In this document: one piece after another, positions 1 through 64,000 of the stretch
How positions within the stretch are numbered: position 1 is the first letter of the stretch
How the letters are laid out: every line of letters starts with the position of its first letter
Origin: Sphingomonas sp. IW22
GTDB lineage: Bacteria; Pseudomonadota; Alphaproteobacteria; Sphingomonadales; Sphingomonadaceae
NCBI RefSeq assembly: GCF_041321155.1
Contig: NZ_JBGGWB010000001.1
Coordinates: forward strand, 620,001-684,000
Reading direction: 5' to 3'
DNA: 64,000 nt
Made by a program: the position numbers and the translations under genes
Notes under the pieces: model-generated
Databases searched by the model: none
Told to the model about the DNA's origin: nothing
Seen by the model: the letters and a program-made list of their open reading frames with translations, nothing else

Positions 1-303
1 GACGTCGATCGTCGCATCCGCATCGGTGGGCAAAGCGCCTTCGAATGCGATTTCAATCAAGGCGCGGCCGACACAGATCACTTGGGCGTTCGGCAGTAAC
101 TCGCGCACGCTGGCCGCGATATCGTTGATCAGCATATCGGCCCGCCGACATCCCAGAACGCGACGCAAGGCGGGGAAATTGCAGACCTCGGCCAGGATCA
201 TCAGCCGCCATGGCGCCAGCGCGCGCTGCACCAAACATGGCGTCGCCGACGCACGCGGCGCGTCATTAGGAATCGGATCGAGCGAAGGCACATCCAGCGA
301 CAT
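1..303 (-). CDS. Degenerate GGDEF-domain protein, N-terminal part (runs off window start)
   Basis: This partial gene gives 101 codons from an ATG at 303 down to base 1; an in-frame TAG lies just upstream of that ATG. Residues about 40-90 look like a degenerate GGDEF domain: a stretch reading LGCRRADMLINDIAASV occupies the place of the usual LGHxxGDxLLxxVA helix, and GRALIE stands where GG(D/E)EF would be. Such inactive GGDEF modules usually precede an EAL phosphodiesterase domain, which would lie outside the window. A cyclic-di-GMP turnover or binding role is therefore inference. A CtrA box sits about 100 bp upstream of the start and could serve this gene or the divergent micro-ORF. Confidence 0.55.
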   Translation of the reverse strand, partial: MSLDVPSLDPIPNDAPRASATPCLVQRALAPWRLMILAEVCNFPALRRVLGCRRADMLINDIAASVRELLPNAQVICVGRALIEIAFEGALPTDADATIDV

Positions 304-403
304 TGTGTCCAATCGCTAATCGCAAGCTCTTTCGAAGCGGTTAACTGCGCCTTTCCGGCACAACGGATTATCGCAAGGCAGCGACCTGCATCTTGTATCG
401 AGG

Positions 404-418
404 TTAATTTCGAATTAA
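404..418. promoter_or_regulatory. Perfect CtrA box, TTAA-N7-TTAA
   Basis: The sequence TTAATTTCGAATTAA matches the CtrA recognition consensus exactly and is the core of a 19-bp palindrome (402-420, GGTTAATT-TCG-AATTAACC). It lies between the divergent GGDEF-like gene (start 303) and the micro-ORF at 460, so CtrA could act on either side. A candidate minus-strand -10 (TACAAG) sits near 393-398. Binding is inferred from sequence only. Confidence 0.6.
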
Positions 419-459
419 CCATCTCTTCCGAGGCTTTGTTGCCTCTCAGGAGAAAAAAT

Positions 460-513
460 ATGTTCGACGTCCTGTTCCGGGAAACGTACAACGAGACGAT
501 CCGTCCGTTCTGA
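460..513 (+). CDS. 17-residue micro-ORF with strong Shine-Dalgarno
   Basis: The ORF encodes MFDVLFRETYNETIRPF, ending at TGA 511-513. AGGAG at 448-452 is followed by 7 nt and the ATG, which is better ribosome-binding spacing than most genes in the window. A small hairpin (GAGGC 430-434 / GCCTC 441-445) lies just before the SD, a CtrA box lies 42 bp upstream, and a 13-bp inverted repeat and an intrinsic terminator follow. It therefore looks like a self-contained short transcription unit. It is not obviously a leader peptide, because no same-strand gene follows and the next gene is convergent. No homologue is recognised. It could be a real microprotein, a regulatory uORF on an sRNA, or chance. 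Confidence 0.4.
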   Translation: MFDVLFRETYNETIRPF

Positions 514-522
514 TTGCCACGG

Positions 523-558
523 TCCGGATTGGCCGCGCGAACGCTCGGCCAATCCGGA
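523..558. repeat. 13-bp perfect inverted repeat after the micro-ORF
   Basis: TCCGGATTGGCCG (523-535) and CGGCCAATCCGGA (546-558) are exact reverse complements around a 10-nt loop. The repeat begins 9 nt after the stop of the 17-codon ORF. No T-run follows it, so it is not a classic terminator on its own. It may protect the 3' end of the transcript or act as an operator. Confidence 0.7.
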
Positions 559-580
559 TCTCTAGTGACGCACGAAGACG

Positions 581-608
581 AGCCCCCGCCCTGCGGGTGG
601 CTTTTTTG
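581..608 (+). terminator. Intrinsic terminator
   Basis: AGCC-CCCGC and GCGGG-(T)-GGCT pair around a CCT loop and are followed by six T residues. It closes the short plus-strand unit that holds the micro-ORF, just before the end of the convergent cinA-like gene at 635. Together with the inverted repeat at 523-558 it fills most of the 331-bp space between the flanking long genes. Confidence 0.7.
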
Positions 609-634
609 TTGTCCGCCGCTTTCGATGGAGCCGA

Positions 635-1408
635 TCAGATCCCGTCGGAGCCGACTGCGTAGCCGGCAACCTTCAGCCGTTCGGTCAGATCACTAAGGCA
701 CCGATCGACCGCGTCGGGATCGGCCCCGCGCACGACGAAATTGGCACCCACCCGCCCTTCGCGGAAAAAGGGATAGCTGCCGATCGCGACAGCCGCATCG
801 CAGCTCTCCCCGCGATGCTCCCGCTCAACCGCGCGCAGCAAATCTGCCACTTCGCTTTCCGGCACCCAGCAACCGACCGTGCGGCTGACAAGTGGCCGCC
901 CCCCTTCCAGCGTGCCGGTCAGTGCTTCCAGCATGCCAGCGGTGATGTGGGGAACGCCAGCGAGAATGAAGATATTGCCGTGCCGGATTCCCGGCGCGCC
1001 CGACATGCGATTCGGGATCAGGCCCGCCCCCTGCGGCACGCGCGCCATGCGAAGCCGCGCGTCGGTCAGGCCGCCGCGCGTTTCATAATGCGCTTCCAGC
1101 ATGGCGCGCGCCTCAGGGTGGACGACTACGGGCACGCCCAGCCCCTCGGCAATCGCATCGACAGTGATGTCGTCATGCGTCGGGCCGATCCCGCCGGTGG
1201 TGAAGCAATAGTCATATCGCGTGCGAAGCGTGTTCACCGCTTCGACAATGGCGGACGTCCGGTCGGCCACCATCCGCACCTCGGACAAGCGAATCCCCTG
1301 GACGTTCAGCCACACCGCCAACTGGGCGACATTCTTGTCCTGTGTCCGGCCGGACAGGATCTCATCGCCGATAACCGCAAGGCCGGCGGTCCAGATGCGT
1401 TCGCTCAT
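635..1408 (-). CDS. CinA-like molybdopterin-binding (MoCF_biosynth) domain protein
   Basis: The protein has 257 residues from the ATG at 1408 (MSERIW); a second in-frame ATG at 1420 would add four residues. It is a single MoaB/MogA/CinA-N type domain: VIGDEILSGRTQDKN near the N-terminus, TTGGIGPTHDD around residue 90 and the PGNPxx-like SGAPGIRHGNIFILAGVP segment around 150 are the family landmarks. It lacks the C-terminal nicotinamide-nucleotide amidohydrolase domain of full CinA, so it resembles the short CinA-N proteins common in alphaproteobacteria. It is divergent from map with about 65 bp between. The substrate is unknown; pyrophosphatase or nucleotide-processing activity is only a family-level guess. 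Confidence 0.85.
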   Translation of the reverse strand: MSERIWTAGLAVIGDEILSGRTQDKNVAQLAVWLNVQGIRLSEVRMVADRTSAIVEAVNTLRTRYDYCFTTGGIGPTHDDITVDAIAEGLGVPVVVHPEARAMLEAHYETRGGLTDARLRMARVPQGAGLIPNRMSGAPGIRHGNIFILAGVPHITAGMLEALTGTLEGGRPLVSRTVGCWVPESEVADLLRAVEREHRGESCDAAVAIGSYPFFREGRVGANFVVRGADPDAVDRCLSDLTERLKVAGYAVGSDGI

Positions 1409-1472
1409 GGCAAGGGGCATAGCGTGCGCCCCGGCCCTCGCAAAGTCCCGGCCAAAAGGCTATGTCACGGCG

Positions 1473-2300
1473 ATGACCGACTATGTGACCGTATCCCCCG
1501 ACGCCCCGCTGTCGCGCAGCGGCGCGATCCACCTTTATGGCCGCGATGCATTCGACGGTATGCACCGCGCGGGCCGTCTGGCCGCCCGGATCCTTGATGA
1601 AATCGTCCCGCTAATGGTGCCCGGCACCGAAACGCGCGTGATCGACGACGTGATCCGTGACAAGATGCTGGCGGGCGGCGCCGTGCCCGCGACGCTGGGC
1701 TATCGCGGCTATACGCACAGCTCGTGCATCTCGATCAATCATGTCGTCTGCCACGGAATTCCGTCGGACCGCGTGCTGAAGGACGGCGACATCGTGAATG
1801 TCGACGTGACCCCGCTGCTTGACGGGTGGCACGGCGACACCAGCCGCATGTACCTGATCGGGGATGTCGGGCTGAAAGCGCGGCGGCTGGTCGAGGTGAC
1901 ATATGAATGCCTGATGCTTGGTATCGAGCAGGCACGACCCGGCAATACGATGGGCGATGTCGCACATGCCATTCAGCGTCATGCCGAAAAGCACCGTTAT
2001 GGCGTGGTGCGCGATTTCTGCGGCCACGGCGTCGGCCGCCTTTTCCACGACGCACCGGAAGTCGTGCATGTCGGCCGCCCCGGCACCGGCCCGGAGCTGC
2101 GCCCCGGCATGATCTTCACCATCGAACCGATGATCAATATCGGCCGCCCGGACGTGAAGGTGCTGGACGATGGCTGGACGGCAGTGACGCGCGACCGCAG
2201 CCTGTCGGCGCAATTCGAACATTCGATCGGGATTACCGAGGATGGGTGCGAGATCTTCACGCTCAGCCCCGGCGGGTTGCATCAACCCCCCTATGCCTGA
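1473..2300 (+). CDS. map: Methionine aminopeptidase, type I
   Basis: The protein has 275 residues and removes N-terminal Met from nascent proteins in the cytoplasm. Features seen are the type I signature region (INHVVCHGIPSDRVLKDGDIVNVDVT), the metal ligands in NVDVTPLLDGWHGDTSRM, the histidine in CGHGVGRLFHDAPEVVH and the glutamates in FTIEPMI and SAQFEHSIGIT. The start at 1473 (MTDYVTV) is preferred because the longer reading frame runs back through the divergent cinA-like gene. An AAAAGG stretch lies about 12 nt upstream. Two hairpins follow the stop (2315-2335 and 2357-2392). The length is typical for the family. Confidence 0.95.
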   Translation: MTDYVTVSPDAPLSRSGAIHLYGRDAFDGMHRAGRLAARILDEIVPLMVPGTETRVIDDVIRDKMLAGGAVPATLGYRGYTHSSCISINHVVCHGIPSDRVLKDGDIVNVDVTPLLDGWHGDTSRMYLIGDVGLKARRLVEVTYECLMLGIEQARPGNTMGDVAHAIQRHAEKHRYGVVRDFCGHGVGRLFHDAPEVVHVGRPGTGPELRPGMIFTIEPMINIGRPDVKVLDDGWTAVTRDRSLSAQFEHSIGITEDGCEIFTLSPGGLHQPPYA

Positions 2301-2310
2301 TCGCGGCTGA

Positions 2311-2826
<516 letters not shown>

Positions 2827-2846
2827 CGTCGCGGTTTGACGCGACG
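2827..2846. repeat. Inverted repeat in glnB-glnA spacer
   Basis: CGTCGCG and CGCGACG flank GTTTGA directly after the glnB stop, giving a 7-bp stem without a T-run. It may lower read-through from glnB into glnA or set the 3' end of a glnB-only mRNA. A possible -35 (TTGACG) overlaps its loop and right arm. Confidence 0.4.
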
Positions 2847-2930
2847 CAGCAAACGCGCTTTGGTAAAAACAACCGCGACATTTCCTTGCGTGATTCGCGC
2901 AGCCGACTTTGTGAAACGAAAGGGACTTTA

Positions 2931-4343
2931 ATGGCCACCGACGCCGGCACCATTCTGAAGCGTATCAAGGACGAGGAAATCGAGTGGGTCGACCTGCGTT
3001 TCACCGATCCCAAGGGCAAGTGGCAGCACCTGTCGATGGTCGCGTCGAGCCTGGATGAAGACCAGCTGACCGACGGCCTGATGTTTGACGGCTCCTCGAT
3101 CGAGGGCTGGAAGGCGATCAACGAATCGGACATGGTGCTGAAGCCCGATCTGGACGCGGTCTATACCGATCCGTTCTCGGCCACGCCGATGCTGATCCTG
3201 TTCTGCGACGTGGTCGAGCCGTCGACCGGCGAACTTTACGCCCGCGACCCGCGTTCGACCGCGAAGCGCGCCGAGGCATATGTGAAGACCACCGGCATCG
3301 GCGACACCGTCTATGTCGGCCCCGAAGCCGAATTCTTCATGTTCGACGACGTGCGGTTCGAGAACACCTATTCGTCGAGCTATTACAAGATCGACGACAT
3401 CGAGCTGCCGGGCAATTCGTCCAAGGAATATGAAGGCGGCAATATGGGCCACCGCCCGCGCGCCAAGGGCGGTTACTTCCCCGTCGCGCCGGTCGACTCG
3501 GCCGTCGACATCCGTGGCGAGATGGTTTCGACCATGCTCGAAATGGGCCTGCCGTGCGACAAGCATCACCACGAAGTCGCCGCCGCGCAGCACGAACTGG
3601 GTCTGACATTCGGCACGCTGACCGAAACCGCCGACCGTATGCAGATCTACAAGTATGTCGTGCATCAGGTCGCCCATGCCTATGGCAAGTCGGCCACCTT
3701 CATGCCCAAGCCGATCAAGGACGATAACGGCTCTGGCATGCACACCCACTTCTCGATCTGGGAAGGCAAGACGCCGCTGTTCGCCGGCGACGGTTATGCC
3801 GGCCTGTCGGACACCTGCCTCTACTTCATCGGCGGCGTCATCAAGCACGCCCGCGCGCTGAACGCCTTCACCAACCCGACCACCAACAGCTACAAGCGTC
3901 TGGTGCCGGGCTTTGAAGCGCCGGTGCTGCTGGCCTATTCGTCGCGCAACCGTTCGGCTTCGTGCCGCATCCCGTACGGCACGGGTGCCAAGTCGAAGCG
4001 CGTCGAATTCCGTTTCCCCGACGCGATGGCCAACCCGTATCTGTGCTATGCCGCGATCCTGATGGCTGGTCTGGACGGCATCCAGAACAAGATCCATCCG
4101 GGTGAGGCGATGGACAAGAACCTGTACGACCTGCCGCCCGCCGAGCTGGTGAACGTGCCGACCGTGTGCGGATCGCTGCGCGAAGCACTGGTGGCGCTGC
4201 AGGAAGATTACGAGTTCCTGCTGAAGGGCGACGTGTTCACCAAGGACCAGATCGAAGCCTATGCCGAGATCAAGTGGGCCGACGTGATCCGTTTCGAAAC
4301 GACCCCCAGCCCGGTCGAATACGACATGTATTATTCGTCGTAA
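2931..4343 (+). CDS. glnA: Glutamine synthetase, type I
   Basis: The protein has 470 residues and performs ATP-dependent ligation of ammonia to glutamate in the cytoplasm as a dodecamer. The start at 2931 ([11 protein letters not shown]) follows GAAAGGGA at 9-nt spacing. Seen are the N-terminal beta-grasp with [10 protein letters not shown], metal-ligand segments [11 protein letters not shown] and [11 protein letters not shown], the ATP-site region [16 protein letters not shown], and the adenylylation tyrosine at residue 399 in NLYDLPPAE. The enzyme is thus expected to be controlled by GlnE-type adenylylation under PII/GlnD. A strong terminator follows 24 bp after the stop. Confidence 0.98.
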
Positions 4344-4367
4344 TCCTTCGCGGTTTTGATGCGAATT

Positions 4368-4401
4368 GGGGCGCCCGGCCATTGGTCGGGCGCCCCTTTT
4401 C
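4368..4401 (+). terminator. Intrinsic terminator of glnA
   Basis: GGGGCGCCCG (4368-4377) and CGGGCGCCCC (4387-4396) form a perfect 10-bp stem around a 9-nt loop, followed by TTTT. It ends the glnB-glnA unit. Confidence 0.9.
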
Positions 4402-4469
4402 GCATCCATCGGGAACCGCATGTCCCCCTCGCCCCTTTGATGTTCGAACGCAGCAAAGGAAGGTCGGGC

Positions 4470-4925
4470 ATGGACAAGCGCAGGGCAGCAATGATCGGCG
4501 GCATCGTCGCGGGTGTGGTGACGACGGCGGTGATGTGGGGCGGGCGCAAGTCCGGCATGCTGGGCAAGACGCTGGACCGCGACGCAGTGGACTGGATCGA
4601 CCGCAACACCGGGTCGCGCGACGCCATCGGTAACGTTGGCACCAGCCTGATTGAATTCGGCAATCATCTGGGCGCGTCAGCGGCGTTCGGCCGCCTTTAT
4701 GCCGAATTGCGGGACTATTTCCCCGACATGCCGCCGGCCGCGCTGGGCGCGCTGTTCGGCACGGTTCTGTATGTCGTGAATATTGCAGGCATCGCGCCGC
4801 TGCTGGGCATTACCGAGGGTGAGGTCGAAGCCGGGCCGCGCAAGGCTGGGGAGCGCTGGATGCTTCACATCGTGCAATCGGTCGTCACAGCGATGGTCGC
4901 GGAACGGTTGTCCGACGACGAATAG
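4470..4925 (+). CDS. Conserved hypothetical membrane-associated protein
   Basis: The protein has 151 residues with an AAGGAAGG ribosome-binding site before MDKRRAAM. The first 25 residues are a basic start plus a hydrophobic stretch (IGGIVAGVVTTAVMWGG) that looks like a membrane anchor, and a second hydrophobic stretch lies around residues 85-105 (ALGALFGTVLYVVNIAGIAPLLG). No family is recognised. It is separated from glnA by a terminator and lies 40 bp before the M20 peptidase gene on the same strand, so it may share a transcript with that gene. Confidence 0.7.
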   Translation: MDKRRAAMIGGIVAGVVTTAVMWGGRKSGMLGKTLDRDAVDWIDRNTGSRDAIGNVGTSLIEFGNHLGASAAFGRLYAELRDYFPDMPPAALGALFGTVLYVVNIAGIAPLLGITEGEVEAGPRKAGERWMLHIVQSVVTAMVAERLSDDE

Positions 4926-4965
4926 CTGCTTGGCAGGGGGAGCGCCGCTGGCCTAGCCTGTCGCC

Positions 4966-6270
4966 ATGCTCAAACCGCTCCTCGCCGCCGCGCTCATCAC
5001 CCTGCCCCTGCCTGCTATCGCTCAGACGGCTCCGCAACTGGCTGCCATGCGGAAGGCCGTAAGCGCGGACGCGACGCGCAACGAGGCGCTGTTGGAACGG
5101 CTGGTCGTCCAGAATTCGGGCACGCTGAACCTTGAAGGCGTAAAGGCTGTCGGCGAGCTGATGCGCGCCGAGCTTGAGCCGCTGGGCTTTGCGATCGAGT
5201 GGGTAGATCAGTCGGCGGTGGGCCGCGCCGGCCATCTGGTAGCGCGGCATCAGGGCAATGGACGCGGCAAGCGGCTGTTGCTGATCGGCCATCTGGACAC
5301 CGTGTTCGAACCGTCTGCGCCCTTTACCGGCTTCAAGCGAGAGGGGCGCCGTGCGATCGGTCCCGGCGTGGGCGACGACAAGGGCGGCATGGTCGTGATC
5401 GTCGGCGCGCTGCGTGCCATGCAGGCGGCGGGAACGCTGAAGGATGCCGATATCACCGTTTATCTGACCGGCGATGAGGAGCGGTCGGGCCGCCCGACCG
5501 ATCAGGCGCGCGCCGATCTGATCGAAGCAGCCAGGGCCAGCGATATCGCGCTGGAATATGAAGGGCTGGCGGTGGAAAATGGCCGCGAATTCGGCACCGT
5601 CGCGCGGCGCAGTTCGACAAGCTGGGAATTGCGGACCAGTGGCGTGACCGGCCATTCCAGCGGCATTTTCAACGAAGCGCTTGGCTATGGCGCGGTTTAC
5701 GAACTGGCGCGCATCCTGGACGGGTTTCGGCGGGAACTGCCCGAACCCAATCTGACCTATAATGTCGGGGTCATGGCGGGCGGCACGCCCGCAGCCATCG
5801 ACGCCGCCGGAGTTTCGGTTACCGCATCGGGCAAAACCAATATCGTTGCCGAAACTGCCATCGCGCGCGGCGACCTTCGCACACTCACACCCGAACAGGA
5901 CGCAAGGGTGCGCGCGCGGATGGCCGAGATCGTTGCCAAGCACCTGCCCCGAACGGAGGCGACACTGACCTTTTTTGACGGCATGCCGCCCATGCCCCCG
6001 AGCGATGGTAATCGCGCGCTGCTGGCGACGCTCAACGCCGTGAACCGCGATCTGGGGCTGGCACAGATGCCCGAATATGACCCCGCCCGGCGCGGGGCGG
6101 CCGATTCGGGCTGGGTCGCGGCCATCGTACCCACGCTGGCAGGACTGGGGCCGGTGGGCGGCAAGGCGCATGCGGAGGGCGAGTGGCTGGACCTGGACAG
6201 CCTTGAGCGACAGGCGCTGCGTAACGCAGCGTTCCTGACGCGGCTGTCGATGGAACCACGCGGACGCTGA
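4966..6270 (+). CDS. Exported M20 family metallopeptidase (glutamate carboxypeptidase-like)
   Basis: The protein has 434 residues with a clear signal peptide ending in AIAQ (residues 1-20), so it acts in the periplasm. M20 landmarks are GHLDTVF (His109, Asp111), GPGVGDDKGG (metal-bridging Asp near 137), GDEERSG (catalytic/ligand Glu about 171-172) and a dimerisation-domain motif TGHSSG. The arrangement resembles carboxypeptidase G2 and related enzymes that release C-terminal glutamate or other amino acids. The exact substrate cannot be read from sequence. No SD is obvious at the start. A flavodoxin-like gene follows 36 bp later on the same strand. Confidence 0.88.
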   Translation: MLKPLLAAALITLPLPAIAQTAPQLAAMRKAVSADATRNEALLERLVVQNSGTLNLEGVKAVGELMRAELEPLGFAIEWVDQSAVGRAGHLVARHQGNGRGKRLLLIGHLDTVFEPSAPFTGFKREGRRAIGPGVGDDKGGMVVIVGALRAMQAAGTLKDADITVYLTGDEERSGRPTDQARADLIEAARASDIALEYEGLAVENGREFGTVARRSSTSWELRTSGVTGHSSGIFNEALGYGAVYELARILDGFRRELPEPNLTYNVGVMAGGTPAAIDAAGVSVTASGKTNIVAETAIARGDLRTLTPEQDARVRARMAEIVAKHLPRTEATLTFFDGMPPMPPSDGNRALLATLNAVNRDLGLAQMPEYDPARRGAADSGWVAAIVPTLAGLGPVGGKAHAEGEWLDLDSLERQALRNAAFLTRLSMEPRGR

Positions 6271-6306
6271 ACAGTCCTCTCGTCTCCCGCCCGACAGGAG
6301 ACAGAA

Positions 6307-6915
6307 ATGGCACTCACCGCCCTTGCCCTGAATTGCTCGCTGAAAGCCGATGCGAGCAAGGAATCGTCGACCGACGCGATGATCGCGGTACTGGCCGATG
6401 CCTTTTCCAGGCATGACGTGACAATCAGCGAAACGATCCGCGTCGCCGCCCACGACGTGAAGCCCGGCGTCAGCAGCGACGAGGGCGATGGCGACGAGTG
6501 GCCCGCGATCCGCGAAAAGATCCTCGCCGCCGATATTCTGATCTTCGGCGGCCCGATCTGGATGGGTCAGATCGGCAGCGTCGCCAAGCGCGTGCTGGAG
6601 CGGCTGGACGCCTTTCTGAGCGAAACCGACGATCAGGGACGGATGCCCAGCTATTCCAAGGTCGCCGTCGCCGCGATCGTGGGGAACGAGGACGGCGCCC
6701 ATTGGTCGTCGGCACAGCTGTTCCAGTCACTGAACGATGTCGGCTTCACCATCCCCGCCGTCGCCGCATGTTATTGGATTGGCGAGGCAATGGGATCGAC
6801 CGATTTCAAGGACTTGGACGAAACACCTGAGGCTGTGACAAAGACTGCGAAGATGGTCGCCAGCAACGCCGCCCATCTCGCACAGCTTTTGAAGAACGCA
6901 CCCTATCCAGGTTGA
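6307..6915 (+). CDS. Flavodoxin-like fold NAD(P)H-dependent oxidoreductase
   Basis: The protein has 202 residues with AGGAGA 7 nt upstream of the ATG. The N-terminus ALNCSLK corresponds to the FMN phosphate loop of the NADPH-dependent FMN reductase / WrbA superfamily, and FGGPIWMGQIGSVAKRVLERLD is the typical flavin-contacting segment around residues 80-100. The family reduces flavins, quinones or azo compounds. It ends 10 bp from the convergent quinone oxidoreductase gene. The substrate is not predictable. Confidence 0.85.
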   Translation: MALTALALNCSLKADASKESSTDAMIAVLADAFSRHDVTISETIRVAAHDVKPGVSSDEGDGDEWPAIREKILAADILIFGGPIWMGQIGSVAKRVLERLDAFLSETDDQGRMPSYSKVAVAAIVGNEDGAHWSSAQLFQSLNDVGFTIPAVAACYWIGEAMGSTDFKDLDETPEAVTKTAKMVASNAAHLAQLLKNAPYPG

Positions 6916-6924
6916 ACAATGCCG

Positions 6925-7899
6925 TTATGGAAGGAGGACGGTGCTGCCGATGGTGGTGCCGGCCTCCAGCTCCTCATGCGCTTCCGCCACGGCTTCCAGA
7001 GGAAAACGCTGGCCGATTTCGGCGCTGATCGACCCGTCGCGCAACCGGGCGAATACCGCATCGGCATAACGCTGCCGCGCCTCAGCCGTCGTTGCATAAT
7101 GGTAGAGTGTGGGCCGCGTGACGAACAGCGAGCCCTTGGCCGCCAGGGTTGCCAGATCGACGCCGGTTACCGGTCCGCTGGCATTGCCATAGCTGACGAT
7201 CAGGCCGCGCGGGCTGGCGCTGTCGAGGGAGGCCTGCCACGTCGCGGCGCCCACGCCGTCGATGACCACCGGCACACCCGCGCCATCGGTCAGTTCACGC
7301 ACGCGTGCGGCGATGTCCTGTGACTTGTGGATGATGATATGATCGGCTCCGGCAGCGCGGGCGCGCTCGCCCTTTGCCTCGCTGCCGACGACGCCGATCA
7401 CCTGTGCGCCGACCGCCTTGAGCCAGCCGCACAGCAACAGCCCCACGCCGCCCGCCGCGCCATAAACCAGCACCGTCTGCCCGGGCTGAACCCGCGCGCA
7501 ATCCTCCACTAGGCAGGCGGCGGTCGCGCCCTTGAGCATAAGGGCCGCGGCTTGTTCGTCGCTGACATCGTGCGGCAGGCGGATCAGCTGATCGGCGGCG
7601 ACGGTCCGGTGCGTGGCATAAGCGCCGCGCGTGGTGAAGGTGCCGACCCGGTCGCCCACGGAAACGCCATCAACCCCCGCGCCCAGCGCCTCGACCACGC
7701 CTGTGCCCTCGGTCCCCAGCACGGCGGGCAGATCGACGGGATACAGGCCGGAGCGGTGATAGGTGTCGATATAGTTCAGGCCGATTGCCGTGGTCCGCAA
7801 GCGAACCTCCCCCGGCCCCGGTTCGGGCAATGGCGTGCCGACGAACTGAAAGACGTCGGGGCCGCCGGTGCGGTCGATACGCTGGACATGGGTCTGCAT
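6925..7899 (-). CDS. Quinone oxidoreductase (zinc-independent MDR family)
   Basis: The protein has 324 residues from the ATG at 7899 (MQTHVQRI), preceded by AAGGAG at 8-nt spacing; the longer frame is not needed. It is an MDR-family NADPH:quinone reductase like QorA: an N-terminal GroES-like domain with GLNYIDTYHRSGLYP, GTEGTGVVEA, then a Rossmann fold with VYGAAGGVGLLLCGW around 145. The zinc ligands of alcohol dehydrogenases are absent. It lies 29 bp downstream of tamB on the same strand and may be the last gene of the transporter-tamA-tamB unit. Confidence 0.92.
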   Translation of the reverse strand: MQTHVQRIDRTGGPDVFQFVGTPLPEPGPGEVRLRTTAIGLNYIDTYHRSGLYPVDLPAVLGTEGTGVVEALGAGVDGVSVGDRVGTFTTRGAYATHRTVAADQLIRLPHDVSDEQAAALMLKGATAACLVEDCARVQPGQTVLVYGAAGGVGLLLCGWLKAVGAQVIGVVGSEAKGERARAAGADHIIIHKSQDIAARVRELTDGAGVPVVIDGVGAATWQASLDSASPRGLIVSYGNASGPVTGVDLATLAAKGSLFVTRPTLYHYATTAEARQRYADAVFARLRDGSISAEIGQRFPLEAVAEAHEELEAGTTIGSTVLLP

Positions 7900-7928
7900 G
7901 GTCGCTCTCCTTGGATCGCCACTATAGC

Positions 7929-10900
7929 TCAATAATCGCGCGAGATGCGCACGTTCACGCTTTGCCGCCCGATGGTCGAAATAGTCGACAGGACCGACAG
8001 CCAGCGCGTGAACTGAAACTCCGCCCGCGTGGCGGAATAGCCAGCGCCGTCGCTGATGATCTCGACATAAGCGCGCCGGGTAATGAACTTGCCCGCCGCG
8101 ATGGCCGTCTGCTGCCCGGTCTGCGGATCGGCGGACAGGATGCGAAGCCGGTCCAGCCCGGCGGCGCGGCGCAGCGCATTGATGGGGTTCAGCCCGTCGC
8201 CCCCCTCCTGCAACGCCGCTACCGCGCCCGCCAGTTGCAATGCCTCAGGCGCGGACAGGCTGGTGATCGACGTGCCGAACAGCAGCCGCGACAGCAATTC
8301 ATCCTCTGGCAGCGCGGGCACGCTGGAAAAGCCGATTTCGGGCTTCAGCGCCGTGCCGGTCACGCGGATCGTGGCATTCAGCCCCTGCGTGTCGGCATTC
8401 GCCTGAATATCGAGCGCGGGATTGGCCGGAACCGACCCGTCGAAGCGGATGACCCCACGCTCCAAGTCGAAATCGCGTCCGGCGAATTCGTAATCGCCGC
8501 GGACCAGATCGGCCCGCCCCAAAATGCGTGGGTTGGTCGGCTCCCCATCGATGCGAAGATTGGCCGACCATTCGCTGTCCAGCCCCAGGCCGGTGACCAA
8601 CATGCCCCCCGGCGCCCGCGCGCGCAGGTCGAGTTGCCACGGGGTAGCGACAGTCGCTTCCTCTTCCCCCTCCGGCAGGTTGATTTCGGTGATGTTCAGG
8701 CGCGGGATCGCGGCCGCCGCCGTCGCGCGGCCCAGCCGATAGCGGCTGGCGTCCAGCGTGACCTCACCCGCAATGGTGCCGCCCGCGCCGTCGCTGCGGA
8801 TCGTCACCGGGCCGCTGACGGTCGCGCCGATATCGTCGCGGTTGATGACCAGCGCCCTGCGCGCCTCAAGCCGCAGATCCATGCCGAAACCGCGCGCGGC
8901 GGCCAGGTCGAAACTCCCAGCACCCGAAACGCTGCCCTGTCGCCCGTCGCTACCTTCGAACCGGTCGATCACCAGCCGCGATCCGTTGAAGCGACCGCTG
9001 GCCTTTATGCCGCTCAGCACGGTGCCCATCACCGCGCTTTCGATCCGGGCATTGTCGCTGCGGACCTGTCCCTGAATACGGGGGTCGGCGAGTCGCCCGG
9101 TCACGTCGGCGCCGATGCTGACGGGGCCGGACAGGTCGAACAGCTCGATCCCCGTCAGCCGCCACAGCGTATCGGCGGGACCGACATAGCGAAGCTGGGC
9201 GAACAGCGGCGCGTTGGTCAGCCGTTCGACCAGCGACCCGCCCGACAGCGGCGCCATACGCGCCTGTGCCCGGCCGACGGTGCGCCCGCCGGACGCCATG
9301 ACGGCGCGAAAGCCCGCCTGATCGGCGCGCAACACGCCCTTCAGCCCGACATCGATCGGCGTGCCCGAGCGCACAAGCCCGGCACGCGTCAGCCCGCGAA
9401 TGGTCAGGTCGGCCTGCCCCGTGGGCGCAGCGCCAGCGCGCGCGGCATAGCTGAAGCGTCCCGACGCCGACCCGCCCAGTCCCATGCCGGGATAGCCGAT
9501 GTCCAGCACGCCCAGCGGCATGCGCGTCAGGCAGGCCTCGACCCCGATTTCATCATTGCCGAACCGGCCCGCAACCTGTGCCTCCCCGCCGGAAAAGGTC
9601 AGGCGGGTGGACGCAAGCTGCCATGTCCCGTCGCTCAACGTCAGCGTAGCGGGCGTTGCCAGCTTGAGCGGGCGCCCGTCGACCTGTCCGCCGCCGCGGA
9701 TCGTATAGCGGTCGGGCGCGATGGCGGCATCGAAATCCAGCGCAAAGCGACGCCCGCGCGCCCCCGCCAGCGACACGCGCGCCGTCCCGCTTCCCCCCGT
9801 CAGCGATGCGGACCCGTCAAGCCGCGCAAGGCTGAGCGTCCCGCGCGACAGGCCGCGCGCCTGCGCCTGCACCGACAATGTGGTCCCATCGGGGTCCAGC
9901 AGCGTCGAGAAGCGAAGCCGCCCGCTGCGTATCCGCATACCCGCAATCATTGCGGCGCGGGCGGTCAGGTCGCCGTCGATCCGCTGGATATCCTCAACGG
10001 GGGCAAAGCGGATCGCGCCGCCCAGCCCGCCGCCCGCCACGTCGATCTGCCCCGAAAAGCCGCCGGTCACGATATCCAGCGCGCCCTGCCCGCGCGTGCC
10101 CGCCACGTCCAGCCGGTCGACGACCACCCGGGCCGTGCCCCCGCGCGGCAACAGGATGGTGCCCGCGCCCGTGAACGGCCCAATGCGCGAGCCGCCCGCT
10201 GCGGTATAGCGATACCCCTCTGCCACCGGGTCCAGAGCGGCCTGCACGTCGGACAGACCCAAGGTGGCATTCGGCGCGGCCAGCCGCAGGCGCAGGGCAG
10301 GCCGCTCGATCCGCCCGTCCAGGTTCAGCACCACCGGCCCATATTGGCGCGACACGCCCTGTCCGGCGAACACGAAGCTGCCGTCGATCCGGCGATAGCC
10401 ATCGCCGGTCAGCGTCAGCCCCGGCGAGACCAGCCGCAGGCCACGGAAATGCAGGATGCGGTCGGGGCCGCGTTCAAGCCGGGTGACGATGCGCGGCAAT
10501 CCTTGCGTCAGCGACCGGAAGAAGGCGTTTTCCAGCGTCAGCATTCGCGCGCTGCCGGTGCCGACGATTCGCGTGCCGCGCCCGCCCGCGCCCGGCACGA
10601 CCGACAGCTTCGTATCCACCTCGACCACGCCCAGCCCCGCAATGCGGTAGCGCCGCAGTCCGCCAGCCAGCCCGACTTCGTAGCGCCCGGTCTTCAGGTC
10701 GACCAACAGCATGACGCGTCCGTTGAGCTGGTCGGACCTCAGCTGAAGCGCGTCGGCGGTGATGTTCGCGCTCGTCACCTTCAGCGGCCCGGAAACCGAC
10801 AGGTTGCGCAGGATGCCACCCGCCACATCACCCACCCCCGTCACGCGCGCGGCGGTCAGCGCCAGCGGCACGGTCACCGGCGCAGCCGACAGGCGACCGC

Positions 10901-12074
10901 GTCCCATTGCGCGCACGCGTTCGAATCCGGTCTGGTCGAACGCCACACGGTCGGCGGTCAGCCGATAGTCGAAACTCGCGCGATCGAACGCCCCATCCAG
11001 TGTTACCCGCGCGGCGATGTTGCGACCGCTCATGTTCGGAAACAGCGCCGCCGGCCGTAGCAGGCGAATGTCGGTCACGAAATTGCGCCAGCCGTTGGTG
11101 GCAAGGTCGATGCCGCCCTCACTGTCCATCGCCAGCGATGCCGTGCGCGCGCTCAGCCGCCCCGACAACCGCCGGTCGGCCAGGGTCGCATCAGCGCTCA
11201 GGCGAATGGTCGGCAGCGACAGCCGCTGAAGTCGCCCGCGCAACAGGGGCGCGGGGGTGACCTGGCCGTCAAGGCGATAGCGCCCCGCATCGACGCCCAG
11301 CCGGAGCGCGACCAGCTCCGCCGTGCCCAGCGTCGCAACGGCGCGCCCGCGCCAACGCGACCAGCGCCCGTCGCCCGCCACATCGAATCGCACCGGCGAC
11401 TGCGTGCCGATGGCGCGCGACAGCAGCCCACCGGCACGCCCGCGCCCGCGAGCGGCAAGTTCGAAACGGTCGCGGTCGGGTGCTGCGTCCAGCGTCAGCC
11501 GGACGAAATCGCTGCCCGCCACCAGCGCCGCTGCCTCGATCATGGCGCGGCGGTCATGCACGTCACCGCCCGCGATCAGCCGCGCGCTACGCTCCTGCCC
11601 CGCGACGGCGGGCGCGAGTTCGAGGCGCTCGATCGCCAATCGCCCGACATGAATGTCGAAGCCCGGCAGGATCGGCCCCTTTCGCCCGGTCGGCGTCGGC
11701 TGTGGCAGCTTGAACAGGCGCGCGCGCGGCACGATCAGACTGCGGATATCCAGCCGGTTGCGCGCCCATTCGAGCGGCCGCCAGTCAAGCTCGGCATGTG
11801 GCGCGGCGAAGACCAGCCCGCGCGGGTCGCTGATCCGAATGTCGATCAGCGTCGCCCGGCCATAGATCGACCCCTCGATCCGGCCGATCCGGTATCGCAT
11901 ACCATTGCCCGGCGCCAATGCGGCGATGCGGTCGGTGATGAAGCGGTGCCCAAGCTGCGTATCGGCGACGAACAGCGCCGCGCCCATCAGAGCCGCCAAG
12001 GCCACGACGATGATCGCCACGACGCGGGGCCAGCGCGCGCGGCGCACGGGGACAGGGCTTTCGGCCTCGCTCAA
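7929..12074 (-). CDS. tamB: TamB-type translocation and assembly module protein (inner-membrane, AsmA-like)
   Basis: The protein has 1381 residues with one N-terminal membrane anchor (VVAIIVVALAALMGAALFVA, about 20-39) followed by a very long beta-rich periplasmic region and the C-terminal TamB domain (formerly DUF490), with the typical closing region KPEIGFSSVPALPEDELLSRLLFG. TamB proteins bridge the periplasm and work with TamA in outer-membrane protein insertion and, in many Proteobacteria, phospholipid transport. Its ATG overlaps the tamA stop in ATGA (12071-12074), indicating translational coupling. A 1091-codon frame on the opposite strand is a codon-bias shadow. Confidence 0.93.
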   Translation of the reverse strand: MSEAESPVPVRRARWPRVVAIIVVALAALMGAALFVADTQLGHRFITDRIAALAPGNGMRYRIGRIEGSIYGRATLIDIRISDPRGLVFAAPHAELDWRPLEWARNRLDIRSLIVPRARLFKLPQPTPTGRKGPILPGFDIHVGRLAIERLELAPAVAGQERSARLIAGGDVHDRRAMIEAAALVAGSDFVRLTLDAAPDRDRFELAARGRGRAGGLLSRAIGTQSPVRFDVAGDGRWSRWRGRAVATLGTAELVALRLGVDAGRYRLDGQVTPAPLLRGRLQRLSLPTIRLSADATLADRRLSGRLSARTASLAMDSEGGIDLATNGWRNFVTDIRLLRPAALFPNMSGRNIAARVTLDGAFDRASFDYRLTADRVAFDQTGFERVRAMGRGRLSAAPVTVPLALTAARVTGVGDVAGGILRNLSVSGPLKVTSANITADALQLRSDQLNGRVMLLVDLKTGRYEVGLAGGLRRYRIAGLGVVEVDTKLSVVPGAGGRGTRIVGTGSARMLTLENAFFRSLTQGLPRIVTRLERGPDRILHFRGLRLVSPGLTLTGDGYRRIDGSFVFAGQGVSRQYGPVVLNLDGRIERPALRLRLAAPNATLGLSDVQAALDPVAEGYRYTAAGGSRIGPFTGAGTILLPRGGTARVVVDRLDVAGTRGQGALDIVTGGFSGQIDVAGGGLGGAIRFAPVEDIQRIDGDLTARAAMIAGMRIRSGRLRFSTLLDPDGTTLSVQAQARGLSRGTLSLARLDGSASLTGGSGTARVSLAGARGRRFALDFDAAIAPDRYTIRGGGQVDGRPLKLATPATLTLSDGTWQLASTRLTFSGGEAQVAGRFGNDEIGVEACLTRMPLGVLDIGYPGMGLGGSASGRFSYAARAGAAPTGQADLTIRGLTRAGLVRSGTPIDVGLKGVLRADQAGFRAVMASGGRTVGRAQARMAPLSGGSLVERLTNAPLFAQLRYVGPADTLWRLTGIELFDLSGPVSIGADVTGRLADPRIQGQVRSDNARIESAVMGTVLSGIKASGRFNGSRLVIDRFEGSDGRQGSVSGAGSFDLAAARGFGMDLRLEARRALVINRDDIGATVSGPVTIRSDGAGGTIAGEVTLDASRYRLGRATAAAAIPRLNITEINLPEGEEEATVATPWQLDLRARAPGGMLVTGLGLDSEWSANLRIDGEPTNPRILGRADLVRGDYEFAGRDFDLERGVIRFDGSVPANPALDIQANADTQGLNATIRVTGTALKPEIGFSSVPALPEDELLSRLLFGTSITSLSAPEALQLAGAVAALQEGGDGLNPINALRRAAGLDRLRILSADPQTGQQTAIAAGKFITRRAYVEIISDGAGYSATRAEFQFTRWLSVLSTISTIGRQSVNVRISRDY

Positions 12075-14029
12075 AAGGCCTGACCCAGGCTGACATAGAC
12101 GGCGATGTGCGAATCCCCCGGCTGGGGATTGAGCGGCGTGCCGACGTCGACACGGATCGGGCCGAAATTGGAATAATAACGCACGCCCACGCCGGCCCCG
12201 TAGCGAAAGCCCGAAAATTTCGGCAGCGGAGAGGTATAGATGTTGCCCGCGTCGATGAACGGCACGACGCCGAAATTGCCGAACGCCCGGACGCGCGCCT
12301 CAAGCGAAAATTCTGTCAGGCTTCGGCCGCCGATCGGATCGTTGTTCAGATCGCGCGGCCCGATCGACTGAAAGCCATAGCCCCGCACCGAGGCGCCTCC
12401 CCCGGCATAGAAACGCCGCGACGGTGCAATCGCGTCGCGCGGCGCGCCCAGGATCGTGCCCAGCCGCGTGCGCGCGGCCAGCACAACCCGATCCCCGAAC
12501 GGGCGATAGATGCTGGCGTCGATCTGGGTCCGGGCATAGCCGAAGGCCGCACCCGACAGCGAAACTTCCGGCGACAGCCGCCCGCCCAGCCGAAAGCCGG
12601 TCGTGGGGTTGAGCAGGTCGTCGGTCCCGTCATAGGTCAGGCTGGTGGGTAGCGCGCCGATGAAATAGACGCGCTCACGCGGCTCACCGGTGGACAGGAT
12701 CACATCCTCCTCCCGCGACGCCGCCAGTTCGGCGCCGACCGACCAGACCCAGGATTTCTGAAAGAAGATATTGGTCTGCCGCTCCAGCGTGCCGGACAGC
12801 AGGAAGGTATCGGCCTGATAGGCGTCGCGTTCCAGATGCGCCGCCGTCGCCTGCAACGTCAGCACCCGGTCGCGCTGATGGAAATTGTTGCGTCGGAACG
12901 TAACGCCCGCCAACTGCTCACGCGTGCCCGCGACCCCGCGCAACGTCACTGCGCCTTCGGGTGGGAACAGGTTGCGATGCGTCCAGTTCGCCTCGACCCG
13001 CGCGCCTTCGCCCGTGCCATAGCCGATTTCGCCCGCGATCGTGCGTGGCGGCGCGGGGAACATGCGGACGTCCAGATCGACGGTGCCGGGCGCTTGGCCC
13101 TCCACCGGCTCGATCCGCACGGCAGAAACCAGCCCCGTCTGGACGATCGCGCGGCGCAGGTCGTCGACCGAGCCCTGGTCGAACGGCTCGCCGGGTTCGA
13201 AACGGGCGATGTCCTGCACATGGTCACCGTCGAACACGCGATTGTCGCGTGTGGTGATGCGCCCGAATCTCAACGCCTCACCCGGCGTGACCGCCACCGC
13301 CAGTGTCGCGGTGCGGGTGGCGTGGTCGACGACGATGCGCGGCTCCCCCACTTCGGCAAAGGGAAAGCCCGCCCGCCCGATACGCTCCCGCAGGTTCGTC
13401 TCGGCAGCGGCGATGGTGTCGGCGTTGACCGGATCGGTAGGCTCGACGGCAAAGGCGCGGCGCAGCTCCTCGGCCTTTGCACCCGCAGCCTCCACCCCTT
13501 CCAGCGTCACGCCGGCAAAGCGATAGACCTCCCCCGGACGGGCGGTCAGAAACACGGTGACCTCGCCCGCCCCCGCCTCGACCCGCGTGTCGACCTCTGC
13601 CGCGTAATAGCCCTCGGCCCGCAACAGTTCGTTCAGCAGGCTCGAATCCTCCCGCGCGCGGCGGTTCAGCTGCGCGGCATTCGAGCTTTCATTCTCGTGC
13701 AGACGCAGCGTCGATGCTTCATTGAACCGCTGTCGCATCAGGTCGGTCCAGATGCCGTCCATCCCCTCGACCCGGTAACGATAGCGGGTTTCGGCGGCGA
13801 TCTGCTGCGCGGTATCGATGACGGCGACCGGATCGGTCGGCTGGGTCGACAGGTCGGGCCAGTCGATGCCGAGTTCGGGCATCGGCGCCAGCGGCGCAGC
13901 GGGATCGAGCGGAACGTCGTCGACCTGCGACGGCTGTGGCGCGGCCTGCCCCCAGGCGGCGGCAGGCGACAGCGCGATCAGGCCGGCGGCGGCGGCGGAC
14001 CAGCGACCCCGGCGGAGTGGCGACGACAT
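12071..14029 (-). CDS. tamA: TamA-type Omp85 outer-membrane assembly factor
   Basis: The protein has 652 residues, with a signal peptide ending near SPAAAWGQ (residue 28), three POTRA-like repeats (about 90-330) and a 16-strand Omp85 barrel. The Omp85 signature is visible as GGASVRGYGFQ around residue 545, and the chain ends in phenylalanine, the usual BAM recognition signal. AGGGGC precedes the start. With tamB immediately downstream and overlapping by 4 nt, it forms the standard TAM pair. A GPH-type transporter gene ends 67 bp upstream on the same strand. Confidence 0.95.
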   Translation of the reverse strand: MSSPLRRGRWSAAAAGLIALSPAAAWGQAAPQPSQVDDVPLDPAAPLAPMPELGIDWPDLSTQPTDPVAVIDTAQQIAAETRYRYRVEGMDGIWTDLMRQRFNEASTLRLHENESSNAAQLNRRAREDSSLLNELLRAEGYYAAEVDTRVEAGAGEVTVFLTARPGEVYRFAGVTLEGVEAAGAKAEELRRAFAVEPTDPVNADTIAAAETNLRERIGRAGFPFAEVGEPRIVVDHATRTATLAVAVTPGEALRFGRITTRDNRVFDGDHVQDIARFEPGEPFDQGSVDDLRRAIVQTGLVSAVRIEPVEGQAPGTVDLDVRMFPAPPRTIAGEIGYGTGEGARVEANWTHRNLFPPEGAVTLRGVAGTREQLAGVTFRRNNFHQRDRVLTLQATAAHLERDAYQADTFLLSGTLERQTNIFFQKSWVWSVGAELAASREEDVILSTGEPRERVYFIGALPTSLTYDGTDDLLNPTTGFRLGGRLSPEVSLSGAAFGYARTQIDASIYRPFGDRVVLAARTRLGTILGAPRDAIAPSRRFYAGGGASVRGYGFQSIGPRDLNNDPIGGRSLTEFSLEARVRAFGNFGVVPFIDAGNIYTSPLPKFSGFRYGAGVGVRYYSNFGPIRVDVGTPLNPQPGDSHIAVYVSLGQAF

Positions 14030-14096
14030 GCCCCTGCCCTATTGCCTCGCTGCGCCGGCGGCAATGGGCGAGCGCGACACCGCCCGCCCCTCCGCC

Positions 14097-15557
14097 TCAA
14101 TCCGTCGCCGCCAGCCGTGCCACCCGCGCGCGATGTTCGTCGGCGCCAAAGGGGAAATGCAGGAACAGCCACGCCGCCGACATGGACAGCACCAGATAGG
14201 TGCCCGCGAACAGGATGGTCAGCCAGTCCAGCGTCGCGCCATCGACCTGACCGGGCCTGGCACCTTCGGGAAAGCCCGCCGCCGCCAGAATAAGGCCCGA
14301 CACGAAAATGCCGATGCCGCTGGTGCATTTCTGGACGAAAAAGGCTCCGGCAAAGAACACCCCCTCGCTGCGGCGACCTGTGCGCACTTCGCTATGTTCG
14401 ACCACATCGGCCATCATCGACGCGCCGAGGATCGCGGTGCCAACGCTGACGGCGGAATTGAGCGTGTAGATGGCGAACAGGACCGGTACCATCGCGGGAT
14501 CGTCGGGCGTCGGGAACAACCCCGCCAGCCGCAGTGCAAAGGGCGTTGCCTGAAGCAGACCCGCCGCTGCGATCATCGACGCGGCCGCACGTGGCTTGCC
14601 GACACGGCGTGCAATGGCGGGCGCGCCGACGAACGCGATCACCACGCCTGCGAAAAGCACCGCAGCCAGCCACGCAAAGGTCGCCGTTTCGAAGCGCCAG
14701 ACAAAGCTGTAGAGGTAATTGGACAGCGCAAAGCTGATCCCCTGATTGGTATAGGCGAACAGCCCCGCCGCCATCAGGATCAGGAACGGGCGATTACGGA
14801 CCGCCCCGGCCAGCTCGCGAAAGGCAACGCCAACGCCGCCGCGTTCGATATGGGGTTGAGGCAGGCGCGCGATTTCGCGGTGGGTGCCGATGGCCGACAC
14901 GAGAATCGCGACCAGCATCGCGCCCGCGCCTGCAATCGCAAAGCTCTGATACCCCGCACGGTTCAGAAGGCCGTTCGACTGGCCCGGCTCCGGCACCAGA
15001 AACAACTGATACGCTGCCAGCAACATCAGCAATCCGCCCGCCCACCCAAAGATATAGCGATAGGCGGTGATCCGCGTGCGCTCGTCATAATCGGCAGTCA
15101 GTTCGGGGGTCAGCGCCTGGCTTGGCACTTCATAGGCGGAAACGGCAGTCCGGACGACCACCGCCGCCCCGAACAGCCACGCCAGCGTCCAGCCCGACGA
15201 CAGCGCGGGCGGGTTCCACAGCGCGACCCAGCCCAGCGCGATCGGCAGCGCGGCTGCATACATCCACGGATGCCGCCGCCCCCATCGCCCGCGCGTGCGG
15301 TCCGACGCGACGCCGATCATCGGATCGATCACTGCGTCCAGTAACAGCGCGCACATGACGATGAAGCCGACCTGCGCCGAAGGCAGCCCGATCACCTGAT
15401 TGTAGAAGAGCAACAGGAACGTGCCGAACCCATTGTCCTTCACACCATAAGCGACCGCGCCAAAACCATAGGCCAGCGTCGTCGCGGTGGCGACGCGGCG
15501 GACGGGCGGCAGCGGGGCGACATCGGCCTTTCGCGGCTCCGGTATCGAGTGGTTCAC
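14097..15557 (-). CDS. MFS transporter of the GPH (glycoside-cation symporter, MelB-like) type
   Basis: The protein has 486 residues with about 12 hydrophobic segments, starting at a GTG (GTG-AAC-CAC) at 15557; no in-frame ATG fits near the N-terminus. The loop 2-3 signature DPMIGVASDRTRGRWGRRHP is diagnostic of the GPH/MelB group, which takes up glycosides or related solutes with Na+ or H+. The solute cannot be inferred. It is divergent from an acyl-CoA dehydrogenase gene across 165 bp and leads into tamA-tamB. Confidence 0.88.
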   Translation of the reverse strand: MNHSIPEPRKADVAPLPPVRRVATATTLAYGFGAVAYGVKDNGFGTFLLLFYNQVIGLPSAQVGFIVMCALLLDAVIDPMIGVASDRTRGRWGRRHPWMYAAALPIALGWVALWNPPALSSGWTLAWLFGAAVVVRTAVSAYEVPSQALTPELTADYDERTRITAYRYIFGWAGGLLMLLAAYQLFLVPEPGQSNGLLNRAGYQSFAIAGAGAMLVAILVSAIGTHREIARLPQPHIERGGVGVAFRELAGAVRNRPFLILMAAGLFAYTNQGISFALSNYLYSFVWRFETATFAWLAAVLFAGVVIAFVGAPAIARRVGKPRAAASMIAAAGLLQATPFALRLAGLFPTPDDPAMVPVLFAIYTLNSAVSVGTAILGASMMADVVEHSEVRTGRRSEGVFFAGAFFVQKCTSGIGIFVSGLILAAAGFPEGARPGQVDGATLDWLTILFAGTYLVLSMSAAWLFLHFPFGADEHRARVARLAATD

Positions 15558-15722
15558 CGGGTCCCGATCCCGACAGCAACGTCCACGAAAATCATTTGGA
15601 AGATCGGGTATGGATTCGCGCTTGCCATGCAGCCCCCGTTTCGCCTAGCCCTTGTGCCACAACGCCGGCGACGCTGCGTGGTTTCGACGCGGCGAACGAC
15701 CGGCCAGGGGAGAGGATGCCGC

Positions 15723-16868
15723 ATGGCGCTGGATGCCGAAACATTCGATGCGCTGATCGAGGGGGTTCGCCGGTTCGTCACCGACCGGCTGCGCCCGCTG
15801 GAGGCCGAGGTCGAGGCTGACGACGCCGTACCCGCGCCCGTGGTCGCCGAGATGCGTGAGATGGGCCTGTTCGGCCTGTCGATCGCGCCCGAATATGGCG
15901 GGCTGGGCCTCAACATGGTCGAGGAATGCCGCGTGGCGATGGAAACGGGGCACACCACCCCGGCCTTTCGTTCGGCATTCGGGACCAATGTTGGGATCGG
16001 CAGCCAAGGCCTGGTCATGGCTGGTACGCCCGAACAAAAGGCTGAGTGGCTGCCGCGCATCGCCAGTGGCGAAATCATCACCAGCTTTGCCCTGACCGAA
16101 CCCGATGTCGGCTCCGATTCCGGCAGCGTGAAGACACGCGCGGTGCGCGACGGCGACATCTATCGCCTGTCGGGGACCAAGCGTTACATCACCAACGCCG
16201 ACAAGGCTGACCTGTTCACGGTCATGGCCCGCACCGGTGAAGAGGCCGGGGGGCGCGGTGTCACCGCCTTTCTGGTTCCACGCGACCTGCCCGGCGTGTC
16301 GGTGGGCGAACCTGAAAAGAAGATGGGACAGCGCGGCGCGCGGGTGTGCGACGTGCATTTCGACGACGTCCCCGTCCCCGCCGCGAACCGGCTGGGCAAT
16401 GAGGGCGATGGCTTTCGCATCGCCATGCGCGTGCTGGACCGCGGGCGGCTGCACATTGCCGCCGTCTGCGTCGGCGTCGCGGAGCGGCTGATCGCGGACA
16501 CCGTCGCCTATGCCGCCGAACGCCGCCAGTTCGGGAAGCCCATTGCCGAGCATCAGCTGATCCAGGCGATGATCGCCGATTCCAAGACAGAGGCACTGGC
16601 CGCCCGTGCGCTGGTCCTCGAAACCGCAGCGGCCAAGGATGCCGGCGGCGACGTGGTGCTGGAAAGCGCGGCGGCCAAGCTGTTCGCCAGCGAAATGGTT
16701 GGCCGCGTTGCCGACCGCGCGGTGCAGGTGCATGGCGGCGCGGGCTATATCGCCGATTACGGCATCGAGCGGCTGTACCGCGATGTCCGGCTGTTCCGCA
16801 TTTACGAGGGCACCAGCCAGATCCAGCAGATCATTATCGCGCGCGAAACGATGAAGCGGGGCGGGTAA
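15723..16868 (+). CDS. Acyl-CoA dehydrogenase
   Basis: The protein has 381 residues from the ATG at 15723 (MALDAETFDAL), preceded by GGAGAGG. The flavoenzyme introduces the alpha-beta double bond in acyl-CoA. Seen are the first family signature around FALTEPDVGSDSGS, a second around QFGKPIAEHQLIQ, and the C-terminal RIYEGTSQIQQIIIARE, whose glutamate is the catalytic base in short/medium-chain enzymes. It is followed at 28 bp and 18 bp by a VOC protein and an SDR on the same strand, suggesting a small catabolic unit. Substrate chain length is not predictable. Confidence 0.93.
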   Translation: MALDAETFDALIEGVRRFVTDRLRPLEAEVEADDAVPAPVVAEMREMGLFGLSIAPEYGGLGLNMVEECRVAMETGHTTPAFRSAFGTNVGIGSQGLVMAGTPEQKAEWLPRIASGEIITSFALTEPDVGSDSGSVKTRAVRDGDIYRLSGTKRYITNADKADLFTVMARTGEEAGGRGVTAFLVPRDLPGVSVGEPEKKMGQRGARVCDVHFDDVPVPAANRLGNEGDGFRIAMRVLDRGRLHIAAVCVGVAERLIADTVAYAAERRQFGKPIAEHQLIQAMIADSKTEALAARALVLETAAAKDAGGDVVLESAAAKLFASEMVGRVADRAVQVHGGAGYIADYGIERLYRDVRLFRIYEGTSQIQQIIIARETMKRGG

Positions 16869-16895
16869 GGTCAGGGACTGCGAAAGGAACGACCG

Positions 16896-17363
16896 ATGCA
16901 AACCGTCCTCCGCGCCGCCGCGCTGCTGAGCCTGCTGACCCCCGTGGCCGGGCATGCGCAATCCCCCCCGTCGCGGGCCGCGCGCGGCGACCATGTCGCG
17001 CTGGCGGTCTCTGACCTGCAGGCCAGCGCCGAATTTTACAGGCGGGTCTTCGGGTTCGCCGAGTTGAAGGCGCCAGTGGTCAACCGCCGCTGGCTCGACC
17101 TGGGCGGCGGGTTCGCGCTGCACCTCATTCCCGGCCGCACCGCGCCCGTCGGGATCGATCGTGGCAATCACCTGGCGGTCGCGGTCGGCGATTTTGACGG
17201 CTTCGTCGCCAATTTGGCGGCGATGGGCGTTCCGTTCACCGACTTTGAAGACCGCCCATCGACGGTGCAGCGCCTGCGCACCGACGGGGTGCGTCAGGTC
17301 TATATCCGCGATCCCGACGGCCATCGGATTGAGGTCAACGACGCCGCCGCTCAGCGGGGCTGA
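16896..17363 (+). CDS. Exported VOC (glyoxalase/dioxygenase-fold) protein
   Basis: The protein has 155 residues with GAAAGGA at the start and a signal peptide ending GHAQ (residues 1-22), which is unusual for this mostly cytoplasmic family. The remainder is two VOC modules: DHVALAVSDLQASAEFYRRVFGF and later NHLAVAVGDFDGFVANLAAMG, with the C-terminal YIRDPDGHRIEVND carrying the metal-ligand glutamate. It may be a glyoxalase- or fosfomycin-resistance-like enzyme in the periplasm, or a binding protein; the function is not determined. Confidence 0.85.
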   Translation: MQTVLRAAALLSLLTPVAGHAQSPPSRAARGDHVALAVSDLQASAEFYRRVFGFAELKAPVVNRRWLDLGGGFALHLIPGRTAPVGIDRGNHLAVAVGDFDGFVANLAAMGVPFTDFEDRPSTVQRLRTDGVRQVYIRDPDGHRIEVNDAAAQRG

Positions 17364-17380
17364 GGCAAAAGGAGTACCCT

Positions 17381-18169
17381 ATGGACACCAACAGCCTGTT
17401 CCGTCTGGATGGTCGCGTCGCGCTCGTCACCGGGGGATCGCGGGGCATCGGACGGATGATCGCGCAAGGGTTCGTCGGCATGGGCGCGCGCGTCTATATC
17501 AGTTCGCGAAAGGCCGATGCCTGCCACGCCACCGCAGAGGCGCTGGGCGACAGTGCCATCCCCCTGCCCGCCGATGTTTCGACGGTTGAGGGGTGCCGCG
17601 CGCTTGCCGCCTCGATCGCACAGCGCGAAGAGGCACTGGACATCCTGGTCAACAATGCGGGCGCGGCCTGGGGCGAGCCGTTCGAGATCTTTCCGGAAAC
17701 TGGCTGGGACAAGGTCATGGACCTGAACGTCAAATCTCCCTTCTTCCTGACCCAGTCGCTGCACGCGCTGCTAAAGGCCAGCGGCCGTGCGGACCGCCCG
17801 GCAAAGGTAATCAACATCACCTCGATCGACGGTCAGCGGCTGAACGGGTGGGATACATATAGCTATCATGCGTCGAAATCGGCGCTGATCTATTTGACCA
17901 AGCGCATGGCCGCGCGGCTGATCCGCGATCATATCAACGTCACTTCGATCGCGCCCGGCGCCTTTGCCAGCGACATGAACAAGGCCGCGCGCGACCATGG
18001 CGACGACGTGGCAAAGGCGATCCCCGCGGGCCGGATCGGCGTGTATGAGGATATGGCGGCGGCCGCCATCTACCTCGCCGCCCGCGCAGGCGATTATGTG
18101 GTGGGCGACACGATCACCGTCGACGGTGGGTTGGTGAACGCTTCGCTGGGCCGCAGCATCGACGCTTGA
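17381..18169 (+). CDS. Short-chain dehydrogenase/reductase
   Basis: The protein has 262 residues with a good AAGGAG site. Classical SDR landmarks are TGGSRGIG (17-24), NNAG (91-94), catalytic Ser148, and Tyr162-xxx-Lys166 in SYHASKSA, with the usual GDTITVDGG near the C-terminus. The family reduces or oxidises keto or hydroxy groups with NAD(P)H. The overall pattern resembles gluconate 5-dehydrogenase and 3-oxoacyl-ACP reductases, so the substrate is open. Its last 76 bp overlap, antisense, the 3' end of the glycosyltransferase gene. Confidence 0.93.
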   Translation: MDTNSLFRLDGRVALVTGGSRGIGRMIAQGFVGMGARVYISSRKADACHATAEALGDSAIPLPADVSTVEGCRALAASIAQREEALDILVNNAGAAWGEPFEIFPETGWDKVMDLNVKSPFFLTQSLHALLKASGRADRPAKVINITSIDGQRLNGWDTYSYHASKSALIYLTKRMAARLIRDHINVTSIAPGAFASDMNKAARDHGDDVAKAIPAGRIGVYEDMAAAAIYLAARAGDYVVGDTITVDGGLVNASLGRSIDA

Positions 18170-19344
18170 CACGCCCGGTTTGCCACCGCTTTCCGGCGTA
18201 TCGACAGGAACAGCGGCCACAGCATGAATGCGCCCAGCGCAACCCCGCTCGCAACCGCCAGCGGCGCGGCCAAAAGCGGCGTCAGAACCGCCAGCGCTGA
18301 CCGCCACAGGCCGTCGGCCCGCAGCACTGGCCACGCCCAGGCAAGCACCAGCGCAACCGATACACAGTCATAGTCGCTGACATAGATCGAGCCGAGCAGG
18401 ACACCCAGCAGCAACATCGCAAACGAGGTCGGCGTCGCCCCGTCGGTACGCCACCGCGCCAGCACAAGCCACGCGACCACTGCGCTGACCAGCACCTGCG
18501 CGGCATAGGCAACGGCGACCGCCGCATCCAGATGACGAACCAGCACGAATGCCGAGATCATCCGGTGCCAGGTCCCCCAGCCATTCTCCAGGATGACCGT
18601 TTTCAGCATCGCGCCCTGCGCCGCATAGGCCAGCCACAAGTCAATCCCGAAGATGACGAGCGAGAGCATAATCAGCAGCACCGCTGTCAGGCACAGCGCT
18701 GCGACCGCACGATATTCCCGTCCCGCCAGAAGCGCGAGCGGCACCAGCCACGCCAGCTGCGGCTTGACCACCAGCAGCGCCAGTATCGCGCCGGCCAACA
18801 TGGGGCGGCGCTCCAGCAGGATAAGGCCCCAGCCCAGAACAGCTGCGATCCAGCACCCGTTCTGCCCCCCGATCGCGTTGATGAGGATGGCGGGTGGGGC
18901 GAGGGCCAGCAGGAACCAGTTCGACGGGGCGATCCGCCGCACGGCCAGCGCGAAGGCAAGCCACCCGCCCACCTGCCATACCAACCAGCCCGCCTCGTAC
19001 GGCAAAAGGCCGATCGGCGCGGTAAGCAGCAGCATGACGGGCGGATAGCTGTAATGATAAAGGTCGATCGGCCCGCCGACGACCGCCTGCTGGAAATCGT
19101 GGAACAGCCTAAGATCATAGATCAGCGTTGCCCGACCGGAGATCGCAAGCCGGGCCGCCGACCAGAAGTTCAGGAAATCCTCTCCAAAGGGACGGTCATT
19201 GCCGTCGGTCAACCCGACCTGTCTTTGCATAGCCAGGTAGATCACGAGAAGGATGGGAGCGACCAGGCACCATATGACAGCGATCCGCCGGATCCGCGGC
19301 ATGTCGAGCCAGAGGTTCAGGCTATGGGCGAAAGAGCGGGACAT
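18094..19344 (-). CDS. Multi-spanning membrane glycosyltransferase-like protein (GT87/DUF2029 type)
   Basis: The protein has 416 residues from the ATG at 19344 (MSRSFAHS), with GGCGGG just upstream; an alternative ATG at 19398 adds 18 residues. It has about ten hydrophobic helices, and the N-terminal loop GEDFLNFWSAARLAISGRA plus YHYSYPPVMLLLTAPIGLLP match GT87-type polyprenyl-phosphate-mannose-dependent mannosyltransferases. The C-terminal 25 codons lie inside the convergent SDR gene, and the tail after SIRRKAVANRACQ looks unlike a normal family end, as if the original stop had been lost. The donor and acceptor are unknown. Confidence 0.75.
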   Translation of the reverse strand: MSRSFAHSLNLWLDMPRIRRIAVIWCLVAPILLVIYLAMQRQVGLTDGNDRPFGEDFLNFWSAARLAISGRATLIYDLRLFHDFQQAVVGGPIDLYHYSYPPVMLLLTAPIGLLPYEAGWLVWQVGGWLAFALAVRRIAPSNWFLLALAPPAILINAIGGQNGCWIAAVLGWGLILLERRPMLAGAILALLVVKPQLAWLVPLALLAGREYRAVAALCLTAVLLIMLSLVIFGIDLWLAYAAQGAMLKTVILENGWGTWHRMISAFVLVRHLDAAVAVAYAAQVLVSAVVAWLVLARWRTDGATPTSFAMLLLGVLLGSIYVSDYDCVSVALVLAWAWPVLRADGLWRSALAVLTPLLAAPLAVASGVALGAFMLWPLFLSIRRKAVANRACQASMLRPSEAFTNPPSTVIVSPTT

Positions 19345-19488
19345 GAGCCCGCCATAGCCAGCGGTGGTGTAGAAATAATTGCGTGCGGGTGCGGCCATGG
19401 CGGAATGCTGAAAGCGTCAGCGCCGTAACGACCCGGTCACATTCCACTTTCACAAAAGTCCGCAAGATCGAACAAGCGGGGCTTTCAA

Positions 19489-19905
19489 ATGCGTATCCTT
19501 TTTACGGCAGCAGCACTGATCGGCATTGCGGCCACGGCACATGCGCAAACCGTTTCGCAGCCCAGCTTTTGCGAACGACTGGCCGCGCAAACCGGCATGA
19601 AGCCCACGAACAAGCCGAAGATGTGGGAAATCCGCACGATGAACGGCCTGAAGGCCGCACTGATCGGGGATTCCACCAGCGTTATGATGGGCGTGGGGAG
19701 CGCGGGGCCGGCCACGGCGGAAGAATATGAACGGCTGTCCAAGACGTGCAAACCCGCGAAGAAAGGCCCGCAGTGCGATCTGGTCGGACCTGTCGAACTG
19801 CAACTGACGATCAAGAATGGAGAGCAGGTGCGGCAAGTCGCAGAAGCAGGCGAAGCGGCACAGGTTGCGATGATCGGGTCGCGCGTCCGCTGCACTGACC
19901 TTTAA
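19489..19905 (+). CDS. Hypothetical exported protein
   Basis: The protein has 138 residues with a signal peptide (MRILFTAAALIGIAATAHAQ) and a mature part with three cysteines (in FCERL, KTCKP and VRCTD, plus one in QCDLV), which could form disulfides in the periplasm. No known domain is recognised. AAGCGGGG lies upstream of the start. It stands just before a small membrane protein gene on the same strand. Confidence 0.7.
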   Translation: MRILFTAAALIGIAATAHAQTVSQPSFCERLAAQTGMKPTNKPKMWEIRTMNGLKAALIGDSTSVMMGVGSAGPATAEEYERLSKTCKPAKKGPQCDLVGPVELQLTIKNGEQVRQVAEAGEAAQVAMIGSRVRCTDL

Positions 19906-19956
19906 CAAGCGGCGTCCGGCCGGGTCGTGGCTTTTGCGGCCCAGGCAGAAAGTGTG

Positions 19957-20295
19957 ATGGCCCCGTTTATGATTGCCGCGTTTGCAGTTGTCGTGGTCGG
20001 GGTCATGTCCGTTCGGGCGAACCGCAAGTTCCGCGCCGAGCGGCGATTGCCGATGCAATGGTGGCTTGATGGTTCAGTGACATGGACCGCACCGCGTCGA
20101 TGGGCGCTGGCGTTCATGCCGGGGCTGGCGTTCGTTACGCTCTCGACCATTGCAATCATCAGCGTGACCATGTCGCCCCGCCCCGGTCAGGAAGGGTTGG
20201 CAGTACCCGGCATCGCTCTTTTTGGAACGACGTTCGTCGCGATCCACGCGCTGCATCTGTGGCTGATCGGGCGGACGATCAGCGCGCGCGGGTAG
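19957..20295 (+). CDS. Hypothetical small membrane protein
   Basis: The protein has 112 residues from the ATG at 19957, or 122 from a GTG at 19927. It has three hydrophobic segments: about 5-20, 50-70 and 85-105. Basic residues follow the first helix (SVRANRKFRAERR). No family is recognised. It ends 7 bp before the convergent recN stop. Confidence 0.6.
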   Translation: MAPFMIAAFAVVVVGVMSVRANRKFRAERRLPMQWWLDGSVTWTAPRRWALAFMPGLAFVTLSTIAIISVTMSPRPGQEGLAVPGIALFGTTFVAIHALHLWLIGRTISARG

Positions 20296-20302
20296 CGGCG
20301 CC

Positions 20303-21964
20303 TTAGGCCGCCAGCAGCCGCTCTGCCTGAGCGCGCGCTTCGGGTGTTACTTCGGCGCCGGACAGCATCCGTGCGATTTCCTCGCGCCGCTCATCGGGGC
20401 CGAGCGGTGTGACACCGGTGCGGGTCACAGTGCCGTCGCTCGACTTGGCGATGCGATAGTGGCGGCGGCCCCGCGCGGCGACTTGCGGGCTGTGGGTCAC
20501 GACCAGCACCTGATTGCGCGTCGACAGCCGCGCCAGCCGGTCGCCGATGGCGCTGGCAACGGCGCCGCCGACACCGCGGTCGATTTCGTCGAACACCAAG
20601 GTCCGCGCACCGCCCTCTTCAGCCAGCGCCACCTTCATCGCCAGGATGAAGCGCGACAATTCGCCGCCACTGGCGATTTTCATCAACGGAGCAAAGGGCG
20701 CGCCGGGATTGGTGGACACCTCGAACTCGACACGGTCGCTGCCGTCGGCGCCCCATTGCTCGCGCGGCAGCGGCGCCACGGTGGTGCGAAAGCGCGCGGC
20801 ATCGAGCTTCAGCGGCGCCAGTTCGGCCGCGACCCCGGCATCGAGCCGCCCCGCCGCTTCGGCGCGCGTCGCACTCAAAGCCTTCGCGGCGGCGACATAA
20901 CGCGCCTCTGCCGCATCGGCCGCGCGGGTCAGGCCCGCCAGTCCGGCCTCCCCGCCCTCGACCAGCGCCAGCCGTTGCGCCAGTTCTTCGGACAGTGCCG
21001 GCAGTTCGTCCGGCTGCACCCGGTGCTTGCGAGCCACGCCGCGCAGTTCGAACAGCCGCGCCTCATCCGCTTCCAGAACGGCCGGGTCGAACGCCAGCGC
21101 ATCGGCGGCGACGTCCACCTGATCCTGAGCACCCGCGCCCTCAACGATTGCGCGGTCGATCGCCGCCAGCGCGTCCACCAGCGCCGGATGCGCTTCGCCC
21201 GCGCGCTCCAGGATACGCGCAGCCTGACGCAGCCGCGACAGTGCGCCGTCGGACCCGTCAAGCAGGTCGGCCACCGCCGTTAATTCACCGGCCACCCGCT
21301 CACCGCGCTGCATCGTCGCGCGGCGTTCGGCCAGTCGTTCTTCCTCACCCGCTTCGGGCGCTAGGGTCGTGAGTTCGGCCACCGCGTGGGCCAGCCATTC
21401 GCGGTCCCGTTCGGCCACCGCCTGGGCCGCGCGCGCTTCCTCCAGGCGGGCGACAGCGGCACGCCATTCGCGCCACGCCGCACTGACGGCGCCAGCGTCC
21501 GCACGGGCAAAGGCGTCGAGAAGCGCCCGGTGCCCGCGCGGGTTCAACAGCCCGCGATCGTCATGCTGCCCGTGGATCTCCACCAGCATCGCGCCCAGTT
21601 CGCGCAGCAGCCCGGCGGACGCGGGCTGATCGTTCACAAAAGCGCGGCTGCCGCCATCGGCCTTGACCAGCCGACGGATCATCAACGGCTCACCCGGTTC
21701 GATCGACAGCCCGTTATCGCCAAGCAGCGCGGCAATGGGACCGTCGGCAGCGGGAATGTCGAAGCTGGCCGTCACCACCGCCTGCGCCGAACCATGGCGC
21801 ACCAACCCGCTGTCCCCGCGCGCGCCCAGCACCAGGCCCAGCGCGTCGAGCAGGATCGACTTGCCGGCGCCCGTCTCTCCGGTAAGGACACCCAGTCCCG
21901 CGCCGAAATCGAGGTCGAGCGCCTCGATCAGCACCACGTCCCGGATCGACAGCGCGGTCAGCAT
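20303..21964 (-). CDS. recN: DNA repair protein RecN
   Basis: The protein has 553 residues from MLTALSIRDVVLIEALDLDF at 21964; the upstream extension in this frame is Arg-rich and unlike the family. RecN is an SMC-like ATPase for double-strand-break repair. Seen are Walker A GETGAGKS about residue 30, a central coiled-coil region rich in Ala/Glu/Arg (about 150-370), the signature KIASGGELSRFILAMK and the Walker B/D-loop LVFDEIDRGVGGAVA. It lies 22 bp downstream of bamD, a linkage common in alphaproteobacteria. Confidence 0.95.
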   Translation of the reverse strand: MLTALSIRDVVLIEALDLDFGAGLGVLTGETGAGKSILLDALGLVLGARGDSGLVRHGSAQAVVTASFDIPAADGPIAALLGDNGLSIEPGEPLMIRRLVKADGGSRAFVNDQPASAGLLRELGAMLVEIHGQHDDRGLLNPRGHRALLDAFARADAGAVSAAWREWRAAVARLEEARAAQAVAERDREWLAHAVAELTTLAPEAGEEERLAERRATMQRGERVAGELTAVADLLDGSDGALSRLRQAARILERAGEAHPALVDALAAIDRAIVEGAGAQDQVDVAADALAFDPAVLEADEARLFELRGVARKHRVQPDELPALSEELAQRLALVEGGEAGLAGLTRAADAAEARYVAAAKALSATRAEAAGRLDAGVAAELAPLKLDAARFRTTVAPLPREQWGADGSDRVEFEVSTNPGAPFAPLMKIASGGELSRFILAMKVALAEEGGARTLVFDEIDRGVGGAVASAIGDRLARLSTRNQVLVVTHSPQVAARGRRHYRIAKSSDGTVTRTGVTPLGPDERREEIARMLSGAEVTPEARAQAERLLAA

Positions 21965-21986
21965 GACGGAAGGCCCAGCGTAAGGA

Positions 21987-22817
21987 TCAGGTGCCGACCG
22001 GGTCGATTTCGGTCGCCGGCTTTTGCGGCGCCTGTGGCGGCAGAACGGGGTTTTCACCCATCAGTTCGTACGCGCGCTCATACCATTCGGTACCCGGATA
22101 GTTGGCGCCCAGCACGGCGGCCGACTTGCGCGCTTCATCACGCAGGCCAAGGTTCAGATACGCCTCCACCAGACGCATCAGGGCTTCCGGCGCGTGGCTG
22201 GTCGTCTGGAACTGATCGACGACCGAGCGATAGCGCATCGATGCCGCCAGCCATTGGCCGCGACGGCCATAGAAACGCCCGACCTCCATCTCCTTGCCCG
22301 CAAGGTGGTCGCGCACCAGGTCGACCTTCAGCCGCGCATCGGCGGCATAGCGGGTGTTGGGGTAACGGCGCGACAGTTCACCCAGCGAATCGAGCGCCTG
22401 CTGCGTGATCTTCTGGTCGCGGGTCACGTCGGTGATCTGCTCGTAATAGCCGAGCGCGATCAGGTAATAGGCATAGGGCGCGTCGCGATTGCCCGGATGA
22501 ACCGCCAGAAACCGCTGCGCCGACTGAATGGATTCGGTGTAATCCTTGTTCAGATAATAGCTGAACGCACTCATCAACTGCGCACGGCGCGCCCAGACCG
22601 AATAGGGATGCTGCCGCTCGACTTCGTCGAACAGCGCCGCCGCCTGCTTGTACTGGCCGCGATCAAGCCGCTGCTTGGCGGCCATGTACAGGGTGCTGAC
22701 GTCGCGGGCGACATAGGGGATGTCGGCGCCTTGGTTCGAGCGGGCACAGGCGCTGAGACCGAAGGCGGACAGGACGACCGCGCCGAGCGCGAGGGGGCGG
22801 ATGGGCAAGCTACGCAT
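21987..22817 (-). CDS. bamD: Outer-membrane assembly lipoprotein BamD
   Basis: The protein has 276 residues. The N-terminus carries a lipobox LSAC with Cys24, so it is an outer-membrane lipoprotein. The rest is TPR-like helices typical of BamD/YfiO, including DRGQYKQAAALFDEVERQHP and ELSRRYPNTRYAADA. BamD is an essential part of the BAM complex that inserts beta-barrel proteins. It is the first gene of a bamD-recN pair and is divergent from the isomerase gene across 134 bp. Confidence 0.95.
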   Translation of the reverse strand: MRSLPIRPLALGAVVLSAFGLSACARSNQGADIPYVARDVSTLYMAAKQRLDRGQYKQAAALFDEVERQHPYSVWARRAQLMSAFSYYLNKDYTESIQSAQRFLAVHPGNRDAPYAYYLIALGYYEQITDVTRDQKITQQALDSLGELSRRYPNTRYAADARLKVDLVRDHLAGKEMEVGRFYGRRGQWLAASMRYRSVVDQFQTTSHAPEALMRLVEAYLNLGLRDEARKSAAVLGANYPGTEWYERAYELMGENPVLPPQAPQKPATEIDPVGT

Positions 22818-22951
22818 GGCGCCTCCTTACCCGACGCGCGTTCCGGCGAACAAATCAATTTTTGCGCCGGGCATGGACTTGCCAGACGAAACGATCCCCA
22901 TGCTAGCTGCGTTGCAGCGATTGCCCGATTCGTAATTCCGGAGAATGAGCC

Positions 22952-23782
22952 TTGCCCGCAACCAAGCTTGCCACCCACCGCGTCGAAAAGCCTTGGGGCC
23001 GGATGAAGCTGTATCCCGGTTTTGCAGACCCGGCGCCCGGCGGGGAACCGGTGGGCGAAGTGTGGTTCCAGCAACCCGGTGACAGCACGCCGGACCTGCT
23101 GATCAAATATCTGTTCACCAGCGAAAAGCTGTCGGTTCAGGTCCATCCGAATGACGAACAGGCGCAGGCACGCGGTCTGCCGCGCGGCAAGGACGAATGC
23201 TGGCTGATCCTGGATGCTGAACCCGATTCGACCATCGCGGTGGGCACCGTGCGCCCGTTGTCGGCCGACGAACTGCGCGCCGCCGCGCTCGACGGGTCGA
23301 TCGAGGAACTGGTCTACTGGAAGCCGGTGAAGGCAGGCGACTTCCTCTATTCGGAATCGAACACGGTTCACGCGATCGGCGCGGGCATCACGCTGATCGA
23401 AGTGCAGCAGAACAGCGAAACCACCTATCGCCTGTATGATTATGGCCGCCCGCGCGAGTTGCACCTGGATGACGGCGTGGCCGTCAGCGACGCCGTGCCC
23501 TATGTTCCCTACCCCTCCCCCGGCGAAGTGGCGGCGGGGCGCACAATCCTGGTCGAAGGGCCAAAATTCGTGCTGGAACGCTGGACCGGCGGCGCGCGCG
23601 ACGTGAACCTGCCCGACGGTGAGACGGGCTGGCTGGTGCCGGTGCGGGGATCCGGCCAGGTGGGCGGGGTCGAATGGCAGGCGGGCGAATGCGTGTCGGT
23701 GACCGGCAGCGAGCGGATCGACGCGTCGGAAGATGCCGACCTGCTGTTCGCTTATCCCGGCGAAACCCGACTGCCAGCTTAA
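22952..23782 (+). CDS. manA: Class I mannose-6-phosphate isomerase, cupin type
   Basis: The protein has 276 residues with a TTG start at 22952 (read MPATKLATHRVEKPWG), chosen because GGAGA sits 9 nt upstream and no in-frame ATG occurs before conserved residues. The enzyme interconverts mannose-6-P and fructose-6-P. Zinc-ligand regions are SVQVHPNDEQA and SNTVHAIGAGITLIEVQQ, followed by TTYRLYDYGR, the usual class I landmark. The length fits the short bacterial class rather than the 390-residue enteric ManA. It supplies precursors for glycan synthesis. Confidence 0.88.
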   Translation: MPATKLATHRVEKPWGRMKLYPGFADPAPGGEPVGEVWFQQPGDSTPDLLIKYLFTSEKLSVQVHPNDEQAQARGLPRGKDECWLILDAEPDSTIAVGTVRPLSADELRAAALDGSIEELVYWKPVKAGDFLYSESNTVHAIGAGITLIEVQQNSETTYRLYDYGRPRELHLDDGVAVSDAVPYVPYPSPGEVAAGRTILVEGPKFVLERWTGGARDVNLPDGETGWLVPVRGSGQVGGVEWQAGECVSVTGSERIDASEDADLLFAYPGETRLPA

Positions 23783-23862
23783 CGGCAGGTAGTTTTTCGT
23801 TCACGAAACAACCGGCAGCATTGCGTCGTTCTTGATGCCTGAAACAGGTAGAAGGAACGACC

Positions 23863-24429
23863 ATGCGAACCCCCATGCTGACCGCGCTGATCGCCGCCAT
23901 CGCGCTTCCCGCGGTGCCTGCTGTTGCGCAGCATAACCCGCGTGAGAGCAATCGCGAATATCGCCGCGAAGTGCGCGATGCCGATCGCGACTATCGCCGG
24001 GATCTACGCAACGCCGACTCGCGCCGGGATGTGCGAGAGGCGCGCCGCGAATATCGCCGGGAGGTTCGCGACGCCCGTCAGGACCGTCGCCAGGATCGCC
24101 GCGACTGGCGCCAGTATCGCAATTACGACTGGAACCATCCGGGTCGCGGCCAGCGCCGCTATTACGCGGACCAATATTATCGCGACGGCCGCTATTATCA
24201 GCCGCGCCGCCTGGGCCGCAACGACCGCATCTATCGCGGAAATGACGGACGTTATTACTGCCGTCGCAATGACGGCACGACGGGCCTGATCATCGGCGCA
24301 CTTGGCGGTGGTGTGCTGGGTAACTTGCTGACGGCGGGCAATTCGGGCCTGATCGGCACGCTGCTGGGCGGTGGTGCGGGTGCGCTGCTGGGCCGTCAGA
24401 TCGATCGCGGCGGAGTACAGTGCCGCTGA
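23863..24429 (+). CDS. Exported Arg/Tyr/Asp-rich repeat protein with glycine-zipper 2TM domain
   Basis: The protein has 188 residues with AAGGAA before the start and a signal peptide ending AVAQ. Residues 25-85 are a run of imperfect repeats of the type (R)EYRREVRDA / DYRRDLRNA, strongly charged and probably helical. Residues 90-135 are Tyr/Arg-rich with RcnB-like RYYADQYYRDGRYY. The C-terminal LIIGALGGGVLGNLLTAG and LIGTLLGGGAGALLG form a glycine zipper of the 2TM type. It is probably an envelope protein; the role is unknown. A strong terminator follows. Confidence 0.8.
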   Translation: MRTPMLTALIAAIALPAVPAVAQHNPRESNREYRREVRDADRDYRRDLRNADSRRDVREARREYRREVRDARQDRRQDRRDWRQYRNYDWNHPGRGQRRYYADQYYRDGRYYQPRRLGRNDRIYRGNDGRYYCRRNDGTTGLIIGALGGGVLGNLLTAGNSGLIGTLLGGGAGALLGRQIDRGGVQCR

Positions 24430-24448
24430 TTGCTCTTGAGTGACAAAG

Positions 24449-24480
24449 GGGGCCGGGCGAGCAATTGCCCGGCCCCTTTT
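24449..24480. terminator. Terminator between convergent genes
   Basis: GGGGCCGGGC (24449-24458) and GCCCGGCCCC (24467-24476) form a perfect 10-bp stem with an 8-nt loop and a TTTT tail on the plus strand; AAA precedes it, so it may also serve the minus-strand gene ending at 24485. Confidence 0.85.
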
Positions 24481-24484
24481 CGAT

Positions 24485-24706
24485 TCAGATCAGGCCGCCG
24501 CCCAGAAACAGCCGGATCGCACCCAGCACGATCAGCACCAGGTTGAAGTTGCGCCCGGTATTGCTGTTCGACAGCGCGCCAACGGCCGTGCCCACCACCG
24601 GGATCGTCAGCACGAACCACAGCGACCAGCCCAGCAGCGGTATCCAGCCAAGGATAATCAGCGGGAGCGAGAGCAATCCAATCAGGATCGAGAGAAGATT
24701 GAGCAT
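24485..24706 (-). CDS. Small hydrophobic membrane protein
   Basis: The protein has 73 residues, almost entirely hydrophobic with three short helices (LLSILIGLLSLPLIILGWI, LWFVLTIPVVGTAVGAL, NLVLIVLGAIRLFLGGGLI). No family is recognised. It is downstream of the frameshifted SOUL gene on the same strand. Confidence 0.6.
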   Translation of the reverse strand: MLNLLSILIGLLSLPLIILGWIPLLGWSLWFVLTIPVVGTAVGALSNSNTGRNFNLVLIVLGAIRLFLGGGLI

Positions 24707-24737
24707 GGCGGTGATATAGCCCCCTAAAACACCCGGT

Positions 24738-25345
24738 TCAATAGATGCTGGCGACCGGCACGATCACCTCGTTGCGGCGAAACGGCCCCGGTACGAAGGG
24801 CGCGTTGTAGAACGCATATTCGACCCGGTCGCCTTCAGACCATATTCCTCAAGCCACACCCGCAGCGCCGCTTCGCGTTCGGCAAGCATCAGGTCGTCGG
24901 CACGGCCCGCAAACCGGATCGCCGCGACGCGCCGCCCCTTCAGCGTTTCGATCTCAACATCGGCGGGGGGTGCAGGCGGATCGGTGTCGAGATAGGTTTG
25001 CGGCAACACGAAACGCGTGCGCCATTTATTCCCATCGGCGTCGGACAGAACAGGCGCGGTCATCGCGATCTTCTCACCATCGCGTGAATTGGCGAAGATA
25101 TAGTCCGCCAAATTCCTGAAACCCTGCGAAAGCGCCTCCTCGCGCGGGCCGGTGACGCGCGTATTGGCCACTTTCATCGCGCCATAGGCCCGCACCTCCA
25201 CCGCGCCGTCCTTCAGCACCAGGGTATAGGGTGGCGTTTCGACGCGCGTTGCCCACCACGCCGCCGCACCTGCCGCTGCCGCCACCGCGATGCCGCCGCC
25301 AATCCATTTCGCGCGCTGATCGACCTTCAATTCCATTGCCTTCAT
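24738..25345 (-). pseudogene. SOUL heme-binding family gene with a C-terminal frameshift
   Basis: The N-terminal anchor (KWIGGGIAVAAAAGAAAWW) and the SOUL core (YTLVLKDGAVEVRAY, FRNLADYIF, EKIAMTAPVL, RVAAIRFAG) read normally to EEYGL around 24836. From there the open frame continues with unrelated residues to a stop at 24764. A different frame of the same strand encodes the expected family ending: EGDRVEYAFYNAPFVPGPF, then RRNEVIVPVASIY and TGA at 24738-24740. One missing base near 24834-24839 explains this. It could be a real mutation, a sequencing error or, less likely, programmed shifting. The start is ATG 25345 or 25336. Confidence 0.8.
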
Positions 25346-25424
25346 CTCCGTCACGGCCAACAGCCTGTCCTACAACCAACCAAATAGGTTACCGGTGAGT
25401 CGATGTGGGACAGGAGGGCTTAGC

Positions 25425-25970
25425 ATGGATATCGACCGGCTGATCGACGAACTCATCGAACGCGAAGGTGGTTTCATCAACCACCCCGCCGACCGTGGCG
25501 GACCAACGCGCTGGGGCGTGACCGAAGCAACCGCTCGCGCCGCCGGCTATCGCGGCGCGATGCAGGATTATCCACGTGCGGCGGCCGGATCGCTGTATTG
25601 CGCGCGTTACTGGCTGGCTCCGCGCTTCGACGCGGTGGCGACGCGCGCACCCGCCTTGGCGGCCGAATTGTTCGACACGGGCGTGAATATGGGGCCTGCG
25701 GTCGCCGCTGGCTTTCTCCAGCGCGCGCTGACCGCGCTCAATCGTACCGGGCGCGACTATCCCGATCTGGCGGTCGATGGCCGTATCGGGCCGCAGACAT
25801 TGGCGGCGCTCGACCGCTTTCTCGCGCTTCGCGAGCCCGGCGGCGAAACGGTGCTGTTGAAGGCGGTGGAGGCGATGCAGGGCGAACGCTATCTGCGCCT
25901 CGCCGAACGCCGCCCCGCCAATGAGGCTTTTCTGTACGGCTGGCTCGCCAACCGTCTGGGCAATCATTGA
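25425..25970 (+). CDS. GH108 endolysin (secretion-activator/ZliS-type muramidase)
   Basis: The protein has 181 residues from the ATG at 25425 with an AGGAGGG site 8 nt upstream. The N-terminal EREGGFINHPADRGGPTRWG holds the family catalytic Glu (Glu14 in EGG); a PG_binding_3 domain follows, with LAVDGRIGPQTLAALDRF. It lacks a signal peptide, as expected for an endolysin that needs a holin, and the next gene (12 bp on) encodes a 3TM holin. In sphingomonads and other alphaproteobacteria this pair is typical of gene transfer agent or prophage lysis. No other phage gene is nearby. Confidence 0.9.
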   Translation: MDIDRLIDELIEREGGFINHPADRGGPTRWGVTEATARAAGYRGAMQDYPRAAAGSLYCARYWLAPRFDAVATRAPALAAELFDTGVNMGPAVAAGFLQRALTALNRTGRDYPDLAVDGRIGPQTLAALDRFLALREPGGETVLLKAVEAMQGERYLRLAERRPANEAFLYGWLANRLGNH

Positions 25971-25982
25971 GGGGGCGGCGCG

Positions 25983-26396
25983 ATGACCATTCTGAATGCC
26001 GTGATCGGCCCGGTGGCCGGTCTGATCGACAAGATCATTCCCGACCCTAAAGCCCGCGATCAGGCAAAGCTGGAACTGCTGAAGCTGGAGGGCAGCCAGG
26101 AACTGGACACGCTGAAAACGCAGTTATCGGCAATCGTGGCGGAGGCGCAGTCGCCCGATCCATGGACCAGCCGCGCGCGGCCCAGCTTTCTGTATGTCAT
26201 GTACGCCCTATTCCTGTGGGCGATCCCGATGGGCCTGATCGCCGCCGCCGACGCTGAAATGGCCGACGCCATCGTGGCTGGGATCACCGGCTATCTGCGG
26301 GCCTTGCCGGAGGAGCTGTATACGCTGTTTGGCACCGGCTATCTCGGTTATACGGCCGCGCGGCAATGGGGGAAGGTGAAGGGCGTGGAGCGTTGA
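25983..26396 (+). CDS. Holin of the GTA 3TM family
   Basis: The protein has 137 residues. It has an N-terminal amphipathic part (GPVAGLIDKIIPDPKARDQAKLELLKLE) typical of the GTA_holin_3TM family, then SRARPSFLYVMYALFLWAIP and the C-terminal LFGTGYLGYTAARQWGKVKG. It is expected to form membrane lesions that release the endolysin encoded 12 bp upstream. It ends 51 bp before hslV. Confidence 0.88.
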   Translation: MTILNAVIGPVAGLIDKIIPDPKARDQAKLELLKLEGSQELDTLKTQLSAIVAEAQSPDPWTSRARPSFLYVMYALFLWAIPMGLIAAADAEMADAIVAGITGYLRALPEELYTLFGTGYLGYTAARQWGKVKGVER

Positions 26397-26411
26397 GCGT
26401 TCGCGGGCGCT

Positions 26412-26439
26412 CTTGGCAGGCGCCCGCCCGCCCCCATAT
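26412..26439 (+). promoter_or_regulatory. Candidate RpoH (sigma-32) promoter of hslV
   Basis: CTTGGCA (26412-26418), a 13-nt spacer, and CCCCATAT (26432-26439) match the heat-shock consensus CTTGAAA-N11-15-CCCCATNT closely. The predicted transcription start (about 26445-26447) lies just before the hslV ATG at 26448, which fits the lack of any Shine-Dalgarno there. Confidence 0.6.
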
Positions 26440-26447
26440 GCGGCGCC

Positions 26448-26999
26448 ATGAGCAAATCGACAGCGTGGCACGGCACGACGATTCTTTCCGTGCGCCGATC
26501 GGGCAAGGTGGTGATTGCGGGCGACGGACAGGTCTCCGCCGGACAGACCGTGATGAAGCCCAATGCCCGCAAGGTCCGCCCGTTGGGCGACGGCAAGGTG
26601 ATTGCAGGGTTCGCCGGCGCGACCGCCGATGCCTTTACCCTGTTCGAGCGGCTGGAAGCCAAGCTTGAGCGTCATCAGGGCCAGTTGCTGCGCGCCGCGG
26701 TCGAGCTGGCCAAGGACTGGCGCACCGACAAGTTTCTTCGCAATCTGGAAGCGATGCTGATCGTCGCGGACAAGGATGTGACGCTGGTCGTCACCGGCAA
26801 CGGCGACGTGCTAGAGCCCGAAGGCGGCATCGCGGCGATCGGTTCGGGCGGCAACTTTGCCCTCGCCGCCGCCCGCGCGCTGGCCGATTACGAGGCAGAT
26901 CCAGAGGTGCTGGCGCGCAAGGCGATGGGCATCGCCGCCGATCTGTGCGTCTATACCAACGATCGGCTGACGGTGGAGACGCTCGACAGCGCGACGTGA
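26448..26999 (+). CDS. hslV: ATP-dependent protease peptidase subunit HslV
   Basis: The protein has 183 residues. It is the proteolytic core of the HslVU heat-shock protease. The catalytic Thr is residue 10 in [11 protein letters not shown], exposed after propeptide removal; the GDGQVSxGxTVMKxNARKVR and [17 protein letters not shown] blocks are family hallmarks. No SD is present upstream and a good RpoH-like promoter abuts the ATG, so the mRNA may be leaderless. hslU lies 1.2 kb downstream, separated by a flavoprotein gene, whereas most genomes have the two adjacent. Confidence 0.97.
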
Positions 27000-27043
27000 T
27001 GGCGGGGTGACGCGCGCGCGGAGAGCCGCTACCCCTTGCCGCA

Positions 27044-28144
27044 ATGCCCGTCGCCCGCCGCACCCTTGTCGCCAGCGCGCTCGCGCTTCCTGCCTGTGCG
27101 CCGACGGCGCGGCTGTCGTTGGCGCAGGCGCCCGCCTGTCTGCCGCCGGTTCGCGCGGAAATCGGCCGGATCATTCGCACCGTCGCGGGCCTGCGGCCCT
27201 ATCGGCCGTCGGGCTTCGTCGTTCGAGCCGATGCGCTGGCGGGCAAGCGGCTGGTTCATAATTACGGGCATGGCGGCGGCGGCATTACGCTGAGTTGGGG
27301 GACCAGTCGGCTGGCGATCGGATTGGGCCTGCGGGGCCATCGCGGCGATGTCGCGGTGATCGGGGCGGGCGCGGTGGGGCTGGCGACTGCGCGGCTGGCG
27401 CAGGAAGCGGGCTTTGCCGTCACCCTTTATGCAAAGGCACTGCCGCCGGAGACGACGTCGAACATCGCGGGCGGACAGATCGTGCCGACCAGCGTGTTCG
27501 ATGAAGGGCACGTTACGCCTGCCTGGTTCGATCAATATCGCGCGGCGATGGATTATAGCTGGCGGCGGTTCCAGATCATGGTCGGGGACGATTACGGCAT
27601 CCACTGGCTGCCGACATGGCAGCCCGCACGACGTACGCGCGACGGCGACGATCCAGAGGCGTTCCTCGCCGCCTATCAGCCTGCAAGGACTGAACTCGCG
27701 GCGGGGCGGCATCCGTTCGGCCCACGCACGATGATGCGGTTCGATACCATGTATGTCGAAACAGGGCGCTATTTGTCGCGGATGATCGCCGATTTCCAGC
27801 GCGCGGGCGGCCGCATCGTCATTCGCGATTTCGCCAGCCCCGCCGATGTCGCGACCCTGAGCGAAGGGCTGGTGTTCAACTGCACCGGTCTGGGTGCCCA
27901 TCATCTGTTCGGCGACAGCGAATTGGTGCCCGTGCGCGGGCAGCTGGCCGTGCTGTTGCCGCAGCCGGAACTGGACTTCGCCTATGCAGGACCATGGGGT
28001 TACATGTTCCCGCGCGCCGACGGTGTGGTGCTGGGCGGCACGTTCGAACGCGGTGAGTGGGATGCGACGCCACAGCCCGCTGACATTGCCGGGATCGTCG
28101 CCGACCATGCGCGACTGACGGGGACATGGCGCTGTCCGACTTGA
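27044..28144 (+). CDS. D-amino-acid-oxidase-like FAD protein with circularly permuted motif order
   Basis: The protein has 366 residues. The N-terminus [18 protein letters not shown] suggests a twin-arginine-like export signal with a lipobox-like end (Cys18). Next come motifs that in DAAO sit at the C-terminus: [12 protein letters not shown] (47-57) and [16 protein letters not shown] (71-86). Only then comes the FAD-binding [16 protein letters not shown] (103-118) and TTSNIAGGQ (138-145), and the chain ends with [20 protein letters not shown] and a short helix, where DAAO would continue to GLRP. This is a circular permutation of the DAO fold. It lies between hslV and hslU on the same strand. 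Substrate and location are inferred only. Confidence 0.85.
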
Positions 28145-28200
28145 AGCCGCGCGCGGGCGCGCCATCTAGCGTCCATCAATCCCATGTTTTCCCGGATATC

Positions 28201-29493
28201 ATGAACGAACAACTCACGCCCAAGGCGATCGTCGCCGCACTCGATTCGCACATCATTGGGCAAAAGGACGCCAAGCGCGCGGTCGCCGTCGCCCTTCGCA
28301 ACCGCTGGCGGCGGCAACAGCTCTCCGCCGATCTGCGTGACGAGGTCAGCCCCAAGAACATCCTGATGATCGGCCCGACTGGCTGCGGCAAGACCGAGAT
28401 CAGCCGCCGTCTGGCCAAGCTGGCCGACGCGCCGTTCGTCAAGGTTGAGGCGACCAAGTTTACCGAAGTCGGCTATGTCGGGCGCGACGTCGAACAGATT
28501 GCCCGCGACCTGGTCGAGGAAGCGATCCGGCTGGAAAAGGAACGCCGCCGTACCGCCGTAAAGGACAAGGCGGAGGCTGCGGCCATGACCCGCCTGCTCG
28601 ACGCGCTGACCGGCAAGGACAGCTCGCAGGCCACGCGGGAGAGCTTCCGCCAGCGGCTGAACGAAGGGCATCTGGACAATACCGAGATCGAGATCGAGCT
28701 GGAGGCGGCATCGAACGCCCCGTTCGAAATCCCCGGTGCCGGGCCGCAGATGATCAATCTGGGCGAGATGATGAAGTCGTTCGGCGGCCCGCAGCTGAAG
28801 CGGCGCAAGATGAACGTCCATGCCGCCTGGGCCAAGCTGGTCGAGGAAGAAGCCGACAAGCGGCTGGATCAGGACGAGGTACACCGCGCCGCGCTGGCCG
28901 ATGCGGAAGCCAATGGCATCGTGTTCCTCGACGAGATCGACAAGATCGCCGTCAGCGATGTGCGCGGCGGATCGGTCAGCCGTGAAGGCGTTCAGCGCGA
29001 CCTGCTGCCGCTGATCGAGGGCACGACCGTTGCCACCAAATACGGGCCGATGAAGACCGACCATGTGCTGTTCATCGCATCGGGCGCATTCCATGTGGCC
29101 AAGCCCAGCGACCTGCTGCCCGAACTTCAGGGGCGCCTGCCGATCCGGGTCGAGCTGAAGGGGCTGACCGAGGATGATTTCGTCGCCATCCTGTCCGACA
29201 CCAAGGCCAGCCTGCCCGAACAATATAAGGCGCTGATCGGCACCGAAGGGGTCAGCATCGACTTCACCGCCGACGGCATTCGCGCCATCGCCCGCATCGC
29301 GGCGGAGGTGAACGGGGAAGTCGAGAATATCGGCGCGCGCCGGTTGCAGACGGTGATGGAAAAGCTGCTGGAAGAAATCAGCTTCGATGCAGAGGATCGA
29401 CAGGGCGCGACGCTGACCGTCGACGCCGCCTATGTCGAGGCGCAACTGGCCGACATTGCGCGCAACACCGACCTCAGCCGCTACGTGCTGTAA
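28201..29493 (+). CDS. hslU: ATP-dependent protease ATPase subunit HslU
   Basis: The protein has 430 residues from [15 protein letters not shown] at 28201; the longer frame overlaps the preceding gene. It is an AAA+ unfoldase partner of HslV. Seen are [22 protein letters not shown], Walker [10 protein letters not shown] about residue 60, the pore motif EVGYVGRDV, an intermediate I-domain (about 110-240), Walker [13 protein letters not shown] and the C-terminal RYVL that inserts into HslV. The SD is weak (CCCGGA). Confidence 0.97.
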
Positions 29494-29502
29494 CCCGGCC
29501 CC

Positions 29503-29913
29503 TCAGCCCGTCTGCCGCCGATATGGCGTGAAGTTGCCATAGCGGCAGATGGGCCCGGGGATCGACGACGTGCCGCGTTGCAACGTGCGGAACTGGTCGT
29601 TGCGGCACAACTGGCTGCCGAACACGCGTGAGACGACCAGGTCATTGTCGTCCAGGAACGTGCAGCCTTGCACCCTGGTCACCCACAAAGTGCTGCCGTC
29701 GCGATAGATCAGCGTGTCGGGCGACACGATCTGCGGTCCGCCGGTCCGTTGCAGGCTGATACAGTCGTTCGGTGCGCCAGCGACCCGGTCCTTCGTCGCT
29801 TCGGCGAATTCACGCGCGCCGCGTTCCCTTATATCGGCGGTTCGCTGGGCATCGGCGGCACAGCCGGCGCAGGCGAGCGCTGCGCTGGCGATCAGAAGCG
29901 CGCGCATCCTCAA
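29503..29913 (-). CDS. Small lipoprotein, paralogue of the upstream gene
   Basis: The protein has 136 residues with a lipobox (CAGC, Cys18). The mature part contains NDCISLQRTGGPQIVSPDTL, a DTLIYRDGSTLWVTR strand, QLCRNDQFRT and a C-terminal RYGNFTPYRR. The same order of motifs appears in the adjacent gene, so the two are tandem duplicates. The ATG overlaps the upstream stop (ATGA, 29910-29913). The function is unknown. Confidence 0.75.
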   Translation of the reverse strand: MRMRALLIASAALACAGCAADAQRTADIRERGAREFAEATKDRVAGAPNDCISLQRTGGPQIVSPDTLIYRDGSTLWVTRVQGCTFLDDNDLVVSRVFGSQLCRNDQFRTLQRGTSSIPGPICRYGNFTPYRRQTG

Positions 29914-30323
29914 CGCTCCGCCTTGCGATAGGGGGTGAACTCACCCATCGCGCAGGAACCCGTCTGGAATTGCGAGGCGCGGTCGACCGTCCGGGCAATG
30001 TCGCCGCGGCACAGCCGCCCGATCGGCGTCTGGGTGATCAGGATATCGTCGCGTTCCAGATTGCAGCCGCCCGTCGTGTCGGTGCGATAGAGCAGCCGCC
30101 CGCTAACTTCATACAGGATGGTATTGCCGTAATATTGCGTGCGCCGTGTGGCGGTGGGCGGCAGGCAGCTTTGCGGGTCGCCCGCCGTGAAACCGGCCAG
30201 CGCCTCCCGCAACTCGGCGGCGTTTTCGGCGTCGCGGTCGGCGCGCGCCGCCTGTTGTTCAGCGGTTGCGGTGCAACCGGCAAGCAATGCTGCGGCGGCG
30301 ATAATGGGCGGTGCGAGTCGCAT
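29910..30323 (-). CDS. Small lipoprotein, paralogue of the downstream gene
   Basis: The protein has 137 residues with a lipobox LAGC (Cys17). Conserved cysteines and strands mirror the neighbouring gene: QSCLPPTATRRTQYYGNTIL, GCNLERDDILITQ, RLCRGD and the ending CAMGEFTPYRK. It is the first of a two-gene coupled unit. No characterised family is recognised. Confidence 0.75.
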   Translation of the reverse strand: MRLAPPIIAAAALLAGCTATAEQQAARADRDAENAAELREALAGFTAGDPQSCLPPTATRRTQYYGNTILYEVSGRLLYRTDTTGGCNLERDDILITQTPIGRLCRGDIARTVDRASQFQTGSCAMGEFTPYRKAER

Positions 30324-30385
30324 GGCAGGCCTCTCCTGATCCTTTCGGATTTAGCCGCCAACGCATGAACCGGCGATGAGCGCCA

Positions 30386-31123
30386 TCAACCCTTGAAACT
30401 GTCCTTCGCCGCGCGACGTTCGGCCAGAGCGGCGGCGCTGTCCACCCGCACAAAGGGGTTGGTCGCCCGTTCCGCGCCGATGGTGGTCGGCACCGTCGGC
30501 TGTCCGCCCGCGCGCAGCCGTTCGACCTCCGCCAGCCGCTCGGCCACCGCTGCATTATCCGGCTCGACATGCGCTGCGAAGCGGGCGTTGGACAGCGTAT
30601 ATTCGTGCGCGCAGTAGATGACCGTCTCCGGCGGCAGCGCGGCGAGGCGCTGAAGCGCGGCGTGCATCTGTTCGGGCGTCCCTTCGAACAAACGCCCGCA
30701 GCCCATGGCGAACATCGTATCCCCGACAAAGGCGATGGCGTCGTCGGCAAAATGATAGCTGATATGCCCGGCCGTGTGCGCGGGCGTTTCCCAGATCATC
30801 GCCCGGTGCGCGCCGATGGTCACGGCGTCCCCCTCCGCCACCAGCCGGTCGGCGGTGGGGATTTTTTCGGCTTCGGCGGCGGGGGCGGTGACGATCGCGC
30901 CATGCGCGTCCTTCACCCCCTGATTGCCGGCGGTATGATCGGGGTGCCAGTGGGTATTCCACACCTGCCCGATGCGCCAGCCGCGCGCATCGGCGGCGGC
31001 CAGCACGGGCGCCGCTTCGGCCGGGTCGACCACCACCGTCTCGCCAGTCTCGGCGTCATGGATCAGCCAGACATAATTGTCGGACAGCGCGGGCACGCCC
31101 ACGACCTGAAGCGGCGCGGTCAT
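30386..31123 (-). CDS. gloB: Hydroxyacylglutathione hydrolase (glyoxalase II)
   Basis: The protein has 245 residues from MTAPLQVVGVPALSDN at 31123. The metallo-beta-lactamase signature THWHPDHTAGN, then PAHTAGHISY, FVGDTMFAMGCGRLFEG and YCAHEYTLSNARF, are specific to GloB. It hydrolyses S-D-lactoylglutathione to D-lactate and glutathione. It begins 1 nt after the stop of gloA, so the two steps of methylglyoxal detoxification are encoded together. Confidence 0.96.
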   Translation of the reverse strand: MTAPLQVVGVPALSDNYVWLIHDAETGETVVVDPAEAAPVLAAADARGWRIGQVWNTHWHPDHTAGNQGVKDAHGAIVTAPAAEAEKIPTADRLVAEGDAVTIGAHRAMIWETPAHTAGHISYHFADDAIAFVGDTMFAMGCGRLFEGTPEQMHAALQRLAALPPETVIYCAHEYTLSNARFAAHVEPDNAAVAERLAEVERLRAGGQPTVPTTIGAERATNPFVRVDSAAALAERRAAKDSFKG

Positions 31124-31124
31124 C

Positions 31125-31580
31125 TTACCAGCTACCCGTATTGGGCATCGATGCCCAGGGTTCCGCCGGGGCCAGCGCGTCACCGGCCTGCAAGAGTTCG
31201 ATCGAGATGCCGTCGGGCGTCTTCACGAACGCCATGTTGCCGTCGCGCGGCGGGCGGTTGATCGTGACGCCGCCGTCCATCAGCCGCTGGCACGTGTCGT
31301 AGATATTGTCGACGCGGTAGGCGAGGTGCCCGAAATTGCGCCCGCCGGTATAAACCTCCGGCGCGCTGCCGTCCTGTGCCGGCCAGTTATAGGTCAGCTC
31401 GACTTCGGCATTGGCGCGTTCGCCGGGGCCGTTCATATCCTCCGGCGTAGCGAGGAAGATCAGCGTGAAGCGGCCAGCTTCATTTTCCATGCGCCGCACT
31501 TCCTTCAGGCCGAGCAGCTCGAAAAAGGCGATTGTGGCGTCCGGGTCGGTCACACGGATCATGGTGTGAAGGTAGTTCAA
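31125..31580 (-). CDS. gloA: Lactoylglutathione lyase (glyoxalase I)
   Basis: The protein has 151 residues from a TTG start at 31580 (TTG-AAC-TAC, read MNYLHTMIRVTDPD) with AGGGAG 8 nt upstream; an ATG at the seventh codon would cut into the first strand. Glyoxalase I converts the methylglyoxal-glutathione adduct to lactoylglutathione. Seen are the metal-ligand strands HTMIRVTDPDATIAFFELLG, VELTYNW, NFGHLAYRVDNIY and FVKTPDGISIELLQ. Confidence 0.94.
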   Translation of the reverse strand: MNYLHTMIRVTDPDATIAFFELLGLKEVRRMENEAGRFTLIFLATPEDMNGPGERANAEVELTYNWPAQDGSAPEVYTGGRNFGHLAYRVDNIYDTCQRLMDGGVTINRPPRDGNMAFVKTPDGISIELLQAGDALAPAEPWASMPNTGSW

Positions 31581-31668
31581 CGAAGCGCTCCCTTTTATTC
31601 TGGATCGTTGGCGGCGGGGGCCGCCGTCCGCGCGATATGGGAACGCGTTCGCCGGTCGCAAACCGCCT

Positions 31669-32391
31669 TCAGGCCGGAATTGCCGCGCCCGCATCCTCGA
31701 CCGCGCGCAGGATCAGCGCGATGTCGGCATCACGCGACAGGCGATGGTCGCCGTCCTTGACCAGCCAGCACTGGACATCGGCACCCTTGATCAACTGCGC
31801 CAGCCGTGCGGCGCGTTCCCATGGCACGTCACTGTCGCGCATCCCCTGCACGATCCGCACCGGCAGCTTGAGCGGGATCGTGCCGTGCATCAGCCGGTTC
31901 GCTTCCCCCGACGACCAGAAGGCGCGCGTGGTGACGGTCGGCTGATCGGAATAGGGTGACGGCTTTTCCAGCCGCCCGTCGGTCAACAGCTTCATCTTGT
32001 CGGCCTGCGAAAAGCCCCAGTCGGTGAAGTCGGGGGCGGGCGCGATGCCAACCAGCGCGGCGATCCGGTCTGGCCGTTCGCGCGCGACCAGCAACGCGAT
32101 CCAGCCGCCCATCGACGATCCGACCAGCACCACCGGCCCCTTTGCCACCTGATCGATGACCAGCAGCGCGTCGTCGCGCCAGTCGGCCAGCGTATAATCC
32201 TCAAACGCGCCCTCGCTCTCGCCACAGCCGCGATAGTCGAAGCGGATGCAGGCGCGGCCATTTTCCTTGGCCCAGGCCTCCAGCGCCAGCGCCTTGGTGC
32301 CGCTCATGTCGCTGGCATAGCCGGGCAGGAAGACGATGGTCGGCCCCGCCCCCTCTGTCACGCGAAAGGCGATGCGGGCGTCCTGGCTCAT
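31669..32391 (-). CDS. Alpha/beta hydrolase
   Basis: The protein has 240 residues. The nucleophile elbow GSSMGG (Ser about 93), an oxyanion region [14 protein letters not shown], and the C-terminal [10 protein letters not shown] with the catalytic His show an alpha/beta hydrolase of the ABHD10/palmitoyl-protein-thioesterase-like type. The ATG overlaps the stop of the Mur ligase gene (ATGA, 32388-32391). The substrate is unknown; a thioesterase is possible. Confidence 0.88.
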
Positions 32392-33788
32392 GGCTGTTCC
32401 TTGGTGCTGATCTGGGTGAGCATTTCGGCGGCAAGCTGGCTGAGCGTGTCGTCGCGCGCGCCCATCACGACGATGCGGTCGCCGGGCGATGCGGTCGCGA
32501 CCAGATGCGCGGCGGCGGCGGCGCGGTCGGGAATGTGGCGCGCGGGCGCCCCTTGCGCGGTCAGGTCGGCGACGATGTCCGCGCTGGTCACTTCCCGGCT
32601 GGTGGTGCCGCCATGATAGACGGGATCGGGCAAGACCAGTTCGTCGCCCGGCCGTAGCCGCGCGGCCAGGCTTTCGACCAGCTCGCGGCGCATCACCTTC
32701 AACGGGCCATAGCCGTGCGGCTGGAACAATAGCTTCAGCGGACCGGGAAAGGCGGCGAGCGTGTCGAGTGTGGCGGCGATCTTGTCCGGGTTGTGCCCGA
32801 AATCGTCGATCACCGCGACGCCGCCCGCCGTCCCCACCAGCTCGAACCGACGCTTCAGCCCGGTAAAGCCCGCAATCGCGCGCGCCGCGTCGGCCAGCGG
32901 CACGCCCGCCGCCCGCGCCGCCCCGATGGCGGCCAGCGCGTTGGCGACATTGTGCCGACCCGGCACCGACAGCCGCACGGGCAGCCGCTGCCCCTCCCCC
33001 ACCAAAGTGAAGGCGATGGCAAAGGGCTCGGGGATCAGGTCGTGCGCGCTCAGATCCGCATCACCCTCCACGGCAAAGGTCGTGCGGCGGTCCGCGCCGA
33101 TGCCGGCCGCCAGCGCCGCCGCTTCGGCGTCGCCGATGTTCACCACCGTCATTCGCGCCTTGCCCGCGAAATCGCCGAACAGCGCGTGCAGTTCGTCCAG
33201 CGACTTGTGGTCGAGGCTGACATTGTTCAGCACCGCGATGTCGGGCGAATAAAGCGCGATCGAGCCGTCGCTTTCGTCCACTTCGCTGACGAACGCATCG
33301 CCGCCGCCGACCAGTGCGCTGGCAAAGGGGCGGTCGGGGGCGACGAAGTTCTTCATCACCGCGCCGTTCATCACCGTGGGGTTGCGGCCGCATGCATGCA
33401 GAATCCAGCCGATCATGCCGGTCACGGTCGATTTTCCGCTGGTCCCCGCCACACCGATCGACAGGGCGCTGTCGTTGAACAGCTTTGCCAGCAATTGCGC
33501 GCGGCTCATGCGCGGGGCACCGACACGCGCCGCCGCCTGGATGTCGGGCACGCTGTCCTCGATGGCGGCGGATGCCACGACGGTCTGTCCGCCATCGACG
33601 ATGCCGCTGCCGTCCTGTGCGAACAATTCGATGCCCAACGCCCGCAGCGCATCGAATTTATGCGCCAGCCGCCCCTGATCAAGCGTGCGGTCGGACCCCG
33701 TGATGGTCGCCCCGCGACCGGCAAGGATCATCGCCAGCGGCATCATGCCGGACCCGCCGATACCGACAAAGAAATAGCGTTCGCCCAT
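32388..33788 (-). CDS. Mur ligase of the Mpl/MurC type (muropeptide recycling or cell-wall synthesis)
   Basis: The protein has 466 residues from [15 protein letters not shown] at 33788; an ATG two codons earlier is also possible. It has the three Mur ligase domains: N-terminal Rossmann-like [13 protein letters not shown], the central ATPase with [14 protein letters not shown] in place of GTHGKTTT, and a C-terminal domain with [12 protein letters not shown]. Length and order fit Mpl, which links the recycled tripeptide to UDP-MurNAc. MurC is the alternative, but the neighbour ldcA (divergent, 82 bp away) makes recycling more likely. Confidence 0.8.
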
Positions 33789-33870
33789 AGGCATCCGCCT
33801 ATCGGCACTTGCATGGCCAAGGGCAAGCCCGCTCGACACGCCCCGCCCCGCCCGCTTAGGGTCCAGCCGC

Positions 33871-34692
33871 ATGAAGATCGCCGTCGTCGCCCCCGCCCGT
33901 TCGATCACGCCAGAGGCCGCAGCACGCGGGGCCGCCTTTGCCGCGCTCAGCTTTCCCGAAGTCGAACTGGTGTTCGACCCGCAATGCTTTGCCGATGCGG
34001 GACATTTCGCCGGACCGGATACGCTTCGCGCCAAAACCTTCCTCGCGCGCGCGAACGATCCCGCCATCGACGCGATCTGGTTCGCGCGCGGCGGTTATGG
34101 ATCGAACCGTATCCTGCGCGACGTGATGCCGCAGCTGAACGACGCGGCGCGGGCCAAGACCTATCTGGGCTATTCGGACATGGGGTTCCTGCTGGGCGCG
34201 CTGTACGCGCAGCGGATCGGCCATCCCTGCCACGGCCCGATGTCGACCGAAGCGACCGAGCGCAATCGCGCCGGCCCGGCATGGCGCGCGCTGGCGTGGC
34301 TGACGGCAAAGGACCGGCGCGCGCTGGAACCCGGTCTGGACGGGCGCCCGGCGGCGGCGTTCAATCTGGCGATCCTGACGGCGATGCTGGGCACGCCATG
34401 GGTGCCCGATCTGACCGACCACGTCCTGCTGATCGAGGAAGTGGGCGAAAGCTACTACCGGATCGACCGGATGATGTTTCAGCTGGCGCAATCGACGCAG
34501 TTGCGGGGGATTGCGGGCATCCGGCTGGGCGGTGTCACCGCCGTTCCCGAAGGCGACGGGCCAGAGGCGTTTGGCGAGACGCTGGAGGAGATCATGACGC
34601 GCTGGTGCGGCGAAATGGGCGTGCCCTATCTGGGCCGCGCGCGGGTGGGGCATGACGGCGACAACACTGTGGTGCCGTTCGGCATCGCCTGA
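33871..34692 (+). CDS. ldcA: Muramoyltetrapeptide LD-carboxypeptidase (S66)
   Basis: The protein has 273 residues. The S66 serine is Ser102 in [14 protein letters not shown]; the other triad members lie in [16 protein letters not shown] (Glu) and [14 protein letters not shown] (His). It removes the terminal D-alanine from recycled tetrapeptides in the cytoplasm, producing the tripeptide used by Mpl. It is divergent from the Mpl-type ligase gene, which supports a shared recycling role. Confidence 0.92.
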
Positions 34693-34757
34693 CTTGCGCT
34701 AGGGTAGTGCAACGCGGCATATGCGCCGTTCTTCCCACGCCCATAGGTGATTTTCAG

Positions 34758-36758
34758 ATGTCCGCCATGTTCCGCATCACGCTGCCCGACGGTTCCGTGC
34801 GTGAGGTGGCGCCCGGGACCACCCCCGGCGACGTGGCGGCCGCGATCGGGCCGGGCCTGGCCAAGGCGGCGCTGGCCGCGCGCGTCAATGGCGAAGTGCG
34901 CGACATCATGCGTCCGTTCGACAGCGATGCCAGCCTTGCGCTGATCACCGCCAAGGACGAGGCGGACGCGCTGGAACTGGCGCGCCACGACTATGCGCAC
35001 ATCCTTGCCGAAGCGGTGCAAAGCCTGTTTCCCGGCACGCAGATCACCTTTGGCCCCGCAACCGACGACGGCTTCTATTACGACTTCGCGCCAAAGGACC
35101 GCCCCTTTACCGAGGAAGACCTGCCCGCGATCGAGGCGGAGATGCGCCGCATCATTGCCGCCGACCAGCCGCTGATCCGCGAAGTCTGGACGCGGGAGGC
35201 GCTGATCGAACGCTGGACCGCGCAGGGTGAGACGTTCAAGGCCGAGTGGGCCGCCGAACTGCCCGATGACGAGGAACTGACCGTCTATCGCGCGGGTCGG
35301 GCCGAGGACGCATGGCTCGACATGTGCCGCGGCCCGCACCTTGCCTCCACCGGCAAGGTCGCGCCCGACGCCTTCAAGCTGACGCGCGTATCGGGTGCCT
35401 ATTGGCGCGGCGATCAGAAGAACGCGATGCTCAGCCGCATCTATGGCACCGGCTGGCTTAACAAGAAGCAACTTGACCAGCATCTCCACCGGCTGGAGGA
35501 AGCGGCCAAGCGCGATCATCGCAAGCTGGGGCAGGAAATGGACCTGTTCCACCTTCAGGCCGAGGCGCATGGCAGCGTGTTCTGGCACCCCAATGGCTTC
35601 GTCATCTGGCGTGAGCTTGAGGCCTATATGCGCCGCGCGATCGACGGTGCGGGTTATCGCGAGGTCAAGACGCCACAGGTGATGGACGCGCGTCAGTGGG
35701 AACAGTCCGGCCACTGGGGCAAATATCGCGAGAACATGTTCGTCATCCCCGACGAAGTGCCCAATACCGAGGATGAAGGCCCCATCGTCAGCGACGACGC
35801 CGACTGGATGGCGTTGAAGCCGATGAACTGCCCCGCGCACGTCCTGATCTTTCGTCAGGGGATCAAGTCCTATCGCGACCTGCCGCTGCGCCTGTACGAA
35901 AATGGCTGCTGCCACCGCAACGAACCGCACGGCGCGCTGCACGGCCTGATGCGTGTGCGCCAGTTCACGCAGGACGACGCGCACATCTTCTGCCGCGAGG
36001 ACCAGATCGTCGAGGAGGTTCGCAAATTCTGCGAGCTGGCCGACCGCATCTATCGCGACTTCGGCTTCACCTATTCGATCAAGCTGGCGCTGCGCCCCGA
36101 AAAGCGGTTCGGTACCGAAGAGATGTGGGACCTCGCCGAAACCGAGCTTCGCAACGCCGTGGTCGAGGCGGGTCTGGCGACCGAGGAATATGGCTGGGAA
36201 GAACTGCCCGGCGAAGGTGCCTTCTACGCACCCAAGCTGGAATGGCATCTGACCGACGCGATCGGCCGAACGTGGCAGGTCGGCACCATCCAGTCCGACC
36301 GCGTGCTGCCCGAACGGCTCGACGCCAGCTATGTGGCGGAAGATGGGGAGCGCCACCGCCCGATCATGCTGCACCGTGCGATCTTCGGCAGTTATGAACG
36401 CTTCATCGGCATCCTGATCGAACATTTCGCCGGTCGCCTGCCCGTGTGGCTGGCGCCGACGCAGGCGGTTGTCGCAACCATCGTGTCCGACGCCGACGGC
36501 TATGCCCGCGATGTGGCGGACAAGCTGAAGGCAGCCGGCATCCGCGTCGACAGCGACCTTCGCAACGAGAAGATCAACTACAAGGTCCGCGAACATTCGC
36601 TGGCCAAGGTTCCGCACCTGCTGGTCGTCGGCAAGCGGGAGGCGGAGGAAGGCACCGTCGCCGTCCGTACGCTGGGCCGCGAGGGGCAGCGGATGATGTC
36701 GCTGGAAGACGCGATCGCCATGCTGCGTGAGGAGGCCACGCCGCCCGATCTGCGCTGA
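34758..36758 (+). CDS. thrS: Threonyl-tRNA synthetase
   Basis: The protein has 666 residues from the ATG at 34758 (MSAMFRIT), with AGGTGA 9 nt upstream; an ATG three codons on is also possible. It has an N-terminal TGS domain (to about 65), the editing domain with [13 protein letters not shown], and the class II catalytic core with MNCPAHVL (zinc Cys) and [19 protein letters not shown] (motif 2), and an anticodon-binding domain from about 550. It charges tRNA-Thr and edits mischarged Ser. infC follows, as in many bacteria. Confidence 0.98.
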
Positions 36759-36863
36759 ATCGGCAACAGTCGCGGCGGGGCATGCAACAAAAGATGCAAC
36801 CGCCTTTCATCGCGCGGGTTGAATCATTATATTGTCGGTCGAACTACCTTAGGAGATTGCACT

Positions 36864-37406
36864 ATACGTCCCCCGATGCGGCGCCCGATGGCGCCCCCGC
36901 CCATGAACGGTCCTCGTTTCAACGAGTTCATCCAGTCCCCGCGCGTCCGGGTCATCGACCAGGACGGTGAGAATCTGGGCGTGATGTACACGCGCGAAGC
37001 GATGGAACAGGCCAAGGAAGTCGGACTCGACCTGGTCGAGGTTTCGCCCAACGCCGATCCGCCGGTCGCCAAGTTCCTGGATGTGGGCAAGTACAAGTAC
37101 GAAGCCCAGAAAAAGGCCAACCAGGCTCGCAAGACCCAGAAGACGCAGGAGATCAAGGAGATCAAGATGCGTCCGAACATTGACGATCACGACTATGACG
37201 TGAAGGTCAAGGCGATCCACAAGTTCATCGGCGAGGGTGACAAGGTAAAGGTCACGCTGCGTTTCCGCGGTCGTGAACTCAGCCATGGTCAGCTCGGCAT
37301 GCAGCTGCTCCAGCGCGTCCAGCAGGATTGCGCCGAAGATGCGAAGATCGAGAGCTATCCGCGCATGGAAGGCCGACAGATGCTGATGGTCCTGTCGCCG
37401 AAATAA
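36864..37406 (+). CDS. infC: Translation initiation factor IF-3, apparent ATA start
   Basis: The protein has 180 residues from ATA at 36864 (176 from the ATG at 36876). AGGAG at 36851-36855 is 8 nt from the ATA but 20 nt from the first ATG, so the rare codon is the better fit; infC genes commonly use AUU/AUA/AUC for IF-3 autoregulation. The coding region shows [40 protein letters not shown], the [19 protein letters not shown] linker and [12 protein letters not shown] end. It is 105 bp after thrS and is followed by a terminator. Confidence 0.93.
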
Positions 37407-37434
37407 TCGCAGCGACGATCATCGCTCGAAAAAC

Positions 37435-37465
37435 GGGGCGGCTCCATCCGGGGCCGCCCCTTTTT
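37435..37465 (+). terminator. Intrinsic terminator of infC
   Basis: GGGGCGGC (37435-37442) and GCCGCCCC (37453-37460) pair around a 10-nt loop and are followed by TTTTT; an AAAAA run precedes the stem. Confidence 0.88.
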
Positions 37466-37510
37466 CATGGCTTCAGGCTGAGGACTTAGAAAAGACCGCT
37501 TTCGGCAGAA

Positions 37511-37545
37511 TGGTTAGCCGTCCGACTATGGGTGGTTAGCGTCCG
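37511..37545. repeat. Short imperfect direct repeat in intergenic DNA
   Basis: TGGTTAGCCGTCCG (37511-37524) recurs as TGGTTAGCGTCCG (37533-37545), with ACTATGGG between. The gap from the infC terminator to 37588 otherwise shows no gene. Its role is unknown; it may be part of an interspersed genomic element. Confidence 0.5.
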
Positions 37546-37588
37546 GTCTGCTTTGACGCGGGGAGCCGCCTCAGAGCGGTCCGGGTCG

Positions 37589-37768
37589 TCAGTAAAACGG
37601 GCCTCTTGTTAGCACTCCGATGATCCAGCCTATGAAGAGGATTGTCCCTCCGCCCCAAGCGGCGAACGCCCACTGACGGCGGCGCACATCGCGGTATGTT
37701 TGCGCTACGCAGTAGATCAGCATCGGCAGTAACATCAGAACGCCGATCAGAACGGCGATGACTTGCAT
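37589..37768 (-). CDS. Small two-helix membrane protein
   Basis: The protein has 59 residues from MQVIAVLIGVLMLLPMLIY at 37768, with GGGAGAGAG just upstream. It has two predicted membrane helices joined by a short charged loop (QTYRDVRRRQW). No family is recognised. Confidence 0.6.
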   Translation of the reverse strand: MQVIAVLIGVLMLLPMLIYCVAQTYRDVRRRQWAFAAWGGGTILFIGWIIGVLTRGPFY

Positions 37769-37887
37769 TCTCTCTCTCCCGATGTCCGCTTCCGAGCATG
37801 GTCCACGGCACCGGCTACGTACAGCTTTGGGGCGCTTGCCGACCGGCCCCACATAAGCCTACGGCCTAGAGGCAGCGCGGCGGGTGA

Positions 37888-38121
37888 TCAGGGGCCGCCC
37901 GCGTCGTTGCCATCGCCGCTTGCATCGCGGTCGGACGGAGCGACATCTTCGCCACGCCGCGTGCGCCGCTTGCGCAGATGGCGCCGCAACAGCACGCCGC
38001 GCAGCAGCACCACGCCCACGATCGCGGTCGCTAGCAACAAAAAGGTCGGCGTATCCAGCGCCTCGACCGGTGCCGCCGCGATCAGCAGCGGTGCGGCGAG
38101 CAGCAACAGGGGCAGCGGCAT
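37888..38121 (-). CDS. Small single-pass protein with PEP-CTERM-like tail
   Basis: The protein has 77 residues from MPLPLLLLAAPLLIAAAP at 38121 (GAAGGAG 6 nt upstream; earlier ATGs are too close to the SD). A hydrophobic N-terminus is followed by LDTPTFLLLATAIVGVVLL and the basic run RRHLRKRRTRR, an arrangement like the PEP-CTERM sorting tail, although the PEP is replaced by DTP. The end is Asp/Gly-rich. It lies 22 bp downstream of glnD on the same strand. Confidence 0.55.
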   Translation of the reverse strand: MPLPLLLLAAPLLIAAAPVEALDTPTFLLLATAIVGVVLLRGVLLRRHLRKRRTRRGEDVAPSDRDASGDGNDAGGP

Positions 38122-38143
38122 CGTCATCTCCTTCAACCGGCGC

Positions 38144-40888
38144 TCAGGCCGCGTTCGCCATGGTGCTATCGCTCGCCGCCTCCAGCAACCGACGCTCTAG
38201 GGTCCGCATCCGCCCGGTGGCGTCGATTTTGTCGCCGATCAGGTCGGTCACGTAAAAGGTGTCGACCGCGCGCTCGCCATAAGTGGCGACATGCGCGGAA
38301 TGGATCGTCACCTTCGACTGGAACAGCGCATTGGCCAGATGGAACAGCAGCGCCGGGCGGTCGCGGGCGTTCACCTCGACCACGGTAAAGCGGTTGGAGG
38401 CGTGATTGTCGATCAACACGGCCGGTTCAATCTGAAACGCCTCCGCCCGTACGCGCGGCAGCGGCTTTGCCTTCAGCCGTTCGGTGATGCGCGCCCGGTT
38501 CAGCAGCGCGTCGCCGATCGCGCTTTTCAGCCGCTCAATCTGTCCGGGGTCGTCGAAGGGGCGGCCCAGCGGGTCCTGCACCAGGAAATTGTCCAGCGCC
38601 ATCCCCTCTCGCGTGGTGTGGATCCGCGCGTCGATGATGTTGCCGCCCGCCGCATGAATGGCACCGGCAATGCGATAGAAGATGCCGGGATGATCGGCGG
38701 CATAGATGGTGACCAGCGTCGCGCCCCGCTCGGCATCGGGCTGGGCGTCGATCGAGAGTTTTTCGTCACCCGACCGCTCGATCAACTTTGCGTTGCGTTC
38801 GAGGACATCGGCCGGTTCGGCCACCCAATAGCTTTCGGGCAGCTTCTTCACCAACCGCTCGAACGCAGGCGAGTCCCATCCCAGCGCCTGTGACAGCCCA
38901 GCCTGTTTGGCGGCGACACGCTCGTCCCGCCCACGCTGCTTGTGGCCCAGGCGCAGCACCTCCTCCGCCGAGTCGTACAGGTCGGTGATCAACTGGCGCT
39001 TCCAGCCGTTCCATGTTCCCGGCCCGACCGCGCGAATATCGACCACGGTCAACATCATCAGCATCATCAGCCGCTGTGGGCTTTGCACCGCGCTGGCGAA
39101 GTCGAGAATGGTCTTGAAGTCCGACAGGTCGCGCTTGAACGCGGTGGCCGACATCAGCAGGTGCCAGCGGACCAGCCACGCGACCGTTTCCGTCTCCGCC
39201 GGCGTCAAGCCCAGGCGCGGGCACAGCCGCTCGGCCACTTCGGCACCCAGCACCGAATGGTCGCCACCCCGGCCCTTGGCGATGTCATGCAAGAGGACCG
39301 CCACATACAGCGCACGGCGCGAAACGATCTGCGGGAACAATGCGGTGGCGACCGGATGATCTTCCACCAACAGGCCGCGTTCGATTTGCGACAACAGGCC
39401 GACGGCGCGGATCGTGTGCTCATCGACCGTATAATGATGATACATGTCGAACTGCATCTGCGCGACGACGCGGCCGAAATCGGGCATGAAGCGGCCGAAC
39501 ACCCCCGCCTCGTTCATCCAGCGCAACACCGTTTCGGGGTCACGCGGACTGGTCAACAGGTCGAGGAAAAGGGCGTTCGCGCGTTTGTCGCGGCGATAAT
39601 CATCGACCAGCTTGGCATCGCGTCCCGCGGCGCGCATCGCCAGCGGGTGGATTTCGACCCCGTGAATATCGGCGAGCGAAAACAGCTCGATCAGGCGGAC
39701 CGGGTCTTCGCGAAAGAAATCGTCACGCGGCAGCGCCAGTCGTCCGCGATCAAGGACGAACCCATTGAGCTTGCGCGGCGATCGACGGATGAAGGGCAAC
39801 CCGAAGCGGCGCCCGCGGGCGGCAAAGGTCTCGTCCAGATGCGCCAGGAACACGCCCGTCAGGTCCCCGACGGTCTTCGCCTGCAGGAAGTAGAACTGCA
39901 TGAACCGCTCGACCGCCAGCTTGCCGGGCCGGTCGGCATAGGCCATGCGCGCCGCGATCTCGCGCTGCATGTCGAACGTCAGGCGATCCTCCGCCCGCCC
40001 CGCAATCTGGTGAAGGTGACAGCGCACCGCCCAAAGGAAGTTTTCCGCGCGGTGGAAACGGCGATATTCCTGCCGCGTCAGCAGCCCCTTTTCGACCAGT
40101 TCGGCGGCGCGCTGCACGCCGTAAGCGTCCTTGGCGATCCAGAACAGCGTGTGCAGGTCGCGCAGGCCGCCCTTGCCCTCCTTTACATTGGGTTCGACGA
40201 CATAACGGCTGTCGCCCATCTTGCGATGCCGCTGGTCGCGCTCGGCCAGCTTCTCGGCGATGAAGCCGCGCGTGTCCGACTGAACCTCAAGCCGGAAGCG
40301 GCGCGACGCTTCGTCGTAGAGGTCCGTATCGCCCCAGACGTAACGCCCCTCCAGCAGCGCGGTGCGGACTGTCACGTCGGACTTGGCCATGCGGATCATT
40401 TCGTCCAGCGACCGGGACGAATGGCCGACCTTCAGCCCCATGTCCCACAGCGAATAGAGCATGGATTCGATGACCTGTTCGCACCAGCCGGTGCGCTTCC
40501 ACGGCGACAGGAAGCCAAGGTCGATGTCCGAATGGGGCGCCATTTCCCCCCGGCCATAGCCGCCGACCGCGATCAGGGTCATGCGCTCGGCCGCAGTAGG
40601 GTTGTTGTTGGGGTAAAGCCGCTGGACGGTGAAGTCCCACAACAGACGCAACAGCTGGTCAGTCAGGAACGCCTGCCCCGCCGCCGCTTCGAGCCCGCGG
40701 GTTGGATGTTCGGCGAAACGGCGCATGATTTCGCTGCGCCCCGCGTCCAGCGCTTCCTTGAGCATCTGGGTCGATGCATGGCGCATCGCGGCCGTATCGC
40801 CGTGCGGCAGGGCCTCAAGCCGATCGGCGATGGCACGCCGATCGATGATGGTGCGTCTGTTGGGCAGGCTGGAAAAGCGGTTGGGCAT
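38144..40888 (-). CDS. glnD: PII uridylyltransferase / uridylyl-removing enzyme
   Basis: The protein has 914 residues. It is the glutamine sensor that uridylylates PII at low glutamine and deuridylylates it at high glutamine. The nucleotidyltransferase domain has AVGGYGRGEMAPHSDIDLGF (about 110), followed by the RDLHTLFWIAKDAYG segment, an HD hydrolase domain with VAVLLHDIAKGRGGDHSVLG (about 510), and two C-terminal ACT domains (about 705-780 and 815-890). It acts on the GlnB encoded at 2488-2826 in the same window. A 702-codon opposite-strand frame is a shadow. Confidence 0.97.
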   Translation of the reverse strand: MPNRFSSLPNRRTIIDRRAIADRLEALPHGDTAAMRHASTQMLKEALDAGRSEIMRRFAEHPTRGLEAAAGQAFLTDQLLRLLWDFTVQRLYPNNNPTAAERMTLIAVGGYGRGEMAPHSDIDLGFLSPWKRTGWCEQVIESMLYSLWDMGLKVGHSSRSLDEMIRMAKSDVTVRTALLEGRYVWGDTDLYDEASRRFRLEVQSDTRGFIAEKLAERDQRHRKMGDSRYVVEPNVKEGKGGLRDLHTLFWIAKDAYGVQRAAELVEKGLLTRQEYRRFHRAENFLWAVRCHLHQIAGRAEDRLTFDMQREIAARMAYADRPGKLAVERFMQFYFLQAKTVGDLTGVFLAHLDETFAARGRRFGLPFIRRSPRKLNGFVLDRGRLALPRDDFFREDPVRLIELFSLADIHGVEIHPLAMRAAGRDAKLVDDYRRDKRANALFLDLLTSPRDPETVLRWMNEAGVFGRFMPDFGRVVAQMQFDMYHHYTVDEHTIRAVGLLSQIERGLLVEDHPVATALFPQIVSRRALYVAVLLHDIAKGRGGDHSVLGAEVAERLCPRLGLTPAETETVAWLVRWHLLMSATAFKRDLSDFKTILDFASAVQSPQRLMMLMMLTVVDIRAVGPGTWNGWKRQLITDLYDSAEEVLRLGHKQRGRDERVAAKQAGLSQALGWDSPAFERLVKKLPESYWVAEPADVLERNAKLIERSGDEKLSIDAQPDAERGATLVTIYAADHPGIFYRIAGAIHAAGGNIIDARIHTTREGMALDNFLVQDPLGRPFDDPGQIERLKSAIGDALLNRARITERLKAKPLPRVRAEAFQIEPAVLIDNHASNRFTVVEVNARDRPALLFHLANALFQSKVTIHSAHVATYGERAVDTFYVTDLIGDKIDATGRMRTLERRLLEAASDSTMANAA

Positions 40889-40941
40889 GGCCGCCTAGAT
40901 AAGCGGCGGCATCGCGATTGTCGCGCCGCCTTTGGTCGTGG

Positions 40942-40981
40942 CGGGCGGACCGGGCGGCGCGACGTCCGCCCGGTCCGCCCG
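40942..40981. repeat. 16-bp perfect inverted repeat between glnD and grpE
   Basis: CGGGCGGACCGGGCGG (40942-40957) and CCGCCCGGTCCGCCCG (40966-40981) pair around an 8-nt loop, directly downstream of the grpE stop (40987). No T-run follows on either strand. It likely marks the 3' end of the hrcA-grpE mRNA. Confidence 0.75.
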
Positions 40982-40986
40982 ATTGC

Positions 40987-41556
40987 TTATTCGGCCGCCT
41001 TGGCCACGCCGACCAGAGCCGGGCGCAACAGACGGTCGCGGATCATGTAGCCGGCCTGAACCTCCTGCACGATCGTGCCGGGAGCGGTATCGGCAGTGGG
41101 CACTTCGAACATCGCCTGATGACGGTTGGGATCCAGGGCCTCCCCGACCGAGACGATGCGGCTGATGCCGTGGCGCGCAAAGATGCTGTCCAGTTCACGC
41201 CCCGTCGCGTCGAGGCCGGTCACCAGCCCCTTGAACTTCTCGTCCTCCCGCAGCTCTTCGGGAATGGCGGCCAGCCCGCGCGTCAGATTGTCGGCAACCG
41301 ACAGCACGTCGCGGGCAAAGGCGGTGGCGGCATAGGTGCGCGCGTCAGCCGCTTCCTTTTCGGCGCGGCGGCGGACATTCTGCACCTCTGCCTGGGCATA
41401 CAGCACCTGCCGCTTGGCGTCGGCCAATTCGGCCTCCAGCTCGCTCAGGCGGTCATGCTCGGCCACTTCGGGCGCGGCTTCGGCCGTCGCTTCGCGCAGC
41501 GCTTCGTTTTCGGTGTTGGCGACAGCTTCGGCCGCCGTCGTATTGTCCTGTTCCAT
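40987..41556 (-). CDS. grpE: Nucleotide exchange factor GrpE
   Basis: The protein has 189 residues from MEQDNTTAAEAV at 41556, with AGGGG upstream. It is a co-chaperone of DnaK. It has a long N-terminal acidic/coiled-coil part (HDRLSELEAELADAKRQ, RRRAEKEAADAR) and the GrpE signature HGISRIVSVGEALDPNRHQAM with the beta-domain end GYMIRDRLLRPALVGVAK. It lies 17 bp downstream of hrcA on the same strand. Confidence 0.97.
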   Translation of the reverse strand: MEQDNTTAAEAVANTENEALREATAEAAPEVAEHDRLSELEAELADAKRQVLYAQAEVQNVRRRAEKEAADARTYAATAFARDVLSVADNLTRGLAAIPEELREDEKFKGLVTGLDATGRELDSIFARHGISRIVSVGEALDPNRHQAMFEVPTADTAPGTIVQEVQAGYMIRDRLLRPALVGVAKAAE

Positions 41557-41573
41557 AAGCCCCTGTGACGCAG

Positions 41574-42614
41574 TCAACTCAAGAGCCGCGATAATGTCGC
41601 GGCGGTCAGATCCACCATGGGCACGACGCGCGCATAGTTCAACCGCGTCGGGCCGATCACGCCCACCACGCCGACCACCCGACCGTCCAGCGAACGCACG
41701 GGTTTGGCGATCACCGAAGAGCCGGACAGGGAGAACAACTTGTTCTCGGACCCGATGAAGATCCGCGCCGCATCGCCTTCACGCGCGGAATCGAGCAGCC
41801 GGGCAATCTCCTCCTTACCCTCCAGCTCGTCCAGCAACAGCCGGACCCGGTCCAGATCGTCGGCGGCGCCCATGTCCAGCAACCGCGCCTGACCGCGCAC
41901 GATCAGAACCGGGCGCTGATCGCCGTCCTGGCTCCACACCGCCAGCCCGCGTTCGATCAGGTCGCGTGCGGCGGCGTCCAGCGCGGCGCGCTCCCGCTCG
42001 ATCTGACCGGCGAGCCGCGCCCGCGCTTCGCTGAGCGTCTGACCCGCCAGCATGGCGGACAGGTAATTGGCCGCCTGTTCCAGCGCATAGGGCGGCAGGC
42101 CGGGCGGCAGGTCGACGACGCGGTTCTCGACCGATCCGTCCTCTCCCACCAGCACGGCCAGCGCCTTGTCATGGCTGAGCGGCACGAAACCGACCTGGCG
42201 CAGCCGTGGCTCCCGCTTGGGCACCAGCACCAGACCGGCGCAGGCCGACAGGCCCGACAGCACCGCCGTGGTATTGGCGATCGCGTCCTCGACCGGCCCG
42301 CCCTCATGCGCCTGACGCTCGATCGCGGTGCGTTCCTCGACCGAGGGCTCGTGGCTCTGCATCATGCCATCGACGAACAGCCGCAGCCCGCTTTCGGTCG
42401 GCATCCTTCCGGCGGAAGTATGCGGCGCGGCAAGCAGCCCCGCTTCCTCCAGATCCTGCATCACGTTGCGGATCGATGCGGGCGACAGGTTCAGACCCGA
42501 AATCTTGGACAAGGTGCGCGAACCCACCGGCAATCCGGTGTCGAGATAGCTTTCAACGACGATCCTGAACACGTCGCGCGCGCGGTCGGTCATCTCCTGG
42601 ATCGGGGGCGTCAT
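41574..42614 (-). CDS. hrcA: Heat-inducible transcription repressor HrcA
   Basis: The protein has 346 residues from MTPPIQEMTDRARDVF at 42614. HrcA represses heat-shock genes through CIRCE elements. Seen are the N-terminal winged helix YLDTGLPVGSRTLSKISGLNLSPASIRNVM and the wing HTSAGRMPTESGLRLFVDGMM; the C-terminal ligand/dimer domain ends with VVGVVGVIGPTRLNYARVV. No SD is seen before the ATG. A promoter-like region with a 12-bp palindrome lies directly upstream. No CIRCE was found in the window, so its targets are elsewhere. Confidence 0.96.
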   Translation of the reverse strand: MTPPIQEMTDRARDVFRIVVESYLDTGLPVGSRTLSKISGLNLSPASIRNVMQDLEEAGLLAAPHTSAGRMPTESGLRLFVDGMMQSHEPSVEERTAIERQAHEGGPVEDAIANTTAVLSGLSACAGLVLVPKREPRLRQVGFVPLSHDKALAVLVGEDGSVENRVVDLPPGLPPYALEQAANYLSAMLAGQTLSEARARLAGQIERERAALDAAARDLIERGLAVWSQDGDQRPVLIVRGQARLLDMGAADDLDRVRLLLDELEGKEEIARLLDSAREGDAARIFIGSENKLFSLSGSSVIAKPVRSLDGRVVGVVGVIGPTRLNYARVVPMVDLTAATLSRLLS

Positions 42615-42623
42615 GCCGCTGAT

Positions 42624-42635
42624 GTAGGCGCCTAC
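42624..42635 (-). promoter_or_regulatory. Palindrome within candidate hrcA promoter
   Basis: GTAGGCGCCTAC is a perfect palindrome lying between a possible -35 (TTGAGC) and a possible -10 (TACATC) on the minus strand, with 17 nt between the two hexamers. If used, transcription would begin at about the ATG of hrcA. The palindrome could be an operator. The call is tentative. Confidence 0.3.
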
Positions 42636-42645
42636 GCACCTGTGC

Positions 42646-43155
42646 TCAACGCTTTCCGACCAGATCCGCGATCGGCAACAGATCGGGCGCGGCGCGCAGG
42701 ACCGTGGCGACGCGCTGTGCCGCATCGCTGCGACAGCCCAGATACAGGCTGAGCGTCTGGGGCGCGGCGCCGGTGTTGCTGGCCCATCCAACCGCGATGC
42801 TGGGCATGTCGGTGGGCGCGATGCCGCACTCGTCGCTCTGCATGTCGATGCGCCGGTCGCCGCTGGCCGGGCGCACCGATGCCAGATGATCGATAAAGCG
42901 CCGCGCAACGTCGCGCGACACTTCGAACCGGCGCTCCCCGATAACGGCGGTATGCCGTTCCCCGGTGAACACGCCCTGCCCCTCTGGCGTCACGCTGACG
43001 CGGTAGACGGGGCAGGTGCCGAAACAGGGTTGGGTTGAGTAGGTGATCGCTTGCCTCTCGATCGGGATCGCCCCTGCGGGACCGGCGGGCATGTCGGTGG
43101 CACAACCCGCCGCTGCCAGCGGAAGCACAGCGAGGATCAGGGGGCGAAGCATCAT
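42646..43155 (-). CDS. DUF6438-type lipoprotein
   Basis: The protein has 169 residues with a lipobox AAGC (Cys18). The mature protein begins with the DUF6438-like block ITYSTQPCFGTCPVYRVSV, then GVFTGERHTAV and RRFIDHLASVRP. Four further cysteines lie in PCFGTCP, DECG and GCRS. The function of the family is unknown. It precedes hrcA by 31 bp, so hrcA could also be transcribed from its promoter. It is divergent from rph. Confidence 0.8.
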   Translation of the reverse strand: MMLRPLILAVLPLAAAGCATDMPAGPAGAIPIERQAITYSTQPCFGTCPVYRVSVTPEGQGVFTGERHTAVIGERRFEVSRDVARRFIDHLASVRPASGDRRIDMQSDECGIAPTDMPSIAVGWASNTGAAPQTLSLYLGCRSDAAQRVATVLRAAPDLLPIADLVGKR

Positions 43156-43232
43156 GGCAATTCCTTTCGGGGTGCTGGCGCCGGGCGGCCGGGGCCGCTA
43201 TCGCCACGGTCAACCAAATAGGAGCTGAATAG

Positions 43233-43949
43233 ATGCGCCCATCCGGCCGCGCCCCCGACGAAATGCGTGCGATCACCGTCGAACCCAATTTCACCCGCCA
43301 TGCCGAAGGATCGGTGCTGATCGGCTTCGGCGACACGCGCGTGCTGGTGACCGCCAGCGTCGAGGAACGCGTGCCGCCGTTCCTGCGCGGCAAGGGCGAA
43401 GGCTGGGTCACGGCCGAATACGGCATGCTGCCCCGCGCCACGCACACGCGCAGCAACCGTGAAGCGGCCAAGGGTAAGCAATCGGGACGCACGCAGGAAA
43501 TCCAGCGCCTGATCGGCCGCTCGCTGCGCGCGGTTACCGACCTGAAACTGTTGGGTGAACGTCAGATCACGCTCGACTGCGACGTGATCCAGGCCGATGG
43601 CGGCACCCGCACCGCGTCGATTTCGGGCGCATGGGTGGCCCTGCGCCTCGCCGTCGACAAGCTGCTGGCCGACGGCAAGCTGACGACCGACCCGATCCTG
43701 CATCAGGTCGCTGCCGTCAGCTGCGGCATCCATAACGGCCAGGCGGTCCTCGACCTCGACTATCCAGAGGATTCGGCTGCCGACGCTGACGCCAATTTCG
43801 TGCTGCTGGGCGATGGCCGCATTGCCGAGGCGCAGGCGACAGCAGAGGGCGCCTGTTATGACGAGGAATCGCTGCTCCGCCTGCTCCGCCTTGCGCGGAT
43901 CGGCTGCAACGAAATCTTCGCGGCACAGCGCAAGGCGGTGGGCCGGTGA
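43233..43949 (+). CDS. rph: Ribonuclease PH
   Basis: The protein has 238 residues. It is a phosphorolytic 3'-5' exoribonuclease that trims tRNA precursors. Seen are the family opening [30 protein letters not shown] (split here only for description), [46 protein letters not shown] and the C-terminal [15 protein letters not shown]. rdgB overlaps its stop in GTGA. Confidence 0.97.
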
Positions 43950-44590
43950 GCGGCGAGGGTTCGGGACGGCAGGCGATCCGCCGCCTGGCGCCGGGGCGGC
44001 TGGTGATCGCCAGCCACAATGCGGGCAAGGTGCGCGAGATTCGCGAACTGCTCGGCCCCTATGGTATCGAACCGGTGTCGGCGGCGGAGCTGGAGCTGCC
44101 CGAGCCCGAAGAAACCGGCACGACCTTTGTCGCCAATGCCGAGCTTAAGGCGATGCAGGCCGCCGACCTGTCGGGCCTGCCCGCGCTAGCCGATGATTCG
44201 GGTCTGTGCGTCGATGCGCTGGGGGGCGAACCCGGCATTTTTTCGGCGCGCTGGGCCGGGCCGGGCAAGAATTTCGATACAGCGATGCGGTTGGTCGAGG
44301 ACCGGCTGGCCGCCATCGACCCCGCGCCCGCCCGCGACGCGCATTTCGTTTGCGCGCTCGCGCTGGCCTGGCCCGACGGTCATGTCGAGTGGTTTGAGGG
44401 CCGGGTCGAGGGTCGCTTGGTCTGGCCGCCGCGCGGCGACAACGGCTTTGGCTATGATGCGATGTTTCAGCCGCATGGCCATGAGCTGACCTTTGGAGAG
44501 ATGGACCCCGCCGAAAAGCACGGAATGAGCCACCGGGCTGATGCATTTCGGCAACTGGTTGAAAACGTTCTGCCGGTTTCAGACCAATAA
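43946..44590 (+). CDS. rdgB: Non-canonical purine NTP pyrophosphatase, RdgB/HAM1 type
   Basis: The protein has 214 residues with a GTG start overlapping the rph stop (GTGA, 43946-43949). It hydrolyses dITP/XTP to the monophosphates. Family motifs seen are [48 protein letters not shown] and the C-terminal [10 protein letters not shown] and [12 protein letters not shown]. It is part of an rph-rdgB-hemW cluster. Confidence 0.96.
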
Positions 44591-44673
44591 GGCGGTCGGG
44601 ACGGACCCGAAACGCATTTCATTTGTTGCGACGCGGTGTGGACAGGGTTTAGTGACTTGTTCTTCTTCATGGG

Positions 44674-44688
44674 CGGGTCTCCGACCCG
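44674..44688 (+). other. Small stem-loop downstream of rdgB
   Basis: CGGGTC-TCC-GACCCG forms a 6-bp stem with a 3-nt loop about 85 nt after the rdgB stop and just before the SD of the next gene. It may be a weak terminator or a 5' leader element of the small exported protein gene. Confidence 0.35.
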
Positions 44689-44718
44689 GCCATTTGTTAG
44701 TTAAGGGAGATGCACATT

Positions 44719-44955
44719 ATGTTCGGTAAGATTCTCACCGCCGTCGCCGCGACCACCATCGCCGCTGCCCCCGTCGTTGCCGCCCCGGCCAACAGCCTGT
44801 CGGTTGCCAAGCAGGTCCGCGCTTCGACCGTTTCGGAAAAGAGCAGCAAGGCAACCGGCTCGCTGCTGTTCCCGGCCCTGATCGGCGCCGGCGTTGTCGC
44901 CATCCTCGTCGTCGGCCTGACCAACGACGGCGACGAGCTGCCCGACAGCAACTGA
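44719..44955 (+). CDS. Small exported/membrane protein
   Basis: The protein has 78 residues from the ATG at 44719 (MFGKILTAVAATTIAAAP), since AAGGGAG abuts the ATG at 44710 but is about 9 nt from 44719. A signal peptide ends near VVAAPA; the mature part has LLFPALIGAGVVAILVVGL, a membrane-type helix, and an acidic tail (NDGDELPDSN). Such short proteins recur in sphingomonads, but no function is known. Confidence 0.65.
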   Translation: MFGKILTAVAATTIAAAPVVAAPANSLSVAKQVRASTVSEKSSKATGSLLFPALIGAGVVAILVVGLTNDGDELPDSN

Positions 44956-44996
44956 TCGCAGTCCGCCGCCCGCCGACAGGCGGCGCACCGATTTCG

Positions 44997-45030
44997 GGAA
45001 AGGGGGGTCGAAAGGCCCTCCTTTTCTTTT
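44997..45030 (+). terminator. Probable terminator before hemW
   Basis: GAAAGGGGGG and CCCTCCTTTTC pair with one bulge around TCGAAAGG and end in CTTTT. It closes the small exported protein gene, so hemW probably has its own promoter or depends on read-through. Confidence 0.55.
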
Positions 45031-45103
45031 GCGCGCCATTTCTTTCGTGCCGGCGGGCGCCTTGCCCTTTCGCCCCGCCCTTCCCGTGGCCATAAGACAG
45101 GCG

Positions 45104-46243
45104 ATGAATGCCGAACCGCTCGCGCTCTACGTCCATTGGCCGTTCTGCGTTTCCAAATGCCCTTATTGCGATTTCAACAGCCATGTGCGCGAGGGCGTGG
45201 ATCAGGCGCGTTGGCTCGACGCGTTGCTGGCCGATCTGGCGCATGAAGCGGCGCTGACGCCGGGTCGGCGGCTGGGTTCGATCTTCTTTGGCGGCGGCAC
45301 GCCGTCGCTGATGCCGCCTGCCACTGTCGCGGCGCTGATCCAGGCGGCGGACCGCCACTGGGGGCTGGCGGCCGATTGCGAAATCACGCTCGAGGCCAAT
45401 CCGTCATCGGTTGAGGCGGCGCGCTTTGCCGATCTGGCGGCGGCGGGGGTCAATCGCGTGTCGCTGGGCCTGCAGGCGCTGGACGATGAAGCGCTGCACT
45501 TTCTGGGCCGCGCCCATTCGGTGCGCGAAGGACTGGCTGCGCTCGACACCGCACAGGCCGCTTTCGCGCGCGTGTCGTTCGACCTGATCTATGCCCGCCC
45601 CGATCAGTCGATGGCGGCGTGGGAGCAGGAACTGTCCCGCGCCATCGGCTTTGGCACCGGGCATTTGTCGCTTTATCAACTCACCATCGAACCTGGCACC
45701 CGCTTTGCCACGCTGGCGGCCAAGGGCGCGCTGACCATTCCCGATGCCGACAGCGCTGCCGACCTGTTCGAGCAGACGCGGGCGATCACCGCGGCGGCGG
45801 GGCTGCCCGCCTATGAGATCTCAAATCACGCCCGCCCCGGCGAGGAGAGCCGCCACAACCTGACCTATTGGCGTTACCGCGATTATGTCGGCGTCGGCCC
45901 CGGCGCGCATGGGCGGCGGACAGGCGATGCGACGTTTCGCCGGAAAAAGCCCGAAAACTGGCTGGCGGCGGTGGATCGCAACCGTCACGGCATCGAGACG
46001 AGCGAGGCGCTGGATCCTGCCACTCAGGCTGTCGAAGCGCTGCTGATGGGCTTGCGGCTGGAGGAAGGGATCGACCTGACCCGCATCGCCGCGCTGGCAG
46101 GGGGCACACCGCCGCTCGACCGCGCAAGGGTAGCGCGGCTGATCGAACAGGGGCTGATGGTTGGCGACGACACGCATCTGGGCGTCACCGCAGCGGGGAT
46201 GCCGGTGCTGGAGGCGATCCTGCGAGAGATCGTGACCGACTGA
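45104..46243 (+). CDS. hemW: Radical SAM heme chaperone HemW
   Basis: The protein has 379 residues from MNAEPLALYVHWPFC at 45104. The radical-SAM cluster is CxxxCxxC at Cys15, Cys19 and Cys22 (CVSKCPYC); GSIFFGGGTPSLM, ITLEANPSS, GVNRVSLGLQALDD, and YEISNHARPGEESRHNLTYW are HemW landmarks. HemW delivers heme to respiratory proteins and is often misnamed coproporphyrinogen oxidase. It ends 1 bp from the convergent GNAT gene. Confidence 0.94.
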   Translation: MNAEPLALYVHWPFCVSKCPYCDFNSHVREGVDQARWLDALLADLAHEAALTPGRRLGSIFFGGGTPSLMPPATVAALIQAADRHWGLAADCEITLEANPSSVEAARFADLAAAGVNRVSLGLQALDDEALHFLGRAHSVREGLAALDTAQAAFARVSFDLIYARPDQSMAAWEQELSRAIGFGTGHLSLYQLTIEPGTRFATLAAKGALTIPDADSAADLFEQTRAITAAAGLPAYEISNHARPGEESRHNLTYWRYRDYVGVGPGAHGRRTGDATFRRKKPENWLAAVDRNRHGIETSEALDPATQAVEALLMGLRLEEGIDLTRIAALAGGTPPLDRARVARLIEQGLMVGDDTHLGVTAAGMPVLEAILREIVTD

Positions 46244-46244
46244 C

Positions 46245-46784
46245 TCAACCGCCGCGCACTGGCCATTCGCTGGCGATCAGGCCGTAAAGCGCCGTATCGC
46301 GCACGCCGATATGCGTTTCCCATTCCGCGCGCAGCACGCCTTCGAGCCGAAAGCCGATCCGTTCGACCAATCGGCGCGACGCGAGATGATCGGGGTCGAT
46401 ATCGGCAAAGACGCGCCGCTGTCCCTCCGCAAACAACTGGCCAACGATCGCGCTCACCGCCTCATGCGCCAACCCCGCGCCCCAATGGGGACGGGCCAGC
46501 AGATATGCGATTTCGCTGACATTGCCCTGCCGCTTCTCCCCCGCCGCGACAAAGCCAATGGCGTCCACCCCGTTCGCGGGCACAATGGCCCATGCGCGAC
46601 AGGCCGGATCGCTGGCCGACAGCGCCCGGCGCGTTTCCACCAGATCGCGATGCGGCGGGCCGGACCACCAGCGCATGGCATCGACATCGGCAAAGGCCGG
46701 ATGCAGCGCAACGGCATCGTCGACCACACGCGGGCGCAGCACCAGCCGTGCGGTTCGCACAACCGGCGTCGGGCGCGGCGTCAC
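46245..46784 (-). CDS. GNAT family acetyltransferase (RimJ/RimL type)
   Basis: The protein has 179 residues from a GTG start at 46784 (MTPRPTPVVRTARLVLRP), overlapping the stop of the LysR gene as GTGA. RTARLVLRP at the N-terminus and the acetyl-CoA-binding region GNVSEIAYLLARPHWGAGLAHEA with ASRRLVERIGFRLEG are the RimJ/L-like hallmarks. It may acetylate protein N-termini or a small molecule. It is the last gene of a four-gene coupled chain. Confidence 0.88.
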   Translation of the reverse strand: MTPRPTPVVRTARLVLRPRVVDDAVALHPAFADVDAMRWWSGPPHRDLVETRRALSASDPACRAWAIVPANGVDAIGFVAAGEKRQGNVSEIAYLLARPHWGAGLAHEAVSAIVGQLFAEGQRRVFADIDPDHLASRRLVERIGFRLEGVLRAEWETHIGVRDTALYGLIASEWPVRGG

Positions 46785-47572
46785 GCCGCCAGCGCGTCGA
46801 CCAGCGCGCGAACCTTTTTCTGGCGCCATTGGGGCAGCGGCGCGACCATCCAGTATCCGCGTGGATAGGGCTTTGGATCGCCCAGCACCGCGACCCGGCC
46901 AGCGGCGATGTCGGCCCGCGCCAGCAATTCGGGGACGGTCGCATGGCCAAGCCCCGCCGCCGCCGCCTCAATCGCCAGCCCGGCATCGCCGACCATCATC
47001 CGCGACACCGATTCCTCGTTCAGGCATCCGGGCCACGAAATGCGCGTGTCGGACCCGCCACCGGGCCGCGCGATGGTGACCATGCCATCCGATTCGATCG
47101 CCTCGCCCTCATGCTCGCCCGGCCCTTCACCCCAGCGGATAGCGAGGTCGAGATTGGCCTGGGCAAAATCGACGCTGTCATCCGCCGCCACCACGACAAA
47201 GCGCAGTTCCGGCTCGCTCGCGCCGATTTCGGCAAGGCGTGGCATCAGCCATTTGTGGGTCAGGTCGCGCGGCGCCGCGATGGTCAGCGATTTGGACGAT
47301 TGCCCCGCCTGCATTGCCCGCACCGCTTCCTCGAACTGAAGAAAGCCGTCGCGCAGCGCCTCCAGCCCGCGCTCACCCTCCGGCGTCAGCTCCAGCCCGC
47401 GCGTCGTGCGCCGGAACAGGACGACGCCCAGCGTATCCTCCAGTGCGCGGATCTGTTGCCCCACGGCCGCGGGCGTCACCGCCAGTTCGTCGGCGGCGCG
47501 CGTGAACGACAGGTGCCGCGCCGCCGCATCCAGCACGCGCAGACCGTTCAGTGGCAAGTGCGTCCGCTTCAT
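46781..47572 (-). CDS. LysR-family transcriptional regulator (GcvA-like)
   Basis: The protein has 263 residues. The N-terminal helix-turn-helix HLSFTRAADELAVTPAAVGQQIRALED matches the GcvA/AmpR-like subgroup; a substrate-binding domain follows from residue 90. It is shorter than the usual 300 residues. It overlaps apaG upstream (ATGA) and the GNAT gene downstream (GTGA). LysR proteins are normally divergent from targets; this one sits inside a chain with metZ and may respond to a metabolite of that pathway (inference). Confidence 0.9.
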   Translation of the reverse strand: MKRTHLPLNGLRVLDAAARHLSFTRAADELAVTPAAVGQQIRALEDTLGVVLFRRTTRGLELTPEGERGLEALRDGFLQFEEAVRAMQAGQSSKSLTIAAPRDLTHKWLMPRLAEIGASEPELRFVVVAADDSVDFAQANLDLAIRWGEGPGEHEGEAIESDGMVTIARPGGGSDTRISWPGCLNEESVSRMMVGDAGLAIEAAAAGLGHATVPELLARADIAAGRVAVLGDPKPYPRGYWMVAPLPQWRQKKVRALVDALAA

Positions 47573-47967
47573 TCGGCCACCGCCGGGGCGACCAGCCCGA
47601 ATTTCGGGATCGTCACGTCGAACGTCGATCCATCTTCGCCCAGCATCTGATAACTGCCCTGCATCGACCCCGTCGGCGTCGACAGGTGACAGCCGGAAAC
47701 ATAATCGAAGCTGCCACCCGGCGCGATGATCGGCTGTTCCCCGACCACGCCCTCCCCCTCGACCGAGTGGCGGGCGCCGCGACCGTCGGTGATGATCCAG
47801 TGGCGGCTCAGCAACTGGACGCCCATGTCCCCGTCATTTTCGATGCGGATGTGATAGGACCAGAACCAGCGGCCGCGCGCCGGTTCGGACTGTTCGGGAA
47901 GATAGCTGACCGCGGTGCGCACGACGACGCCGTGCGTCCGTGCCTCCTCGGTGAACAGCGCCTTCAC
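47569..47967 (-). CDS. apaG: ApaG domain protein
   Basis: The protein has 132 residues. It is a single ApaG/CorD fibronectin-like domain: RGRWFWSYHIRIENDGDMGVQLLSRHWIITD (read in two parts) with GVVGEQPIIAPGGSFDYVSG and TPTGSMQGSYQM. The family is linked to Co2+/Mg2+ homeostasis and is of uncertain activity. It overlaps metZ (ATGA, 47964-47967) and lysR (ATGA, 47569-47572); metZ-apaG linkage is common in alphaproteobacteria. Confidence 0.95.
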   Translation of the reverse strand: MKALFTEEARTHGVVVRTAVSYLPEQSEPARGRWFWSYHIRIENDGDMGVQLLSRHWIITDGRGARHSVEGEGVVGEQPIIAPGGSFDYVSGCHLSTPTGSMQGSYQMLGEDGSTFDVTIPKFGLVAPAVAE

Positions 47968-49172
47968 AAGCCGATCTTCCGTAATGCCTGATCCAGATCG
48001 TCGATCAGGTCGGCGGGATCTTCCAGTCCGACGTTCAGGCGCAACAGCCCCTCGGTCACGCCCATTTCGATCCGCTTTTCCTCGGCCACGCCGTAATGGG
48101 TGGTCGACGCCGGATGCGTCATCAACGAACGCGAATCGCCGATGTTGTTGGAAATGTCGATCAGGCCCAGCGAATCGAGCAGCGCGTGCGCCTGTGCCCG
48201 ACCGCCATCGACCTCGAACGAAAAGATCGGCCCGGTCATCACCATCTGCGATGCGGCCAGCGCATGCTGTGGGTGGCTGGGCAGGCCGGGGTGGTTGATG
48301 CGCGGCACCCGCGCTTCAAGGAAACGGCCCACTTCCAGCGCATTCTCAGACTGACGGCGGATGCGCAGGTCCAGCGTCTCCAGCCCCTTCAGCACCACCC
48401 ACGCGTTGAACGCACTCAGCGTCGGCCCGGTGTTGCGGGTAAAGGGCAGCAGTTCGTTGAGGATGAAATCCTCGGTCCCGCACACCGCCCCGGCCAGCAC
48501 GCGGCCCTGCCCGTCCATCATCTTGGTCGCGGAATAGGCGACGATGTCGGCGCCGTAATCCATCGGCCGCTGAAGCGCGGGCGTGGCAAAGGCATTGTCG
48601 ACCACCGTGCGAACGCCGCACTGCCTGGCCAGCGCGCACACGGCCTTGAGGTCGACGATATCCATCGTCGGATTCGCCGGCGTTTCGAAAAACCACAATT
48701 TGGTGCGGTCGTTTGTGGCATCGGCAAATGCCTGAGCGTCGCGGGCGTCGACGATGGTTGTCTGAATGCCGAATTTGGGCAGCAGCGTGTCGGTCAGCCA
48801 GCGGCACGACCCGAACAGCGCCCGGCCCGCGACGACATGGTCGCCCTGTTCCAGCTGGCACAGCAGCGCCGCGGTCATCGCCGACATGCCGCTGGCCGTC
48901 GCGCGGCACGCCTCTGCCCCTTCCAGCAGGGCGATGCGCTGTTCCAGCATCTCCACCGTCGGATTTTGCAGGCGGGAATAGGTCATGCCCGACTGTTCGC
49001 CCGCAAACCGCGCGGCGGCGTCGCCCGCACAGTCATAGGCATAGCCGGAGGTCAGGAAGATCGCCTCCGACGTCTCCCCGAATTCCGAACGCCTTGTGCC
49101 ACCGCGCACCGCCTGGGTTGCGGGTCGCCAATGCTGGGTGATCGAACGGTCCTGGCCTGTATTGCGCTTCAT
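47964..49172 (-). CDS. metZ: O-succinylhomoserine sulfhydrylase
   Basis: The protein has 402 residues from MKRNTGQDRSITQHW at 49172. It is a PLP enzyme of the Cys/Met metabolism family that forms homocysteine from O-succinylhomoserine and sulfide. Seen are TSGYAYDCAGDAAARFAG, MTYSRLQNPTVEMLEQRIA, TASGMSAMTAAL, and the PLP lysine in AYSATKMMDGQGRVLAGAV. The typical ending LRLNVGLEDPADLIDDLDQAL is present. It heads the chain metZ-apaG-lysR-GNAT. Confidence 0.93.
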   Translation of the reverse strand: MKRNTGQDRSITQHWRPATQAVRGGTRRSEFGETSEAIFLTSGYAYDCAGDAAARFAGEQSGMTYSRLQNPTVEMLEQRIALLEGAEACRATASGMSAMTAALLCQLEQGDHVVAGRALFGSCRWLTDTLLPKFGIQTTIVDARDAQAFADATNDRTKLWFFETPANPTMDIVDLKAVCALARQCGVRTVVDNAFATPALQRPMDYGADIVAYSATKMMDGQGRVLAGAVCGTEDFILNELLPFTRNTGPTLSAFNAWVVLKGLETLDLRIRRQSENALEVGRFLEARVPRINHPGLPSHPQHALAASQMVMTGPIFSFEVDGGRAQAHALLDSLGLIDISNNIGDSRSLMTHPASTTHYGVAEEKRIEMGVTEGLLRLNVGLEDPADLIDDLDQALRKIGL

Positions 49173-49255
49173 GCCTGCTTCATTGGCGCGCACGGGGCAT
49201 TCAGGCAAGGGCGCGCGTTCCCATCGTCGCGACCCTGCGCTAAGGGCCGATGCCG

Positions 49256-50470
49256 ATGCGCCTTGCCGAACGCCCCGCCGTCGTCGCCCTGCTGATCGCG
49301 ATTGCCGCGCAATGCCTGTTCACCGTCTACTTGTCCCGCCCGTCGGGGCTGGTGTTCGACGAAGTGCATTATGTGCCGGCCGCCCGCGCGATGCTGACGC
49401 TGGCGCATCCAGCCAATACAGAGCATCCGCCGCTGGCCAAGCAGTTGATCGCAATCGGCATCGCGCTGTTCGGGGATAATGCCGTCGGCTGGCGCGCATT
49501 GTCGACGCTGGCGGGAACGGCAACCGTCGCGTCGGGCTTTGCCCTGCTGATGCTGTTGTTCGGATCGGTGCGGACGGCGGCGCTGGGCGCGTTGCTGGTC
49601 GCGGTCAACCAGACGGTGTTCGTGCAGGCGCGGATCGCGATGCTCGACGGGTTTCTGGGGGCGTTCGTCACCGGCGGGCTGGCGGCGACCCTATGGGCGG
49701 CACGCGCCCCGGCGGGCAGACGTGGGTTGAGGATCGCGCTGGCGGGCGTGCTGCTGGGGGGGGCGGTGGCGGTGAAATGGGCCGCTGCGCCCTATGTCGC
49801 GCTGGCGTGCACGGCGCTGCTGTTCGCGGATCGCCGCCGCCCAACCGCGGGCGTCGCACTGGCCATTCCGCTCGGCCTGATCGCGGTCGCCGTCTACTTT
49901 GCGACCTTCATCCCCACGTTTTTCTATGCCGCCGATGCCAATTCGCCATCGACGCTGATCGCTTTGCAACAGCGCATGTATGACGCGCAGACTCAAGTCC
50001 TGCGCCCCCATCCCTATCAGTCCGACTGGTGGAGCTGGCCGCTGATGATCCGGCCGATCTGGTATTATTATGAACCCGATCAGGGCGTGCTGCGCGGCGT
50101 TTTGCTGCTGGGCAATCCGGTGGTGATGTGGGGCGGACTTGTCGGGGTGGCCGCTTGCCTGTGGGCCGGGCTGCGCGGCCATCGCGGGTATTTGATGCTG
50201 GCGGGGCTGTGGCTGTTTTCGATCGGCATCTGGGCCGCGATCCCCAAAAGCCTGGGCTTTTATTATTATTACCACCTGTCGGGCGTGTTCGCGGCGCTGG
50301 CCTGTGCCGGGGCTTTACGGCTGTTGCCGCTGCGGTTGCGGTGGGTCGAGGGCGCCTTTGCCGTGCTGGCGGTTGCGATGTTCGCCGGCTTCTATCCGAT
50401 CATCAGCGGCGCGCCGTTAGCGGACCCACAGGATTTCAATCGCTGGATGTGGTTCGACAGCTGGCGCTGA
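49256..50470 (+). CDS. PMT-family (GT39-like) membrane glycosyltransferase
   Basis: The protein has 404 residues from the ATG at 49256 (AAGGG 9 nt upstream), or 406 from 49250. The first periplasmic loop has [14 protein letters not shown] followed by [13 protein letters not shown], the DE and HPP motifs of dolichyl-phosphate-mannose--protein mannosyltransferases. About ten hydrophobic segments follow, with a [16 protein letters not shown] loop conserved in the family. It probably transfers a sugar from a polyprenyl carrier on the periplasmic side; the acceptor is unknown. trmFO begins 19 bp after its stop. Confidence 0.88.
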
Positions 50471-50489
50471 CATCCCTATCTGCGGCGCC

Positions 50490-51827
50490 ATGACGACGAC
50501 TTACGACATCCATATCATCGGCGGCGGGCTGGCCGGTTCCGAAGCCGCCTGGCAGCTGGCACAGGCGGGCGTCCGCGTGAAACTGTCCGAAATGCGCGGC
50601 AGCGGCGACATGACTCCCGCGCACCAGACCGACGGCCTGGCCGAGCTGGTCTGCTCCAACAGCTTTCGTTCCGACGATGCCGAACGTAACGCCGTCGGCC
50701 TGCTCCATTCGGAAATGCGCGCGCTGAACTCGCTGATCATGGCAATGGCGGACAAGCACCAGCTGCCCGCCGGATCGGCGCTGGCGGTCGACCGTGACGC
50801 CTTTTCCGAAAGCGTGACGCGCGCGCTGGCCGATCATCCCAACATTACCGTCGTTCGCGAACGCGTCGACACGCTGCCCACCGACACGCCCGCCATCGTC
50901 GCGACCGGCCCGCTGACCGCGCCGTCGCTGGCCGACGCCATCGGCGCGACCACGGGCGCCGACGCGCTGGCGTTCTTCGACGCGATCGCGCCCATCGTCC
51001 ACGCCGAATCGATCGACATGGACATCGCGTGGAAACAGTCGCGCTGGGACAAGGCGGGCCCGGCGGGCGACGGCAAGGATTACATCAACTGCCCGCTCGA
51101 CCGCGATCAGTATCACGCGTTCCACGCCGCACTGATGGCGGGCGAAAAGGCCGAGTTCCGCGAGTGGGAGAATGTCCCCTATTTCGACGGCTGCATGCCG
51201 ATCGAGGTGATGGCGGAGCGCGGGGTGGAGACGCTGCGCTTCGGTCCGATGAAGGGTGTGGGGCTGGACGATCCGCGCACCGGCCGCTGGCCCTATGCCT
51301 GTGTCCAGTTGCGACAGGACAATGCCAGCGCGACGCTGTGGAACATGGTCGGTTTTCAGACCAAGCTGAAATATGGCGAGCAGGTCCGCATTTTCCGCAC
51401 CATTCCCGGGCTGGAAAATGCCGAATTCGCGCGGCTGGGCGGGCTGCACCGCAATACCTTCATCCGGTCGCCCGTGCTGCTTGATCCGACGCTGCGGCTG
51501 AAGGCACGGCCGAACCTGCGCTTTGCGGGGCAGATTACGGGGTGCGAGGGCTATGTCGAAAGCTCGGCCATCGGCCTGATCGCCGGGCGTTTCGCCGCTG
51601 CCGAGTTGGCCGGGCGCGAGTTGCCCGCGCCGCCGGTCGAAACCGCGCTGGGCGCGCTGCTGGCGCACATCACCGGCGGGGCAGAGGCGGACAGCTATCA
51701 GCCGATGAACGTCAATTTCGGCCTGTTCCCCCCGATCGAGGGGCGCACGAAAAAGGCCGACCGCAAGCTGATGTACACCGCCCGCGCACGCACCGCATTT
51801 TCGGACTGGCACGCGGCGGCGGGTTGA
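50490..51827 (+). CDS. trmFO: tRNA (uracil-54-C5)-methyltransferase, folate/FAD-dependent
   Basis: The protein has 445 residues. It makes ribothymidine at position 54 of tRNA using methylenetetrahydrofolate and FADH2. The FAD site [16 protein letters not shown], then [31 protein letters not shown] (in two pieces) and the C-terminal [19 protein letters not shown] and [16 protein letters not shown] are diagnostic of TrmFO rather than GidA/MnmG. It is convergent with the EF-hand gene (4 bp apart). Confidence 0.97.
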
Positions 51828-51831
51828 CCGC

Positions 51832-52305
51832 TCAGCCCTCGTCCGTCTCGGCGGGCGGGGGCGTGGGTGGGCATTCGCAGCGGCGGCGCGGGGCGCGACG
51901 CTTGACCGCCGTGGTCGCGAATTCGGCGCGCGTCAGAGTTTTGGAGCTGTCCTTGTCCGCGCCTGCGAATTTGGTCGTGGTGCGGATGGCCCATTCCTCG
52001 AAATCCAGCCGCCCGTCGCCGTTGCGGTCCAGCTTGGCGAACGCCTTGCGCCGGCTGGCAAGATATTCTTCGCGTGTGATGCTCTCGTCGCGGTCCTTGT
52101 CATAACGGTTGAAGCGGCGCTCCTCCCGGCTTGTCGGCGTGGCTTCAGGCACGGTGTCGGGCAGGTCGGGCGCCTCGGCCACCGTTTGCGCCGGCATCGG
52201 CGCGGGTGGAACGACCACATCGGCCACCGCACTTGCGCGGAACAGGAACAGTGCGGCGCCCGCCATCAACAGCCCCGCCAGCGCCCCGACCCAATATCGC
52301 CACAT
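51832..52305 (-). CDS. Membrane-anchored EF-hand protein
   Basis: The protein has 157 residues from the ATG at 52305 with GGGGGA 6 nt upstream. It has one N-terminal helix (YWVGALAGLLMAGAALFLF), then a Pro-rich linker, and three EF-hand loops: 69-80 (DKDRDESITREE), 93-104 (DRNGDGRLDFEE) and 117-128 (DKDSSKTLTRAE). The tail is basic, Cys- and Pro-rich. It is probably a periplasmic Ca2+-binding protein of unknown role. Confidence 0.85.
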   Translation of the reverse strand: MWRYWVGALAGLLMAGAALFLFRASAVADVVVPPAPMPAQTVAEAPDLPDTVPEATPTSREERRFNRYDKDRDESITREEYLASRRKAFAKLDRNGDGRLDFEEWAIRTTTKFAGADKDSSKTLTRAEFATTAVKRRAPRRRCECPPTPPPAETDEG

Positions 52306-52336
52306 CGTCAATCCCCCCTTTCGTCCCTGCCCCGCT

Positions 52337-53029
52337 TTATCGTCCCGTCAGGCGATGCCATGCCAGCCTGGCCACACGCCGCGGCGTCGCCGCAGGCAGC
52401 GGCAGGTCGCGCGGTGCGGTCAGATCCATGCTCGCCTGCTGAACCATCGCCCCCAGCACCCGCGCCCGGCGTGGCCACGGCGCCGCGCGTGCGCGCGTCA
52501 GGGACGCTTGCGCTTCACCGGCAGCGGCCGATGCAGCGGCTTCGTCGCTCAAGGATCGGGACAGATCGGCCAGTGCCCAGCCGCGCCCACCCTCGACCGG
52601 CGCCTCAGCCCGCAGCACGCGGGCCGCGAGACCGAACAGGCGCACACCACGCGCGTCGGCAAAGGTCGCACGGACGGCCGCATCGCCCGGCTCACCGTCC
52701 AGCAGCGCCTCCCACCCCTCGACCAACGTCGCCAGTTCCGCACCGCTGACGCCGCGCCCGACCACGTCCGAAGCGAGTGCCACCAGCACCGGCTGGGCCG
52801 GCGGGGCGGCGCTGTCCAGCTTGGTCAGTGCGTCATGCCACCATGTCAGCCGCATCTGGGCGATCATCGGCTCACGCGCGTGGCGCAGGACATCGGCCAG
52901 CGTTGCGTCCAGATCGAACAGAGCGTTCACCCCGCCACGTGCCTCTTTAGGGGCATAGGACAGGATCAGCCGCCGCTCGGCGGCGCGCGCTTCCGCGCCG
53001 GGTGCAGGGGTGGATGCGGCGTTAACCAT
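52337..53029 (-). CDS. Squalene/phytoene synthase family protein
   Basis: The protein has 230 residues. Landmarks of the trans-isoprenyl synthase-like family are LSYAPKEARGGVNALFDLDATLADVLRHA and the MRLTWWHDAL motif near residue 60. The aspartate-rich DxxxD pairs of true squalene/phytoene synthases are not evident, so it may be an NDUFAF6-like member rather than a prenyl synthase. It is a single minus-strand gene, with the tadG-like gene divergent 86 bp away. Confidence 0.72.
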   Translation of the reverse strand: MVNAASTPAPGAEARAAERRLILSYAPKEARGGVNALFDLDATLADVLRHAREPMIAQMRLTWWHDALTKLDSAAPPAQPVLVALASDVVGRGVSGAELATLVEGWEALLDGEPGDAAVRATFADARGVRLFGLAARVLRAEAPVEGGRGWALADLSRSLSDEAAASAAAGEAQASLTRARAAPWPRRARVLGAMVQQASMDLTAPRDLPLPAATPRRVARLAWHRLTGR

Positions 53030-53115
53030 GCTGTTTCAATCCGGCTTATCGCTTGGTGGCGCATAGGGCCAGACCGGACCGAATTGTCAAACCAGAGCAA
53101 GGCGCGGATTAACAT

Positions 53116-55014
53116 ATGTGGAGGTCTATCGGCACGATGCAGGCGGCAGGCTTCCTCAGCCGGCTGGCGCGCGACAGGCGGGGCAATGTGCTGGCCATCA
53201 CCGCGGCCGCCATGATCCCGCTTTGCGGCATGATCGGCGGCGGACTCGACCTGTCACGCATCTACATCGTCAAAACGCGGCTGCAGCATGCATGCGATGC
53301 AGGGGCGCTTGCCGGGCGAAAGTCGATGGGCGGCGGCACCTGGGGCCAGCAGAACAACATGCCGCGCGCCATGGCCGAGCGGTTCTTTGACGCCAACATC
53401 CGTCAGGACGTTTACGGCGCGACCGAAATCAGCCGCAGCTATGCCGAAAGCGCGGGCAAGATCACCGGCACCGCATCGGCCAAGCTGCCGATGACGCTGA
53501 TGCGCGTGCTGGGCAAGGACAGTGAAACGCTGTCGGTAACGTGCGAAACCGAAATGCGCCTGCCCAATACGGACGTGATGTTCGTGCTGGACGTCACCGG
53601 TTCGATGGGAAGCAAGGCTGTTTCGAGTGATACGGAAACCAAGATCGTCGGTCTGCGACGGGCCGTGCTGTGCTTCTATGAAATCGTCGCCCGGCTGGAC
53701 ACCACTGCCGTTTGCGACGGCGGCGCGCCGTCTGGCGGGACCGGCAATCAGGTCCAGATCCGCTTCGGCTTCGTTCCCTATAATACCAATGTGAATGTCG
53801 GCTATCTGCTGCCCACCAATTTCTTTGCCGATCGCTGGAGCTATCAGTCGCGTCGGCCGGAAATGCAGGCGGGTTATCAATGGGTCGTGAAAGACGGCTA
53901 TCCCAAGAGCAGTTACGAAGACGTGCAGCTAAGCGGCGTAGCCAAGGACAGCTGCAATGACCAAAACGCTAGCCGCCTTAACACCCGGAATGAACAGACA
54001 TCGGGTAACACCCGCCGCGTGATCGAAACCATTCACACCGTTACCGGATGGAGTGGTCGGGACAACGGAACTTGCTACGGCAAAAGAGAGACCAAAACGA
54101 CGGAATCTGAATGGCGATATGGCGAAACATTCCGTCAGTGGGTCTACGAGCCGGTCGAACACCCAGTCGGCCGCCTGAAGAATGGCAGTCAGTGGAATCG
54201 GACGCTACAGCTGCCGCTTGGTCGGGAGGGCGCGGATACGACGATCCGCTGGGACGGATGCATCGAAGAACGCAAGACCGTTACAGGCACCAACTTTGAT
54301 CCCATTCCGGCGAACGCCATCGATCTCCAGATCGATCGCATTCCGGATTCGGATGACAGCCGCTGGGCGCCGTTGCTTCAGGATGTGATCTATACGCGGC
54401 GGGTGAACAATTATTATACCCGTGACACCGTCAAGACATCGGACGATCTAGCCCAGCACCAGTCTTATTCGTGCCCGACCGAGGGACGGACGCTTCAGCA
54501 GTGGAACGATCCGAACGCCTTTTCCAGCTACGTGAACAGCCTGCAACCATCAGGCAATACCTATCACGATATCGGCCTGCTGTGGGGGGCGCGCCTGATG
54601 TCGCCGACCGGCATTTTTGCCAGCAGCAATGCATTCACACCGCAGGGCGGCGAGATTCAGCGCCACGTGATCTTCATGACCGACGGCGACACGGTGACCA
54701 GCAACTTCGGCTACTCGGCATACGGCGTGCCTTGGTACGATCGGCGCAACGTGGCCAACCCCGGCGGGACTGGCGGCTCCTTCAACAATGAGGTCAATGC
54801 TCGTTTCAGCGCGATCTGCCGTGAGGTCCGCAAGCTGAAGGATACCACCTTGTGGGTAATCTCCTTTGGCGACGGATCGAACAGCACGACGGAACAGCGC
54901 CTCGAACAATGCGCAACATCCGGCCGGTACTTTACCGCGCGCGATTCAGCCGCATTGCAACGCACCTTCCGCTCGATTGCCGACCAGATTTCCGCACTGA
55001 GGCTGACCAAATGA
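53116..55014 (+). CDS. TadG-related pilus-assembly protein with von Willebrand A domain
   Basis: The protein has 632 residues from the ATG at 53116, or from an ATG at 53137. The N-terminus is TadG/TadE-like: RRGNVLAITAAAMIPLCGMIGGGLDLSR with ACDAGALAGRK. A VWA domain begins near residue 150 with the metal-adhesion motif DVTGSMGSK (159-167) and a later FMTDGDTVT. A Cys/Asp-rich insert lies between. It is probably exported and anchored in the inner membrane with an extracytoplasmic VWA. It overlaps the next gene by ATGA. Confidence 0.85.
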   Translation: MWRSIGTMQAAGFLSRLARDRRGNVLAITAAAMIPLCGMIGGGLDLSRIYIVKTRLQHACDAGALAGRKSMGGGTWGQQNNMPRAMAERFFDANIRQDVYGATEISRSYAESAGKITGTASAKLPMTLMRVLGKDSETLSVTCETEMRLPNTDVMFVLDVTGSMGSKAVSSDTETKIVGLRRAVLCFYEIVARLDTTAVCDGGAPSGGTGNQVQIRFGFVPYNTNVNVGYLLPTNFFADRWSYQSRRPEMQAGYQWVVKDGYPKSSYEDVQLSGVAKDSCNDQNASRLNTRNEQTSGNTRRVIETIHTVTGWSGRDNGTCYGKRETKTTESEWRYGETFRQWVYEPVEHPVGRLKNGSQWNRTLQLPLGREGADTTIRWDGCIEERKTVTGTNFDPIPANAIDLQIDRIPDSDDSRWAPLLQDVIYTRRVNNYYTRDTVKTSDDLAQHQSYSCPTEGRTLQQWNDPNAFSSYVNSLQPSGNTYHDIGLLWGARLMSPTGIFASSNAFTPQGGEIQRHVIFMTDGDTVTSNFGYSAYGVPWYDRRNVANPGGTGGSFNNEVNARFSAICREVRKLKDTTLWVISFGDGSNSTTEQRLEQCATSGRYFTARDSAALQRTFRSIADQISALRLTK

Positions 55015-55628
55015 AGCGGCGCCTGTCGTCGCTGGCTGGCGCGCGCGATGGCGTGACCGTCGTCGAATTCGCGATGATCGCGCCTGTCTTCTTCCTGCTT
55101 CTGATGGGTTTGTTCGAATTCGGCCACACGCTTTACATGGAGTCGGCTCTCGAGGGCGCTCTGCAAAAGGCAGCTCGCGATTCGACGCTGGAGGCAAACA
55201 CCGCGGACGAGCGAATCGCGCTGATCGACCAGAGCGTCCGCGATCAGGTGAAATTGCTGAACAACAAGGCTGACCCCGATATCAAACGACGTTTCTATCG
55301 CACCTTTTCCGATGCCGCAGCCGCCAAGGCAGAGGACTGGGACGACACGAACGACAACAAGACGTGCGATAACGGCGAGTTGTATGAGGACGCCAACCAC
55401 AACAATGTCTGGGATGCCGATGGCGGCAATGAGGGTCAGGGCGGCGCCAAGGATGCGACGGTGGTGACGGTTACCGTCACCTATCCACCAATGTTTCCGC
55501 TCAAGAAGCTTTTGGGCATCGATAACACCGATGACACGCGGATCGTGGCGCGCACCGTTCTGAAAAACCAGCCTTACACCAGCCAGGGCAGCTACGACGC
55601 ACCCGTCCTGCGGAGCTGCCCCGCATGA
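55011..55628 (+). CDS. TadE-like pilus-assembly protein with Asp/Asn calcium-type loops
   Basis: The protein has 205 residues from MKRRLSSLAGARDG at 55011 (ATGA overlap with the TadG-related gene). The N-terminal GVTVVEFAMIAPVFFLLLMG is the TadE prepilin-like anchor. Residues 112-123 (DTNDNKTCDNGE) and 128-139 (DANHNNVWDADG) resemble EF-hand/dockerin-type Ca loops. The end is beta-rich. It likely acts as a minor pseudopilin. Confidence 0.85.
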   Translation: MKRRLSSLAGARDGVTVVEFAMIAPVFFLLLMGLFEFGHTLYMESALEGALQKAARDSTLEANTADERIALIDQSVRDQVKLLNNKADPDIKRRFYRTFSDAAAAKAEDWDDTNDNKTCDNGELYEDANHNNVWDADGGNEGQGGAKDATVVTVTVTYPPMFPLKKLLGIDNTDDTRIVARTVLKNQPYTSQGSYDAPVLRSCPA

Positions 55629-56275
55629 AGGCGCTGCGTCGGCTGATCGCGGAACGACGCGCATTGGCGCTGATTGAGTTCGCGCTGGTTCTGCCCTTGC
55701 TGCTGCTACTTGGAATGACCGGCCTGGAGCTGACGAATTACATCATTACGCGTATGCGGGTCAGCCAGATCGCCTTACATGTGGCCGACAATGCCGCACG
55801 CATTGGTACAGGCTCGCTGCTTCAGGAAAAGACCATCAGCGAGGTGGATATCAACGACCTGCTGACGGGCGCGGGCTATCAGGCCGGTCGCATGGATCTG
55901 TACGATCACGGCCGGGTGATCGTGTCCAGCATCGAGAACGACCCGAACCACGCCGGCCGCTATCGCATCCGCTGGCAGCGTTGCCGCGGCGCGAAGCCGT
56001 ATGATTCGCCCTATGACAACGGCAAAACCAATCTCGCTGGTGTCGGCCCGGCAGGACGCCAGGTCATTGCCACGCCTGAAAACGCGACGATCTGGGTCGA
56101 GGTTGCCTATGATTACCAGCCGCTGATCGGCGTGGATTGGGCGCCCAATGTCGAGATGACCGAGAACGCGTCCATGATGGTGCGCGATCGACGGGCTTTA
56201 ACGCCGGCGTCCAACGTCGATGCCAATCGCGACGGCATATTGGAGGTGCAGGGCGTCACCCCTGCCACCTGCTGA
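55625..56275 (+). CDS. TadE-like pilus-assembly protein
   Basis: The protein has 216 residues, and its ATG overlaps the previous stop (ATGA, 55625-55628). It opens with ALALIEFALVLPLLLLLGMTGLE, the TadE-type hydrophobic segment with Glu near position 18. The C-terminus has DANRDGILEVQGVTPATC, again a Ca-loop-like run. It is the third gene of a coupled trio. No tadA/B/C, cpaA or flp genes are seen nearby. Confidence 0.85.
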   Translation: MKALRRLIAERRALALIEFALVLPLLLLLGMTGLELTNYIITRMRVSQIALHVADNAARIGTGSLLQEKTISEVDINDLLTGAGYQAGRMDLYDHGRVIVSSIENDPNHAGRYRIRWQRCRGAKPYDSPYDNGKTNLAGVGPAGRQVIATPENATIWVEVAYDYQPLIGVDWAPNVEMTENASMMVRDRRALTPASNVDANRDGILEVQGVTPATC

Positions 56276-56279
56276 GCCG

Positions 56280-57470
56280 TTACGCCGCCGGTTCGGGGAA
56301 GCTCAACACCGCGCGGGTGCCCGAATCCCCTGCGCGACGCCCCATGTCCATCTCACCGCCCAGCTGACGGGTCAGGCTGACGATCATGCGCGTGCCAAGG
56401 CTGTTTCGCGACTGGCTCTTCAGATCGAAATCGGCGGGCAAGCCCAGTCCTTCGTCCTCGACCACCATTTCGATCCGGCCGCTGCGGCGCGCGATGCTGA
56501 CCTCGATCCGGCCGCCCTTCCCTTCGGGATAAGCATATTTGATCGCGTTGGTGACCAGCTCGGTCAGGATCAGGCCCAGCGGGATGGCCGAATCGGCGCT
56601 CAGCTCGATCGGCTCGGCATCGCATGCGATCACGTGGCGGGGCGCCTGTTCGCCCAAGGCGCTGGCCAGGCCACACGCCAGATCGTCCAGCGCGACGATG
56701 CCGACCCGCGCACCGCGCCACAGCTGATCATGGGTCTGGGCAATGGCGGTGATGCGCGCCTGCGCGTCGCCCAGCAGCCGCGCGACGCGGGGATCGTCGT
56801 CCGACTGCATTTGAAGCGTCAGCATGGCCGACACCAGCGCCAGGCTGTTCTTCACCCGGTGGCTGGCCTCGCGCACCAGCAGTTCCTGATGCTCCACCGA
56901 TGCGGCCAGCCGCGCTTCGGCCTGTTGCCGCTCGATCGCGACGCCGATCAGGTTGGCGAAACCCTGCATGAAGGCAAGATCGTCGGCGTCGAACTGACCG
57001 TCATCCTCGCTGTCGACTTCAAGGACCCCGTAACGCTCGCCGTCCGCCTCGACCAGCACGTTGATCGCGCGGCGGATGCCGTGTTCGGCCATCAGGTCAG
57101 GGGTGCGGAACCGCTCTTCCTGTTCCAGATGGTTCGAGATGACCGGCTCGCCTTTGGAATAGGCAAAGCCCGCGGGCGATTCATTGTCGCCGCCCAGCGT
57201 CGCGTGTCCAACAACGCCGGAGCGCCAGCCGACGCCAGCCACCACGCGCATCCGCCGTTCCGCATCGGGCGCGGACAGGAACTTGCAGAAATGCACCGCC
57301 ATACCCCGCGCAGCCAATTCGGTCGCGCGTTGCAGCATCGCCGCGATATCGCGCGAGCGCAGCGCCTCCATGCCGAATTCGGCAAGGATGCGCTGTTGCT
57401 GCAGGCGATACCCGATCGGATCCCCGCCCGGCGGCGGGGTATCGGACGGCGCTTCTTCGACCACGGCCAC
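56280..57470 (-). CDS. GAF-HisKA_2 sensor histidine kinase
   Basis: The protein has 396 residues with no signal peptide or transmembrane helix, so it is cytoplasmic. A GAF domain spans about 25-185; the phosphorylation site His204 lies in REASHRVKNSLALVSAML, the HisKA_2 signature, followed by the N-box LILTELVTNAIKYAYPEG (about 295-312) and GLGLPADF. Such kinases belong to the group that often feeds the PhyR/NepR general stress response in alphaproteobacteria, but partners are not seen. It starts 8 bp after the ettA stop. Confidence 0.9.
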   Translation of the reverse strand: MAVVEEAPSDTPPPGGDPIGYRLQQQRILAEFGMEALRSRDIAAMLQRATELAARGMAVHFCKFLSAPDAERRMRVVAGVGWRSGVVGHATLGGDNESPAGFAYSKGEPVISNHLEQEERFRTPDLMAEHGIRRAINVLVEADGERYGVLEVDSEDDGQFDADDLAFMQGFANLIGVAIERQQAEARLAASVEHQELLVREASHRVKNSLALVSAMLTLQMQSDDDPRVARLLGDAQARITAIAQTHDQLWRGARVGIVALDDLACGLASALGEQAPRHVIACDAEPIELSADSAIPLGLILTELVTNAIKYAYPEGKGGRIEVSIARRSGRIEMVVEDEGLGLPADFDLKSQSRNSLGTRMIVSLTRQLGGEMDMGRRAGDSGTRAVLSFPEPAA

Positions 57471-57478
57471 CTTTGCGC

Positions 57479-59158
57479 TCAGCGCGTCAGCTTCTTGTAG
57501 GCAAGCGCCGTCGGCCGATCGGCGGCATCGCCCAGACGGCGCCGCTTGTCTTCCTCATACGCCTCGAAATTACCCTCGAACCATTCGACATGGCTGTTGC
57601 CCTCGAACGCCAGGATGTGCGTCGCCAGACGATCGAGGAAGAAGCGGTCGTGGCTGATGACCACGGCGCAACCGGCGAAGTTCTCGATCGCTTCCTCGAG
57701 CGCGCCCAGCGTTTCGACGTCAAGGTCGTTGGTCGGTTCGTCGAGCAGCAGCACGTTGCCGCCGCGCTTCAGCATCTTGGCGATGTTGACGCGGTTGCGC
57801 TCACCACCCGACAGCTTGCCGACATTCTTCTGCTGGTCCTGACCCTTGAAGTTGAAGGCGCCGACATAGGCGCGCGTCGACTGGTCGTGGCCGTTGACCT
57901 TCATGTAATCCAAGCCGTCCGAGATTTCCTCCCAGACGTTCTTGCTGTCGTCCAGATGGTCGCGGCTCTGGTCGACATAGCCCAGGCGCACGGTCGAACC
58001 GATGTCGATCTCACCCGAATCGGGCTGTTCCTGACCGGTCAGCAGCTTGAACAGCGTCGACTTGCCCGCGCCGTTCGGCCCGATCACGCCGACGATGCCA
58101 CCCGGCGGCAGCATGAAGGACAGGTTTTCAAAGAGCAGCTTGTCGCCATAGGACTTGGTGATGCCCTTGGCCTCGATCACCTTGCCGCCCAGGCGTTCTG
58201 GCACCTGAATGACGATCTGCGCCTTGCCCGGCGTACGGTTTTCCTGCGCCTGGACGAGGTCCTCGAACTTCTTGATACGCGCCTTGGACTTGGTCTGGCG
58301 GCCTTTCACGCCGGCGCGGATCCATTCCAGCTCGTCGTTGATCGCCTTCTGGCGGCCGGTTGCTTCGCGATCCTCCTGCTGGAGGCGCTTGGCCTTCTTT
58401 TCCAGATAGGTGGAGTAATTGCCCTCATACGGGAAATACTTCCCGCGATCGAGTTCGAGGATCCAGCCCACCACATTGTCGAGGAAGTAGCGGTCGTGGG
58501 TGATCATTAGCACCGCGCCCGAATATTCCTTCAGGTGGTTTTCCAGCCAGTTGACGCTTTCGGCATCGAGGTGGTTGGTCGGTTCGTCGAGCAGCAGGAT
58601 CGACGGCTTCTGGATCAGCAGGCGCGTCAGCGCGACGCGGCGGCGCTCACCGCCCGACAGGTTCTCGACCGACCAGTCCGACGGCGGGCAGCGCAGAGCC
58701 TCCATCGCGACTTCCAGCTGGTTGTCCAGCGTCCAGCCGTCGACCGCATCGATCTTTGCCTGAAGGTCGCCCATCTCCTCCATTAGAGCGTCGAAATCGG
58801 TGTCGTCCTGCGGATCGCCCATTTCGGCAGAGATGGCGTTGAAGCGGTCGACCATGTCGGCGACTTCGCGGGCGCCGTCCTTGACGTTTTCCAGCACCGT
58901 CTTGGCGGGATCGAGCTGCGGTTCCTGCGGCAGATAACCGACGGTGATGTTCTCGCCCGGCCACGCCTCGCCCGAAAAATCGGTGTCGATACCGGCCATG
59001 ATCTTCATCAGGGTCGACTTGCCGGCGCCGTTCGGGCCGACGATGCCAATCTTGGCACCCTGATAGAATTGCAGGTTGATGTTCGACAGCACCGGCTTTT
59101 GCGCGCCGGGAAAGGTCTTGGTCATGTCCTTCATGACGAAGGCGTATTGGGCGGCCAC
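57479..59158 (-). CDS. ettA: Energy-dependent translational throttle protein EttA (ABC-F)
   Basis: The protein has 559 residues from a GTG at 59158 (MAAQYAFVMKDMTKTFPG) with GGAG 8 nt upstream; a TTG at 59176 is less likely. It has two ABC domains: Walker A GPNGAGKST twice (about 39 and 355), LSGGERRRVALTRLL and LSGGERNRVNIAKML signatures, and Walker B LLLDEPTNHLD / LLLDEPTNDLD. The arm (about 95-140) and linker (KGRQTKSKARIKKFEDL) mark it as EttA, which gates the first elongation step at low ATP. The sensor kinase follows on the same strand. Confidence 0.95.
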   Translation of the reverse strand: MAAQYAFVMKDMTKTFPGAQKPVLSNINLQFYQGAKIGIVGPNGAGKSTLMKIMAGIDTDFSGEAWPGENITVGYLPQEPQLDPAKTVLENVKDGAREVADMVDRFNAISAEMGDPQDDTDFDALMEEMGDLQAKIDAVDGWTLDNQLEVAMEALRCPPSDWSVENLSGGERRRVALTRLLIQKPSILLLDEPTNHLDAESVNWLENHLKEYSGAVLMITHDRYFLDNVVGWILELDRGKYFPYEGNYSTYLEKKAKRLQQEDREATGRQKAINDELEWIRAGVKGRQTKSKARIKKFEDLVQAQENRTPGKAQIVIQVPERLGGKVIEAKGITKSYGDKLLFENLSFMLPPGGIVGVIGPNGAGKSTLFKLLTGQEQPDSGEIDIGSTVRLGYVDQSRDHLDDSKNVWEEISDGLDYMKVNGHDQSTRAYVGAFNFKGQDQQKNVGKLSGGERNRVNIAKMLKRGGNVLLLDEPTNDLDVETLGALEEAIENFAGCAVVISHDRFFLDRLATHILAFEGNSHVEWFEGNFEAYEEDKRRRLGDAADRPTALAYKKLTR

Positions 59159-59279
59159 TGAGCGGTCTCCGGACAAGGGATCGAGGGTGATGGAAAGTTG
59201 TCGCGCACATAGCGATGCACCCCCCGAATGGCAATCATCGGCCCTTTACGCCCCGGCTCCCGCCGTTACCAATAAGGAC

Positions 59280-60653
59280 ATGCAAAAGCCCTTTATCGCC
59301 GCGGCGCTGGCCGCATTCGCCCTGCCCGTCCCGCTTGCCGCACAGACCGGCACCGACACCCGCGTCGCCGAACTGCGCGACGCCGCGCTCGACGACGAAT
59401 ATGCATGGGCGATCACGGAGGCGATCACGACCGAACTCGGCCCGCGTCTGGCCGGCACGCCGGAAGAGGCACGGGCGCGCAAATGGGCGGTCGAGACGCT
59501 GACCAAAATGGACTTCAAGAATGTCCGCGACGAACCGTTCCCGCTTCGCACCTGGGTTCGCGGCGTCGAAAAGGGCGCGGTGGTGGGCGATCATTCGCAA
59601 CCGCTGGCGCTGACCGCACTGGGCAATTCGGGCGCAACCCCGGCCGACGGGATCGAGGGGGAAATCGTCTATTACCCCAGCATCGCCGATCTTGAGGCCG
59701 AAGCCGATGGCGCGCTGAAGGGCCGAATCGCGTTTGTCAGCCACGCCATGACACGCACGCAGGACGGCAGCCAATATGGCGCCTATGGCCTTGTGCGGCG
59801 GACCGGCCCGGCGCTGGCCGCGAAAAAGGGCGCGTCGGCCATCCTGATCCGTTCGGTCGGCACCGATTCGCACCGCATGCCCCATGCGGGCGGCACCAAC
59901 TTCCCCGAAGGAACCGACCCCATCCCCGCCGCCGCACTGGCCATTCCCGATGCGGAGCAGCTGGAACGGCTGGTCGAGCGCGGCCAGCCGGTTCGCGTCC
60001 GCCTGACGCTGACGCCGCGCGTGCTGGGCACCCGCAATTCGGGCAATGTCATCGCCGAAGTGCCTGGCAGCGATCCGTCGGCGGGTATCGTCGTCGTCGC
60101 CTGTCACCTCGACAGCTGGGATCTGGGCACCGGTGCGATCGACGACGCTTCGGGCTGCGGCATCGTCGCGGCGGCGGCGAAGCACATGATGGACGCCGGT
60201 CAGCCGCGCCGCACCATCCGCGTGCTTTGGGCCGGGTCGGAGGAAGTTGGCGTATTCGGCGGCCGCGCCTATTTCGAGGCGCATAAGGGCGACAACCATG
60301 TGCTGGCCGCCGAATCGGATTTCGGCGCCGACCGCATCTGGCGCCTCGACACGCGGTTCGCGCCGCAGAATCAGCCGCTGGCAGACCGTCTCGCCGCCGC
60401 GCTCTCGCCGCTGGGAATCGCCGCCAGCCGTCAGCCGGCAAGCGGCGGGGCCGATGTGTCGGCACTGATCGCGAACGGCGTGGCGGGTATCGACCTGCAA
60501 CAGGACGGTACGCGCTACTTCGACCTGCACCACACGCCCGACGATACGCTGGACAAGGTGGATCCCGCACAATTGCGGCAGAATGTGGCCGCGTGGACCG
60601 CGATGCTTGCCGTGGTGGCGAACGCGCCGGAAGCCATTTCTGCGACGAAATGA
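59280..60653 (+). CDS. Exported M28 family metallopeptidase
   Basis: The protein has 457 residues with a signal peptide ending PLAAQ (residue 19). AAGGA lies 5 nt upstream of the ATG at 59280. It has a PA domain (about 110-240) and a Zn peptidase domain with CHLDSWDLGTGAIDDASG (His/Asp ligands), LWAGSEEVGVFGGRAY (catalytic Glu and ligand Glu), AAESDFGADR and DLHHTPDDTLDKVDP (final His). It is similar to human carboxypeptidase Q. It probably cleaves dipeptides in the periplasm. It is divergent from ettA. Confidence 0.9.
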   Translation: MQKPFIAAALAAFALPVPLAAQTGTDTRVAELRDAALDDEYAWAITEAITTELGPRLAGTPEEARARKWAVETLTKMDFKNVRDEPFPLRTWVRGVEKGAVVGDHSQPLALTALGNSGATPADGIEGEIVYYPSIADLEAEADGALKGRIAFVSHAMTRTQDGSQYGAYGLVRRTGPALAAKKGASAILIRSVGTDSHRMPHAGGTNFPEGTDPIPAAALAIPDAEQLERLVERGQPVRVRLTLTPRVLGTRNSGNVIAEVPGSDPSAGIVVVACHLDSWDLGTGAIDDASGCGIVAAAAKHMMDAGQPRRTIRVLWAGSEEVGVFGGRAYFEAHKGDNHVLAAESDFGADRIWRLDTRFAPQNQPLADRLAAALSPLGIAASRQPASGGADVSALIANGVAGIDLQQDGTRYFDLHHTPDDTLDKVDPAQLRQNVAAWTAMLAVVANAPEAISATK

Positions 60654-60774
60654 GTTCCCTTTCCCATGCGATGAGTGGAATTAAGCGTTGACGCGTTCGG
60701 AACGCGCGCTAATGCGGCAGCTTCGTGACGGCATTCGGGCCGGGCACGAAACGGATTTGCTTGGGAGCAAACGC

Positions 60775-61032
60775 ATGAAGAAGATCGTTCTTGTCGCTGC
60801 TGCCGCCGGCCTGATGTCTCTGGCCGCGTGCAACCAGGGCACCCCGGCGGAGAACGCTGGCGACGCCATGGCAGCCAACCTCGAAGCCGAAGCCGACAAC
60901 ATGGAAGCCATGGCTGACATGACCGGCAACGAAGCCGAAGCGATGGCGCTCGAAAACGCTGCCGACAACCTCGAAGAGGCTGCCGACAACGCCGACGACA
61001 TGGGTGAAGCGACCGTCACCAACGCGATGTAA
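60775..61032 (+). CDS. Small Ala-rich lipoprotein
   Basis: The protein has 85 residues from MKKIVLVAAAAGLMSLAAC at 60775 with GGGAG upstream; the lipobox LAAC gives Cys19. The mature part is Ala/Glu/Asp/Asn-rich with repeating DNMEAMADM and AADNLEEAADNADD units, probably helical. A UUCG-capped hairpin and a strong terminator follow. The function is unknown. Confidence 0.7.
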   Translation: MKKIVLVAAAAGLMSLAACNQGTPAENAGDAMAANLEAEADNMEAMADMTGNEAEAMALENAADNLEEAADNADDMGEATVTNAM

Positions 61033-61040
61033 TTCGCGCG

Positions 61041-61056
61041 CGGCGCTTCGGCGCCG
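61041..61056 (+). other. UUCG tetraloop hairpin
   Basis: CGGCGC-TTCG-GCGCCG is a 6-bp stem capped by the very stable UUCG tetraloop, 9 nt past the lipoprotein stop and ahead of the main terminator. It may protect the 3' end. Confidence 0.6.
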
Positions 61057-61075
61057 TGGTGAAGCTTCAGAAAAA

Positions 61076-61106
61076 GGGGCGCCCCGCAACGGGCGTCCCT
61101 TTTTTT
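61076..61106 (+). terminator. Intrinsic terminator of the small lipoprotein gene
   Basis: GGGGCGCCC (61076-61084) and GGGCGTCCC (61091-61099) pair (one GU) around CGCAAC, followed by seven T residues and preceded by AAAAA. Confidence 0.88.
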
Positions 61107-61221
61107 CGTGTGCGCAATTTCCGGCCCTATGCGCCCCGATATCTAAGTCCAGGCACGCTGCGCCCAGACGCAAGCGTTTACCAACGAACCGGGCGCCGCC
61201 CGACGCCAATAGCGGCCAAAC

Positions 61222-61256
61222 AAAAACCGGGCCGGAGCGTATAGCCCCGACCCGGT
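61222..61256 (-). terminator. Intrinsic terminator of ndk
   Basis: On the minus strand ACCGGGTCGG and CCGGCCCGGT pair with a mismatch around GGCTATACGCT and are followed by TTTTT (AAAAA at 61222-61226 on the plus strand). It lies 28 bp past the ndk stop. The gap 61107-61221 between the two terminators shows nothing else. Confidence 0.75.
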
Positions 61257-61284
61257 CCCTGCTGTCAGTAATCTGACGCGTCGA

Positions 61285-61707
61285 TCAGCCGACGATTTCT
61301 TCGGGCTTGAAGAAGAAGTCGATCTCGATCTTGGCATTCTCTTCCGAATCGGAACCGTGGACGCTGTTCGCCTCGATCGATTCGGCCAGTTCCTTGCGGA
61401 TCGTGCCGGCGTCGGCATTGGCGGGGTTGGTGGCGCCCATGATGTCGCGGTTGCGCGTCACGGCGTCCTCGCCCTCCAGAACCTGGACGACGACCGGGCC
61501 GGAAATCATGAATTCGACCAGATCGTTGAAGAAGGGACGCTCACGATGCACGCCGTAAAAGCCTTCGGCCTGTTCGCGGGTCATCTGGATGCGCTTGGAC
61601 GCGACGATGCGCAGGCCGGCTTCCTCCAGCATCTTGGTGACCGCGCCGGTCAGGTTGCGGCGGGTGGCATCGGGCTTGATGATCGAAAAAGTGCGCGTGA
61701 CGGCCAT
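61285..61707 (-). CDS. ndk: Nucleoside diphosphate kinase
   Basis: The protein has 140 residues, the normal length. It equilibrates NTP and dNTP pools through a phospho-His intermediate, His117 in [29 protein letters not shown] and [18 protein letters not shown] are family landmarks. It is a single gene with its own terminator, 83 bp downstream of holC. Confidence 0.98.
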
Positions 61708-61790
61708 GCGGAAAATCCTTGGTTATGGTTTATAAGGGATCGGATGGCGCGCGCCTTAATCGGCACCGCGCGCGCGTGCAAGGCGGGCCG

Positions 61791-62231
61791 TCAGGCGGCC
61801 TGTTCCCAGCCGCGCGGCGTCTGTTTCCAGTATCGCCGCTCCAGGCCGTCGCGATTCGCCAGCGCGCGCCACGCATCACGCGCAGCCGCGACGCTTTCGT
61901 CATCGAAAAAGTGAAAGGCGCGGTCGAATCGCAGCGCCTCTTCGCGCCAGCGCCCGTCGACAATGGCGACCATGCGCGCGGCATTGGCCGCCGCGTTCGC
62001 ATCGTCCGCGATCAGCACCGGCTGGCGCGCATCGTCGCCGTCCCCAGCCTGAGCATGCGGCAGGAAGCTGTCGGGCGAATAGGTCCATAGCAGCCGGTCG
62101 ATCGCCGCGCGCTGATCGGCATCGCCGCTGATCACCAACAGCCGCGCGCCGCCCGCCAGCACCTTTTCGGCGACCTGCGGCAGCGCGCGGTCAAGCGGGC
62201 GCAGCGTCAGGTGGTAGAAATCGACCTGCAC
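61791..62231 (-). CDS. holC: DNA polymerase III chi subunit
   Basis: The protein has 146 residues from a GTG start at 62231 (MQVDFYHLTLRPLDRALPQVAEKVL), with GGGGG just upstream. Chi links the clamp loader to SSB. The opening, followed by VISGDADQRAAIDRLLWTY and the PVLIADD block, matches HolC. It begins 19 bp after pepA on the same strand; pepA-holC is a frequent pair. Confidence 0.9.
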   Translation of the reverse strand: MQVDFYHLTLRPLDRALPQVAEKVLAGGARLLVISGDADQRAAIDRLLWTYSPDSFLPHAQAGDGDDARQPVLIADDANAAANAARMVAIVDGRWREEALRFDRAFHFFDDESVAAARDAWRALANRDGLERRYWKQTPRGWEQAA

Positions 62232-62250
62232 TGCCCCCGCCCCCGTTCGT

Positions 62251-63708
62251 TCAGCCTTCGGCCGTGTCGCGGACCAGACGGTCCAGCACGCGCACGCCGA
62301 ATCCCGTCGCGCCCTTGTCATGGGTGCTGCCCGGCTTGTCGGCCCAGACCATGCCAGCAATATCCAGATGCGCCCAGCGCACGCCGTCATTGATATAGCG
62401 CTTCAGGAACTGTGCCGCCGTAATCGAACCCGCGCCGCGCGGACCGACATTCTTCATGTCGGCAATCGGGCTGTCGATCAGCTTGTCATAAGCGGGCGAC
62501 AGCGGGAAGCGCCACAGCGCGTCGCCGCTCACGCGGCTGGCGGCCAGCAATTCGTCAGCCAGCGAATCGTCATTGGCGAACAGGCCGCCATGCTCGTTGC
62601 CTAGGCTGATGATCATCGCGCCGGTCAGCGTCGCCAGATCGACGATCGTCTTGGGCCGGTGCGTCTGCTGGACCCAGGTCAGCACGTCGCACAGCACCAG
62701 CCGACCTTCGGCATCGGTGTTGATGACTTCGATGGTCTGGCCGGACATCGACGTCACCACGTCGCCGGGGCGCTGGGCATTGCCGTCGGGCATGTTTTCG
62801 ACCAGCCCGACCACACCGATCACGTTCGCGCGCGCCTTGCGAAGCGCCAGCGCCTTCATCGCGCCGGCGACGGCACCCGCGCCGCCCATGTCCCACTTCA
62901 TATCCTCCATGCCCGCGCCGGGCTTGAGGCTGATGCCGCCGGTGTCAAAGGTCACGCCCTTGCCCACGAACGCGATGTCGGGGTCGCCGTCCTCGCCCGT
63001 GCCGTTCCAGTGCATGGCCAGCACCCGCGCGTCGCGCACCGAACCCTGGCTGACGCCCAGCAACGCCCCCATGCCCAGCTCGCGCATCTGCGCTTCGTCC
63101 AGGATCGTCAGTTCGACGCCCAGTTCCTCAAGATGGCGGCAACGCTCAACGAAGCTTTCGGGATAGAGAATGTTGGGCGGCTCGGACACCAGCGTCCGCG
63201 TCAGTTCCAGCCCCTGCGTCAACGCGTCCACGTCGCGCCATGCGGCGTCGGTGTCCTGCGGCGCGCCGGCAATCTCGATCCGATCAAGCGTCGGCTTCTG
63301 CTTGTCGGTCAGGGTCGTGCGATAAATGTCGAAGCGCCAGCCGCGCTGCGCCGCCGCACCCGCCAGCCGCGCCGCCGCGCGCGGGGTCGCGCCCGCATCC
63401 GACAGGTCCACCGACAACGCGTCGATACCGGCCATCTGGAACCGGGCCACCAGCGCGCCGCCGGCCTTTTCCATGTCCGCCTCGTCCGCCTTGCCGACGC
63501 CCAGCAGGATCAGGCGGCCAATATTCTGTTCGCGCTGGACAAAGATCTCGACCATCGAGCCTGCCTCACCATCGAAACGCGCGGCGCCTGCCGCACCCTC
63601 TGCCAGCGCGCGCTCTGAGTCCGCCAGCTTCGGGGTGGCACCTGAAGGCACCGCAATGACGCGCGCGGCCAGATCGGGCGACGGGGTGGCGACAAACTCG
63701 ATTTTCAT
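62251..63708 (-). CDS. pepA: Leucyl aminopeptidase (M17)
   Basis: The protein has 485 residues from MKIEFVATPSPDLAARV at 63708. It is a hexameric two-metal aminopeptidase. The catalytic domain has VGKGVTFDTGGISLKPGAGM, MKWDMGGAGAVAGAMKA and the signature NTDAEGRLVLCD; the N-terminal regulatory domain covers residues 1-165. It is upstream of holC and divergent from the gene at 63902. Confidence 0.96.
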   Translation of the reverse strand: MKIEFVATPSPDLAARVIAVPSGATPKLADSERALAEGAAGAARFDGEAGSMVEIFVQREQNIGRLILLGVGKADEADMEKAGGALVARFQMAGIDALSVDLSDAGATPRAAARLAGAAAQRGWRFDIYRTTLTDKQKPTLDRIEIAGAPQDTDAAWRDVDALTQGLELTRTLVSEPPNILYPESFVERCRHLEELGVELTILDEAQMRELGMGALLGVSQGSVRDARVLAMHWNGTGEDGDPDIAFVGKGVTFDTGGISLKPGAGMEDMKWDMGGAGAVAGAMKALALRKARANVIGVVGLVENMPDGNAQRPGDVVTSMSGQTIEVINTDAEGRLVLCDVLTWVQQTHRPKTIVDLATLTGAMIISLGNEHGGLFANDDSLADELLAASRVSGDALWRFPLSPAYDKLIDSPIADMKNVGPRGAGSITAAQFLKRYINDGVRWAHLDIAGMVWADKPGSTHDKGATGFGVRVLDRLVRDTAEG

Positions 63709-63901
63709 GCGGAGGCGAACCTTTCCATCGTTGTCGTTGCGTTCGTGCAACCATCGGCGACACGATTCATTGTGCCCATCTAGGGATCAATGGCGCCCGG
63801 CAAAACCCGCGTCGATTGCGCGATGCCTTGTGCGATGCGATAGGGGCGGGTCTGCGCCGCGACACGACATGCCGGCGCCAAAGGGGACGAGATCGATTCG
63901 C

Positions 63902-64000
63902 ATGCGCCTGGCATTGTTGCGTACCGCCGCGCTGCCGCTGACGCTCGCCGCATGGGCGCCCGCGTTCGGACAGGAGCTTCAGGACCGGCCCATCGCGCCG
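63902..64000 (+). CDS. N-terminus of an exported protein, possibly LptD (runs off window end)
   Basis: There are 33 in-frame codons from the ATG at 63902 to the window edge. They encode a typical signal peptide (MRLALLRTAALPLTLAAW, then APAFGQ) and a few mature residues. GGGGACGAG lies about 10 nt upstream of the start. In alphaproteobacteria pepA is often divergent from an lpt gene, so LptD, the LPS translocon in the outer membrane, is a reasonable guess, but the visible part carries no diagnostic motif. Confidence 0.45.
   Translation, partial: MRLALLRTAALPLTLAAWAPAFGQELQDRPIAP

Follow-up and report, generated by a model that had tools for sequence, protein, structure and literature searches.

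In canonical D-amino-acid oxidases (DAAOs), the chain opens with the FAD-binding part and closes with the GLRP and HNYGHGG motifs. We take Arg283 of pig DAAO to be its carboxylate-binding residue, and Tyr228 and Tyr224 to be further active-site residues; the protein described here carries Arg51, Tyr320 and Trp318 at the respective positions. Natural circular permutations that founded a large enzyme family are, to our knowledge, uncommon, and the papers searched, all of them open-licence ones in PubMed Central, contained neither a report of a permuted DAAO, nor a natural circular permutation of the DAAO fold, nor an assayed activity for any member of the permuted clade. The gene analyzed here lies in a window of 64,000 nucleotides from Sphingomonas sp. 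IW22 (contig NZ_JBGGWB010000001.1, positions 620,001 to 684,000), and its 366-residue product matches the DAO family PF01266 in two stretches, exceeding the gathering cut-off (112.4 bits vs. 27.9, E 4.4e-32). The coordinates of its parts and of the adjoining genes are collected in Table 1.

Table 1. Positions of the permuted gene, its parts and its neighbours in the window
Feature	Position	Strand	Basis
hslV, protease subunit (44 bp upstream of the permuted gene)	26448..26999	+	PF00227, synteny
Permuted DAAO-like gene (366 aa plus stop)	27044..28144	+	open reading frame and PF01266 (DAO)
Twin-arginine leader, residues 1-17 (R5, R6), with hydrophobic stretch up to ALALPA	27044..27094	+	sequence; leader recurring in distant loci
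Cys18, predicted lipidated +1 residue of the lipobox (LPAC)	27095..27097	+	13-row alignment
Moved block, residues 38-96: GLRP, HNYGHGG...SWG and last helix (end of canonical DAAO, N-terminal here)	27155..27331	+	canonical profile 241-310, DASPO match, model
Arg51, aligned with pig DAAO Arg283	27194..27196	+	R in 80/80 rows
Linker, residues 97-101, from old C-terminus to old N-terminus	27332..27346	+	lies between the two matched stretches
Rossmann FAD-binding part and most of the substrate domain, residues 102-360 (canonical 1 to ~269)	27347..28123	+	
Tyr320, aligned with pig DAAO Tyr228	28001..28003	+	Y in 71/80 rows
hslU, ATPase subunit (56 bp downstream of the permuted gene; start at 28201 likely)	28201..29493	+	AAA domains, synteny

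The first-pass annotation had proposed a circularly permuted DAAO-like flavoprotein with all parts present once in a rearranged order, and the protein itself, the 104 permuted sequences examined and a confident whole-protein model all agree with this proposal. Behind the N-terminal 18 letters (not shown), the motifs run from GLRPYRP (residues 49-55) through the 15-residue HNYGHGG block (72-86) to the FAD-binding GAGAVG (107-112) and further to TTSN (137-140) and LGGT (330-333), and the chain ends just past the helix that follows an 11-residue motif, where canonical DAAO continues to GLRP. A phmmer search against PDB sequences aligned residues 102-347 with positions 14-259 of human D-aspartate oxidase (DASPO, 6rkf) and residues 43-91 with positions 279-330, both significantly and in swapped order; the same swap recurred for DASPO and fungal 7ct4, the two alignments shown, when solved structures were compared with a permuted profile (80 rows: the window protein, 12 hit proteins and 67 of 80 genome loci). 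Similarly, a canonical profile of 321 positions, obtained from 123 canonical-order bacterial DAAOs, matched the native protein in two pieces (residues 102-354 align with profile positions 3-248 at 118.8 bits, residues 21-89 with 241-310 at 51.2 bits), so that it is covered once with nothing missing and nothing doubled. Rotation in silico at residue 101, with the leader and the last six residues removed, merged these pieces into a single match over positions 3-310 of 321 (164-184 bits for five leader cuts); with the leader left on, the two pieces stayed unjoined. Residues 18-95 alone scored 55.6 bits against the canonical DAAO profile (best of 1000 shuffles, 3.5 bits). At the level of sequence, the permuted order of the protein at 27044-28144, with the last fifth of a DAAO shifted to the front directly after the leader, is confirmed as a real observation.

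The AlphaFold2 model of the whole protein is one fold (pTM 0.89) in which the N-terminal block (residues 41-100) is modelled at a pLDDT of ~97; the outcome that would have spoken against the original proposal, N-terminal residues failing to complete the FAD/substrate fold, thus did not appear in the prediction. Structural alignments of the model start near residue 100 and leave the moved block unaligned, and a prediction of the N-terminal piece by itself gave a poor fold that matched nothing. In three dimensions, the moved block may well occupy its DAAO-like place.

The genomic context of the permuted gene is conserved among sphingomonads. The 22 sphingomonad loci within L002-L081 (L002-L021, L033 and L076) have hslV before and hslU after the match in 20 cases, the exceptions being L007 (hslV only, at a contig end) and L011 (neither); with L082-L085, all of which have both genes (L082 is the window), the number with both genes reaches 24. 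The end of hslV is less than 200 bp from the match in 16 of these 24 loci, and in the other eight another gene may lie in between, since the gap is 440-1168 bp. Just upstream of hslV, the window encodes a GH108 lysozyme and a GTA-type three-TM holin (25395-26396), and relatives of either are found near hslV in several other sphingomonad loci. Outside the sphingomonads no neighbour is common to more than 4 of 57 loci, and a second comparison there found no partner beyond pairs; gene calling in that comparison was crude and overlooked even the DAAO gene in 2 of 17 loci. In four plasmid-collection loci (L098, L102, L202 and L203, from Bradyrhizobium, Rhizobium, Mesorhizobium and Nonomuraea), a leaderless permuted gene is directly followed by a gene for a ThDP-dependent enzyme (42.8-44.3% identity to the Nonomuraea one), preceded in L202 and L203 by a gene for an FAD-binding oxidoreductase; this ThDP-dependent enzyme gene has no match among the other loci examined, leaderless L095/L195 included. 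This arrangement would fit production of a keto acid followed by its decarboxylation, and it looks like a mobile cassette. On the Mesorhizobium plasmid pOM4 (L102:4926-5989) the permuted gene is annotated as two overlapping genes and, thus, may be broken. In Kozakia baliensis, the permuted gene is immediately followed by a cytochrome c gene (L103:6065-6493), and genes for hydrolases or peptidases lie ahead of it.

Residues R51, H72, Y74, H76 and G86 are present in all 80 rows of the permuted alignment. Trp318 aligns with Tyr224 of pig DAAO, at a position that is variable in the relatives and where Tyr is not conserved. Since Arg51 and Tyr320 are kept and the Trp318 position is variable, the carboxylate site seems preserved and the remainder of the pocket changed. 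The protein stayed below the cut-off of all 12 NCBIfam families listed for it, and no member of the permuted clade was recognized among solved structures (best 60 of 73 matches). The motifs suggest that the permuted protein binds FAD, and we consider it likely that it is a permuted flavoenzyme of the DAAO/DASPO branch which has the DAAO fold, is exported by Tat and anchored at Cys18, and probably oxidizes D-amino acids or close relatives. Its emergence would have involved joining of the old C- and N-termini through a short linker and opening of new termini in the segment that runs from the helix following LGGTFxxGxW to the strand just ahead of GLRPxR. We expect the chain to adopt an ordinary DAAO fold while still in the cytoplasm, to bind FAD and to cross via the Tat system as a folded enzyme, after which lipidated Cys18 would tether it to the periplasmic face of a membrane. 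At this location the enzyme would probably convert D-amino acids or close relatives, their alpha-carboxylate held by Arg51 and Tyr320, to the putative imino/keto acid products, and it might pass electrons to oxygen or a periplasmic acceptor.

A distinctly possible alternative, which we nevertheless do not expect to prevail, keeps the same permuted fold and export and assigns the protein as a periplasmic dehydrogenase or other-amine enzyme reducing cytochrome c or quinone, the candidate substrates being an N-methyl amino acid, an opine, or a peptide-derived or cell-wall-derived amine. It would accommodate the loss of the Tyr224 position, the gene order in Kozakia (the cytochrome c gene after the permuted gene and peptidase-like hydrolases before it) and a divergent permuted subgroup without TTSN and GGT motifs; however, the cytochrome c gene adjoins in one locus only, Arg51 and Tyr320 are kept, and the nearest solved relatives among the matches listed are DASPO and DAAO rather than glycine or sarcosine oxidases. 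In that subgroup (L088-L094, L101 and L103) a SARATG-like sequence replaces TTSN and the GGT motif is absent, so that function may differ there; most of its members have a Tat/lipobox leader.

The Tat/lipobox-like leader that had been noted at the outset is upheld by the conservation of its sequence pattern across phyla. Residues R5, R6 and C18 are invariant in a 13-row alignment that includes the window protein. Of 98 permuted loci, 95 have an RR pair ahead of the fold and 78 a lipobox by regular expression (raw counts, taken with no shuffled control), and several of the lipobox-negative loci have a Cys or an AxA-like site which escaped the expression; among P0001-P0121, RR is found in 117 and the lipobox in 118. 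The 120 canonical relatives listed have RR in the leader in only two cases and a median of 7.5 residues before GxGxxG. The three permuted loci with no RR are L094 (where the open segment starts after an in-frame stop), L095 and L098. The genome itself encodes TatC (235.3 bits), Lgt (260.9 bits) and LspA (120.8 bits), all above cut-off. Tat is a carrier of folded, cofactor-loaded proteins and therefore fits an FAD enzyme. Taken together, the leader patterns argue strongly for export of the permuted enzyme via Tat and point to its lipidation and membrane anchoring at Cys18. It is unlikely that the N-terminal stretch is something other than a Tat lipoprotein leader and that the sphingomonad enzyme stays in the cytoplasm: GC-rich leaders commonly contain arginine, the motif counts are uncontrolled and the proline at lipobox position -2 (LPAC) is unusual, yet RR, the hydrophobic stretch and Cys recur across phyla despite diverged surrounding sequence, in addition to the invariance of the three residues named above. 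Permutation and export can nevertheless part, the former not requiring the latter, because leaderless permuted genes exist (L095, L098, L102, L202 and L203).

Although the gene had appeared to be an isolated oddity, it belongs to a widespread family, with permuted relatives whose record titles place them in nine phyla: Pseudomonadota, Acidobacteriota, Gemmatimonadota, Bacteroidota, Chloroflexota, Zixiibacteriota, Eremiobacterota, Dadabacteria and Actinomycetota (several of them represented here by metagenome bins only). A homologue search returned 7530 of 8000 scored proteins at E < 0.001, not all of them necessarily permuted, and HNYGHGG falls within the first 45% of the chain in the query and in 120 of 120 hits listed. 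A genome scan yielded the best 80 loci of 525 relatives. Classified by motif position, 107 loci comprised 98 permuted ones, six canonical ones and three with no usable motif-bearing open reading frame (two ThiO loci and L102, where the gene is split). The canonical profile order is swapped in 104 of 104 sequences (the 98 permuted loci, the window protein and five hit proteins), none of which has the canonical order. In surveys with the permuted profile, 15 of 299 genomes from the phylum had matches (own genome included; 15 of 15 permuted on reading), as did 44 of 199 from the family (own genome included) and 16 of 149 from Acidobacteriota; ten of the last 16 cover near the whole profile, as permuted genes do, and six its later part only, five of these six (L177-L181), when read, having canonical order and no Tat leader. 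Another genome of the same family (L182) contains, upstream of an intact permuted gene, a 119-residue open reading frame with the leader, GLRP and an HNHGHGG variant, which reads as a decayed partial second copy. Since bacteria of several phyla share this rearrangement, the permuted DAAO-like proteins are, judged from their sequences, a real family behind ordinary annotations and not an oddity.

The origin of the permuted order was addressed by two trees of bacterial rows with a ThiO outgroup, eukaryotic DAAOs being left out. The careful tree comprised 34 permuted sequences out of the 104, rotated back, together with 16 canonical and two ThiO rows, all hand-picked for diversity. In it, a single branch separates all permuted rows from the rest (bootstrap 93, SH-aLRT 65; the same split is seen in 92% of 200 bootstrap trees), and another does so for all canonical rows (98/93). 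A quick tree (53 permuted, 18 canonical and two ThiO rows) agrees, with SH-aLRT values of 80 for the permuted and 96 for the canonical rows. On the rooted trees, the permuted clade stands beside leaderless canonical DAAOs, and the two outgroup ThiO rows have canonical order, which makes the permuted order most likely derived. Overall, these trees suggest that it most likely arose once. Several origins, or an ancestral permuted order from which the canonical one derived, appear improbable: SH-aLRT for the permuted clade is no higher than 80 in the quick tree and 65 in the careful one, and both trees lack eukaryotic DAAOs, but the permuted rows group on one branch side in both and in 92% of the careful bootstraps, and canonical order is shared by the ThiO rows and the eukaryotic solved structures among the matches listed. 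That the permuted order is artefactual, through misassembly, a frameshift or a fused fragment whose true counterparts lie elsewhere, has practically no chance and is already refuted by the relatives, as 104 of 104 permuted sequences, drawn from a large number of assemblies, show the same order and a search of the genome itself for the missing parts that would have betrayed a misassembled gene (six-row canonical alignment, E up to 1e-5) matched only the permuted gene, in two pieces, and nothing else.

In its broadest form, a proposal that we hold at about even confidence, one ancient permutation gave rise to a class of exported, anchored D-amino-acid oxidases spread over many phyla, with leaderless relatives on rhizobial plasmids and in Nonomuraea paired with an enzyme that depends on ThDP and probably decarboxylates keto acids. 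If true, bacterial D-amino-acid oxidation, and perhaps peroxide production, would take place outside the cytoplasm; if the enzymes are active, D-amino acids (e.g., from cell-wall turnover or from neighbours) would be oxidized extracytoplasmically in many soil and water bacteria. With the Arg strand and the HNYGHGG block moved to the front, usually together with export, the family amounts to a natural experiment on the tolerance of this fold for new termini. It also reveals a blind spot of annotation, where linear profile matches name permuted proteins merely DAO or FAD-dependent oxidoreductase.

Compared with known systems, the permuted protein shares with DASPO and DAAO (human DASPO 6rkf, pig DAAO 1kif, fungal 7ct4) the GxGxxG, TTS and GGT motifs, GLRPxRP with the carboxylate-binding Arg, HNYGHGG, and the same fold over residues 100-361; unlike them, it has a swapped order, a Tat/lipobox leader and no Tyr at the Tyr224 position. 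D-amino acid dehydrogenase DadA shares only the Rossmann start, and a DadA identity was rejected (NF001933, 23.2 bits vs. a cut-off of 383; NF009074, 24.0 vs. 494). Glycine oxidase ThiO (TIGR02352) belongs to the same superfamily and is canonical in order in the two rows read; a ThiO identity was likewise rejected, the permuted protein scoring 54.6 bits, far below the cut-off of 250.8. Canonical bacterial DAAOs, namely those of Actinomycetota plasmids (L097 and five others) and of Acidobacteriota (L177-L181), share family and motifs but not the permuted order; among 120 listed relatives of L097, the HNYGHGG-type motif lies at the C-terminal end in 117, the other three having no recognizable motif. 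Fold and motifs appear ordinary, and what is new in the permuted family, against the papers searched, is the order of the chain and its predicted cellular place.
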